Positions 1-64,000 of a stretch of DNA of 64,000 bases are shown here, piece by piece. The stretch comes from Labia minor. Lineage: Eukaryota; Arthropoda; Insecta; Dermaptera; Spongiphoridae. Where the stretch lies: assembly GCA_963082975.1 (NCBI GenBank), contig OY720345.1, forward strand, positions 24,994,611-25,058,610. The letters run 5' to 3'. A model generated the notes under the pieces. It ran no database searches, was not told where the DNA came from, and saw only the letters and a program-made list of their open reading frames with translations. Each line of letters begins with the position of its first letter. The first letter of the stretch is position 1. The position numbers and the translations under genes are program-made.

Positions 1-47
1 ATTGTATTAATATTATTTGTAGTAGGTAAAAAAAATTAAATAAATAG

Positions 48-79
<32 letters not shown>

Positions 80-156
80 GTATATAGACCAAATATATCC
101 TATAATGATAATTCCTAGTTTTTACACTTCTTAAATCATTTATAGGGCTTGAATAA

Positions 157-220
<64 letters not shown>

Positions 221-614
221 ATAACATATTATTATTATTACATTATTATTATTATTAACATTTATATTTATTTATTTAAATAAATAAATAAATAAATATT
301 TATAATAAATTATAAATTAAATAATGTCTATATTGAAAATTAAATAAATTTAAAAAATAATAAAATAAACCTGGATTTTTTGTGATCATTGTTATTTCAT
401 GCCTAAAAAATTCTATATATTTACTAATGAATAATAATATAATATTTTATGAATCAAATACCATATTTATTATTATTAGAAATATTATTATTATATCAAC
501 TATCAAAATTAAAAGGAAGAATAAATTATTAGATTAAGCCTTTTTTATGGTATTAACACCACCTAATAATAATCTCTTGATAGTTTTATTTTATAAATGT
601 TGCATTTTTTATAG

Positions 615-647
<33 letters not shown>

Positions 648-2573
648 TATATATATATATTCTCAACATAATTATATTAATAAACTTTATTAATCATATT
701 GTATATTTTTATTTTTATTTTAACTGTAATCCTTTTAATTGAAGAAGGGGTTCCCACAAATATAAATAGATAATATATAAATTTTTATAAATTAACTATA
801 CTAAAATAATATATTTTTTAATGAACGAAAAACTATGTAATATGTAAATATATGTTTAATTAGTCTCTTCTTAGACATTATTAAAACTGCTAATAATGTT
901 CAATATTTTTTTAATCTCTTTAATAATCTTTTGAACATTATCTCTTAAAAAATTATTCACTTAATTAACCATAAAATTGTGATGACGAAAGATAAATATT
1001 GACCTAAATAGATATGAATAACTCAATATGTTTTATTTATTAAAAAAAGGAATAAAAAAAATAAAGGAATTTTTTTGTGAATAAAATAATTTTGAATAAT
1101 GAATAAAAAAATATGAAACAATTTTATATATTAAATTTAGATAGATATTAAAAACAGGAAAATTGTGACATGCGAGTGATTATAATTAAAGTTAAATAAT
1201 TATTTATCATAAAGAAGAATATACCTATGATTTGATTTCACTTTTTAAATGAAATTTTTTCAAATTTAAAAAAAAAATACAGATTAATATATATATATAT
1301 ATATATAAAAGTCTCCTTATGCCAACTTGTAATTCTTTTTTAATGCTTTATCATTTGATTGATCAAAGTTAATTAATCCATTTCAAATTAATGTCTATTT
1401 TAATGATGCCCACCCTCAGACGTCGAATCTCAAATTACTTACATTTTACTTTATTTTTAATGATCAAAACTATTTCTTAAAAATACGATAAATAAATAAA
1501 ATTTTAATTACTTATCATTTTAATGAGTTTAATTAGTTTATTTATTTAATTTTGTTTTTAATAATAAATTCATTGAAATATCTTAAATTTTTCTCTCTAA
1601 AGAATTTTCTAATAAAATTATATCATTAATTATTCTAGAAAATTTGATTTGCAAATATTCAAATCTTCTTGGAGTAATAATAAATCAATTCAAACCTTAA
1701 TATATTCCTACCCTTTCCCTCTTATTTGAATTCTTTACCTCTTTCCATTACTTCATAATCTTTTTTTTTATTTGCTTCATATTTTTTCGTGAAATCGATC
1801 AATGTTTCATTTTAGAATCTTTTATTATTAATCTTTTAATTTTAAACATTCATATTAGAGTCCTACTCTTTTCACTAAACAAACTCACAGGATTGTTAGA
1901 ATCAAATCAGTGTCACTAAAAGACATGTTAAATCTGTTTTAAAATTAATATATGGTGCGTTTAAAAATGTATAAATACTCTCTTTGGATATTGATAATAT
2001 ATTTATTACTTGAAGTCTATTTTGTGCTAATTTTAATTCACTTTTAACAAAAAATCTAATAATTAATCTAATAAATAGTTAATTAACCAAATAAGTTAGG
2101 ATAGTACTGGTTAAATTTTTAAATTAAAAATAAAAATAAAATTTATTAAATTTGAATGAGAATATAAAATTAATTCAAACCCCCTTATCAAAGAATAATT
2201 AAATATTTAAATGTATTTTATTTTAGTTATTTTTATAGATCAATTCCAAAGCTTCTTTCTCTCCCTATAAAATTTATTCGAAATGTCTTACTGAACTGTC
2301 TAATATGCGTAAGTGAAAGTAAAAACATTTTCAAATTATAAACAGAAAGTATTAATACAAGAAACCATTAACATATTAGTCGCTGACACTTCACAAAAGA
2401 GAAAGTTTTTTTTTAAATTATATATAGGAAAAAATATATTATATACTCAAATGTATCAATAGATATATAAAAAAATATATTAATCGAAACATAATTATAA
2501 AATAAAATTTGTTTAAAACTTTATGATAAAAAAAAAACAAATAATTATCAATTTTTTTTAATGGATATAATTT
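1..2573. other. AT-rich gene-free DNA
   Basis: No convincing coding region, RNA gene or recognisable element is visible on either strand. The stretch is mostly A/T with several TA microsatellites (about 55-78, 162-216, 617-642 and 1290-1307) and short TAT/ATT runs. It ends where repeat A begins. Confidence 0.6.
162..216. repeat. (TA)n microsatellite
   Basis: About 55 bases of uninterrupted TA dinucleotide. Similar runs recur through the window (8100-8141, 24110-24136, 25099-25122), so it is a general feature of this genome and marks no particular gene. Confidence 0.9.
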
Positions 2574-2873
2574 TCTATCTTGCCAGAGATAGTATTACGA
2601 TCAAGATGAATTTTGATGTTTTTTTACATTTTGAAGGTCCCTGAGTCATTTTCACTAAGATTGAGAGAAATGTGTGTTTTATTTAGACAAGATTATGCAA
2701 AAACGGTTTGAGTTAGAATAGTGAAAATTGGTACAGGGACATTATTCAAAATTCGTAGTTTTCCTATCAACTTTTGAGAAATGTAGCTCATCCGGAAGAG
2801 GGTCATTAGCTACCACGTTTTCATTTTTTTTCCTCTAAAGTGACCGTAAAAATATAGATATATGTTTGATAGT
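2574..2873 (+). repeat. Repeat A copy 1, left half
   Basis: This piece starts with an inverted repeat around CTATCT..AGATAG and continues collinearly with 42705-43060 and 49417-49710 (shared text such as GGTTTGAG, GTCATTAGCTACCACG and ATATATGTTTGATAG). It stops abruptly at about 2873, where element C starts. The missing right half of the same family resumes at about 6147. No coding capacity is seen. The family is not one I recognise. Confidence 0.75.
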
Positions 2874-3338
2874 TGACCTGTGGCCATGTCCGAACCGACC
2901 GACGGTTTGAAGTAAATTAATTTCCAGCTACAGAAACAATTTCAAATAATTTAAATATATCTATTAATGCAATAAAAAACAGATATAAATATAACATAAA
3001 TATTTTTAATTTTATTTTATTTATAATATATATGTAAGACCAGGTTGTGACGTCATGAATGGTAATAAAGATGATTTTTCTCGAGGATAAAACCAATACA
3101 AAGTGCATGATTCGTGGTGATATGTAAAAAATCTCCTCATGTGAAATTTGGTGTGAAAATAACCCTTCCCTTCCTATCGTCGATCGCTAATACTACCACT
3201 TCCGGTTTCCGGATTTGCACCAAAAGTTGATCAATTCATCCCACTGATGCATTAAGTAAATATACCAAATTTCATCAAAATCCGTTTAGCCGTTCAGGCT
3301 GTACACATCTATACGGACGGACAGACAGACATCATGAT
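2874..3338 (-). mobile_element. Element C copy 1 (minus), outer left part
   Basis: Begins GTTGACCTGTGGCC and carries the subterminal motif ACCGACCGACGG. It is the reverse complement of 3450-3835 joined to 5886-6044. Its remaining ~100 bases lie at 6050-6146, so it was split by a second C copy in opposite orientation. The element is non-coding, about 0.55-0.65 kb when whole, and bears a (GTCC/GTCT)n-rich core. Its superfamily is unknown: the two ends share only a subterminal CCGACCGACG motif and are not clean terminal inverted repeats. Confidence 0.7.
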
Positions 3339-3835
3339 AAAAATACTTTTTTACCGACCGACGATAGTAAGGGAGGTATTGTTTTCACACCAAATTTCAC
3401 ATGTGGAGATTTTTACATATCTCCACGAATCATGCATTTTCTAAACAGAAAAAAGTATTTTTAGCATGATGTCTGTCCGTCCGTCTGTCCGTCTGTCCGT
3501 CCGTATAGATGTGTACAGCCTGAACGGCTCAACCGATTTTGATGAAATTTGGTATATTTACTTACTGCATCAGTGGTATGAATTGATCAACTTTTGGTGC
3601 AAATCCGGAAACCGGAAGTGGTAGTATTAGCGATCGACGATAAGAAGGGAAGGGTTATTTTCGTACCAAATTTCACATAAGGAGATTTTTTTACATATCA
3701 CCACGAATCATGTACTCTGTAATGGTTTTATCCTCGAGAAAAATCAAATTTATTAGTTTTTTCTTGATTTAAAATTATATGACGTCATCCAGCCATTCAT
3801 GACGTCACAGCCTGGTCTTGCATATATATTATAAA
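3339..3835 (+). mobile_element. Element C copy 2 (plus), first part
   Basis: Starts TACCGACCGACGATAG, matching the start of the copy at 57105 and the 39-base orphan at 38693. It runs through the GTCC/GTCT-rich tract (about 3470-3515) to 3835, where Helitron 1 interrupts it, and resumes at 5886. Together with copy 1 it makes an imperfect palindrome of several hundred bases centred near 3390 (for example 3036-3058 against 3798-3819). Confidence 0.7.
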
Positions 3836-4081
3836 CTAGCTGCTCAGAGCTCCTTCGTCGCTCTTCACATCTAGACGGGGGCTCCGCCCCCTGTACCCCC
3901 GAGTGGTACATAGTATTTGGTTGAAAGTAGTAAAAGGTTTTCATCCATTTTGTTTCAAACAATGTATAACATAAAACATTCATTTCTTATTGTGTGATTA
4001 TTTAAAATATATTTTAATTTATTTAGTAAATTAATTATATATATTATATTATTGAATATGTTATATCTATCTACTCGAAAG

Positions 4082-4860
4082 TTCTTGGCAGCTACAACCA
4101 CATTTCTCCAAGTGTCCCCGGTGACCTCATCTTTCTTTGGCCAATAAATGTTGGAAAGAATAATCTGAATCTACTCTCATCTCCCAGGATCATAGACCAT
4201 GCGTGGCTCAACGGTACTCGAAAGTTCTTGGCAGCTACAACCACATTTCTCCAAGTGTCCTTATCCTGAGCCTCTGTTCCATATCTCTCGTACGTCATTC
4301 CCTGATGTACTCATCTTTCTTTGGCCCATAAATGCTGGGGAGAATCCTATTCTCAAATACTCTGAATCCACTCTCATCTCCTAAGATCATAGACCATGTC
4401 TCACACTCATATAATACAACAGACAAAATAATTGTTTTATATATTTTAATTTTCATTCCCTTTTATAATAATTTTGATGAGATAAGCCTCTTTACTGCAT
4501 GATAACAGGCGTTTCCCGATTGCAACTTCGATTTAAATTCTTCTCAAATATTATTATCCTTCGTGATTACATTCAATTTTTCTACATATTCAAATTCTAC
4601 ATTTTGTATGTTAATACTGCTTCTGTTTGTTTCTAAATATTTCTATTTATCATTATTAATTTCAAACCTCATCTCTTTTCCTACCTCGATTAATTTTTCC
4701 TCGCTATCTGTAATTGCAATTGCCGAATCTCCTATTATATTTAAGTCGTCTGGGTCACCTAATATTTTACAATTGATTTCCGCATCTTACTCTTTCTTTA
4801 CTACCTTCAAGATAAATTTTAAGATCAAAATTTGAAAGTTTATCCGGATCTATTGAGTCA
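4082..4860 (-). pseudogene. LINE reverse-transcriptase C-terminal fragment inside Helitron 1
   Basis: Minus-strand translation gives broken stretches of a non-LTR retrotransposon RT tail: the catalytic box region near 4745 reads ..PDDLNI, followed by the family's W-S-M-x-L-G-D-E-S-R-F-R motif near 4160-4200 and again near 4330-4385. The W..GDESRFR block is present twice, about 140 bases apart, showing a local duplication. Stops and frame changes are frequent. Known LINEs carry this region after the RT fingers and palm; the endonuclease part is absent here. Confidence 0.65.
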
Positions 4861-5349
4861 TGCGTAGGTTTTACTAAAGTCTACAAATAATTAGTGAACA
4901 GAATTATTGAATTCGCGGTTTTTTTAATATCTGTCATAATGAAAATATCTTAATTAATGTTGATCGATTTGGCCTGAACCCGCAATGATATCGTCTAATA
5001 TTTCCTCCGCCTATAGTTTATAAGTATTGTATATGTTATAATAGAGTATAATATTTCTTGATCATTTCATTTCGATATTTTAATTTCATTGCTTGATTTT
5101 TATTGATTATTTTTAATTATAATAAAATTTGAGAAAATGCAAAGTTAGAGACTTGAGATAATTTATAAAAATTAACGGTATAAAAGTATTGATAAAACTA
5201 AAGATAAATTACCAATATATACATTCATTAATAGTATTAATTTAAATTAATGGATTTATTTGATTTTTTATTATTAAGTTCATTTATTTATTTTTTTAGA
5301 TCATAGTTAATTCCCTCCCTTAAAATAAAAGAAGTACCTATTCAAATAT

Positions 5350-5545
5350 GGAAAGAATAAATACAAAATAATTTAAGTTAAATATGATTTAAATATTTTA
5401 TTATATTAATTAAAATGAGAACTTTTAGAATAAATTATTTAATTGAAATGATATTTGAATATTAGAATTTAAAATAAAAAGTTAAATATTATAATAATTC
5501 TTTGATTGGGAATCCCTAGAGTTATATACATTGTGTAAAATGAGT
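5350..5545 (-). repeat. Repeat D inside Helitron 1
   Basis: Reverse complement of 42241-42400 and, less closely, 43430-43560: shared text around GATTCCCAATCAAAG, CAATTAAATAATTTATTC and TAATTTAATAAAATATTT. It is part of the body of this Helitron group and has no coding potential. Confidence 0.6.
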
Positions 5546-5885
5546 CCGCCAGTCAGTGGGCCACGCCTGGCTCTTGAATGAACAACACGGAGAACTATAT
5601 ATAAACTTTAAATCTCTCTCTGTCCCGCTCACACACACTCTCACCTCTCTCCTCATCCCCTCCACCTCTCATTTCTTAGTTATTTCAATTTCCACAAATT
5701 GTCTAATTTTTAAAATATTCACTAATTTACTTTCTATTTTTATTCTTTAATCCTTAAATAATATATTTTCTATTTTATGTTAAAATGTAAATAACTTACA
5801 TTTTAACATATTAAACTATGACAGCAAAAAAGTAAACGAATTACATACATACATACATACAAACAGTCTCCTTTATATATATAGA

Positions 5886-6049
5886 TAAAATAAAATTAAA
5901 AATGTTTATATTTATTATTTATGTATCCATATCTGTTTTTATTACATTAATAGATATATGAAAATTATTTGAAATTGTTTCTGTAGCTGGAAATTAATTT
6001 ATTTCAAACCGTCGGTCGGTTCGGACCTGGCCACAGGTCAACTTATTCT
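5886..6049 (+). mobile_element. Element C copy 2 (plus), second part
   Basis: Continuation of C copy 2 after the Helitron: it runs through GTAGCTGGAAATTAATTT and AACCGTCGGTCGGTTC to CCACAGGTCAAC. It is the mirror image of 2874-3020. The same terminal text occurs at 58010-58055 in the third C copy. Confidence 0.7.
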
Positions 6050-6146
6050 GTTAAGAAAAGGCATGATTCGTGGAGATATGTAAAAATCTCCACATGTGAA
6101 ATTTGGTGTGAAAACAATACCTCCCTTACTATCGTCGGTCGGTAAA
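6050..6146 (-). mobile_element. Element C copy 1 (minus), remaining part
   Basis: Contains, reversed, the C start segment (CTATCGTCGGTCGGTA at its end, ATTCGTGGAGATATG at its start), which is absent from the left piece of copy 1. Its presence on the far side of copy 2 shows that copy 2 jumped into copy 1. Repeat A resumes directly after it. Confidence 0.65.
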
Positions 6147-6397
6147 AATTGTTTAAAACTGCTATATATAAAATTTCAGCTTGATTGAATCGCTCATTTT
6201 AACACGTTGGCTGCCAATCACGCGCCGGCACGTGACGTGGTATCATCATCAAAGAGCCAAACACGCGCTGGTTTAATAAATATTATTTATTAATTTTAAT
6301 TTATAATTAATTAAATTTAATTTAAATATAATATATGTTTATTAATCCAATTTAAATTTGAGAGAGAGCCGAGTGGAGACACTCCAGATTTTTTTTT
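6147..6397 (+). repeat. Repeat A copy 1, right half
   Basis: Collinear with 43080-43345 and 49735-50025: AATTTCAGCTTGATTGA, CACGTGACGTGGT, CGCTGGTTTAAT and the end motif GAGTGGAGACACTCCAG. TGGAG..CTCCA can form a small terminal hairpin. Joined to 2574-2873 it makes a copy of about 550 bases. Confidence 0.75.
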
Positions 6398-8097
6398 TAT
6401 TTGTTGTTTATTTATAACTGCGGTTATCAATATTTAAAATTTCATGAAGTATGTTTTAATAAATATAATTCTAATTTTAACTATAACGAACCACAAAAAT
6501 AAGTTTATGGAGAAAGATTAAATTTTTTTACTTATATAATAATCAAAATTTTAATTAATTAATTTAAAATTCATCCATTAAAAGGAACTAACTTATAGCA
6601 TTAAATAATTATTTATTTAAAAAAATATAAAATTCAAGTTTATTAAAATTATACACTTGTAGTAGATTTTACGAACTATATGGGTTTATATATACTTAAT
6701 TAATAAATATAAAAATTAATTTTCAATACAAATGGATGAATTTCAAGAATAGGATATATAAAAATATAGATAAAAGAGTTCAATAAAATTATGCTTTATA
6801 GTTGATAAATTTTCAAAAATAATAGCGACTGAGAAGACTGAGAATCATTTATAAATTTAAATTTTCATATTGATCTTCCACTCAGTTCACGAAAGCTCCT
6901 AAATCCTTGTACATTACAGAATCTTGTTCTACTTTCGTTATGACCCTTTTTTTAATTTATTTAATAGATTTTTCTTTATTAAACTTTAATTATATATATA
7001 TATATATATAATTATCTTATTTCATAATTTAATTTGAATTTGTATCACTTAAATTTTAACTCATTATCATAAATTTCTGTTGATGTCGGTTTAATATTTT
7101 TAGTAATGCTAAATTTATAAACATTTAAACTATAAAAAAATAAATTATTAATATTATAAGGAATATGTTTTAATTTTTAAAAAGGAGATATACTGTGAAA
7201 AATATTAATGGGAAAATATCGAAAACTCACCTCCGATTTTCTTCTAGAATACACATTTCGAGGGACTTGTAGATATTGCATTTTAATCAAAAATTAGAAT
7301 ATTATCATTTTATTTAAGGGCACAAAAATAAAGGTTTTATCTAGACTTCTTCTAACTGAATGAAGGATTTTTAACTAATATTAGAAGGAATTATTTATTA
7401 TTCAATTCCTTCGCCTTCTTTAATTCCCGCTACCCTCCATAATGATTAAATTAAATTAATTCAAACACTTTTTTTCTCATTTATTTATATTCTTCAGGAT
7501 AATTACATTATTACATTGATTGTTATACTGTGCTTGTAATAATATCGTTGCCTTACATTTATATAATAATTCGTTTAATTATATCTATTTTTAATTACTT
7601 TTTATTTATATATAATTTCTACTATGATAATCAATTAACTTATAAAGAATGAAAAATATACTATAATTTATTTTAATGATTATCTATCAATCAATTTACT
7701 AAAAAAAAACTTCAAAAAATATTCTTCAATAGAAATTAAAAACTCACCTCCGATTTTCTCCTACAATATACATTTTTAGGGACTTCTAGGTATTGCATTT
7801 TAATTAAAAATTTCAATATCAATATTTAATATCTAGACAGAAATAAAGCCGTTATCTAGACTTCTTTTAACTGATTGAATGAAATATATACTATACATAT
7901 GGCTGCTTCCATTCCTCCCCCTCCTACCCTAAGCACTAAGCAGATTAACGGCAAAAGGGAGAAATATTTCGTTACGTCATATAGATCTTTACACCTTAAA
8001 TCTTCTATTTATATATATTAGGCATATTCTAATACAATAAATATTTAATTATATATTATATTATAAATAATTTTTATGAAAAATCTAGTTGCAACTT

Positions 8098-8146
<49 letters not shown>

Positions 8147-8147
8147 A
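6398..8147. repeat. AT-rich spacer with a direct repeat (F)
   Basis: No gene is seen. Two direct copies of a ~130-150 base unit lie at about 7214-7380 and 7736-7885, sharing AACTCACCTCCGATTTTC, GGGACTT and TATCTAGACTTCTT, with ~520 bases between their starts. The remainder is A/T sequence with TA runs, the longest just before repeat E (8100-8141). Confidence 0.55.
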
Positions 8148-8688
8148 TCTTATTATACTAGCAAAAATTATATATATATATATATATATTTGTATTTTTG
8201 AAATATTAAACTCCTTGAAGGATTTTTTGAAATTCACACCATAGATAAGATATATAAAGAAAAATCGAGCTATATAGGTTTCAGCCTTGGGAAAAATAAT
8301 CTTTGTTAGTTTTTTCTTAATTTATAATAGGAATTTTAATAATAAAAAAATGGCTCTGGGCAACTCCGGACAGCGCTTCCTTAAATACAAAATATTATAT
8401 ATAAAATAAAATTGAAATGTTTATTTTAATATTTTGTAAATTACGAAATATATATTATGTTATATCCACAGGACATACTTTTCTATCTTTCGGCTAATTA
8501 ATACGTAAGTTTAAGGGCTGTATGTTTTATGACTTTTTTTTAATGTATGTTCTTTTAAATTATTTGAAATTGTTTCATATATTTGTCGTTTATTTATTTT
8601 AAATAATAATCTTAATCTTAAATATTCATAGTTCATAAGGAATAATCTTTTTAATGTACCGAGCCGCGGCTCGGTGAACCAGGTAGTA
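8148..8688 (+). mobile_element. Repeat E copy 1, Helitron-like candidate
   Basis: Matches 63308-64000 over hundreds of bases (GAAATTCACACCATAGAT, CGAGCTATATAGGTTTCAGC, GGGCAACTCCGGACAGCGC). The start reads A|TCTTATTATACTAGC. The end has a perfect CCGAGCC/GGCTCGG stem followed about 8 bases later by GTAG then T. This resembles a Helitron 3' end but has GTAG in place of the usual CTRR, so the assignment is tentative. The hAT transposon inserted into its last bases and duplicated AGGTAGTA. Confidence 0.45.
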
Positions 8689-9156
8689 CAGTGGTTCTTA
8701 AACTGTGGTCCGCGGACCCCTGGGGGTCCGCGAAGCCTTTACTGGGGGTCCGCGGTCCTCGGAAAAAAATCATCGTAAAAATATATACATATATAAATAT
8801 TTAAAGTTCATTGTTTAACTATATCCTCCTAGAGAATTACGGCTATAATTTAATACTATTAATAATACTATTTTATTTTATTAAATTGATAATTATGTCA
8901 ATTAATTTTTTGTGAATAAATAAACATATATAAAAAACTATATATAAAATTTGAATTTTCATCCATTCATTCATTTAAAATCATTTTTCGATTGTTCCTT
9001 TAAAATAACCCCTCTTAGGGGCTCGGAAGGGGAGGCATATAAGGGAATTTTCTTTCACTTTGTTATTGGGGAAAACCAGGGGAGGGGACAGTCTTACCCG
9101 GAAAAACCCAAATTGTCAGCGTCCACTCTGGGGTTTTAAACAGTTTTAAAGCAAAT

Positions 9157-9266
9157 GTTAATTATAAGTTCATTTCTCAACGAGTTGTATCTTTAAATTA
9201 TTTTTATTAATGTTAATTATAAGTTCATTTCTCAACGAGTTGTATCTTTAAATTATTTTTATTAAT
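9157..9266. repeat. 55-base tandem duplication in the hAT leader
   Basis: A unit beginning TGTTAATTATAAGTTCATTT and ending TTATTTTTATTAA is present twice in direct contact, nearly identical. It lies in the non-coding leader upstream of the transposase. Confidence 0.85.
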
Positions 9267-9450
9267 TTAATTAATTATAATTAAATTATAGCTAATAATA
9301 GTTTATTATAGCTAATAATTTTTTTTAATTTTTAGTGTAATTTGCATGATCATTATTTTATAAAAACACTAAACACATTTTGCAATTTCCCAGAAAGGCT
9401 GTTTTTGAGAGTAAGTATAAGTTAGTTTTATGAATAAAAAATATTTATTT

Positions 9451-9680
9451 TAATAATATTTTAGAATCAAATTACGAAATTAATAATATTTTAGAATCAA
9501 ATTACGAAATTAATAATATTTTAGAATCAAATTACGAAATATATTTATTATATAAATTAATATTCATTTAAAATGATATTAAATCATTTATTTAAAATGA
9601 TTTAAAACATTTATTAAAATGATTTAAAACATTCATTTAAAATGATATTAAAACATTCATTTAAAATCATATTAAAACAT
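9451..9680. repeat. Minisatellite patches in the hAT leader
   Basis: Three direct copies of a 30-base unit (TAATAATATTTTAGAATCAA...) lie at about 9451-9540. They are followed by degenerate repeats built on TTCATTTAAAATGATATTAAAACA (about 9567-9680), then three TTATATTTATA units just before the transposase start. Such patches may bind the transposase or be replication slippage products; the sequence alone cannot decide. Confidence 0.8.
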
Positions 9681-9769
9681 AGCTAGTAAATAATAATTCG
9701 TTATATTTATATTATATTTATATTATATTTATATTATTGTAGTTCAATGTTAATAAATTACTCCATAAA

Positions 9770-11629
9770 ATGGATCGTTGGCTACAAACTGGTTCAACAC
9801 AGAAACGGAAAGAATCAGATGATGAGGCATCAACAGCAAACTCTACCAAGAAACGCAAAACTAGAAAATATTCGGATGATTATTTATCATTTGGATTTAC
9901 TTATATTTGCAACAATGATGTGGAAAGACCAGTCTGCGTTCTATGTCAGGAAAGTTTATCCAATGAAAGTATGAAACCTGCTAATCTCAGACGTCATTTA
10001 CAAACAAAGCACAGCGAGCATGTTAGTAAGTCTATCGAATTTTTTAAAATGAAAAAAGAAGAACTTAATTCAAGTCAGAAATTGATGGTAAAGACGGGAT
10101 CTGGTGGTATGAGTAAGAAAGCAGTAATGGCATCATATGAAGTAGCTCTACTTATTGCTAAAGCAGGAAAGCCGCATAATATAGCAGAGCAATTAATTCT
10201 TCCTGCTACAAAAGTAATTACAAATATAATGTTAGGAACTAAAGCAGCAAACGATATAAATTTGATTTCATTATCAAATGATACGGTTAAGAATAGGATT
10301 GAAGACATGTCATGTAATATAAAAGAAGAATTAATATCGAGAGTGCGCAAAAGTCACTATTACTCATTACAATTGGATGAAAGTACTGATGTCACTAATA
10401 ATGCCAATTTGTTAGCTTTCATTAGATATGAGTTTGAAAATCAAATACAAGAAGATGTATTGTTTTGTGATTCACTACCTTCACGAACGACAGCTAATGA
10501 CATATTTAACAGTTTGAATAATTTTATAACCGAAAATGAAATAGAGTGGCCAAAATGTGTTGGAATTTGCACTGATGGTGCTCGTGCAATGTCAGGTACA
10601 AGAACTGGATTGATTGCTCTTATTAAAAATGTTGCGCCTCAGGTTGTTTGGAATCATTGCTGCATTCACAGAGAATCATTAGCAGCCAAAAATATGTCAC
10701 CAGATTTGAAAAGAACATTAGACGAAGTAGTTAAAATTGTCAATTTCATTAAGGCTCGTCCACTTAATTCCAGAGTTTTTAAAATTTTGTGTGAGGAAAT
10801 GGGTAGTCAACATACACATTTATTATTACATACAGATGTACGTTGGTTGTCCCGCGGGAAAGTACTCATTCGCCTTTTTGAGCTTCGAGATGAAATACGA
10901 TTGTTTTTAATAGATGCGCATTTTGAACTGACCGAATGTTTCAATGATTTTATCTGGTTAGCTAAGGTGGCTTACTTGACTGATATTTTTACAAAATTGA
11001 ACGAACTTAATTTGAGCCTGCAAGGTACTGTTGTAAATATATTTAAAGTTGAAGATAAAATAGAAGCAATGATTAAAAAAATCGACTTGTGGTCGAAACG
11101 CATCCAGAACGGTGTATATGAGTCTTTTCCAACTCTCAATGATTTCATAGAAAGCTCCAGTGAAAAATTGCTTAATCAAACGCGTCAATTATTTGTTGAA
11201 CATTTAATTACTTTGAAAAGCAACTTCAGGAAGTATTTTTCTACTCCTGATCCTTGCAATAACTGGATCAGAGATCCATTTAATATGGAAATTACAAATG
11301 CTAAACATTTATCTGCACCTGAACAAGATATTCTCGTGGAATTATCATGTGATACAACTTATAAACTAAAATTTAACAAAACTGAATTGAGCAACTTTTG
11401 GTTACTTCTAGGGTCAGATTATCCTGCGCTTGCAAATAAAGCACTTCAACACTTGATTCCATTCTGCACAACATATTTATGCGAACAAGCTTTTTCGGTA
11501 CTATTTTATATTAAGTCTAAATATAGAAACAAATTAAATGTAGAGCCGGATCTTAGATTAAAAGTTTCCAATATTAAGCCAGATATTGAGATTCTTGTTT
11601 CAAGAAAACAACTGCATACATCTCATTAA
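9770..11629 (+). CDS. hAT transposase, Buster/ZBED5-SCAND3-like
   Basis: A 619-residue single-exon protein that would cut and paste the surrounding element in the nucleus. Residues 56-81 form a BED-like zinc finger (C56-x2-C59-x16-H76-x4-H81) for end binding. The RNase H-fold DDE candidates are D203 or D207 in LQLDESTDV, D269 in ICTDGARAM and E572 in LCEQAFS, all of which sit in motifs typical of the group. A hAT C-terminal dimerisation segment spans about 540-605. No stop or frame break occurs. The ATG at 9770 is chosen because it starts a basic leader before the finger; a CAG-less TTATTGTAG just upstream could be a splice acceptor for a leader exon. It lies centrally between intact ends, so a domesticated host gene is unlikely. 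Confidence 0.92.
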   Translation: MDRWLQTGSTQKRKESDDEASTANSTKKRKTRKYSDDYLSFGFTYICNNDVERPVCVLCQESLSNESMKPANLRRHLQTKHSEHVSKSIEFFKMKKEELNSSQKLMVKTGSGGMSKKAVMASYEVALLIAKAGKPHNIAEQLILPATKVITNIMLGTKAANDINLISLSNDTVKNRIEDMSCNIKEELISRVRKSHYYSLQLDESTDVTNNANLLAFIRYEFENQIQEDVLFCDSLPSRTTANDIFNSLNNFITENEIEWPKCVGICTDGARAMSGTRTGLIALIKNVAPQVVWNHCCIHRESLAAKNMSPDLKRTLDEVVKIVNFIKARPLNSRVFKILCEEMGSQHTHLLLHTDVRWLSRGKVLIRLFELRDEIRLFLIDAHFELTECFNDFIWLAKVAYLTDIFTKLNELNLSLQGTVVNIFKVEDKIEAMIKKIDLWSKRIQNGVYESFPTLNDFIESSSEKLLNQTRQLFVEHLITLKSNFRKYFSTPDPCNNWIRDPFNMEITNAKHLSAPEQDILVELSCDTTYKLKFNKTELSNFWLLLGSDYPALANKALQHLIPFCTTYLCEQAFSVLFYIKSKYRNKLNVEPDLRLKVSNIKPDIEILVSRKQLHTSH

Positions 11630-12023
11630 ATATGTAAGTTATATTTAATGAGATAGATGCAGTTATTTTTTAAAATATTTCTTATTTAATATTTTCTGAA
11701 AAAAATTATAAAATATTTATATGAATTTAATGTAAGTACCCATTATAATTTGTGAGATTTGTTGCTATGACAATGTTTGTATTTTCTTTCTTCAATATTA
11801 TAATTTCTAATAAAATGTGTTCTACAATATGCAAAAAAATCGTTATTCACCAATCACTGTTAGAGATATTCATCATATATCCTTGTCCTTATGAGATCGT
11901 AAGCCAGAAATTAATTAATAAAATGACGTAAAGTACCTAAAGTTGTGATGGGGGTCCGTCAAAAAAAATTTTTTCAAGTGGGGGTCCGTGGAGTACATAA
12001 GTTTAAGAACCTATGAGGTAGTA

Positions 12024-13490
12024 TATATATATATTATATATATATGTATATGTAGTATCTATCCGTATTAAGGAGCTTATAAGGCCGACAAATAAATATA
12101 TTCCAGGTGAAATTCCCTTTTAATTGTTTATCCAAAAAAAAGTTAATAAAAATCCTTAAATTCATTGATAAATAGATATTTATTATAAAATTAATTAAAA
12201 AGAAAAAAATATTTTTGTTATTTATTTATAAAAATAACTCTACAAGAAATAATTACAGTGAGAGATCTGTAATATTTTATAATAGGTTTGATAGTAAAAT
12301 CAAATAATTCTGATAAAAAACTTGTTTTGAATAAAATTTTAAGAAATTAATAATAAAATAATAAATAAATAATAATAATTAATAATAAATAGGTAATTAT
12401 AATACACTATTGATAATTCTAGTTTAGAAGGATTATAATTTTCAAATTTTTTCTCAGTTCAGAGTAAAACTACCTTAAATACCATGTATTAGAGACAACC
12501 GGACAGAGATTAACGCAATTAAATAAGTAATACATAATTACATAGAATAAACTTGTCAATAAAAATACAGATCGTTTTGTAACAAATTTCTCAAGTGATT
12601 GGTTCTTTATATTAAACAAAAAAAAAAAAAAAAAAAACGCTTTATGAATGTGAAAAGAACACAAGTCATGCAACAAAAAAAAATGTCTAAAAAGTTATTG
12701 GAATTCTTCATAATAATTTTAAAGAATATTTCTAAAGTTAGATTTTTATTATAAAAGAATTGTCTATTCAAATGATTAGAAAAAGAATTAAATTTGTGAT
12801 TTTATATTGATTAGAACCGAAGCATTTATAAATAGTATATATATAAAGATATATATACGTATATATAGATATATATACGTATTTAAACAGAACGATCTTT
12901 AAAAGCTTTAACTAGTTACATAATACGATATATCGATTACAATATTCAAATGATCAAAAGAAAGTAAGTGAAAGTTTTTTAAGCTTTATTTTATGTTCAA
13001 ACTTTTCTTCTAAATAAATGATTGTATACTGATATCCGGATTTAGTGAGAAAAACTAACTTTTAACTCTAAAATTATTATTAAGTATTTTATTGTTGGAA
13101 TTTTCTTTATATAAGAAACTATTGATTTTATTAATTTTAATTTTATTCGTGTTTATTTTATTCTCTTATGAAAAGTTTCTTTAGTTATGTATTATTTTGA
13201 AAATAAAAATATATAAAATAAATCCATCAAGTAAAAAATTTAAAAGATGGGAGAATGTGTTAGCATTGTTGTTTACGGATAAATATTATGTATACAAATT
13301 TTGATTATTTTTAAATTATTTTTAAATCTATCTTTATTATTAATAAAAAACTTAAAGATAATGTTTATAAAGGAAAATTAATATTATAAAATAATTTAAT
13401 TTTTAATCTCTTTATTGAAGTTATGTATTATTTAATACTCAAGGGAATAAATATCTTTAAAATGAATAATTATTTTTTAAATAATTAGTT
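12024..13490. other. AT-rich spacer
   Basis: No gene is seen. It contains the TA run that followed repeat E before the hAT insertion (12020-12060), an A18-20 tract near 12616-12638, and a TATATATACGTATATA cluster near 12835-12885. Confidence 0.6.
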
Positions 13491-13495
13491 ATATT

Positions 13496-13805
13496 ATGGG
13501 AGTCCAATTATGGAACTCCAATTATGAGTCTTATAATAAATAAAGTAAATTAAACGAAATTATAATTAAACAATATATTTAACATTAAGTGGTGTAATTT
13601 TACAATATTTATAAAATATAATTAATTTAATATACCTTATTTTTGTTGTTATGATTTCCTGTGCACAGGTTAAATTAATATAGTTAAATTTATATATTTA
13701 TTATTAATAATTATAATTTATATGTGTGTTAGTGTGAGCTCAAGGCGCCATGAATGTTTGTGAAAAAATTCTTGTTTATTTTTAATTGTTGTCATCATCG
13801 CCACA
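13496..13805 (-). repeat. 3' LTR of the Ty3 element
   Basis: 310 bases, identical by eye to the copy at 18119. It is the downstream LTR because the element reads on the minus strand. Confidence 0.95.
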
Positions 13806-16800
13806 GTACTCCCTCCCCAGTGACAACGCTAAGGTACTTAGATGGAAAATGAACTGTCCGTCCTGAGCGAGTCGCTTTAGGTTGCGGAGGAGCTGGTAAA
13901 GCTGTTGGATGCTGCTGCTGCTGTTGGTTGTGCGTCGAAGGTGTGATGGTTGACTCTGGAGAGGCCGGAAGCTGTTGATGTGGTTGTACAGTGGTTGGTA
14001 ACGAGTTCTCTGAATCACTGGACAAGAGATAAGCTGGCTTAAGCCTGTCAATTGATATGGTTTGTTTACCCTTAGGCATATCAATCTCAAAAAATTTAGG
14101 AGATCTTGAAACTACCTTGTATGGACCTTCGTAGATGGCTTGCAACGGTTTTCTTACAGCATCTTGTCTCACAAAAACATGAGATGTATGATGAATGTCA
14201 GAGTGAACGAATGGTTGTTTGGCTGAGTGATGTGCTGCTGTCACTGGTCTCAATGATCGAACATGTTCTTGTAGTTTAATGATTAATGTAGGTAAATCGA
14301 CCAATCGAGTGCTGTCCTCAAAGAAATCGGCAGGTAATCGTAATGGTTCTCCATAGACCAAGGTTGCAGGTGTTGAGTTGAGATGAGGTGCGAATAGTGA
14401 ACGCAAGCCTAAAAGGATTGTAGGCAATTTGTTGACCCAATCATTTGACAATTGAGCCCGTAGCGAAGACTTTAGTTGACGGTGCCACCTTTCGATTTTT
14501 CCATTGGCAGATGGGTGATATGCCGTGGTTTTAATATGTCGTATTCCGAGAAAGGCGGTGAGATGGTTGAATAGTGCGCAGTCGAATTGTTTGCCCCGAT
14601 CAGTTGTTATCTTCAAAGGCACACCAAATCTGGCAATCCATGAGAACAAAAGGGATCGGGCAACGGTGTCTGCTGAGATATCTTTAATTGGTATGGCTTC
14701 AGTCCAGCTAGTAAACCGATCAATGATGGTCAATAAATAAGAGAATCCTTCAGAAGGTGGCAGCGGTCCAACGATGTCAATATTAAGGTGTGAAAATCTG
14801 TTCTGCACTTGTTCATAAGAGCCTATTGCACTAGAGATGTGTCTCGTAACTTTTGACTTTTGACACGGTATACAGGTCTTAGCCCAAAGTTCTACATCTC
14901 TTTTAAGAGAAGGCCACACGTATCTTTCTTGCACAAGTTTGATTGATGCTTTGATGCCGGGATGAGCCATGTCATGAAGAGATACAAAAGCTGGTTTTCT
15001 AAACTCTTGAGGTAGATAGGGTCTTAATCGGCCTGTTGAGGTGTCTACGATCAGCTCTGCTTGTGAAGGTAAAACGATAGTTTGAAATTGAAGCGATGTC
15101 TTATCGTTTCCCTTGAGCCTCATAAGTTCATCATCTTTGAGTTGTAATTTAGCTACGGCATCGAACGATATAACAGACGGCATGGAGATTGAGGAAAGAC
15201 GGGAGCAAAAATCAGCTGGGATGTTATGTTTACCTGGTATATACTGAAGGTTGGTTGTGAATTGTCCGATAAAATCTAATTGACGTAGTTGCCTGGGCGA
15301 CGCTTTATCTAATCGTTGTTTAAAGGCGAAAGTCAATGGCTTATGGTCTGTATATAGAGTAAATTCACGACCTTCTAAAAGATATCGGAAATGTTTTATA
15401 GACAAATATGCAGCTAATAGTTCCCGGTCGTAAGTACTATATCTTTTTTGTGTGGTGTTCAAGGTTTTAGAAAAGAAACCAAGTGGTTCAAAGTTTCCAT
15501 TACGAACTTGATTAAGTGAAGATCCCACAGCAAAATCGGAAGCATCAACGAGGAGTGCTAGAGGTAAGTCGTTGGAAGGGTGCGCTAAAAGAGTAGCATT
15601 CGCGATTTGATTTTTGAGTAAATCAAAGGCACACAATGCTTCAGAATTCCATTCAACATGACGTTTGTCGTTTTTACGCACTTCTTTGCATAGATTAAAT
15701 AATAACTGCTGGGTGCTAGCGGTAGAAGGGAGTGAGCGTCTATAGAAATTGATTAATCCAAGAAAACGACGCAGTTCAGCTATAGTTTGAGGTTGTTTAA
15801 AGGACACAATTGAGTTGACACGGTCTGGTAAGGGTTTAATGCCATCAGCGGTAATAGAGTACCCTAGAAAATTAATCTGATTAATACCAAAGAGACATTT
15901 TGATAAATTGATGTTAATATTACATTGATTAAGACGATTAAAAAGTGAATGTAGATGAAGAATATGTTGTTCTTCACTCTGCGAAGCTATAAGAATATCG
16001 TCTAAGTAACAAAAGACGAAATCTAAGTCTCTTAATATAGAGTCAATGTAACGTTGAAAGGACTGAGCGGCATTTCTCAGACCAAAGGGTAACTTAATGA
16101 ATTCATATAAACCGAATGGTGTAATGACTGCGGTCTTGGGAATATGTTCGGGTAAGATTGGTATGTGGTGAAAGGCTCGGACCAAGTCCACCTTAGAGAA
16201 AATAGTAGTGCCAGCAAGGCGACTATTGAAGTCGTGTAAGTGAGGAATGGGATAGCGGTCGGGTGTTGTGATAGCATTAAGTGCCCTATAATCGCCACAC
16301 GGTCGCCAGGAACCATCTTTTTTGGAAACCATGTGGAGTGGGCTTGACCAAGGACTTTTGGATGGCCGGCATATCCCTAAATCAATCATCTTTTGGAATT
16401 CAGTTTTAGCCTGAGTTAATTTATTTGATGGAAGTCGTCTCGCCTTCGCAGTTACAGGAGGTCCTGTGGTAGATATTGTGTGGAAGAATTCCATATCTGT
16501 AGCACAAAACTCCGGGTTATCGCGAAGTAGGTTGGGATATTGCTGAAGAAGTTTAGAATATTTATCATAAGGGTCTAATAAGAGAATACTGGGTTCAGAC
16601 GAACCGTTTGCTACAATAGCTGTAATTGAAAGTGCAGTATTTCTGTCAATGAGACATTTGTTTTTAATGTCAACTAGTATTCCAAAACGATTCAGAAAAT
16701 CGGCTCCAATAATTGGTTCTTTGACATCAGCAATTGTAAATGGCCAACAAAAAGAACGCCTGAGACCGATGTCTAAATTAATAAGACGTTCGCCATAAGT

Positions 16801-16845
16801 GTGAATAGGTGAGCCATTAGCTGCGTATAAGGTTCGTTTTGCCAA
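13795..16845 (-). CDS. Ty3 pol polyprotein (protease-RT-RNase H-integrase)
   Basis: A 1016-codon open stretch counted from the first Met. An aspartic-protease LIDSGAD motif lies just upstream in the same frame. The RT palm box YLDD is at about residues 280-283, the RNase H motif LLVDASDFA at about 430, the integrase zinc site H..H..C..C around 620-665, and the integrase core with IDIVGP, TTDRG and [14 protein letters not shown] around 685-810. It follows gag in another frame, and Ty3 elements are known to make pol by programmed frameshifting from gag. The element looks whole. Confidence 0.93.
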
Positions 16846-16991
16846 ATGTTTTTTATCTTGATTGTTGGGTGGAATAACGGAGATATCGGCGCCTGAATCT
16901 ATTAGGTAAGAAACATTTGTAGAGTTATCTCTGACGTATAAGCGGCAAGTGGTAATATGGCCAACTTCCTGTGCCGCCTCAAGAGAGTGGC

Positions 16992-17813
16992 CTATGAGTT
17001 TTCCGTCGTCGGTATCGATCTAGAACCGTAAGAGCAAGGACTATTGCATTTCTTAGCCTTTTCTCGAAATGTGTGATGGTACCAGCACAATGGACCATTA
17101 GGATTGTACCTGCCTCTAGAAGAGGAACGCGTTCGTGATTTTGAGCGAGGCCTGGTTGTTAAGTGAGAAATAGCTGCAGATAGTTCGTTTATCTGAGATT
17201 CTAGGCGTGATAATCTGTCTGTTGGATGACTTGGGTGAGTAGTAGAGCTAATATCAGAACTATTGGGAATAGAGGATATTTGGGGTGAAGAGTAAGAAGA
17301 GTAAGAATAATCTAGGATTCTGTCTGCCATAACGGCCATACTGTCGAGAGAATCGCTGCTTGAGGCTAGTATTGAACGTAAATTTACAGGTAATCTTTGT
17401 AAAAATATAGTTCTTAAAAAATCATCGTTGACCTGGGTACCAGCAAGTGCACGCATTTCGCGCAGTAATTGGCTGGGTCGCTTGTCGCCAAGCTCGATTT
17501 CTGTTAATAATTTTGTCACTTTCCTACCTTCGGATTCCTCAAATTCTCTTTGCAATCGGTCCATTAGATCTGTGTATGGCTTACTAGAGAGCTCTTTTGA
17601 TAAAAAATCTGAAACTAATTCAGCGACATCTGAATCTAACGAAGCCAAAACATAATTAAATTTAGTCAGCTCAGTTGTGACGGAGTAATTAGAAAATTGT
17701 GCTTCTACCTGCATTCTCCATATTTTAATATTTTTGCGCCAAAGTGGGGGAATTTTAATAGCGACGCGCTGAATTGTAGTAGCAGTTGGAGTTGTTTCAA
17801 TTTGATTGTCCAT
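16992..17813 (-). CDS. Ty3 gag-like protein
   Basis: 273 residues starting at ATG 17813, about 300 bases inside the 5' LTR. The middle matches the retrotransposon gag pattern (WRMQVEAQF ... [16 protein letters not shown] ... FLQRLP). The basic RS-rich tail ends in a C-x3-H-type knuckle (CWYHH..KKCNSPC). It would form the particle shell that packages element RNA. Confidence 0.88.
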
Positions 17814-18118
17814 GTTGAATTTGCAATTTAAAGATAATTACCCTTAATCTTAAATTAAAAACTTAATTATCTAAATGAATAAAAAGACAATGAAAATACT
17901 ACTAAATATAATACACAATAAGAACAATAAATATAAAATAAAAAGAAACAATTGGTAAATGACTAATAAAGAATAATGAATGAATGAATAAAAATTAAAA
18001 TTTACAAAAAAATAAGGTTATTAAAAATTTAAATTAAACTTAGTGAATTTATTATAATAATACTGATTTTAAATTATTAAATTTAATATAATTGTGTTCA
18101 TAAACGAGGTCACCAATT

Positions 18119-18428
18119 ATGGGAGTCCAATTATGGAACTCCAATTATGAGTCTTATAATAAATAAAGTAAATTAAACGAAATTATAATTAAACAATATA
18201 TTTAACATTAAGTGGTGTAATTTTACAATATTTATAAAATATAATTAATTTAATATACCTTATTTTTGTTGTTATGATTTCCTGTGCACAGGTTAAATTA
18301 ATATAGTTAAATTTATATATTTATTATTAATAATTATAATTTATATGTGTGTTAGTGTGAGCTCAAGGCGCCATGAATGTTTGTGAAAAAATTCTTGTTT
18401 ATTTTTAATTGTTGTCATCATCGCCACA
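18119..18428 (-). repeat. 5' LTR of the Ty3 element
   Basis: 310 bases, identical by eye to 13496-13805. It carries the presumed promoter of the element. The flanking ATATT duplication is intact. Confidence 0.95.
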
Positions 18429-18433
18429 ATATT

Positions 18434-20682
18434 AAGCAGTTATTATATGAAGTTTTTGAAGCAGTTATAATTATAATCAATTTTCAATTTATTTTAACCA
18501 ATTTTAAAGTAAAAATAAATTTGTTTTAATAAGAGAAAATATTATAGTATATAAATGTAAATATTGAATTGTATTCTTTGTTTGTTGATCTTATATTTCA
18601 AGACGTAAAAGAATTTGTCATTTAATTTGATGCCTCATTAAAAAGATTTACTCCTAATGATCTCCCCAAAGCTCGCTCCTTTTAATGATTTACCAACTCA
18701 AAAACAAGACTATATATATATATATATATATGTGGCTGTATATGTGTGTCTGTATATGTGTATGAGACTAGTTAAGCTTTAGAAAAAAAAATATGAAAAA
18801 ATATACTCTCATGAGAGGTCGCATTGCTATGTATATAAATATCCATATATAAATACCCAACCTCTTCCACTAGAAACTTAATTAATTATAAATGTTGAAA
18901 TATTTTTTTATACGATTTATTAATTAAATTCTTATGAAATAATTGGACAATTAGCCAATTAAAATGATCAATTTCTTAAAAATAAAAAAAAATAATAAAA
19001 TAATTTTAAATATGTATATCATTAAAAATTAAATTGAAATTGTGTTTATAAAATTTTATTTATTTAATTCTCATTATTATTTTGAGCGTAAGAATGGTGG
19101 AGTTAAGTTCGCCTTATTCTCACAATTTAGAATCTAATTTTTCAATAAATTTGAATAAATAATTAAAAGTAATAAGATTACCTTTAATATTAAAAAATGT
19201 TCTTTTTAAATGTTATTTTATTTAAAATAAAACAAATAATATACAAAATAAAATAATAATAACAAAGGAAAAATAAATTCCCTTCACCTGTTCTAATAGA
19301 AATTAAATTGTTAACCATTTGATATCAAAAACCTAAGATATAATTGTAAAATACAAAACTTTTTTCAATTTTATTCCTCTTTATTTTAAAATATCTCATT
19401 CTTTTTTTAAATATTATTTTTAATACTAAAAATTAAAATGTTTTAATGTTACTCCCCTCATCATTTAAAGCAATGAAGAATTCATCAGAAGACTATTAAA
19501 TCTAAATATGCTAATTTTATAAATGAAAAAAATTAGGAAATAATTAATTTTATATAACACATTTACACACCCAAATGAAAAAATTATCATTATTATAATT
19601 CTAAAAAATTTAATATTTTTAAAAATTTGTTGAACAATAATTCTTCTAATAAATAATTTACATACAAAATATTTATTCTATTGTTTTAATCATATTATAA
19701 TTATATAATATTAAATATTACCTTGCTTTGAGATGTCGATCCATAATTGAGTGTGGATTGGTAATTATGAGCTTTTAAAATTTTTTTATGAGCACTTGCT
19801 TGCGCTCTAAACGCCGAGACACTTAATTTCATCCTGAAGAGGAGTAAATTGTCATCGAAATTATAAATTATTTTCAAAATGTATAAAAAAAAACATTTAT
19901 CTCATAATCTACCTACTATATAGATTAATATTCTAATAATAAAAAGAAATATGATAATATCAAAAATTTTGAAATAATAAAAAAATGCATCCTTACCTAT
20001 CATTTTTATTTTGAAATAAAAATAAAAATGTGGAACAAAATTTAATAACAGCATAGAATAAACCAGTCTTGATAAATCTATATAGTATATAGATGTCTAT
20101 AAATAAACACACCCTCTTCGAGAGAATTGATTTCTGATTTTATGTCCAACAGGGGGATGAACGTCCAAATAGAGAATGTCAACTGATGACCCTCTCTCTT
20201 GCATCCCTCCTTAAACTCTTAAAGGGTTTTTGGGCGCAGGCGCATTTAAACAGAAATTCAATTCATTATTTTTTGGATATATACCTACCATATATATATA
20301 TATATATATATAAGTATATAGATAGATAGATGGATAAAAAATAAATAATTCATGATATAAATTCTAATAATAATAGTGAAAACATTATTTACATCGATAG
20401 AATAAAATTCTTTTATAAATTTATCTAAAGATACCTTTTTACTTTTTAGGAAACAAATACAATTATACTATAATATATTCAAATTATTTTATTTTTTATT
20501 TTATGCTTTAACAAATTACGAGTATTGTATAATTATATATAATTTATTGTATAATATAAAAATTGTAATTTTTTTTTTAGAGGAAGACTCAAAAGATTTT
20601 TTTTAAGTTCTATGAAATATTCCTTTAATGGAGTGTAACTCTTTTACCCGCCGATATATATTAATAAGTACTTAGTATGTAT

Positions 20683-20734
<52 letters not shown>

Positions 20735-21628
20735 ACTAAAATATCCAATTATAGTATTATATATTTTTCAACAAAAATTGTAAATCATTTTTCACTGCTT
20801 GATATTTATTTGAAATAATTTTATAACATTTCCTAGTATTCATTTAAAATAAATAAAAGATTTCTTACTGAATAGCATTGCTATTATAGCAACATTAATA
20901 CAAACAGCAACAGGTCATCCCTTTCCTCCCCTAACCCCTCCTAAATAAATACAAATATATGTATTTTGAGATTTTAAGATATAAAGTTTAAGATATAATT
21001 AAATGATAGTTTTATCATTATGTCATATATTATATATGTAGAATTGAATTAAATTTGAAATTATCTAATAAAGTGCTTCCCTTTCTAAATCCTTTTATAA
21101 TCTTTTATCTCTTTCCATAAACTTGAAGCTAAATAATAAAAGAAAATATTTGTAATTAAATTACTCTTGAGATAAATAATTAAAATACTAAATTAGGAGA
21201 ACTATTAATTATTATTCATTTAATTTAATATTTAAATGCGATCATAAAAGTACTTCTAGGTAAAGTAAATGAATAGAGGAATCTTTTGTAAAATGAAGTA
21301 ATATAAATAGAACGTTTTGTATTAATATATCAAAAATGGATAAAAAATTTTCTTTAATATAGTTCATTTTTCTAAGATGAGATGTGCAAAGGAAAATATC
21401 GAATGAAGGTAACGGTTCCTTAACCTGCTTTCACATCCAGTGTCTAGAGAGTTCATTGCATTCATTTTCCAAAACACTCACACATTCAGCCTCACAAAGT
21501 CCAAGAGAAAGGTTCGCCTTTCTAATATACGCCTTGAGTCATTTCATTGCTTTTCATCTCCAAATTTACTCGTAATTTTCTGCTTACATTACAAATAACT
21601 ATTTATATATTTTCCTTTTTTAATACAA
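18434..21628. other. AT-rich spacer upstream of the zinc-finger gene
   Basis: No gene or known element is recognised. It holds TA/TG microsatellites near 18712-18760, a TA run near 20292-20312, and a compound (TC)n(TA)n at 20692-20734. A 63-codon + ORF at 21384 has no recognisable motif. The last few hundred bases must include the promoter of the gene at 21629, but no clear TATA or initiator can be singled out in such A/T-rich DNA. Confidence 0.55.
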
Positions 21629-23269
21629 ATGGAGAATACACCACAAAATAATAACAATAATAATAATAATAATAATAAAGTTTTTATACATAAAGGTAAG
21701 TTAATTAATAAAAATTAACCATTTTCTAATCAATTATAAATATTGGCTAATACATTGATTCTTTTTTAGGTAGAGTCTATCCATGTATAGGATGCAGAAA
21801 TTCTTATATCAATTTAGAATTTTTACATAAACATCAAAATAAATGTTTGAAAAAAAATATTTTTTCACTTATGACATGTAACCTGTTTCTAAAAAGAAAT
21901 TATGAAAAATTACATAATTCAGGTAAATATATTATACAAAGCTTATTAATAATTTTTATTATTGACATTAAAGTTTGTTTTCATTTTCTTTTCTTCAGAT
22001 GAATTAAATTCATATGAAAGTAATAATTTTGAAATAGCAGATAAATTTGATCTACCAGATATAATGCCACAAATATGGTAATAATTATTTTAGAGGGTTT
22101 ATATGTGATTCAAAATATTTTACCAAAATAAACATTAAATCTTTTTTATTTTAATTTTTAGTTTAGAAGATAGTGAAAAAACTTTGTCTTTAACACCAAT
22201 ATCTTCATTTTCATGGCAAGAAGAAGGGCCACAACACTTTTTACTCTCATCTCAAGATAATCAAAAGTAATATATATTTTTTTACCTTTTATTTATTTAA
22301 TAAAATTATGGAATTATTATTGAGTTATTTGTTTATCTCTCTGGATCTACAATAAATATTTTAACCATATCCTTTGCTCAAACAAAATTTTAATAATAAT
22401 AAATATTATAAGTGAGAACTCTTAATTTTTTTGACATTGTTGTTGATGTGAATATTTAATTTAAATTTAATATTTAAACATTTTTTTATGTCAGATTTAA
22501 TGGTGTATATCACTAATTATAATTATTAAAAAAAATAATCTAATAAGGGAGAGAGAGATGTGCAAAAGGACATCAGAATTATTTTAATGTATACACTGAA
22601 ATCTAGTTATCTTTAGGAAAAATGTTTGTTCTAGTGAATAAGTATGAAAAATTAAGATTAGAATTAAATACTTTTTTCACCCTAAAATATCAAATATTAA
22701 ATTAAATAGTGAAAAGTATTCATATATATATCATTAATATTTATTTATATTTATATTATTTATAATATTTATATATATTGTAAGATTAATTATTAAATAA
22801 GATTTTTTTTTATTTTTTCAGAAGATTAAACAAAACTTCCAAAAAATTAAAATATGGTTGCGATGAGTGTGGTAAATATTTTCAAGTACCTAGTCATTTA
22901 AAACATCACATGCGCACACATACCGGCGAAAAACCATTTCAATGTCCAGCGTGTCCAAAACGTTTTGCCTTACCAGGCAACTTGAGAAATCATTTAACAA
23001 CTCATACACCAGAAAAAAGATATCTTTGTCCAGAATGCCATAAAGGATTTTCATCTGAAAATGAATTAAATAGGCATATTAAAAATCATCTAAAACAACG
23101 AACTCACGAGTGTCACATATGCCATAAAAAGTTTTCTCAATTGTGGAATCTAACAGCCCACCAACGAGTGCATACGAATATTAGACCGTATCCCTGTAAT
23201 TTATGTGATAAATCTTTCAAACAATTAGCCCATTTAAATAAGCATATGAGTACCCATTGCAGAACGTAA
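21629..23269 (+). CDS. C2H2 zinc-finger protein, 5 exons, 283 aa
   Basis: The exons are 21629-21695, 21770-21922, 21999-22077, 22162-22266 and 22822-23269. All introns are GT-AG and the phases join without a break. Exon 1 gives MENTPQ and an asparagine run. Exon 2 holds one atypical finger ([17 protein letters not shown]). Exons 3-4 are an acidic, low-complexity linker. Exon 5 has five classical C2H2 fingers from residue ~146 to ~280 (YGCDEC, FQCPAC, YLCPEC, HECHIC, YPCNLC) with a TGEKP linker after the first. Such arrays bind DNA in the nucleus, so a transcription regulator is likely. Its target and orthologue are not evident. A candidate AATAAA lies at about 23287, 18 bases past the stop. 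The asparagine run is coded by an AAT microsatellite, so its length probably varies. Confidence 0.85.
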
Positions 23270-24104
23270 TATAATATATTAGATTTAAATAAAGGTAATC
23301 AAAATCAAAGAAATATATTTATTCTATTAACCAAAATTTTATAATAGATAATTCTTAATTAGAAAATATTTAATCAAATTAACAATACATTTTTATATTT
23401 TATATAATATATACAGTTAATAATCACTTGTTTTTGTTTTTATATTAATTATTACATAATATGTAATAATATGATTAATTTGTTAATTGTTAAATTTGCT
23501 GTTTCAAGTACACAGAGTAGTTCCTAAAATACCTATTCATTCAACTTTATTAAAAAAATTGATTAATAAAATATTTTTTTATAGAATTGAATTTTTATAA
23601 CAGATATTTAAAAATGACGGCGCTTTCAAAACGAGGACAGTCTAAATTAATTATGGATAATGGTTTTATTTTTGTGAATCATTATTTAATATTAAATTAT
23701 AAATCATTTATTTATTTTAATTTTTTGATAGTTTATATTAAAAAGATAATGTATATGATGAATAAATTGCAATTATTATCATTGAAAATACTGTTAAATT
23801 CAATCATTTTAAATGTACAAATTCAAAAAATCAGTTATATTGTCTTATGCAGAATTAAAGTAAAATTGATAATATACATATAGATTTATATATAATAAAA
23901 GCAAGTGAAATGTAATATAATTTTGTATAAAAAATCTATTTTTTATAAGATATTTTTTTAATATATTTGACCAAATTTAATTTATTATTGTTAATTTAAT
24001 ATATTTTTTATAAAAAGTTAGAAGAGGGAAAAGGATATTGTGTTCATATATTGTATATTTGTTAGTTCATTAAAACAAATGTTTTTTATTTTTTTATAAA
24101 TGAA

Positions 24105-24135
<31 letters not shown>

Positions 24136-25087
24136 ATGGCGTTAAGAGGGATTTTGGATAATGAATAATTTAAAAATGTAAATTTTTGAAATTAAAATAT
24201 ATAATTACTATATATACACTACCTAAAAAAATCCAAACTCCAAGTTGTATTAAGTAAACATACAAAATCGTAGTCTCTACTAAAGCGAATATTAAGAATT
24301 TATATATTTCATATTTGAAATGCTTCTTCTCTCGTCCACGCTTTAACCAATAACCTTGAAACAACAATCAAATAAATAATTTTATTAACAATTTCTTTAC
24401 ATAAAATTTCATTCCTCTATCCAATTTTTCTAAGTGTTAGATTTGATCATTTCTATAATTAAAAATAAATAAAAATTAATCCGTATTTGAAAGTATCAAT
24501 TTCTTTGTTGTTTATTTAACAAACTCCTTGTTGTTTGTGTTTTTATATAGAGTGTAAAGATTGATAAAAAAAATATTTATTCTAAATGTACATACATCAA
24601 ACAATGTTTTGTTAAATGAAAAAGTGTTTTTTTAAATGCCATTTTTATTCTCATCAATACCTAAACTCATAATGTTACGTATCCTTATTCCTTTAATGTT
24701 TCTTTATAATTCCCTTTTTATATAAAAGACCAAAAACAAGGATGAACTTTCTTCTAAAATTTTAATTGATCTCTTTATAGATGTTGGTTTAGAAAAAAAT
24801 TAAACAAATATAATAATATGCTTTTTATTTAAATTTCATTAATAGTTTTGTATTATATGGGTTAGTTAACTTTATACAAAAATAATACAATGGAATTTAA
24901 ATAATTAATATAGGTATAATAAATTTGATAACAAAACTCAGTTATTTAATGAGAGTCATATTTTTTTACAATATTCGTTTTGTATATCTTTTAGATATAA
25001 TTTATATATATATATATTTATTTATATATTTACTTTAAGCACTACACAATCCATAAACCATTCTATTATTAAAAACAATATATTCTA

Positions 25088-25119
<32 letters not shown>

Positions 25120-26120
25120 TCTGTTTTTTAAAATTAAATAAAAAGACGATTAAAAGAAAATTGTAATCTAAATATATTCAAAATAAAAGTTAAAAAAATT
25201 AAAAATTGGAATTAAAAGAAATTATGGGAACAAAATTCAATTTTTTTTTAAAAAATGATATTTATGTTTAAAAAAGTAAATATAAACAATTTAAAAATAT
25301 AACTTATAAATTTAATTTCTTTCAATGTCTTTAAAATATTAATATATTTCACAAAATTGAAGTCTAATATGAAGAGGTAAATCTTTTAATGATTACATTA
25401 TTAATAAAAATTAAATTACTTTTAATAAATAAATCCTATTATTTACAGTATATGCATTTTTGCACAGCCTGTAGAATAATTTTCAATTATTTTTATTTTA
25501 CAAATTATTATTTCCTATTCACAGTTAGTTTATTGATAATATAAAATAATAAATATTAGAAAATATACTGTTTTTAATGTTATTTTATTATATATATATT
25601 GAATATGTGATTATTACCATTCGATAGGTTTTTAATTATTTTTAAAAATCTTAATTTTAAACTTAAAAGACTTTCTCTAAATATCTTCCATCTTTGACAA
25701 TATTTTTTTAAAAAAGTACAATTTTATTTATTAAAAATTAGCCCTTTCATAATGATAATAGTGTTGAAAAGTAAAAAAAATACACAATATTGTAATATAA
25801 TTGATAATATTAATATTAATAATTAAAAAATTTTGTGAAACTTGTAAAAATTTAAATGAAAACTTTATATGTGAGTAAAACTTTTTATATTGTCTTTCTA
25901 ATATTTAATATTTAAATATATATGTATAAATGTATATATAGAATATAAAATATATTCTATATATGCATAGATATATATTTTGAATAAATTTTTTTACTAA
26001 TATATTTACATCTTTATTTTGAATATTTAGTAGACACTTAATAATAATAATTGTCCTCTCTTCGTATCATATTATTTATTTTTGAAAGTCTCTTTGGACT
26101 AAAATATTTTAAGAGCTTTT
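23270..26120. other. Convergent intergenic region
   Basis: Lies between the 3' ends of the zinc-finger gene (+) and Osbp (-). It is A/T-rich with TA runs at 24110-24136 and 25099-25122. A 98-codon + ORF (23587-23883) is low-complexity I/L/N/K sequence and is not believed. AATAAA on the minus strand at 26080-26075, about 40 bases past the Osbp stop, is its likely poly(A) signal. Confidence 0.6.
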
Positions 26121-29100
26121 TTAGAAGATGTCTGGACATTCCTTTGGCCATTTTTGTTTCTGTTTACATTTCCAATATTCTTCTGTAAAGACATGACAAA
26201 TATTTCCAGTAACAGAGTCTTTCTCTTGTTTGAACCATACTGGTTGGTAAGGTGGATATGGTTTTCCTTGACTAGCAGCCTTTTCTGCTTCAGCTTCCCG
26301 AAGACGACGAGCCTGACGTTGTTTATCTTCCAATCGAAGCTTTTCGGTATTTGCGGAATCCCATTCACCCTTTGTTAAAAAAGACATGATTAAAAACCAA
26401 ATTAATTTTAAAATTAGTGAATATTTTTTTCTTTTTTAGATAATTATTCATTCAATATACAAATAAGCATTGAAAATTAATTACTTGTTCCATAAGACGT
26501 TGATCTGGTCGAAGTCGGCTATCTGTAGGAGCTACTCCAGATTCAGGCTCGTTTAATTGACATGCAAGTGTAGTAAAATTATAATATTTGTCACTATCTG
26601 AAGGTGGAGGGCGCCGTTCCCAAGCAAGTTTGTATTCACCATATGTATTCCCATCAGAAGAAACAGGAGCAATTTCAATCGCTCTATCCCAGGTTCCAGT
26701 CAAAACCCAACAAACTTGTCCATTTGAGTCACGAACGGCTCCCTTGAATATAAATTTATTTTTAGAAAATTATTGATATTTAAATTAATATAAATTAAAT
26801 TAAATACCTTGACTCGACGTTGTTCTTCCCGAGTAAAATAAGAATAGGGTATATATTTAAGGTGACATTTATCACCCGTTGTATGATTTTCAATATCCAT
26901 ATCGCCATGTTGATCAACCCATAATTTACCCACAATTATATTATGCACAGTTGTTGTAACCTAAGAGAAGGAATAAAATTATTAATTATTGATTATATTA
27001 ATTTAATATAATAAAATTTTAATTTATAATAAAATATAAGTTAAATGATTAATCCTCTATTATATGAAATAGTTTTAACTTTATCCATATTAAATTGTGT
27101 ATCTTATTTATTAATAAATTTAAGTATTTACCTTTCGCCATGTATAGTGGTGTCCAGTTTCAGGGAAAACAAGATGTGCTATACCCAGAGGGATTACTTG
27201 CAAATATTTTCCTCTAAATTTAGATGCCATTGTAAATTCTTGCCAACATTTCCAACGTCGCCCCTTGACATTAGAAAATACCATATTAATAAATAAATAT
27301 AAAAATAAATAAATTATAATTTTTTATATTTTAAATTTAATTACCTCGCAATGTTGGGCAACCATAGGAGGATGATGAGAAACCTGTTCACTGACAGCTC
27401 TCCATCCTAAATCGTCCGTTCTATCACACTCATAAGTTTCCCCTAAAAGTGGGTTAAACGGTTTTCCAGTTCTATTAGATGTTGACGCGTAACTTGAAAT
27501 TGTAAATGCCGCTACCTACATTTAAAAATAGTTATAATATATAAATTTTAAGTTATCTAAAGCATAGTTTAGAAGTTTATCATATTAAAATTAATAATAT
27601 GTTACCTGAGCTAATTGTTCTCTAGGATCTTTGCATTCCGCCGCTCTATCTAGAATCTCAGCATATTCATAGTCTTCTGTAAGCCGTTGTAGCATTGAAA
27701 GTGGCTCCGAAAAATTTACAGGCATTGGAATTTTAGATAATTCTTTGCCGATACAATTTTTCATAATGTTCCAAAGGCTTAATGGATAATGAGGTTTATC
27801 AGGAACTCTTGTACGTCGTTTTCGACCGTGAGTTGTAGAAACATTATCGGTAGAGTGACTATAAATTAAAAATAAATTCTTCATTCGTTTATGCAAAATT
27901 TCTTTATATATTACTTCAAATAGAGAATTGATTTATAAACTATTCAAGATTAAAAATTATATCTTACTATTATGTATCGATAAATTTTTTTTACTATTAT
28001 TGGTAAATCTATCTTCCTTTAATATTATTAAAATTAAAATTAATTATAAAATAATTTAATGACTAAATATTTTAATAAAGGATTAATTAATATATGAATA
28101 TTTTATTTTAATATAAAAATAAATTGTACCGTATAGAATCTCTTTCTTTACTTGAGCTTCTCTCTCTGCTAAGACTTCGTGCTTTGGAGAGGCTGTCTGA
28201 ACGAGTTGATGTTCTGGAAGGCGCCATTTTAGAAGAGGTTAAATTAGTTCGACTCCGATGAGATGATTGAGAGATAGTTGATGATGACGATTTAATAACA
28301 AGAACCTAAAAAAGCAACAAAAATATTTTACAAATTATCAATATATTAGTGATAGAAATTTACAATAATTATCATTTTTTGCAACAGGGTAATTTAGTAA
28401 AAGAATAAAAATTGACATAAAATTAAATACCGTTTTCTTTTTTTCATTATTTACTATTACATTTTTTCTTTGATCTGCCATATAAGGATAAATCCAGCAT
28501 AAAACATATAATATGTTATTAAAGAAACAAATGGATTAATATTTCAATAAGGAGTGGCCTACCATTCTTTATTGAAATATTCACATTTCAGTCATTACGA
28601 AAATAAAAAAATGGATTAATTTTCTTTTTTCTACAAAATAAATCACCAAAAGATAAGATAAGATAAATAATAATAAATTTAAAATCAAATTAAAGTTCAA
28701 CATAAGCGAAATGTAACTATAGTTTTAAGACATTCGTATTAAGTTTAATTTTTAATTAAAAGAAAATGATAAATAAAAGTTTGAAACTATAATTTTAAAA
28801 TGGTAATTTAAAAACTCAATGAAAAATGTTTTAATAAATTTAAAAATTATAATTGTTATATATTTATCTTTAAGAAATTTCGAAATATTCACATCTCAGA
28901 AAAATATGAAATGAATATAAATTCATCTTTATCTTTAACTTTGTTATATTAAAAGAAAAATAGAAAAATATTAATATTTAATAAATAAGTAAAAAAAAAG
29001 AATTTATAAAATTTTTGGAGTAATATACCTCGGAACATGCTCCAAAATGCAATTGTGTTATATTTTCTTTTAACAATCTTTCCAAGTTATTTCTAAATGT

Positions 29101-32100
29101 TTTCGAGTTTTAGGATAAATTTTTATTTATTATATGTTAATAAATTTGAATTCTTTTATTTTTATTGGAATCACTTAAAAATCATATCATTTAATCGAAT
29201 TAAATTAGATAATTTAAAAGATAAATTATGAAAAATAAAAATATTATACCTAATTATACTATAAAATTTAAAAAAATGTGTTAGGGAATTTTTTCCATCT
29301 GTCACAAGAAATAAAAGTTTCTTTATTTTAATCATGATCACAAATAAATATAATATATACTATATATAAATATAAAATAAAATTCTAACCGTGATTTTTT
29401 GAAAGCCAAACAAAGTTCAATCTTATACTCTATTGGATGAAAATAATAATTAATATAAAGTTTAGGAATATTTATAAAAAATAAAACAACTTAGTAATAA
29501 AATAATTATTCTTGGCTTCATGATATCAAAGAGCTTTTTTTCTCAACAAATGTTTATTAAAATAAAAATCTCAAAAAAATCAAAACAAACGAATTTATGA
29601 CTATTAATTTTGAATATTAAAATATAAAAATATGATAAGTTTAAAGTTTATAGAAATCTTACGATTATATAAACTAAAAAGAAGTATTTATTGGATCTAT
29701 AATGAAAGAGAAAAAAAAGTTTAAAAATAGATAAAAATTATTTATTATTAAAAGTTAAAATATCTAACTTTTTTACATAAAATAATAAAAAGATTTGAGA
29801 GATGACAAATATCTTTTTTTTAAATTTTATTAACTTTTGGAAATTATTTTTTTTTTGCCAGCCGTCGTATTTATTAAAATATAATTATTTAATCTTAAAA
29901 TTAAATGAACTTAACCAGGTTAGAACGTCCAACCAATGTACCAATCTAGTCATAAAATTATCTGATTGATGTTTCATTAAAAAATCTATTACCTCTGTTT
30001 CAGATCCTGCTTCTGATCCACTACTTCCACCTCCTCCACTTCCTCCAGTAGCTCCTGTATCAAGATCAGCAGTTTCGCTTTGGACTTTTGATTTTTCGTC
30101 GGTTAATTCGTCAGCACCTCCAGAAGTTGCAAAGGTAGAAGATCTTCGAGCACTTAGTGGCACCTAAATTAATAAACAATTCTTAATTACATTATATATA
30201 ATATGGAGTGACTAGAAGATAATAATAGAGAAAGCAATATAATCAGAGATAACGCAAAGAACATTATATCTGTTTAAATATAAAAAAGTCGAAACGGGAG
30301 TGTTTTTTTCGGACTATACTTTAAAATCAAGAAGAGATGAATAAATGATCCAAAATCATTCGAATGGTGTCTAAAAGTAATGCTTGGGCTCATAACCCAA
30401 GGATAATAAGGAAAGTGGGAGAGCCCCACACCCCACATGTTCAAAGTTGGATTTCCTCTCCTCATAAAGAAAAATAAGTAAAGATACAGCAATAGTTGCC
30501 ACGATTTTGTATTTTTACGTTTACATCCTTGGGACTTTTAATTTTATTCCTTCAATGTAATTATCAAAACATTTTTTTAAATATTAGTTTCCTTAATTTA
30601 ATCTTAAAAGCAGATTTTTCATAAATCTACTTATTTAGCATTTTTTTTGAGGTATAGCTTATTTAGATTACTCCTAAATCAGTCACTGTTTATACTAACT
30701 TTTAGAATGAAATCTGTTGAATCATTTGTTTGAGTTCCTCCAATTTCGTCTCCCTGCGCATCATAGAATTCGTTTTCGTCGTCCTCATCTGAGGGCGACG
30801 CAGCTCCTAAACAATTAAAATAATTAAAATTTAAAAATCATTTCATTAAAAATATATATGGTAATTATAATTTTCCGGACACACACTTGGATGGTAATGA
30901 AATTTTACCAATAGGCAATAAATATATTACTATTAGCCAACACCCCTACTCTTCGATTGTGTGTTAAAGGTAAAGGTGGTTGTATTTTATATTAATTTAA
31001 AAACTATGTACTATCTAATCGGAAAGCTGTATAATTACCATATATATTAATAAATTGAATTTAAAGGATGGAACTGGCTCATACAAATATATTTGGAATG
31101 GTATATTTAAATTTTGAATTATTATAGATAACCTCCTAATAAAATCAACAAATTAAAATTAAAACTCTTAATTGAAATATTTACTTTTGAAAAAATTAGC
31201 AAACAATTTATGTAAATCTTGATGAACAAAAATAATTATTTTAAAAAAAAAATCAATCAATCAATTAAATATAATATCAACAAAAATATTATCAAAACAT
31301 TAATCTTATGACTCATATGCATTCAAAAATTAATTTTTATTAGTATTATTTGTAAGGTTGGTGAAATTCAGATTCTGTATATATATATATTACAAATTCG
31401 ATATAAATATAATTGGTAAAAACATATATGAATTAATTGTTTGGCTAAATTTATTACCTAAATTTTGAATTTCGAGCGTTTTTTGTAATAAGATTTTGGA
31501 AAGAAAATAAATAAATCAATAATTATTTACGCATTAACAATCAATTAAATATAAAATATTAAGTAATTTTGAGAATTACTTTACAAATGTCACTTGTAGA
31601 GCCATATTGATTACGAAATTTACTTCAAGTGGTGCCAACCTAAATAAAAAAAATTAACTATTTCAAGAAAAAAAACTTGATAATAAAAAAAGAATAGATA
31701 TTAAATAAATAAATTCTAATAGTTTGTAATAATTATAAATATTTAATAATTAAAATAAAAATGATATATAACTTTTATTAAATTATAAATTTTTTATGAG
31801 TAAAAATTTTCAGAATGGAAAAAATTTTTAAACTCTTGAGATTTAAAATTTACTTTGAAAGTTAATTATTTGTAATAAATAAATTTTCAAGTTTAAAATT
31901 CAAACATTCAATAACCTATTTAATGCATTTTAGTTATTTTTATTTGTATATCTTTGACATTCTGTGTCCAATTATAAAAATTAAAACTTTAAGAATATTT
32001 ATAATAAAGTTTTTTAAGGGTGTTGAATGATGAGAAGACGAAATGTTGAAAAAAAAAATGAAATAATACTGAAATATGATAATTAATAAAAAAAAACATA

Positions 32101-35100
32101 CCTGGAGGTCTCCTTAAATCTTGGGCGGCTTGTTCTAAAGAAGAATGTTGCCTAGCTAATTGTTCTACCATTTCTTCAAGGCGCATACGTTGATCTCTTT
32201 CATGTTGAAGCATTTTTTGCCATTTCCGCACCTTTAAATCATATTCTTTATTATTAAATTTATATATTTATTATTAATTATATAATTAAGTTCATTAAAC
32301 ATAAATAGAGAGAAATATGACAAATTGAGTTGAAAAATTCTATAATTATTTGATATTTACATTTCGATTAATCATAATTAAAGGGTAATTATATGCAATC
32401 AACCTAGGGAATAATAATTGAAATATTGATCATATCTGAAAATATTGCATTTATAGTAAAAAAATGAGATCACTATTATGATATTAATTACAAAATATTT
32501 AGCATGAAAAATTTAAAACTATAAAATACAAAATTTTAAAATATCAAAAGTGAATATTTTTTCGATAGATGTAAAATTGATGATAGTAAATGAAAATTAT
32601 ATAACGATTGATTAAAAATTAATTTACCTGAGTTTGAGCCAATTCTAAATATTCGTGACAAGTATTCATCATGGCATTACTAGTAATTCTTAAAAGAGTG
32701 GCTCTTTCATTTACAGCTTTCAAACGCGCAGCACTTGTTAAAGAACTAGAGGTTAAATTTGATGAATTCGTAGAAATATTCAAATTAGCATTTTGGGATT
32801 GACTATCATCATCAACATTAACTGTAAGCGATTGAGCTGCAGTTGTTTCTAAATCCGTCACACTAAAAAAATAAAGAAAATTATTGGTTCATAAATGTTT
32901 AGAAAGTAGAATAAATATATCTTATATGTGTGCCTGGATCCACCAATTTCTTGTTACCCCTCTACTTCTTTTAAAATTATAATATCATGAAAATTGATAT
33001 TTCATAGTCATTTTAAGTAATTTGGTATAGTAGGAGTTTATAACTTAAAGCCAGTTTTCTTGAACTAATGATTTTAGAGCAATTAGATATCAATAATTTA
33101 TCATGGTAATTTACAAAATATTTCAAATAAATTAATATTAAGTTATGGTTCCGATTCAAAAATTGTATATTATAATCAATTTTTGATTACGAGTATTAAA
33201 CTGTAAATTCTATTAATTACCTCCTTTGAAGAGCAGCTCCATGCTTAGCGATTAATTCTACACAAGTTTGTAGATCTTCCAATTTGGCTGTTAATGCTCT
33301 TAATTCACCTTGGGCGGCTGCTGCTGAGGCGGGTTCTTCTTCCTAAAGATTTAAATTACAGGTTTGAGATTTCTTTTAATATTAAATATTATAATAAAAT
33401 AAATACCTCTTCATCAGACTCTAAAGCTCTTATAGCTTTTGCTTTGGCTAGTTCTAGTGCAGTTACCCATCGTTGTCTTTCTACTTCAGTATTTGCTTTA
33501 ACGTGAAAGGTTTGTGTTCCCCCATTACTTATTACAAAAGTACAGGAATCTCCTTCTGTATGTATAATAGCTCCATGAAGAGAAATTGTTCCACGGCATG
33601 TGTGTGCCATTTCTGCTTGATTTCTAAAAATATTCATTAAAAATTAATTTTCAATATATATATATTATATCTAAATAAGTTTATATTTTAGGAATTCTTA
33701 ATTTTAATTTATTTGATAATCTTGTGTGTCTGTGAAATGGATATCAACTTATTATTTTAAAACATAGATTAAGAACAAAAATAATATTTAAAATAAATTT
33801 TCAGTTTAATAGTAAAATAAATTCCTGATAACAGCCTTAAAAATCTGATCGACTCCTCAAATATAATAGAAGATGAAAAAAAATTTTATTTAACAAAATG
33901 TACCCAAGAATTATTATTCAAGTAGGAATCGTTTAATTGAGTATATATATTCTTGGGTTATAAATTCACATAGTTAAGTGCTATTTAGAATAAATAATTA
34001 ATAATAAACGATTAAATAGCTATTAATTAAATAAAAGTCACACATTTTAAAAAGCACATATGAAATATTTTAAATTGTTAAATTAATAAAAGTAATTAAG
34101 TTTCCACTAAATAGTTATTTAAAAGTCACTGAATGTTTCAAAACTTTTTGATGGAATCAAAATGTTATTTTTTCTAAATAGGAAGAAAATATTGAAATTA
34201 GTTTTTGTTTCTTTTTGAATGAAATAATCACCAAACAGTATATTATTTTTTCTAAATATTTGAGATACTTTTGAACATTAAATTTCTTGGCCGCTGAAAT
34301 CTTTTGAATAACTGTTATCATGTTTCCATCACATTCACAGTCTACAGTCTTCTTTTTTTACCAATTCTTGGCACACAGCTCAGAATTTTCGCCAATCTTC
34401 GTGTTATTTCTGACCTATAAATATTGGGAAATAAATAGTCTAAAAAGCTCTTTATCAGCATTCTATAAAAGTGACCACGCCTCACATCCACTACTCTTAA
34501 GAGTATTCATTTCTTAAATAAAATAATTCATATTTATTGTTCATAAAAAATAATCAAGTTTTTAAATTTGATTAAATGTTATGAAAAGTATTTAAAATTA
34601 AACAATTAAAATATTTTAAAATAGGCAAATAAGAAGAAAAGTAATTATGTTATAAATTCTTTCTCTGATTATTATGCAAATAATTATAAAAGATTATTAG
34701 AAAAATAAATAAGTGAAGGAATCAATTTTCACTTTTGGTTTTATAAACAAAACAGAATAGATATTTTTTTATTATTATTTACTTTTTTTTATTTATCTAT
34801 TATAATATCTTTTAAATTAGATTTTAGAGATATCTGTAAGTTGAATGTATTTTACTATGATGTATCTTTATGATGTGGCCAAGTGTCTAATTATATAATT
34901 GTTTAGTGATTTTTATTCAAAGAAAATGAAAAATTAAATTATTATTATTAAACTTTATAGGGAGAAATTAACGTTAAAAAGTTATTAATTTGTTAAAAAA
35001 TCATAAAGAACCCGATTCTAATTTCTATTTAGGGCTTAAGTGGTATACATGAAAATTTTAATTTTACATTGGGCGATTGTCATTTAAATCTTTTAAAATT

Positions 35101-35875
35101 CAAACATGCTCTGTAACTTACTCCATATAAAGGTGTCTTCTTGGCATCCGGCCAAATTCACACCTAAAGAAATGTTTACGGTTTATATGGAAATTTGTTT
35201 TTTTTTTATAAATTGGATTTCATTATTGATTTAGAGTGCCACATCACAATAAAATTGGATTCTCTTATTTTACTTTAAAATGTTATTTTTTAAAAATAAA
35301 AAAAGAAACAGGATTCGAGATAAACAAAAATAAAATAATTAATAAGAAATCATTTAAGAATTAATAATAATGATAATAATAATATAATTTAACAAAAATA
35401 GAATAATTAAATGATTCTTTAAGAAGTCTAAGAATTATAGAAAAGTATAATAATATAAATATTATTGTATTTGATCGCAAAAAAATATTAAAATAGTTTA
35501 AGTTATGAATATAAATGGAATTAAATGTCAAAAAGTAAAAATGACATTTTGACCTTTATAGAAGTTATGTCAGTTAATAAATATGAAATATATTAGATAT
35601 GTAGACAAATATAATGAACTTTATTTTTATATAAATACAATGATATATAAATAGTTAAAAAATAAAAACGAAAAGAGAGCAAAGGGTGTAAGAATTTTAA
35701 TGATAATATTAAATGATATGTTAGGGTGAGGAATATAAAAAAAAAGAATTTCTTACCTATAATAAGATAATAATCCATTACTTAAAACAAACCATCGTTT
35801 TTGATAACCCTTTAGATAATTAGTCCATTTAAATAGCCATCCTTTCATTTCGGCGTCGCCTTTCATGTCAGCCAT
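26121..35875 (-). CDS. Osbp: Oxysterol-binding protein, 14 coding exons, 830 aa
   Basis: Lipid-transfer protein that, in known family members, moves sterol against PI4P at ER-Golgi contacts. The exons, in coding order, are 35757-35875, 33407-33623, 33221-33342, 32628-32862, 32102-32231, 30700-30806, 29993-30163, 28130-28305, 27606-27858, 27345-27515, 27132-27263, 26808-26960, 26485-26742 and 26121-26369. All have GT-AG borders and matching phase. Residues ~8-105 are a PH domain ([20 protein letters not shown] start) for Golgi PI4P. Residues ~115-150 and ~230-270 are helical or coiled coil. EFYDA at 287-291 after an acidic run is a FFAT motif for ER VAP. A Gly/Ser-rich then Ser/Arg-rich linker follows, then the ORD from ~440 with the signature EQVSHHPP at 553-560. 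The length is that of animal OSBP1. The start is the first Met before the PH domain. Confidence 0.95.
28431..28481 (-). CDS. Possible alternative first exon of Osbp
   Basis: Inside the intron between Osbp exons 7 and 8. On the minus strand, ATG at 28481 opens a 17-codon stretch ([17 protein letters not shown]) that ends at a GT donor (28430) in phase 0. This is exactly the phase of the exon 8 acceptor at 28305, so it would join in frame and give a short form lacking the PH domain and FFAT motif but keeping the whole ORD. Short sterol-binding isoforms started inside the gene are known for some ORP genes. Chance is possible because the stretch is short and lysine/asparagine-rich, as this A/T background favours. 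Confidence 0.35.
28539..28580. repeat. Short hairpin in an Osbp intron
   Basis: Arms of 19 bases (17 matching), ATATTTCAATAAGGAGTGG against CCATTCTTTATTGAAATAT, with a 4-base loop. It sits about 60 bases upstream of the possible alternative ATG. It may be a tiny MITE remnant or a transcript structure; no target duplication was seen. Confidence 0.6.
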
Positions 35876-37828
35876 TTTGCACAAAGATGAAAAATATTAT
35901 TTATTAATTAACTAGTACTGCTCTAAAGAATATATATATAATTTTATAAATATATATTAATTTTATCAAATTTCAATCTTATGGTATTAATACAAAAGGG
36001 ATATTAAAGAAAAGAGTCGCAGATGATTTTTGTCTAGACGTCAATTTTATAGTGAAACAACTTGTCAAAAATTAATAAAAATATGAATAAAAATTTACAT
36101 TTTTATAAATAAATTTAACTTTTAAAATAATAAATATTGTGAAAAATAGAATATATTATAAAATTAATAAATTTAAAATATTAAACAAAATTAATCATTA
36201 TCAACTTATTCAAAATATAGAATTTAAAGCATTTTAACCAAAATTATTTACTTTAATCAGAAGAAAGACTTTGGATGATAACTAATAAAATGTAATGATA
36301 TGCAAATAATTTATAGTTATAAATTATAGTTTTATAAAATATGTAAAAATAAATTAGCGCGAAAAATTTGAAATTGTACTATATTTAAATAAAAAGAATA
36401 AAAGAAACATTAAACAAAATTATATAATTATTCACCAATAAATTATTAAATATAAAAATATTATTTCTTTACATTTATTAAATTAAGTAAAAGTATAAAT
36501 AAATAATATTTCATTTCCTTATAGCTAATCTTATATATAACAAAATTTTATATTATATATATTGTTCTATATTATTAGGTAATTAAATTTATACTTACTT
36601 TAAATAAGGTTTTTACTTACAGTTAACACGTTCAAAATGTTACAATTTGGATAATTATTAAATAATTTTAACTCTAAAGAGAGATTAAATTTAATCAGTT
36701 ATTAAATTAAGAAATATTTGAAAATGTATTTTTTCTGGGAAATCGATTTCATTGAAAAGTTCACTGAATATATATTAATGATAAATAATATCTGGTAATC
36801 TCGTATGTAGTAAAGATCCTCTATTTGCTTGATGATTATTCTCAATGGTTTCTGGTATTTATGAAATATACCTGATTTACAAATAGAGTATTTAAACGAT
36901 AAAGTAAGTGAATGTCTGTAATCTAAAGCATGGTCAACTTAAGATATGGAAAGTTACTTTAATTATACATAAGTGCAACTTGACCCTAGGTCCAGCAAGG
37001 TACGCAAACTATTTTTACTTGCGATCTCTCATTTTGCACTGACAATTGGATAAATAGTAGACACTTTTTCAACTTTAACGTAGTTCAATTTAAATTCTTT
37101 CTGTGATTTGTGCTTTCAAGATGTTTTCATCCTTATCTCATAGATTAAAAACATTTTATATATTTCTCTTTTATGAGGTTTCACATTCCAAATATAATCA
37201 AAGATTAGGACTAAGAAAAGAAATTAAAGGATAGTGTAAGGAAGACTTTCAATTTAACTGACCATATTTTTGAGAATTTTATTTTTAAATTTCAAAGAAT
37301 GTTAATCAAGTTGATACTATAATTGAGCTATCTTTCAATCAGAAAAAAATGATCCTCCTTGTTTGCCTTTTTATATTAAATTAAGCCCATGTAAGTAATA
37401 AAAGTATATATAATTACATATTTTTAATAAAATGAGGTGCAAAAAATATTATTCTGAAACATATATATAAATATATATAATACTTCGAACAAAAAGGAGA
37501 ATTATTCATATTGTTTGTTTTTATTATTATAGAATATATAATATTGTGAATATTAATTTTTAATAACTTTCTTTGGATTTAAAATTTTATATAAGAAAAA
37601 TAAAAAATTAGATGAAATTTGTTTATTTATGAACAAGATCAGAAGTTATATTAATTTTAATCCTTATGCTAAAATATTCACAAAGGATTTACAAATATTT
37701 AAAAATATAATATTAAGTGAAAGAAATACAAATTTTATTTCTTAAAATAAAAAATGTTTATAGTTTGTTTTTACAAACATTCATCTTATAATAAAAATAG
37801 ATTAAAAAGTTATAAGTATGGGAGGCGG
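35876..37828. other. Spacer between Osbp start and SmD3 end
   Basis: No gene is recognised. As the upstream region of Osbp it should contain that promoter, but no distinct TATA, initiator or CpG-like island stands out. A somewhat less A/T-rich patch (about 36930-37130) carries no motif I can name. Confidence 0.55.
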
Positions 37829-39360
37829 TTATGGTCGATCTCTTGGTGCTCGTCCAGCATTCACACCGGCCCCACCAGGTCCACCAGCGCCAGGCCCTCC
37901 TGCACTTGTAGTTCCTGCACCACCGCCTCCTGGTCCACCACCTCCCCACGATGGAGTTGTGCCTCTGCCACGAGAACCACGACCACGTCCTCGAGCAGCT
38001 TGGAAAACACAAAGTTAATAAAAATACTATATCCTTTATTAGTTTTACCGCTGCTAAATATCCTTGAATAGAACTTTATCCATTTAAAAATATTAAGTAA
38101 ACTTATTAATAAAAATAAGTTTAATAATAAATTTATTTATAGACTTATAATATGTATTTAGAAATGAAGAATTTAAAGTAAAAATAAGATTAAAATGAGT
38201 TAAGTAAAGTGTGTTAAAAATAGATAAAAAATTAAATATGAAATTATCACAATTAAAAAGAAATTTTATTTTTATATATCAAATTATTTTATTAATTTTC
38301 TTGAAATTTTTTCATTTATTTCTAAAATTATCTTATAAATTTTTTTTATATATCAAGGTAGTTGAATTGTCAAAAAATAATTTCTAATCAAATGAATAAT
38401 ATAATCCACGAATGAAGGAAACTATTAATAGTAATTTGCCAATGAAGTTATCATTTGTATAATTTGTACAATTGGTGTAGCAATTAAAAAATTATGAAAC
38501 GAGAGTGGTGCTATTTCTTTGGAGAAGATAAATAACACGATAGAAATAAAAAAATAAAGAAAAAATATATTACCTAGCAATTGTTTTTAATTATATCAGA
38601 TATTCAAATGAAAAATTCAAAAAATAAAATGAAAAGAAATGAATAATATATTTTAAATGAAGCTGTTGAGGAAAATTCAATTGTTAGGAAGAAAAAACAA
38701 TACCTCCCTTACTATCGTCGGTCGGTAAAAAGAAAATTAAGGCAAGTCATAACAAACAATACGATCACGAAATGCATTTACATTAAAAATCAAGTCCAAA
38801 AGAGTAAGAGAAAAATTTCAAAATTGAAATATTATAAATATAAATCTATGTAATTTTTTTGATAAAAGAGCAAATTATATGTTATCATCATCCTGTATTA
38901 TTATAATATTAATAATTATACAGAGTTGCCAGATATAAAGTTAACTTAATGAAATATTTCAAAGCCTATGCAATATACACAATAAATTTGAATAAAAATG
39001 ATTAATAAATAAAAGTAGAAAGATCTTATTGAAAAAATAATTACCTTGGGCTCGCAAAATTGCCGATTTCCCTCTTCCAGCACAACCAGGTCCTTTATTG
39101 CCTTGCCGTTTGAACATTGGTGCATTTTTCAACATATCTGGCAGTATAATGAATCTTACTTTACTTCCTCGAATATATACATTTTCTAATTGTGATACTT
39201 TGCCATCACGAAATGTTACTGTAACAGTAACCATTTGACAATTCATATTATCTTCTGCTTCTATTAATTTCCCGCGATAGACTTCACCGGTATTTGTTTC
39301 CAATGTGACTATATGTCCTTCGGCTTCATGTAAGACCTTAATCGGTACTCCAATAGACAT
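37829..39360 (-). CDS. SmD3: Small nuclear ribonucleoprotein Sm D3, 2 exons, 161 aa
   Basis: Core component of the heptameric Sm ring that wraps U1, U2, U4 and U5 snRNA in the spliceosome. The exons are 39045-39360 and 37829-37998; the 1.05 kb intron is GT-AG and falls between ..ILRAQ and AARGRG. The Sm1 fold has the E-x-E-D-N-M-N block at 34-40. Sm2 has [14 protein letters not shown] at 62-75, with R64-G65 the RNA-contacting pair. The C-terminal tail starts with RG repeats ([11 protein letters not shown]), the usual symmetric dimethyl-arginine and SMN-binding site, then becomes unusually Gly/Pro/Ala-rich. The tail makes the protein longer than the usual SmD3 of about 125-150 residues. The start is the standard [15 protein letters not shown]. 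Confidence 0.97.
38693..38731 (-). repeat. Orphan terminus of element C in the SmD3 intron
   Basis: 39 bases (CTCCCTTACTATCGTCGG at the core, ending TCGGTAAAAA) nearly identical to 6113-6146 and the reverse complement of 3339-3375. Nothing of the rest of element C is present on either side. Confidence 0.8.
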
Positions 39361-40590
39361 TTTGTTTATTTAAAATATTTAAAATATATATAAATCAAAT
39401 AATATATATTGAGAAAAAATTTAAATGAAAAATTTGTTGAAATTATATATTTCACATAGAAGGTTAGATTTCCTTCAAAGTTGAAGTAATAAGCGTTGCA
39501 AACAGTTGCAAAGAATAATCAAGAGACAACAAAGCTGAGAAACATTTCAATAATTATAATATTATTCAATTATTGTTAATCAAATAAATAATTAAAAAAA
39601 TTAATTAAAAATTATAAATTGAAATTATTTTGAAAATTATTTTGAAAATATAGTTTATACATATTTATTTATTTATATCTAAAAATTTGTGGTAAATTCA
39701 AAAATAATAAATATTTTTTTAAAGTTTTTTTATAGTTTTACATATAAAATTAATTTTGAATTTGGTAATCATAATTGTTACTAAAGAAGTTGTTAAACAT
39801 TTCAAATTTACATATAAAATTCATAATATTTATATATATTTTCCATAAATTGGATGAAATAGATTTATTTAAATTAAATTTATAGCCATTGTATTTTCGT
39901 TAATGAGTAGTTTTATCAGTCTTTTAGGTGGTACTTATTTGCCACATGAAATGAATCTAATCACTATTTTCACCTTTATAATCTAATATCTAAAATTGTT
40001 TATGCATTTCAATAAATTTAACATTTGCACTTTTCAATCGAAAAAATTTCTAAGTATTTTGAGAGTAAAGGTATTGTTATCCCAAATCACTACCGGGTAC
40101 TTTGCGTTTTTTGACAGATCTTCACATTTCAGTCATTCTGATTTCAAAAAAGTGGTTTTCCCGTTTACGTATGTGTATGTAGCAGAAATCTTGTAAACAA
40201 AATTCTGAACAAAAGGTAAAACCGATCTTAAACAAATTATATATTAAGGCTTCTGCTGGATTGCTATCTAACTGACAATTTTCGTTTAAATACATTCATA
40301 AATAAAAAAAAATAAATATCAAAAAGGAAAAATAAGCATATTTCCAAAACTATGGCAAATAGATATAAAAAGAATTATTTGAAACAATTTATAGAGAATT
40401 AAATAATAAACATTTTATCTCTTAAGACTTATGAGAACAATTTTGTCAAAAATTTCTAAGTTTTTTGAACGTAAAGATATTGTTATCTCTACCCTTCCCC
40501 TACTTTCCTATTCCGCTCGAGCGTATAAGGTTTATTTTTCTTACACATTTTTTCTTCTTCAATTATTTTTATATTAATTTCATTTATTTA
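39361..40590. other. Spacer upstream of SmD3
   Basis: No gene is seen. It should contain the SmD3 promoter next to 39360. TTCACATTTCAGTCATT near 40119-40137 recurs at 28571-28590 in an Osbp intron, hinting at a scattered small repeat. Two related GCATTTT/TTTGAGAGTAAAG..TATTGTTATC segments (about 40050-40085 and 40450-40485) suggest a local duplication. Confidence 0.5.
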
Positions 40591-41078
40591 TCTATATATA
40601 TAAAAAAAGGTTTTTGTCTGCACATTGCTCAGAATATAAAATTTTTTGCATATCTTCGCGTTTCATGACCTCTAGAATCCAAAAGTGACTAGAATTTTTC
40701 ATGTCTGTCTGTCTGTCTGTCCGGAAAATTACTATTTTATAGACTCAGAATTGGCTGAACCGATTTCTTTGAAATTACATCACAATATTCTTATATACCC
40801 CTAGAGTAACATAGGCTATAAATTTTATTTATATGTCAATAATAACCGCAGAAATTAATTTTTTAAAGTTTATATAATTCTCCGTGTTGTTCATTCAAGA
40901 CAATTGAAGAGCAGCTCGCGCACCGGGTGGTCACGCAATGTTAAATTCGTGAAAAAGCGTTTGGCGCTGCTAAAAAGTGGCCCCTATATGAACTAATTGA
41001 TGTAATAAAACCGACCTGGCACCATTTTTAAAATCCATTTTGAATCATTTGAATGAGGGGAGCGGGAGGAATGAAAAA

Positions 41079-41227
41079 ATTATGAAATTTTTCAGTTGAG
41101 TGAAAAATTATTTATTTAGAGCTAAAACTGACATTTCAGAAATAATTTTTTTTTTTCAGAAAATTGCTGAAATGTTGGTCTTCTCCCCAAATAAATAATT
41201 TTTCACTTAACTGAAAAATTTCATAAT
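41079..41227. repeat. Inverted repeat inside Helitron 2
   Basis: About 39-base arms (ATTATGAAATTTTTCAGTTG... at 41079 and its complement ending at 41227) separated by about 70 bases that contain a smaller CATTTCAG/CTGAAATG pair. It is probably a foldback insertion in the Helitron body. No coding content is seen. Confidence 0.7.
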
Positions 41228-41235
41228 TTGCATGT

Positions 41236-41475
41236 CTAGAAGAAAAGAATAATGTTGTATGTGACATATTTATTTGAAAATAGATTATTACAAAATATCA
41301 TTAACAATAATGATGTGTATCTCATTTCTAAACAAATCTTTTATACATATTTTTCTTTAAACATATTATATTAAATTTCTCACTTAAATAAAAATTACAC
41401 AATTTTTCAATTATATAATTATATAAATTGCACATCTAAAATGAAAAGAATAATGTTCTATGTAACCTATTTATT
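41236..41475. repeat. Direct repeat pair inside Helitron 2
   Basis: The segments at about 41236-41300 and 41430-41480 share AAAAGAATAATGTT, TATGTGACATATTTATTT-like text and ATAGATTATTA, an old ~200-base-spaced duplication. No function is evident. Confidence 0.45.
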
Positions 41476-42240
41476 TAATAAATAGATTATTATTGTGACA
41501 TGTTTTTAAACAAAATTAAAAAAAATTTATAAAATTTATACAACTGAGGTGTATATTCCTCTGTTTTCCCAACCTTGGATATTCCATTATTAAATATCAC
41601 AAAACCTACCATCTTGATTTATATTCAAGGGTTAATTAATTTCTTCTTTTCAGGTGTGTAGAAATCATAATCATTAAAATGAAGTTTGCATACACGATAT
41701 TTTAGCAGACTATTATACTTATTATTATTATTATTATACTCGTTGGCAACCAGAACAAGTGTCCTCGTTCTTCTCCAGGTAGAGAATTTGTAACACAATT
41801 CTTATGAATACAATCTAAAAACTGCAAAATCAAAAATTTATTTATATGTACATATAATATATAACTTTATCAATATCAATAATAGTAAAATTATATTAAT
41901 TATACTTACTTTATTATTATTCATATTGATCGCAATTGGAGGGTGTCGGATCAGTCAGATAATATAATATTTACAATTGTTTCAAATTGTTTAGGTTAGA
42001 CAATCAGATGTTTACATGTTTACGACACTTTCACAATATTTAAAATTGTTTAAAATGATTCAAATGGATTTCACGAATTTATAAATGAGTCTGGTGCGGC
42101 ATCTGTTGGTTGTTTTATGAACAACTTTCGGATTTAAATTAGTGCCAGCAGCGCCTCTTCTGGCCCCCATGTGCTTAACATGTTTTCAAGAGGTATGGGG
42201 CCGTGTCCACCCGTTGAGCTCGCGGCTCACTGTCGGCCTA

Positions 42241-42400
42241 GCGAAATCATTTCAAACAATGAATTATCATAGCGATTCCCAATCAAAGAATTATTATAAT
42301 TCACGTTTTATTTTAAATTCTAATATACAAATATCAATTCAATTAAATAATTTATTCTAAAGGTTCTCAATTTAATTAATTTAATAAAATATTTAATAGA
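42241..42400 (+). repeat. Repeat D, first copy in Helitron 2
   Basis: Matches the body of Helitron 1 at 5545-5350 in inverse orientation (GATTCCCAATCAAAGAATTA is shared). A second, weaker copy lies at 43430-43560 beyond repeat A copy 2. Confidence 0.6.
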
Positions 42401-42704
42401 TCATATTTTTATCTTAAATTATTTTTTATTTATAATTGAATATTTCTTCTTTTCTATAATATATATATAATAATATATAAATTTTATCATTGAATAATAA
42501 AAAAAAAAATATTTAACCTGAATTAAAATGACTGAATTATATTATCTTTGTTTTTTATTTTAATTTAAGTACTCTATTATTAATTACTAAATATATATAT
42601 ATATATATATTATATAAAAATTAAAATATGATGATATAAAGTTGTTTTAAATTTTTGACATTTTTAAATTGGGTATATTTTTTAAATTTATTAAAATGTT
42701 TTTT

Positions 42705-43345
42705 ACTATCTCGCCAGAGATAGTATTGCGATCATGAAAATTTTCGATGTTGAGATTTTGATGTTTTTATACGTTTTGAAGGTTCCTGAATCATTTTCAC
42801 TAAGGTTGAGAAAAATGTCTGTGTGTGTGTATGTGTGTGTGTATGTGTGTATGTGTGTATGTGTGTATGTATGTAGGCAAGATTACGCAAAAACGGTTTG
42901 AGCTAGAATGATGAAATTTGGTACATGGACATTATTCAAAATTCATAGTTTTCTATCAACTTTTGAGAAATGTAGCTCAACCGGAAGAGGGTCATTACCT
43001 ACAACGTTTTGATTTTTTTTCCTCTAAAGTGACCGTAAAAATAAAGATATATGTTTGATAATTTTTCACATGATTAATAATTATATAAAACTGCTATATA
43101 TAGAATTTCAGCTTGATTGATTCGCTGAAATTACCAGAATTAATTTTTTAACACTGAAAATCTCACGCGTCAACACGTGACGTGGTGCCATCAACAAAAA
43201 GCCAAACATGCGCTGGTTTAATATTTATTATTTATTATTTATAATTTATAATTAATTAAATTTAATTTAAATATAATATATTATGTTATTTAATCCAATT
43301 CAAATTGCGAGATAGTCGAGTGGAGACACTCCAGCTAATTTTTAT
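42705..43345 (+). repeat. Repeat A copy 2
   Basis: The most complete copy. It starts with a perfect hairpin ACTATCTC-GCCA-GAGATAGT (42705-42724), contains a (TGTGTATG)n tract (about 42822-42870), and ends GTGGAGACACTCCAG with a TGGAG/CTCCA hairpin. There is no ORF. Palindromic caps at both ends without mutual terminal repeats are unlike standard TIR MITEs. Confidence 0.75.
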
Positions 43346-44779
43346 TTATTATGTTTAAAAGATTCTTTTTTATTATGTGATATTAATAAAAAATAACGAT
43401 ACTCTGTGTAAGTTGAATCATGTTGCACATAATTAAATAACAATTGCCAAACAAAGAATATAATATTTTTTTAAATTCTTATATTTAAATATCATTTCAA
43501 TTAAATAATTTATTCTAAAAGGTCTCATTTTAATTAATTTAATAAAATATTTAAATCACCATTCAATTTTTTATTAATAGGTTTATTTTTTTATTTTTAA
43601 TTTTTAATAAATTCTTTTTTTTTTGATATGATATTAATAAATATAAATTTAAAAATTAGAATATTTGAATTTTTTTAAATTTTAACACATGTAATCAATC
43701 ATATGCATTAAGAATGGAAAATTTTTAAAATCAACTTGCTATTAAATTCAGAAAAAAATACTGATATATAGAATATATAAACTATTCGAATATAATTTAA
43801 AACTCTTTCTCTCCTTCTATTTTAAATTAAAAAAAAAACGGAGTTTTAAGAAATTTAGATGCCTTATGCAACATGGGTGGGTAAATGAATTGGGCTGGAA
43901 GAGGAGGCAATTTATAATTTTCTTCTAATTCAGATTTAGGACAAATCGTACAACATTATATCAAATCTCGCTAAGAACATTCAATATTTTTGTACACAAA
44001 TTATTCAGAGTATTGGCTAAGCGTATCACTCACAATCAGTTTAAATTGAAATTTATATAAATTAACAAAGTGAAAATTTTTATTTGTTTAAATTTTATTA
44101 TAATGAATCAAAAAAAATTAAATATATAGATCACATGATTAAGAGAAGCAAAAAACTTGAGGGAAATAACTGTTGGACGGAGGTCGGACATGACAGAAAC
44201 TGTTAGCGAAATCTTCATATTGCGACGAATAATTTTCAAATCCCCTAGCTCCACAGAATTTAAGTTTCTTTTAAGGAAAATAACTATGATCTAAAAAAAT
44301 TAATAAATGAACTTAATAATAAAAAAAACAAATAAATCAATTAATTTAAATTAATACTATTAATGAATGTATATATTGGTAATTTATCTATAGTTTTATA
44401 CCGTTAATTTTTATAAATTGTCTCAAGTCTCTATTTTTGCATTTTCCCAAGTTTCATTATAATTAAAAATATTCAATAATAATCTAGCAATGAAAATAAA
44501 ATATCAAAATGTAATGATCAAGAAATATTATACTCTATTTCACTATTATAACATAGAAAATACTTAAGAACCATAGGCGGAGGAAATATTAGGAGATATC
44601 ATTGCGGGTTCAGGCCAAATCGACCAACATTAATTAAGATATTTTCATTATGACAGATATTAGGAACAAAACCGCGAATTCAATATTTCTGTTCACTAAT
44701 TATTTGTAGACTTTAGTAAAACATACGCATAACTCAATAGATCCGGATAAACTTTTTCAAATTTTCAATCTTCAAATTT

Positions 44780-45530
44780 CTCTTGAAGGTAGTAAAGAAA
44801 GAATAAGATGCGGAAATCAATTGTAAAATGTTAGGTTACCCAGACGACTTAAATATAATAGGAGATTAGGAAATTGCAATTGCAGATAGCGAGGAAAAAT
44901 TAATGGAGGTTTGAAATTAATAGTGATAAGAAAAAATATTTAGTAACAAAGAGGAAGAGTATTAACATACAAAATCTTAAGATACAAAATGTAGAATTTG
45001 AATATGTAGAAAAATTGAATGTAATCACGAAGGATAATAATATTTGAGAAGAATTTAATCGGGAAACGCCTGTTATCTTGCAATAAAGAGGCTTATCTCT
45101 TCAAAATTATTATCAAAGGGAATATATAAAAAAATTATTTTGCCTGTTGCATTATATGGGTGGGAGGCATGGTCTATGACCCTGGGAGATGAGAGTAGAT
45201 TCAGAGTGTTTGAGAATAGGATTCTTCCCTGCATTTATTGGCCAAAGAAAGATGAGGTCACCGGGGAATGGGGGAGACTGCATAACAAGAAATTGCATGG
45301 CCTCTCTGCATCTTCAGAAATAGTTAGGGTTATAAAAGGGAAAAAGCTGCGATAGGCAGGGCACGTGGCTAGAATGGGAGAGGAAAAAGATATTGGAAAA
45401 CGTCCGCTTGGAAAACCAATGACGCGTAGGAAGGGACGTAAGAGAGATGGGACAAGGGCTCAGGATAGGGACACTTGGAGAAATGTGGTTGTTGCGGCTA
45501 AGAACTTTCGAGTATCTTTGAGCCACATAG
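44780..45530 (+). pseudogene. LINE reverse-transcriptase C-terminal fragment inside Helitron 2
   Basis: Reads on + as a decayed non-LTR retrotransposon RT: KMLGYPDDLNIIGD near 44825-44875 (the catalytic box has P where LINEs have A), then LPVALYGWEAWSMTLGDESR near 45136-45200, WPKKDEVTGEWGRLHN, a GHVARMG motif after a stop near 45360, and RKRDGTRAQDRDTWRNVV near 45440. The order is as in LINE polyproteins; the endonuclease and most of the palm are missing. A 71-codon open stretch (45140-45355) is the longest remnant. Confidence 0.75.
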
Positions 45531-45759
45531 GTAGATAGATATAACATATACAATAATAATATATATAATTAATATAGTGATTAAATTAAAATATATTTTT
45601 TTAAATAAGAACACAAAAAGAAATGAATGTTTTATGTAATATACTGATTGAAACAAAATGGATGAAAACCTTTTACTACTTTCAACCACCAAATACTATG
45701 TACCACTCGGGGGTACAGGGGGCGGTGTGAAGAGCGCCGAAGGCGCTCTGAGCAGCTAG

Positions 45760-46621
45760 TATAATATGTTATTTTTAATTCAGTTTTTTATTAATGGTTT
45801 TAAAAGTCCTCTTTATTAGATAATAATTTTCAGATTTTAGTCAATTTTAAAAATATTGTTTTTTATTTTTAAAAACTTAAAACAAAATATTTTTTGAAAG
45901 TATTTTAATGTTTTTTTTTTTTTTTTTTTTAAATATATGTATTTAGATAGAAGATAGTCAATGGAAATAAATCTATATATCGATTGAAAAGTCATACGAG
46001 GGCTACTACTGGTGTTGAACTGGCTACTCAACTGGTTTTTATTATATTTTTAATTCTATTTCATTTGACATAAGCCAAGAATCCTTGATTGGAATTTAAG
46101 GGTCATGAAGTAATAATAATTATGTTGTAAAAAAAGAAATATTATAATAAAGTTGATATCAGTTTATTACAGATATGTCTTTGTATAAATATAAATAAAA
46201 CTTTATAAAATATAATAATATCTTTATAATAATTATATAATATACATATTTAAATAGAACATACATTAATATTGAAAATCGAACCAGCGATTTCATATTA
46301 ATTAATAAAAATATTATTTAAACTAATATTTTAAATTCTCATTTTGTTAGCTAAACAAAAAAAACAATTACTTATACATCTAAAATTAAATACTTAATTT
46401 AAGTTTTAAAAATAAGTTTCCTTTTTAAAAATTAAAAATGGATCAAATACATAGATGAATCTAATTTTGAATTTTATATGAATTAAACTTCTTTAGAACA
46501 GTAAAATAAAGATTTTTATTATTAAATATTATCAATATAAATCATTATAAATATGATAAATTTATTAATTTCACTGTCTTTGAAATAAATTAAAATACTT
46601 TTAAATATCTTTGGTTTAATT
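45760..46621. other. Spacer between Helitron 2 and the transporter 3' end
   Basis: No gene is seen. It contains a T20-22 run at about 45910-45931 and A/T-rich sequence. The poly(A) site of the transporter should lie in its last ~150 bases. Confidence 0.55.
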
Positions 46622-49600
46622 TTATGAGCTCATTTTTTCAATCATATCCAGAATACTTGAATATCCTCCAGACACTAATGCAAACAATGAAAAAATAATG
46701 ATGATAACATTTTTTATTAATCTCCATCGAAATCTAAAAAAAAAAATCTAAATAATACCAGGAATTTTTTTATATTTAAATTTAAACTATTAATTATATA
46801 TGAAATTTGAAAAATATAGTAGTTCAGATGAAATATCTGATTATTCAACTTACAAACTTACCATATATTATTTCCCCCTAAATCAATATTTAAATCATTA
46901 TTACAATAACCTATACTTACATTCCTAAGTTATCATCCCAACGGCAGACAGTATCTAATACAGCAGGAATCATTAATCCTAAGTTAGAAAAGCAAACAGC
47001 ACCCACTAAAGAGATAAATGGCCCTAATTTTGGTACGGCAGCAGCTACACCAACTAAACAAAGTAGAAAATAAAAATAACAACAATATTATAAACAATTT
47101 GAAATACTGATCAATAATTTAAGACCAATAATAATATCAATATTTAAATCATTATAAAAATAATAATTACCATTCAAAGAAACCATAAATATCCGGAATA
47201 TTGTTTCAGTTAGAACATGAAACTTTGAAGGTATTTTAGGTAAAAGTAGGTCCATTGATAGTTTAGATGGAACGTAAAATTGAAGACCGTAAGTACAAAA
47301 AATGGCTAAGCCAATGCATATTTGAACTATTTGTCCTGGCCTGAGGATAAAATTATTATTTGATATAAGTTCTATATAAATATATAAATATATATCTCTA
47401 TATTATGTCTTACCAATCGTCTACAGTTACATTTAATGTTATTGTAGGTTGTGTATTTGCTCCATATTTTGCATAACCAAAGAAACCAATTACTGCATAC
47501 AGTACAATAACACAGGACATTGCAATATTTAATACTCCAGGGCATCCCAAGAAATGTTGAGGAGTTTTCATTGAATTCTCCAATGGCATTACCTATAAAA
47601 GTAAAACGATTATTAATTTTTTCTATCTGTGGCTCTACGGAACAAGAAAGGTTTTGCATCAAATATCCTTTGAGTTACTCCGATCCAACACGAATTTTAT
47701 TCTCTCTTACGTCCCTTCCTACATTGTCTGTCCACTGCTTTCTTGGTCTTCCAATCATTCACTTCCCAATCGATCTCCCCACAAATATATTTTTTTGCAA
47801 GTTTATCATCTCCCATTCTTGCCCACCTCAACCTTTTTGATTTTATTAATCTAACTATGTCTGGAGATCAGAGAGGTAATGTAATTCCTCGTTATATAGT
47901 CTCCGTAATTTCACGATGAACTCATCTTTTTTTGGCCCATAATTGCTGCAAGAAATCCTATTTTCAAATACTTTAAATTTATTCTCAACTCTCAAGATCA
48001 TAGACCATGTTTCATATCTATAAAATATAACCCATAATAAGTGTTATATATATTTAAAATATATTAATTTTGATTCCCTTGGATAATAATTTTGACAAAA
48101 TAAGCCCCTTTACTACATAATAACAAGCGCTACTGGATTGCAACCTTAATTTGAATTATTCCCGAATATTGTTGTCCTTCGTGATTATAATTTCTAAATA
48201 TTTAAATTTTTCTACATTTTCAAATTTTATTATTTTTATGTTAAGTTTTTGTGTATTAGTTCTATCTATCTCTAATACTTTGTCCTTATCGATATTAATT
48301 TCAAGTCCCCACCTCTTTTCTTGTGTTTATTAATTTTTCTACTACATTTTTAAATGAATTTGTCGAATCTTTTAAAATATTTAAATCGTCTGCGTAACTT
48401 AATACCTGAATTTTTTGCCCAAATGGATTTCGTCCGATTTATCTTCAATTTTTCGAATCACGTATTCTAATGCTAAATTAAATAAAAGTGATAATATAGC
48501 GTCTCATTGTATTAAGCTGTTCCGAATTTCAAAAGTTTCTGATAATTGACTCCCGCTTATTAATTTTTTATTATATGAAAATATTTATAAAAAGATAATA
48601 TCAATAAATGTTCTGGTAAATATAGTGATGAAATATTATATAAAGCTATGATATAAAAATATTTAAATGTCACTAACATTCATTACAGATATGCATAAAT
48701 CACACAATATACTTACAACTCCAATTCCTTCCATTGCAAAAATTACTGTACTTAAAAATAAAGGAACCCCAACTACTTCAGTCGCAAAGTAATTTTTATC
48801 ATCACCAATTGAGATACCATCCTGAAACAAATTATAAAAATATTATTTTATAAAAATTTTAATATTCTTTTTATTTATTTAATTGTACGAAAGATTTGCA
48901 ACCGCAATACACATATATTCGTAACAAATTCTAGTTCTTGAGTATTTTTATTTTAATATAAATAAATAGTGTACATTATGTCACATTTTTCAATTAAATA
49001 TAATTTTACTTAATATTTTAAAGTAATTTTAAATAATTGTCTTTTAAAATATATACTTTTGTTGGTTTTTAACCCTCAAGTAAAAAATCAATTTGTCAGT
49101 CGGTGGTCATCCCCCCAGCTATCTAACTATCCAACTCTCTCAACTAATTGTCTTTTTTTTACATTTGATATGTACTCGTATATGCAATGTACACAAGTCG
49201 ATAGAATGATTCTCACAATGTTTCTTTTCTTATTTTATTATTAATATTTTACTTTCAATTTTTTTTTTTACTTTTCGTTTTTAAAACTAACAATTTACTA
49301 TTATAATGGCATGTGTTTTACTTCATTTCTAATTTCAATCCCTTCTATTTATCTTATTTTTCAAATTTATTTAGGTTCTTTTATTGTTGAAAGTTTTTAC
49401 TTTCTTTTTTCTTTTTACTATCTCGCCAGAGATGTCGATATTTTGTTGTTTTTATACGTTTTGAAGGCCCCTGAGTCATTTTCACTAAGGTTGAAAAAAA
49501 TCGTCTCTATGTGTGTGTATGTAGACAGGATTACGCAAAAACGGTTTGAGCTAGAATAATGAAATTTGGTACACGGGCATTATTCAAAATTTGTAGTTTT

Positions 49601-52600
49601 CTATTAACTTTTGGGAAATATAATTCATTTTGAAGAGGGTCATTACCTACCACGGTTACATTTTTTTCCTCTAAATTGAACGTAAAAATAAAGATATATG
49701 TTTGATAGTTTTTCACGTGTTTAAAAATTCAATAACACTAGAATTTCAGCTTGATTGAATCACTGAAAGTACCGGAATTAATATTTTTAAATTTTGATTT
49801 AAAAATGAATGTAAAGGTTTTAAATTTAAATTTAATATATGTTAATTAATTAATTTAATTGAATAACAATAAATATCAATTTAAATTTTTTAATTAATTC
49901 ATTAATTAATCCAATTCAATTATACTTAATTTATAATTTAATTAATTAAATTTAATTTAAATATAGTATATGTTAATTAATCCAATTCAAATTTGCGAGA
50001 TAGTCAAGTGGAGACACTACAGATTTTTTATATTCTACTCGTTATATAAATAATATTCATATATTGTTTTATTAAATGAATAGTCATTTATTTGACGAAA
50101 TTTTAATTAAACTAATGTGAGCTCACACCATTTTTATTAACTTATCCAAAGACAAGATAATACAGATTATATCAAATTAATTTAAATATCAAAATAAATA
50201 ATTAATTAATAATTTCAAATTAAGATTTTAGATAATTTATTACAAATTTATGAGTCAATCTCTAATCACCTCGAAATCTGATGAGATTGTTTTCTTTCAC
50301 ATTTTACAATAAAATGTGCTTTATTTTTGATATTTCAAGTTCTTATGAAATTAAATTGTGGCTCTAATGATTATATTTTACTTACAAGAAGGGATAATAT
50401 ATACATAAGTAGATAAATTTAAATGATTGCTTACAAGTAAATTAACTGATATGTTGAATGGTCCTTTAAAAAGTATAAGTCAAGGTTTAATTTATAAGAA
50501 TAACTAACTTTTCTTTGATTTAGACTATTTAGAGAGTGTTATCTTCGGTGAGAGATTTATTTTGAATATTTGAATCTTAATGTTAACAATGAAATTTTCA
50601 GAATTCATATTCGTCACCAGTATATTTATTTTTTATTCAATTATTAAATAATAAACTTATTTTATAATTTACTCATACTGACCTTAAACATATAGTAGAG
50701 TGTTATAGCAAAACTAACAACAATTAGAACATTTGCCAGTGATGAGAATGGAATGAGCCATTTTAGATTTCGTATTAATGCCAATCCAATCAGTGGTAAA
50801 TAACTAATTAGGATAAAATATTGAATTACTAGTCCAGCATCCGGTTGATAATAATTCGCCACCTTAAAATAAAATCAATTTATTTTATTGTTATCTTTAT
50901 TCCCATGAATTTAAAATACTATATATCATAGATCGGGAACCTGATGTTATAAATAATATTCACCAGGAAAACTTAAAAATTTGAGGATTGATATAATTCA
51001 AAATAATTAGAAGATACTGTACTATATCTATTTTAAATATTTTAATTAAATCTGATACTAAAATACTAATAGAAATTGTATCATATTGAATAAAATAAAT
51101 AATGTAATTATGTAACTTACAGTTAAAAACGATTCAGCTATAAATACAACATAAACTGTGGCAGCACTATAATATGTAATAATTAAAGACCAATCCACAA
51201 ATAATCTGAAACAAAATAATTTGTTTATTTTCATTTACTGATTCATCATTTTGTTTTATTTATTTCACAACTAATTATATTGTACATTTGCCCGAAGGTA
51301 ATAATATATGGTATACAATTTTACAAAATCAAAGAATAATATAGGGGAGAGAAGGGGGATGAAAATAATTGGAAATGTGAACAGGAAAATTAGACAAGAA
51401 GTAGGAAGGAGTAGAAAATGTCAGTGAATTATTTAGAGCAGGGATCGGCAACCTTTTTCAATAGTCGGGTATATTTCTGAAATAATATAACAGGGGTATA
51501 TATATACACTTGGTGATACTTTGAGCCATATTGAAAAATCGAAAATGTTTAAGAGCCTGATCGCAAAAACATTTGACCTTTTTTTAGTAATAATTTAATA
51601 CTTAGTAATTTGAATGCGGGCACTTGAAAATGGCTTCGCGGGCAATCTGGTGCCGACCCCTGATTTAGAGAATTAAGAATTAACCCGCATTTTTAGATTC
51701 ATTCATGTTATCAACGTCGGGTTTGTTTTGTCATGTCACTTGTCTTGTCTGTTTGATTCTTTTTAGTCTTCTTAATTGTTCTTGAGTGTCTAAGAGTGGT
51801 TTGGCTTTGGGATTAAAATGTTTAAGGAGTTTGCCTTTATAGCGAAGGCTGTACATTTTTATTTCAGTCATCAAATATAACAATTAAAATATTATTCAAA
51901 AACAAATCCCGGTGAAATATATATTTTTTTAAAAATTTTTTATAAGAAATTTAATTTGTGAAAAGGACTTGTAGTAGCATATTTAATTTTAAAAAAAACA
52001 TTTTATTTCAAGAATTCTAATAAATTGTTTAAAAATTAAAATAAAAATATTATGTTTTATTAAATAATTATTATAATTATTATTTATTAAAAATAATTAT
52101 AAGTATATGAATTGTTTAATTTTGATAATTTTATCTATTGTAAATAAAAGTAATGAGATTCGTTTGCATAAACAATATTTGATTTTTTGAAAAATCTCTA
52201 ATTTTATGAAATTAATATTACGAATAATGAATACTTTATTCAGAAAACATGCTTTTTTATTTAAAGAAATTAATGAGAAAACTCAATTTTTTTTTAATTA
52301 AAATGTAAATATTGTTTTATAAGGTTTTTAATCACAATTAAGTTTTAAAAAATAAACAATATTAGATAATATTCTGCCACTTAAGAAATAATTATTGGTT
52401 AATTAATTTAATTAATTCACTAATTTGAATAAATATATGGAAAAGTATTTGACATGTTTGTTTGATAAAATGTAAAAATTGTGTTTACTGTCAGTCAGAA
52501 GGTGAAAATTTAGTGACCATCAGAAAGAATGAGTTAAGACAAGATTTTTAAAGTCTTGGCTTTGTTTTTAGTCAAAAGATAAATAAATGAAACCATAATA

Positions 52601-55600
52601 TTACAATTCTCAAAAATTTTCATGATCTTTTTTAATTTTGGTCAAAATTAGTCAGCTAAATCCCCTTGAGTGAATCCTTGATATAAAAATAATCCTATAT
52701 TATTTAATTATTGTACTTGACCCTTTATATTAATATTCTTTGTTGGTGGGAATAGTAATGTTCAATTTTTCTAAAGATGACCCGGATCCATACTCATAAG
52801 TTTGAAGAGATTTGCATTTGACCTTGGCCGAGTTCATCATGGTCCTTTATTGAGCAGGGTTAAATGCATCATGTAAAGTACAATTCATTTTCAATTTATG
52901 TCTTATTGAATATTAACTATAAGTTGTTAACATATTCTTTAACCTGTGTGTATTAATTATTATTATTATTATATATATATTATTAAATTTTCTTAATATA
53001 TTTATTATTTAATAATAATATCTTAAATAAGGATAATGTATTAATTAATTATTATTAATTAAAAAATAGTTATCAAAACTAATTATATAATTTTTCTATC
53101 AAATATTAAAAGACAAATTTAAAAAATAATTTTTCCCAGACCTTTTTGTTTCCTCAAATTTTCATTAAATTAATTTCATTCATTTTTTTTATCTTTAAAA
53201 CTATCGTTTGCAATATATTTACCTATATATATTAATTTCTATTTATTTAATGACTTTGATAGCTATTTTAAATATTTGCATAAGAAAATGTAAAAAGTTT
53301 TATGAGTTTTAAATCTAGGAATTTTAATTACTTCTAATTGAAACTGACAGTAAATATCCACTCCTAGAGGATATCCGGGATAATGTTTCCGCATCTAAAG
53401 CCATCCAATTGTTCAATTTATCTGAAATTCATGCCTCATTTATATTGGAAAGCACTTTGACTTTTTAAATTAATTAAAATGAATATCTTATTTTATTTTT
53501 TTTTAATTTAATATGTTAATATTGTTATATAAAATAAATAAAAAGTTAACTTTCTTAATAAACAACTATTGACAAAGAAAAAATATTTTCAAAAATATTT
53601 ATCTAAATGAATAAGTACATCAACATTATATCATTAAAAATCTTTCTTAATAACTATAATTAATTTAAAATTATTACTCATTCAAATGTATATCAAAAAT
53701 GATTCATTATTATTTATTTGAACAGAAAATATATCCTTATATGTAAAGTAATATGTTTATAAGTTTGAAAAGAAAACTTCCCATTCCCACCTTCTAAGTA
53801 AAATAAGAAAAAACTAATATACATATATAAAATTAATAAAAATTTTTTTTAGAATAATAATCTATTCATATAAAAATATTACTTGGTCCACATCTCTCTC
53901 ACTCGTAATAATTTTATTTAAATATATATTATCATTTTTATTCTTTAATGCTATTTTTCTAAATAAACAATTTTTATTTAATTTACTTCATTAATTTTGT
54001 TAATTAATGTTAGAACATTAATTAATTCATGTTATTTATTTATATATTTTATATTTTAATAATTAACTTGATGGTTTTTTATACTTTGTCTTCCTTTAAT
54101 AGTAATTAATTACCAAAAAAAAACAATATGTTGATTGACAAGAATTGAAATAGGTAGAAAGTGAACGCGAATCTCTATCACGATTTTGGTGAATTCTTTT
54201 TCCTGTCTCTGCCAATTCACTATAATTTAAAGTGAATTGGCATTAAAAAATAAAATATTTTATTTAGTTGCCATTGCTCAGTAGATATAACATGATGATG
54301 ACATTTTTTAATGAGCGTTGTTAGTTTATTAGCTAATATAATTATTAATAATTATATGATGTTACTATTTATTCAAATATTTTTTTGTTTTATCATTTTA
54401 TTTTTAATGCTAAACATGATACAATTTTTATCATTACAATTTTAATATTTTCATGTTTTGTTCATCATTCATTGTCAATATTATTAATTGATTCTAATTA
54501 TATATAAGATCATTATTTTAATATTTTTAATATAATAAAAGGTTTCAATGTATTAAATTTTATAATGGTAATAGTGACAATAATAATTATAATTACAACA
54601 TAAGGAAGGAATTCAAATTAATGAGTATATTATTATGTTTCTAAACTCAGATTAATATTCCAATTGAATCATTGCTATGTTAAGATTTTGATACCCTTTG
54701 TTATTTATTGTCATCTCTTTGTAATTACTCTAAGAAAAATTACTTTAATTTAAATTTTAAAATTTTTCAACAATAATTTATTTTTCATATTTATTTCAGG
54801 TGTTCTTTAAATGAAATCATTTTTACTTTTATTAAACAAAAACCTAACAAGTATACTATACAAGTTTTATATTAGTTATGTTATGCGAAGGTCAGTATAG
54901 AATGAATGTGGAATTTAGAACGCCACTACAATATTTTCCGGATTCTTTTTTAGTTATTTATTTATTTAACTATCTCCAATCGATCCAAAGAAGAAATCAT
55001 ATTCATTTTTTTCTTGTGAGATTTTTTAAATGTTTTTAATTATGAGTAATTCTTAAAAAAAAGAAATGCAATTAATTTAGGTACTCTAGTCAATTTTTTA
55101 TTGTATTCTTTCTGGCTCGCCAGACAACTTTCGCTTTGAAGTGATTCACGGAAATGCCCAATTGAACTGGAGGGAGAACCAGAATGAACTTTCATCTAAT
55201 GATATCACTTAATGATTGACAGTTTAACTTTATCTATGAATTAAAATTATTGGTTTAATACACTTTACTCTTAAACTATCAATTACAAAATAAATTTTTA
55301 TTATTTTATTATAAAATACGTCCATAACATATTACTTTTGTAAGTAATGACTACTTCTAGATAATGTTGTATAAAACTATATATTTTATATTTATTATTT
55401 CTTTTTTTTATTATTGATCTTATATTAAATAAAAATAGAATAAATTAAATATTTTATTTACCCGGCTGCCTTGCTATATTTTCGCAATTTTTGAGGGCCG
55501 ATCCGAAAAATGGTTGCAGCTGTTTCTGAATAACCCAAAGATGGAATTTTTGCTTTTCGACAAACTGTATGAGATGAACTAACCTGTGAAAATATAATTA

Positions 55601-58600
55601 TATATATAAATTAATATAATAATATATTTTTGATCAAAATGTAGGCGTTAGTATTATTCGATGTTTGTTCAAAAGAAAAGGTGAATTTTGAATAATTTCG
55701 AAAAGTATTTATTTATTCATCAATATCTAGTTTGTCCCCTTCAAAATAATTCCCCTCAGATATAATGCACTTTTGCCAACACTTCTTCCAATCGTCGAAT
55801 CACTTCTGAAATGCGCTTTTCGGTATGGCTATCAACTCGTTCTTCAATTACGACTTTATCTCATCAATTGTGGCTAAACACTTTCCTTTCATTGGTCTCT
55901 TCAGTTTTAGGAATAGGAAAAAGTCGTAGGGAACCACATCTTGTGAATACGGTGGGGCATGAATACGTTGTTGTTTTTGGCCACAAAATTACGAACAAGC
56001 AATGATGTGTGATCTGGTGGATTATCGTGATGCAGAATCCATGATTTGTTTTTCCACAATTCCGATCGTTTGAGACGTATTGCTTCACGCAAACGTTGAC
56101 AAACATCCTTGTAGTATTTCTTATTAACAGTACGACCTGATGGCAAGGACTCATGATGCACCACTTCATTGTTATTGAAGAAAACAGTAAACAAAACCTC
56201 ACAGGACGTTCATCATCATCATCTTCTCGGCCTTCTGTACAACTTATAATCATTTTTTTGAGACAAAGTAGACTCGCCAAATACTACAAGATTTTTTTAA
56301 GTGCGTTGTCACACTTTATTCCATTTTTAACGCAAAATTTAATACAGATTCTTTAATCCATTTTTTTAAGTGAAAAATCGAAGAACACCCAAACACTTGA
56401 CTAACTTTTTCAGTTCTCAAAAACAAACTACTAATCCAAAATGGCTGATAAAGTCAATATATGAGAAACATATGTGTACCAACATAACCAAAAAAAATTT
56501 CGATAATTCAAAAATACCAATTTTTCAAAATTCACCTTTTCTTTTGTACAGACCTTGTATAAAATTATTGGATGCAGTTTCGGAATCTTTTTTTTTTAAT
56601 GTAATTGATGTTAATCTCTCTAATAATAATTAGATAATTTTATAAAAAACAAAAATAAAATAAAAAATAGCGATATTTAAAATATTTTGAAAGATTTCTA
56701 AATTTAAATTATGGTATAAAGCTATAAAGAATAGAAACTTACTTTAACAAATAAATATATATAATCATAAATAAATATTGAAGATTTGGATAATAATTTC
56801 AATTGAATGTTTTGTTTTCTGTATTAATTAATATAAAAATTATTTAAATATCTTATTCACACAATTAACTTATTTTCTTAATAAAAAAATTTTTATATTT
56901 CAATAATAGATCAAAGGGCTCCGATTAAAAGGCAAGTGGATTCTTAACTCTTAGTCAGATATAAAATCCATTAATAAAGAAATAATTCACTACAAAATAA
57001 ATTGAATTATGAAAATATATCCATTCTTTTCTTCATTCAATTTATATGGTACATATATCTGTTTTGCTTCTTTTTCTATAGATTTTGAATTAATTCTATT
57101 TTTTACCTATCGACGATAGGAATGGAAGGTATTCTTTTCATACCAAATTTCAAATGTGGAGATTTTTACATATCTCGACGAATCATGCATTTTGAAAAAA
57201 GTATTTTTAGCATGATGTCCGTCTTTCCGTCCGTCCGTCTTTCCGTCCGTCCGTTGTGTGCACGTATAGGTGTGTACAGCTTGAACTGCTCAACGGATTT
57301 TGATAAAATTTGGTATATTTACTTCATGCATCAGTAGCATGAATTCATCAACTTTTGTTGTATTATATATCCGGAAATTGGAAGTGGCAGTTTACAAAGT
57401 ATTAATTTTATATTCATTGTCGGGAAATACCTGAGTATTTACTTTTGGGTATAAAATCAACAATTTCTCCTATCACTTTTGGGGAAGATAATCTGGAACA
57501 GGCCAGGAAAGAAGCTTTCCAAAATTCCGGAAAAAGTTTCTATACTAATAAAGAAAGGATAGATAAAACTAGAAAAAAAAAAGAATTTAAAATAGGCGAG
57601 ATGGTATACATCGAGAATGGGAATAAAATAAACCGTAGGAAAACGGATAAAGTAAGGATGGGCCCATTCAAAATAACAAAAAGAATTTCCTCATCCATAT
57701 ACGAGGTCGACTGTGGAAAAAAAAAATTTATCAAACTGTTTCCACTTCAGTAAATTGACACCTTTTTCTTCTGAAGAAAAAGCCTAAGGGGGTAAGATGT
57801 AAAATATTTATATTTACTTCTACCTATTTATATGTGTTATGGATATCTAATTGACTCATTTATTGTTTATCTATTTGTATGTATTTTGTTTATAAACTTG
57901 TAAAATAATTTAAAAGATAATAAACTTGAAAATTAATTATTCTTCTTAGATATAATAAATTCTGTATGTTATTATTTTACATATATTTATATAATGTTAT
58001 TTAGAAATTAATTTATTTCAAATCGTCGGTCAGTTCTGTGCCTGGCCACAGCTCATATTTGATTTTATCCTAATAGTTTTAATTTTTTTTTATATGTGAT
58101 GTACACATAAATTCCAAATATTTAAATTATTATTCGCAAAAGAGTTGTGTCAACTATTCACTACAAAGATTTGTTTTTGTTATTTAACTTTTTGTAAAAA
58201 TAGATATACCTAACTAATATATAAAAATAGATTTGAACTAACCAGCATTTGAACACAATGAGTACAAACATAGCCAATGACAATTGTTCCAATCATTCCG
58301 AAAATAAGGCCTCCATTTTTAAATGCTAAGGGCATAGCCAGAATACCTGTGCCAAGGGAGCCCTTAAGTAAATGCATTAATACACCCACATCACTAAAAA
58401 CAAACGTTTACATATAATTAATGTATATTTAAATATATATTCAAAATTAATTAAATCATTCAAAATAGATTTATCTACTCACCTATTTGGCTTTTCCACA
58501 TTTCGATGTTCAAATGGATTATAAGTAGGATCAATTTCAATATCTTTTCTATCAGCTAATTTTGTTCTGCAAAAGAATTGAAATATTTATTAATTCAACT

Positions 58601-61600
58601 TATCAATTAAATTTTGGAAGTTGATTGACTAATGGGTTCTTTGAAAGTAACTTAGGGAGAAGGATTATATTTCAAATAATATATGCTTATATATCCTCCA
58701 CCTCTTTTGATCCTGAAATTTATTGAATAAAATATTTAATGTTATTTTTTGAACTCGATTTTTGACTTTCATTTATGTTTTTTAATTGTAAATGTGTTTA
58801 TGGTAAGCATTTTTTATAAATTAATTATTTAAAGAAAAATAACTCTCTTCTTAAAATAGATTTAGAATGGGGTCATTGCACAAAAAAATTTTATTTTACT
58901 ATTTAAACAACACTTCCGTAACAAATTGAGAAAAAAAAATATTTCAAAAAAATGTTAATAATTAACTGAGTTATAGTAAAACGAAAATTAAGACCGTTTG
59001 AAACGTGCTCTTTTCGCGCGCTTGCTACGTGACGTCAGAGGCTGGTACGCACGCTATATGGAACCGGCTTGTGTACACGAGGTGATATGAGTGATACATT
59101 TAATCGACCGAAAATGGAGAATATCAGTGAAAATGTTAATAATTCAAAGAAGAAAGGATCGTATAAGTGGTGCTTTGTACCAGAGTGCACTAATACAAGT
59201 ATAAAAACACCGAACAAAGTATTTTTAACAGTCCCACGTGATATTAAACGTCGAAAAATGTGGTTGAAAATGGCAAGACGTGACGATGTAGCGAATCCAC
59301 CAACAAGTTGTTTGTTTTGTTGTGAAGATCATTTCAACGTACGTATGATAAATTCATGATTTATACAGAACAATAATATATAACCAACAATAACATAACC
59401 AAAATAATATACTTATTTTCGTCTAATTTTCGTCTTGTAATTTTAAACAATATTATTAAACATATTACACTTAATTTCCTATTATGTTAAATTAAATATA
59501 AGAATTATACATTTAAATATTTACATAAATGTATTCTTATTTTATTAAATCAATAAATATATGGATAAATTTTAATAAGTATGAAAATTTTTCTATAATT
59601 GATTGCCTGGAAATAGAAATTCAAAAACCCACTAATGCAGTACATCAAGCTCTAACGTGGTCAGATTACAAAAAGTGCAATACTTTAAAATATCTGATAT
59701 CTTCGACACCAGATGGAATGATCAATTATATTTCTTGCGGTTATGGAGGAAGAACATCAGATGCGCTTATAGTGGAAAATTGTGGCTACTTAAATGAAAT
59801 ACCCCCGGGTTGTGGAATTATGGCAGATCGCGGATTTAAACATATTGAACATTTATTAATCCAAAAAAAGTGTGTATTGATTAGACCCCCCAGCGTCGCA
59901 AACTCTGCTAAACCATCAAAAGCAGAAATGATGCAAACTAAAAGGATTGCAAGTTTACGAATACATATTGAACGGGTAATAAGAAGATTGAGAGAATTTA
60001 ATTATCTTCAACCTCATTCCTGCATTCATCATGAAGCCATTAGTACAACTGATAATATTATTATCATTGCAGCAGCACTTATTAATTTACAACAACCAAT
60101 TATAAATCAGTGAGAATAAAATTAGTTTTGTAATGCAATATTCGAATTTTATTATTTTCAATTATTATATTTTCCTCTACATTTTTTACATTTTTTTTAT
60201 TTTTTTTATTTTTGTACAGATCCCAAAAGTAATGGAAATATATTTTTTTCCCAGAATTTGGATGAATTACAGATTAAATTTTTAGTATAATCTTAATCAT
60301 AATTCACCCACACGAGTTTAAATTATCAGATTGAGCCTTAACGAAGCCTGGCTGTGTCATGTTTCGCAATTACTGCGAATTTGACGGCGACTTGATGGAA
60401 AAAGATCAAAAAACTTGCACAAATACCTTTCGGTAGGTTAAACGCTCGATTGTGTACCAGCGTGGGACGTCACGAAGCGGCCGTCCAATCAGAACACGTT
60501 TAAGCCACGTGGTTAAATTCGAATTTTTTCAGCGTTTTCAATAAATTATAATTAATTGTCAAAGTATTAAATATTATTTTAAATATCATATTCGTATTTA
60601 CTATATTCAATATAGTTTAAAAAAAAATTTCAGCGAAAAAAAAAATTTTATGCAACAACCCCATTCCTACACTAAACCCATCTGATATTAGTTTTTAATG
60701 TTAAAAAATTTTACTGGAAAGAAAATTTTTTTCAAATTCGTCACTTAACATTATCTTCAAGTGGAGAATAGGTATGACATTTGAATAAAATCTATTGTAT
60801 TTTAATTAGTTATTAAATGGAAGTTAAAATGAAAGTGTGAAAAAAATAAAAATTATAAATATTATTGTTTAATTAATACATGTACAGGAAACTCTTTTGA
60901 TAATTAATTTTTAAGTATTTTTCATATTATTTTTTTCTTATTATCTCTAATCTGGTTGATATTGAATAATCTTGACTTAATTACGATATATAAAAACACT
61001 TTTTTAATCAATGAATAAAAAATTCAAGGTATTTGGACATTGTATTAAAATTTAAAAAAAATTAACATTTAACACAATTTTCTGAAAACATTTATTACAC
61101 CTTCAATAATATTTTTTTTTCTAAGATGGTTTTCGGAAAGTAATAACATTTTTTGAAAAATAAATTTCTTTATTATTTTAAAAAATATTTTCTATGCTAT
61201 TACACTTACCATAATAAGAAATGTTAATTTTGATCAATTGATTTTGGATAAAATTTTTACGCTTATTTATTGTTTATTTAATGAAATAATTATTAAAAAA
61301 AATTAATAAAAATATTTTTATTTTGTTTTCAAAATAGTACTTAATGGTACATAAATTGATTAAATTAGTTAATACACGTTTGACTTTGGTTTCAAAAAAT
61401 CTGAAGAAGACGTTTTTTGCATTTAATGATTAACATAAAAATAAATTTAATTAATTTTAGCTATCTTCTGTTCAGTTTCCGATTTAAGAATTTAAAAGTG
61501 AAATTTTTATGTAATGGAAATAAATTTTATAAATTATTTCATAATTTGGTATTTTTAAATAAGTCATTTAAAAATTTTTAATAATTATTTCAAAAATCAG

Positions 61601-62340
61601 TTAAATAGCATAAAAATGAATCATTATAAATTATTTCTACTATCTTCTACATTCTATATCTTGCATTCGTTAAATTCCCACCTTCTTCCATTTCTCTAAA
61701 ATCTATATTTATACTGCATTTTTTGTTTATCCTCCAGTTGTTGATCTATTGGAACCCCCATAAACTAACTTTCTCATCATTTCAATTTTCGCCCATTGAA
61801 ACCTTCCCATGGAATTTTTTATACCGATAAATATAACAAAGAATTTTATTTTCAACTACCTTAAATTTATACTCGTCCTTAATGAGATGGACCACGCCCC
61901 ATACATATATAATTCAACTACAAATTAGTAGTTCTTGACTACAGCAACCTTCCTATCCATGAATTGATATTAACAATTTATTAATACCCTTCAATAAATG
62001 TTTTTATCAAATGAAAGTCATTATATTCAACATTACCTCTCGCTACCGATGCCAACCAAAAATATTTTCTCTCTTTTAACTTGTTTTTAAAAAGATTTTG
62101 ATAGCAAAAGAAAGAAAATTTGAAATTTAAAAATATGTTCAACTAACTTAATATAATATACATAGATTTAAAAATTTAGTATTTTTGTTATCTTTTCAGC
62201 TTTATATATATTAAAACAGAATGAAGATTTACATATATTTAAATAAAAGACTTAAAAAAAAATACATACGTGGATGTAAAATCAGAAAGATTAAACTCCG
62301 AACCAACTTGGGATTTTTCATTTTTCTCTCCGATAGACAT
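46622..62340 (-). CDS. Proton-coupled amino-acid transporter-like protein (SLC36/AAAP), 11 coding exons, 463 aa
   Basis: Membrane protein expected to move small amino acids with protons at the plasma or lysosomal membrane, where insect relatives also feed growth signalling. The exons, in coding order, are 62270-62340, 58483-58566, 58243-58393, 55462-55583, 51121-51205, 50683-50862, 48717-48821, 47414-47592, 47171-47340, 46921-47053 and 46622-46733. All have GT-AG borders and phases that join. After a soluble N-terminus of ~50 residues comes GSLGTGILAMPLAF (63-76), the hallmark of TM1 in this family, then about ten further hydrophobic segments. The length matches SLC36 members (450-480). A splice acceptor at about 62365 suggests a non-coding 5' exon further up. 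Introns 1, 3, 4, 6 and 7 are swollen by mobile elements. The closest paralogue cannot be decided by eye. Confidence 0.93.
47640..48570 (-). pseudogene. LINE RT fragment in transporter intron 7
   Basis: The minus strand gives IQVLSYADDLNILKDS around the RT catalytic box (YADD at 48385-48396), then the family tail with W-S-M-I-L-R and YGPKKDEF near 47930-48010 and a GRPRKQW motif near 47740. Several stops and frame shifts break it. It has the canonical YADD, unlike the copies in the Helitrons, so it is an independent relic of the same LINE family. Confidence 0.75.
49417..50025 (+). repeat. Repeat A copy 3 in transporter intron 6
   Basis: Starts ACTATCTCGCCAGAGAT, lacks part of the second hairpin arm, and ends GTGGAGACACTACAG. 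It is about 610 bases, collinear with the other two copies, and diverged from them by small changes and AT-run length. No coding capacity. Confidence 0.7.
51439..51662. mobile_element. hAT MITE, 224 bases, in transporter intron 4
   Basis: The ends are CAGGGATCGGCAACC and, reversed, CAGGGGTCGGCACC. A perfect 8-base target duplication ATTTAGAG lies at 51431-51438 and 51663-51670 and fits the nTnnnnAn rule of Ac-type hATs. It has no ORF, so an unrelated autonomous hAT must have moved it; its ends differ from those of the 8689 element. Confidence 0.9.
51671..55461. other. Bulk of transporter intron 4
   Basis: About 3.8 kb without an exon or recognised element. It is strongly A/T-rich. The only distinct structure is the 12-base-arm palindrome at 54210-54242. 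A more balanced patch near 55110-55220 (CTGGCTCGCCAGACAAC) has no identifiable match. Confidence 0.5.
54210..54242. repeat. Perfect 12-base inverted repeat
   Basis: TGCCAATTCACT and AGTGAATTGGCA are exact complements separated by nine A/T bases, in the long fourth intron of the transporter gene. It could be a binding site or RNA stem, or a chance survivor of a MITE; nothing else supports either. Confidence 0.7.
55651..56557 (-). mobile_element. Decayed mariner (DD34D) in transporter intron 3
   Basis: Terminal repeats containing CAAAAGAAAAGGTGAATTTT lie at ~55669-55694 and, inverted, ~56528-56547, with TA at the presumed edges. On the minus strand the transposase is recognisable: FNNNEVVHHESLPSGRTVNK, WILHHDNPPDHTSLLVRNF (the second catalytic D is in HDN), then in another frame KLKRPMKGKCLATIDEIK and ..EGNYFEGD. 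The element is about 0.9 kb against ~1.3 kb for the family. The region with the first catalytic Asp is missing: the N-terminal part joins directly to FNNN, and several frame changes follow. It is inactive. Confidence 0.85.
57105..57392 (+). mobile_element. Element C copy 3, first part
   Basis: Starts TACCTATCGACGATAGG and is collinear with C copy 2 through ACATATCTCGACGAATCATG and the GTCC/TTCC-rich tract to CCGGAAATTGGAAGTGGCAG. The remaining end is at 57990-58055, with an LTR-element fragment between. It is more diverged than copies 1 and 2. Confidence 0.7.
57421..57981 (+). mobile_element. Ty3/gypsy fragment: integrase end plus one LTR
   Basis: An old, 5'-truncated LTR element lying within element C copy 3. 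An open stretch (57445-57753) reads as the C-terminal part of integrase (KIGEMVYIENG, VRMGPFKITKR). It is followed by a purine-rich tract GGGGGTAAGA and a candidate 184-base 3' LTR at 57798-57981, bounded by TGTAAAATA and TATTTTACA. It is broken: the rest of pol, all of gag and the 5' LTR are absent. The sequence differs from the Ty3 element at 13.5 kb, so it is another family. Confidence 0.65.
57990..58055 (+). mobile_element. Element C copy 3, terminal part
   Basis: AAATTAATTTATTTCAAATCG followed by TCGGTCAG and CTGGCCACAG matches the C terminus at 5995-6045. It shows that the LTR fragment interrupts a C copy. Confidence 0.65.
59087..59345 (+). CDS. THAP-domain exon of the DDE_4 transposon
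   Basis: From ATG 59087: MSDTFNRPKMENIS then a C2CH THAP finger, with the first pair in WCFVPECTNT, FLTVPRD and the conserved W of MWLKMARR following, and the second half C..CCEDHF. The first 84 codons run to a GT (GTACGT) at 59340, a plausible splice donor; reading on adds five residues and a stop. The THAP finger would bind the element ends. Confidence 0.75.
59590..60113 (+). CDS. DDE_Tnp_4 catalytic domain of the THAP transposon
   Basis: The open frame counts from ATG 59529 (194 codons), but similarity starts at about residue 22 (SIIDCLEIEIQKP). The DDE candidates are D25 in IIDC, D100 in MADRGF and E148 in HIERVIRRLREF, spaced as in PF13359 nucleases; GGRTSD at ~75-80 is also family-typical. 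The protein ends ALINLQQPI. The piece between the THAP exon and this domain is not recognisable in the ~240 bases available, so the copy is probably defective. Confidence 0.75.
60665..62269. pseudogene. Rest of transporter intron 1 with a LINE remnant
   Basis: Mostly featureless A/T DNA. At about 61680-61960 the minus strand shows a much-decayed copy of the same LINE tail (YVWGVVHLIKDEYKFKVVENKI, then VSMGENWN), comparable to GWEAWSMTLGDESRFRVFENRI in Helitron 2. It carries stops on either side. A similar but weaker trace is in an Osbp intron near 34330-34500. Confidence 0.45.
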
Positions 62341-62525
62341 TTTATCAGATAATCTTCAATGATTCTGAAAAAAAAGAAAAAGAAACATCATTAATGAGTG
62401 TTTTTGTTATCTATTATAAAACATTAATTAACATTCATTTTATGAAATTTCGTTTTTTTATTTTAATTTCTTCTCTATTTTTTAAATTTCTTGAATTTAA
62501 AATACAAGTTATTTATAGAATTGTA

Positions 62526-63121
62526 CAGGTAAACCTCGTTTAACATCGACTCGTACTGGGTTGTTTCATTTTAACTTCGAAGTCTAAAATTCAAAAATAA
62601 TTTTTTTTCAAAAAATTCAAATTTTTTAAAAAATGTATTAGCACTATATTTATTAAAACCAAGAAAATAAGTAACTCAAACTACACTTAATTAATATTAA
62701 ATTAATATTATTATTAATATCGCTGCAAAAACCGCGGAAACTAACAAAGCATTTACTGAAAGTGAAGTAAGAAAATAAAGTTTAATTAAATATATATGTA
62801 CTGTACATACTATAAATACATTTTAAATTTTGGCTACAGAATTTAATATCATGGGATCAAATAAATTACTTTTTTACATTCAATAATAATAATTATTATA
62901 TGAAGAGAATTTTAGTTTTATTTGTTTTTATAAAGAGAAGTTTTTTAGTTTTATTTTTAGTATTTTTAAATATATTTAATCAATCTTGTTTAATAATATG
63001 TACTTTTTCTAGTTTAATAAAACTTTTGTTTTAACATTATTTCAATAGTTTATAGAAAGTGGTTTTTCTTTTATGCAGTAAACAATGGAACGCATCTAAT
63101 ACGTTATATTAAGTTTACCTG
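62526..63121. mobile_element. Pogo/Tigger-like MITE, about 0.6 kb
   Basis: The ends are CAGGTAAACCTCGTTTAAC on the left and, reversed, CAGGTAAACTTAATATAAC on the right, each bordered by TA (62524-62525, 63122-63123). The subterminal GTACTGGGTTGTTTCATT is typical of pogo-type non-autonomous elements. The interior is A/T-rich without an ORF. It lies just upstream of the transporter start. Confidence 0.7.
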
Positions 63122-63307
63122 TATATTATAGCATTTCAATTTTAAGATGGTTATGTTATATTTTTGTCTCCCTTATACTCTAGTGGCTTTCATATGATGA
63201 ACGAATTTGATTAATATCGTATTTATCATGAACGAGATGTATATTGTAAGTATTATGTATATTAATGAGTTTATATATATATATTTTATTTTATAATATA
63301 TATCTTA

Positions 63308-64000
63308 TCTTATTATACTGGCAAAAATTGTATATATATTTGTATTTTTGAAATATTAAACCGGATTTTTTGAAATTCACACCATAGATCATTTTTATAA
63401 AGAAAAATCGAGCTATATAGGTTTCAGCCTCGGGAAAAATGTTCTTTGTTAGTTTTTTCTTAATTTATAATAGGAATTTTAATAATAAAAAAATGGTACT
63501 GGGCAACTCCGGACAGCGCTTCCTTAAATACAAAATATTATAAATAGAATAAAATTAAAATATTTATTTTAATAATATTTTGCAATCAAATTACGAAATA
63601 TATATTATGTTATATTCACAGGCCATACTTTTCTGTCGGTGTGTCAGTGCATTAATACGTACGTTTAAGGGGTGTATGTTTTATGACTATTTTTTTCATT
63701 TGTAATTAATTTTTAATTTAATGTTCTTTTAAATTATTTAAAATTGTCTCATATAATTATTAAGGGAATTTTTATTAAAAGACTTCATTGTTTGTATAAA
63801 ATTATTTATTAAATTAAAATAACTGTACAACGTTTCGACTACTTATTCTGCAGTTATTTTAATTTAATAAATAATTTTATACAAACAATGTGGTCTTTTA
63901 ATAAAAATTCCCTTAATAATTATCAAAATAACCACAAAAGCTTTAATAAATACATTTGTTTCATATATATTTTATCGTTTATTTATTTTAAATAATAATC
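63308..64000 (+). mobile_element. Repeat E copy 2, Helitron-like candidate, runs off the window
   Basis: Starts A|TCTTATTATACTGGC and follows copy 1 (8148-8640) closely to AAATAATAATC at the window edge. It is interrupted at 63756-63958 by a hairpin insert. The 3' end is beyond the window. Confidence 0.55.
63755..63921. mobile_element. Foldback (hairpin) element in repeat E copy 2
   Basis: Arms of 71 bases (AATTATTAAGGGAATTTTTA.. and its complement) with a 25-base loop containing CAACGTTTCGACTA. Comparing with copy 1, the inserted block is about 63756-63958, bordered by TCTCATATA and TTTCATATA, a possible 9-base target duplication. It has no coding content. Confidence 0.75.

Follow-up and report, generated by a model that had tools for sequence, protein, structure and literature searches.

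Structure of the locus

The locus lies in a window of 64,000 nucleotides (the whole stretch of DNA that was analysed) taken from a 604-Mb genome assembled in 71 contigs, seven of which carry the studied loci and sum to about 599 Mb. Read along the plus strand, the left part of a repeat called here A is followed by the left part of a first copy of an element C (C1), the left part of a second copy (C2) and a Helitron, and then by the right parts of C2, C1 and A (Table 1). From the element types, an animal host, probably an arthropod, may be surmised. This nest, in which C1 interrupts repeat A, the inverted C2 interrupts C1 and the Helitron interrupts C2, is genuine. The initial annotation is borne out as regards the inverted repeats and the division of A, C1 and C2 into two halves each: inverted arms of 206, 108 and 106 nt are found, with 96, 95 and 97% complementarity respectively. 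A chance origin of these arms and repeats is excluded because of the lengths and complementarity of the arms and because at least 40 copies of each family were scored, these being the best 40 of 6877 first-look candidates for A, of 1703 for C and of 2235 for the Helitron.

The comparisons presented below were carried out with 88 fetched loci, among them 27 A loci, 30 Helitron copies and 30 C loci. The nest of the window is itself one of these loci (L059), and L064 is a near-duplicate of L063. One comparison of loci excluded L001, L010, L059 and L064, and another excluded L001 and L010.

Table 1. Features of the nest, in window positions; where a corrected junction is ambiguous by a few nucleotides, alternative coordinates are given.
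Feature	Position	Strand	Details
Repeat A, HINE/DINE-1-type (probable)	2574..6387 (end about)	+	Pieces 2574-2870(2874) and 6144(6149)-6387; interrupted at 2871/2875-6143/6148
C1 (element C copy 1), probable HINE with (GTCY)n	2871..6148	-	Pieces 2871-3347 and 6048-6148; from family ends and alignment
Microhomology of 4 nt between C1 end and A	2871..2874		AGTT (AACT on the other strand); by eye; A lacks 12 nt or more here (TTTCACATGATT)
C2 (element C copy 2), in the T6 run of C1	3348..6047	+	Pieces 3348/3354-3835 and 5886-6045/6047; orientation opposite to C1
T6 run, C2/C1 boundary	3348..3353	+	HINE-typical T-run target; the T may belong to the host or to the element
Non-autonomous Helitron	3836..5885 (exact)	-	5' TC at 5885, 3' CTAG at 3836
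Degenerate putative LINE reverse-transcriptase tail	4298..4786	-	Within the Helitron, at Helitron positions 463-951

Probable identity of the elements

HINEs such as DINE-1 are non-autonomous Helentrons, the anatomy of which, including subterminal inverted repeats (subTIRs) of 11-15 bp, is defined in the available parts of PMC4067079 and PMC2374699. The delimitation of repeat A is based on its alignment with 27 fetched genome loci and with the copy found at 42.7 kb in the window, and its consensus was derived from the other copies. This consensus begins with its 10-bp subTIR, ACTATCTCGC, the reverse complement of which, GCGAGATAGT, is located just before a 3' hairpin (GAGTG-GAGA-CACTC); a terminal match of equal length was obtained in 3 of 1000 shuffles. 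An inverted repeat is nested within the 5' subTIR and a TG-rich simple repeat is also present. T-runs precede ACTATC in the A copies aligned to that end, which corresponds to a T-flanked insertion.

The ends of family C consist of a T-run plus ACCGACCGACG on one side and of CAACTTAT followed by T on the other. Two to eight T precede ACCG in 30/30 C loci (the window, the near-duplicates L063 and L064 and the tandem L075 included), and a T follows CAACTTAT in 28 of the 30, the end of the window copy being located beyond the fetched stretch and that of L075 not being found. The consensus of C contains an 11-bp subTIR (ACCGACCGACG / CGTCGGTCGGT, a match equally long in 1 of 1000 shuffles), a (GTCY)n tract and, near the 3' end and past the 3' subTIR, a hairpin (GACCTG-GCCA-CAGGTC). 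The element is inserted in TT or T-rich sites without target-site duplication, the C1/A junction itself being unclean.

On the basis of these features, both A and C are probably HINEs. Like the HINE/DINE-1 elements described in the parts of the two papers cited above, they combine subterminal inverted repeats, a 3' hairpin just past the 3' subTIR and insertion at T-runs with a variable number of T. The resemblance to DINE-1 extends to the GTCY microsatellite of C and, in A, to a simple repeat rich in TG and to the inverted repeat lying within the 5' subTIR. The subTIR of A is however slightly shorter than the 11-15 bp given for HINEs, whereas that of C falls at 11 bp. An assignment of A or C to the TIR transposons was considered and dropped. 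Likewise, neither a SINE nor a LINE identity was retained for C: what looks like an A-tail is the HINE 5' T-run in reverse complement, and no consistent target duplications were seen in the junctions of the fetched C loci.

The innermost element, 2.05 kb in length, shares with the canonical non-autonomous Helitrons of PMC3789558 (in its available part) a 5' TC end, a 3' CTAG end (CTRR), a hairpin before CTAG (AGAGC/GCTCT by direct reading), an insertion at A^T and carried sequence; among the features compared (ends, hairpin, site and cargo), it differs from them in no respect of kind. A precedes it in 30/30 fetched copies, and T follows it in 12 of the 15 with a placed far end, the remaining three having C, A and A. 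Its cargo is presumed to be the tail of a LINE reverse transcriptase, a label based on motifs only. The search for reverse-transcriptase similarity in this segment gave no significant Pfam or PDB match. In all 30 fetched Helitron copies, that of the window included, the match is continuous from position 1 as far as position 1201 or beyond, past the end of the segment at 951; the window also has an older relative of the Helitron (44274-45270), which matches the same region at 85%. The putative LINE piece therefore predates the landing of this copy, and it represents captured cargo rather than an insertion made at this locus. The initial annotation had counted it as a fifth layer; given its presence at the same place in 30/30 copies, this reading is not supported and the insertion layers are four, not five.

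Junctions between the layers

According to the initial annotation, every outer layer reads through exactly when the inner one is removed. This stands for the two inner junctions. When the Helitron is removed, the rejoined C2 ends form a 24-mer that 27 of 29 other C loci also contain; the Helitron/C2 junction is exact. Between C2 and C1, the uninterrupted form of C (AAAAATAC-T4..8-CTGTT) is present in 23 of 29 other C loci, and the junction is clean within the ambiguity of the T-run. C1 as joined in the initial annotation (2874-3338 and 6050-6146) leaves out 11 nt of the element next to the T-run.

The read-through fails at the outermost junction. The window reads GATAGTT, then C1, then AAAAATT, and a stretch like TTTCACATGATT is kept, with base variants, between GATAG and AAAAATT in 27/27 fetched A loci (a strict regular expression caught 23 of them, the other four differing by base changes). 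A is therefore missing 12 nt or more at this point, and the 3' end of C1 is without its terminal TAT(T). A loss of sequence at the junctions had been put forward beforehand as an argument against the nest; it is seen here, at C1/A, and the nest still stands. The AACT common to the end of C1 and to A points to a microhomology-mediated loss, as we infer from the sequence.

Relative ages

Deducing relative ages from which element interrupts which is an established transposon interruption analysis (available part of PMC2517846); that work relied on a whole-genome matrix, whereas the present one considers a single locus and the 88 fetched loci. Private substitutions were also counted, relative to the majority sequence of the 10 nearest copies, which were chosen by their similarity to the window copies and bias the consensus ages accordingly: these substitutions amount to 38/495 (7.7%) in A, 13/569 (2.3%) in C1, 5/649 (0.8%) in C2 and 7/2049 (0.3%) in the Helitron. 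The contrast yields p = 4e-5 between A and C1 and p = 0.03 between C1 and C2. The private divergence of C2 and that of the Helitron do not differ significantly (p = 0.17), so that the placement of C2 before the Helitron is taken from the nesting. For A, C1 and C2, the order given by divergence agrees with the nesting at the locus, and the succession A, C1, C2, Helitron proposed in the initial annotation is thereby supported. This order holds for the locus, less so as a time series at the level of the families. Indeed, a young C is lodged within a Helitron copy at L079, and the activities of the C and Helitron families therefore overlapped in time.

Nesting at other loci

C is found within C in 4 of the 30 C loci (the window, L068, L088 and L070), the tandem arrangements of L063, L064, L072 and L075 not being counted. 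The window, L068 and L088 share the same T6 run and the same relative orientation, and the divergence from neighbours is 1.8-2.3% for their outer copies and 0-0.8% for the inner ones. At L070, where the orientation is again opposite, the C copy that received the insertion is degraded, and the T-run used is a different and shorter one. The outer C of L068 sits, by reading the alignment, in another A, which makes this locus a second A-C-C nest. A Helitron within C is observed in 4/30 cases (the window, L021, L026 and L029), always at C positions 480-488, and these Helitrons are mutually no closer than they are to other Helitron copies. In addition, a Helitron is found in A at L012 and in or against another Helitron at L017 and L018, and C is found in A at L071 and L074 (BLAST) and adjoins an A end at L076 and L082. 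Among the 27 A loci, for which 18 upstream and 26 downstream flank segments were compared, no clear case of A inside C or the Helitron was seen. The matches between A flanks and these two elements are short and AT-rich; one of them, to the Helitron (L056, 66 nt at 73%), touches an A-fragment boundary. Short AT-rich matches in the flanks of Helitron loci (L014, L016, L020, L028, L031 and L032) and of C loci (L061 and L082) were not counted as nesting, nor were further short flank matches at L062, L063, L064, L069, L078 and L083.

The frequency of such nests was compared with the share of each family in the flanks. The flanks of the Helitron and A loci amount to 60,070 bases, of which 3184 match A, 3165 match C and 3791 match the Helitron. 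The runs of at least five T or A in these flanks (n=802) are located in A in 43 cases, in C in 39 and in the Helitron in 30; the corresponding figures for the flanks of C loci (n=1007) are 34, 77 and 33. With 4/30, C-in-C is somewhat above the background of 39/802, but not clearly so, this background being itself somewhat inflated by flanks that include the hosts of nested cases. The insertion points cluster within C, at the T6 run in 3 of 4 cases and at positions 480-488 in 4 of 4, in keeping with the known preferences for T-runs and AT. A parallel is provided by the Alu-in-Alu insertions, concentrated in the internal poly-A stretch according to the available part of PMC2517846, just as C-in-C occurs at the internal T6 run of C.

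Proposed origin of the nest

The close proximity of the three inverted arms could betray an artefact of assembly or a foldback, and a further inverted C pair, with a different junction, exists at L016. C1 and C2 nevertheless differ by 4.9% and by indels of 37 and 10 nt, C2 has both of its family ends, C1 resumes after it at 6048, and L068 and L088 display the same layout with other copies and other flanks. An assembly error across the palindrome thus appears unlikely, and an artefact of either sort can hardly be credited. The recurrence of one T-run and one relative orientation in the window, L068 and L088 could also mean that an inverted C-in-C unit transposes as a whole and that the three loci are copies of a single event, the more so as C1 and the outer copy of L068 have a 10-nt deletion in common, share L076 as nearest copy and both lie in an A element. 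These two copies are however 3.7% apart and occupy different sites of A, and a stretch of 37 nt absent from C1 is kept in the outer copy of L068. The inner copies, for their part, are nearest to copies that are not nested (C2 to L060, 0.011; L068 inner to L079, 0.000; L088 inner to L065, 0.008), and L088 lies in other sequence with one T fewer. The transposition of a composite unit is consequently considered very improbable.

A third possibility attributes the nesting to C itself, which would carry a landing pad: young C copies would repeatedly land inverted in its T6 run, and its AT-rich positions 480-488 would repeatedly catch Helitrons. On this proposal, the elements themselves would in part direct the nesting. 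A cascade of this type was dropped as the main cause of nesting after the count of T and A runs in the flanks, and a single pad is disfavoured because the C insertion of L070 occurred at another, shorter T-run; the proposal is regarded as doubtful. At the outer junction, the arrival of C1 in A might itself have been imprecise and have deleted target DNA, instead of being clean with a microhomology deletion afterwards. The absence of at least 12 nt of A and of the terminal TAT(T) of C1 would be explained equally well, both routes yielding an identical final sequence. The other insertions of C in A (L071, L074 and the outer copy of L068) however look clean within T-runs by reading the alignments, and HINEs are reported, in the available part of PMC4067079, to leave the target site unmodified. 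An imprecise insertion is therefore a minority view, if a plausible one.

The best explanation, and very probably the correct one, is a series of four successive independent insertions of rolling-circle transposons, in the order A, C1, C2 and Helitron. A HINE of family A would have landed first. C1, an older-looking HINE of family C, would then have landed in an A/T run of A, and a microhomology-mediated deletion (AACT/AACT), during or after this insertion, would have removed at least 12 nt of A together with the tip of C1. The interrupted palindrome would have arisen later, when C2, of a younger type, landed in opposite orientation in the internal T6 run of C1. Last, the Helitron, already carrying the presumed LINE piece, would have landed at A^T within the AT-rich TATTATAAA^TAAAAT of C2. 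In this account, the nesting, the ends of the families, the target sequences, the order of divergence from A through C1 to C2 and the loss from A are shown by the data; transposition by rolling circle, the way in which the deletion arose and the identity of the LINE piece are inferred.

The nest is ordinary in kind, well supported and expected in a repeat-rich genome; the method by which it was ordered is already established, and the frequency of nests in the sample looks unremarkable. Its value lies chiefly in annotation and in providing a clean worked example, two repeats left unnamed in the initial annotation being likely HINEs. Every layer is probably a rolling-circle element and, if the assignment of A and C to the HINEs is true, this applies to all four insertion layers. 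The locus would then constitute a local ordered record of the activity of rolling-circle elements, in which nesting and divergence are concordant.

Related copies of the Helitron and two open frames

In three other loci of the same genome (L012, L017 and L018), copies of the non-autonomous Helitron were observed within, or directly adjoining, other Helitron copies. Older relatives of the family are also present in the window, at 44274-45759 (minus strand) and 47904-48404. They are preserved in pieces, with identities of 81-87% and 71-72% respectively, and the matches take in the putative LINE-derived region carried by the Helitron. Two open frames are also found in the window; the hAT dimerisation match of the 619-aa frame scores 19.5 bits, which is below the cut-off of 21.4.

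Solo 5' fragments of element C, and open frames in the window
Feature	Location	Strand	Description
Open frame	window 9770-11629	+	619-aa protein, weak hAT dimerisation match
Open frame	window 59529-60113	+	194-aa DDE_Tnp_4 endonuclease piece, E 5.6e-39
Solo C 5' fragment	window 38694-38731
Solo C 5' fragment	L012 451-491
Solo C 5' fragment	L033 427-462

Arrangements of element C

The window contains a third, older copy of element C, the putative HINE (57100-58055, minus strand), in which a stretch of about 600 nt without match to C lies between the two C-matching ends. At L016 162-932 there is a further pair of C copies in inverted orientation, whose junction differs; it may be a nest that has undergone an internal deletion. 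At three unrelated places, only the first 36-41 nt of the 5' end are present as solo fragments. Their breakpoints lie at most 6 nt apart, and these fragments are perhaps aborted rolling-circle copies.

Head-to-tail arrangements of C were observed at three loci. In L075 the copies are joined directly (junction CAACTTATTACCGACC), and in L072 and L063 they are spaced by about 10-12 nt. Either repeated insertion or rolling-circle read-through would be expected to give such arrangements. L063 and L064 are neighbouring C loci located about 24.5 kb apart on contig C10. Since their match layout is identical, as are the flanks adjoining the element, this pair probably results from a recent local duplication.
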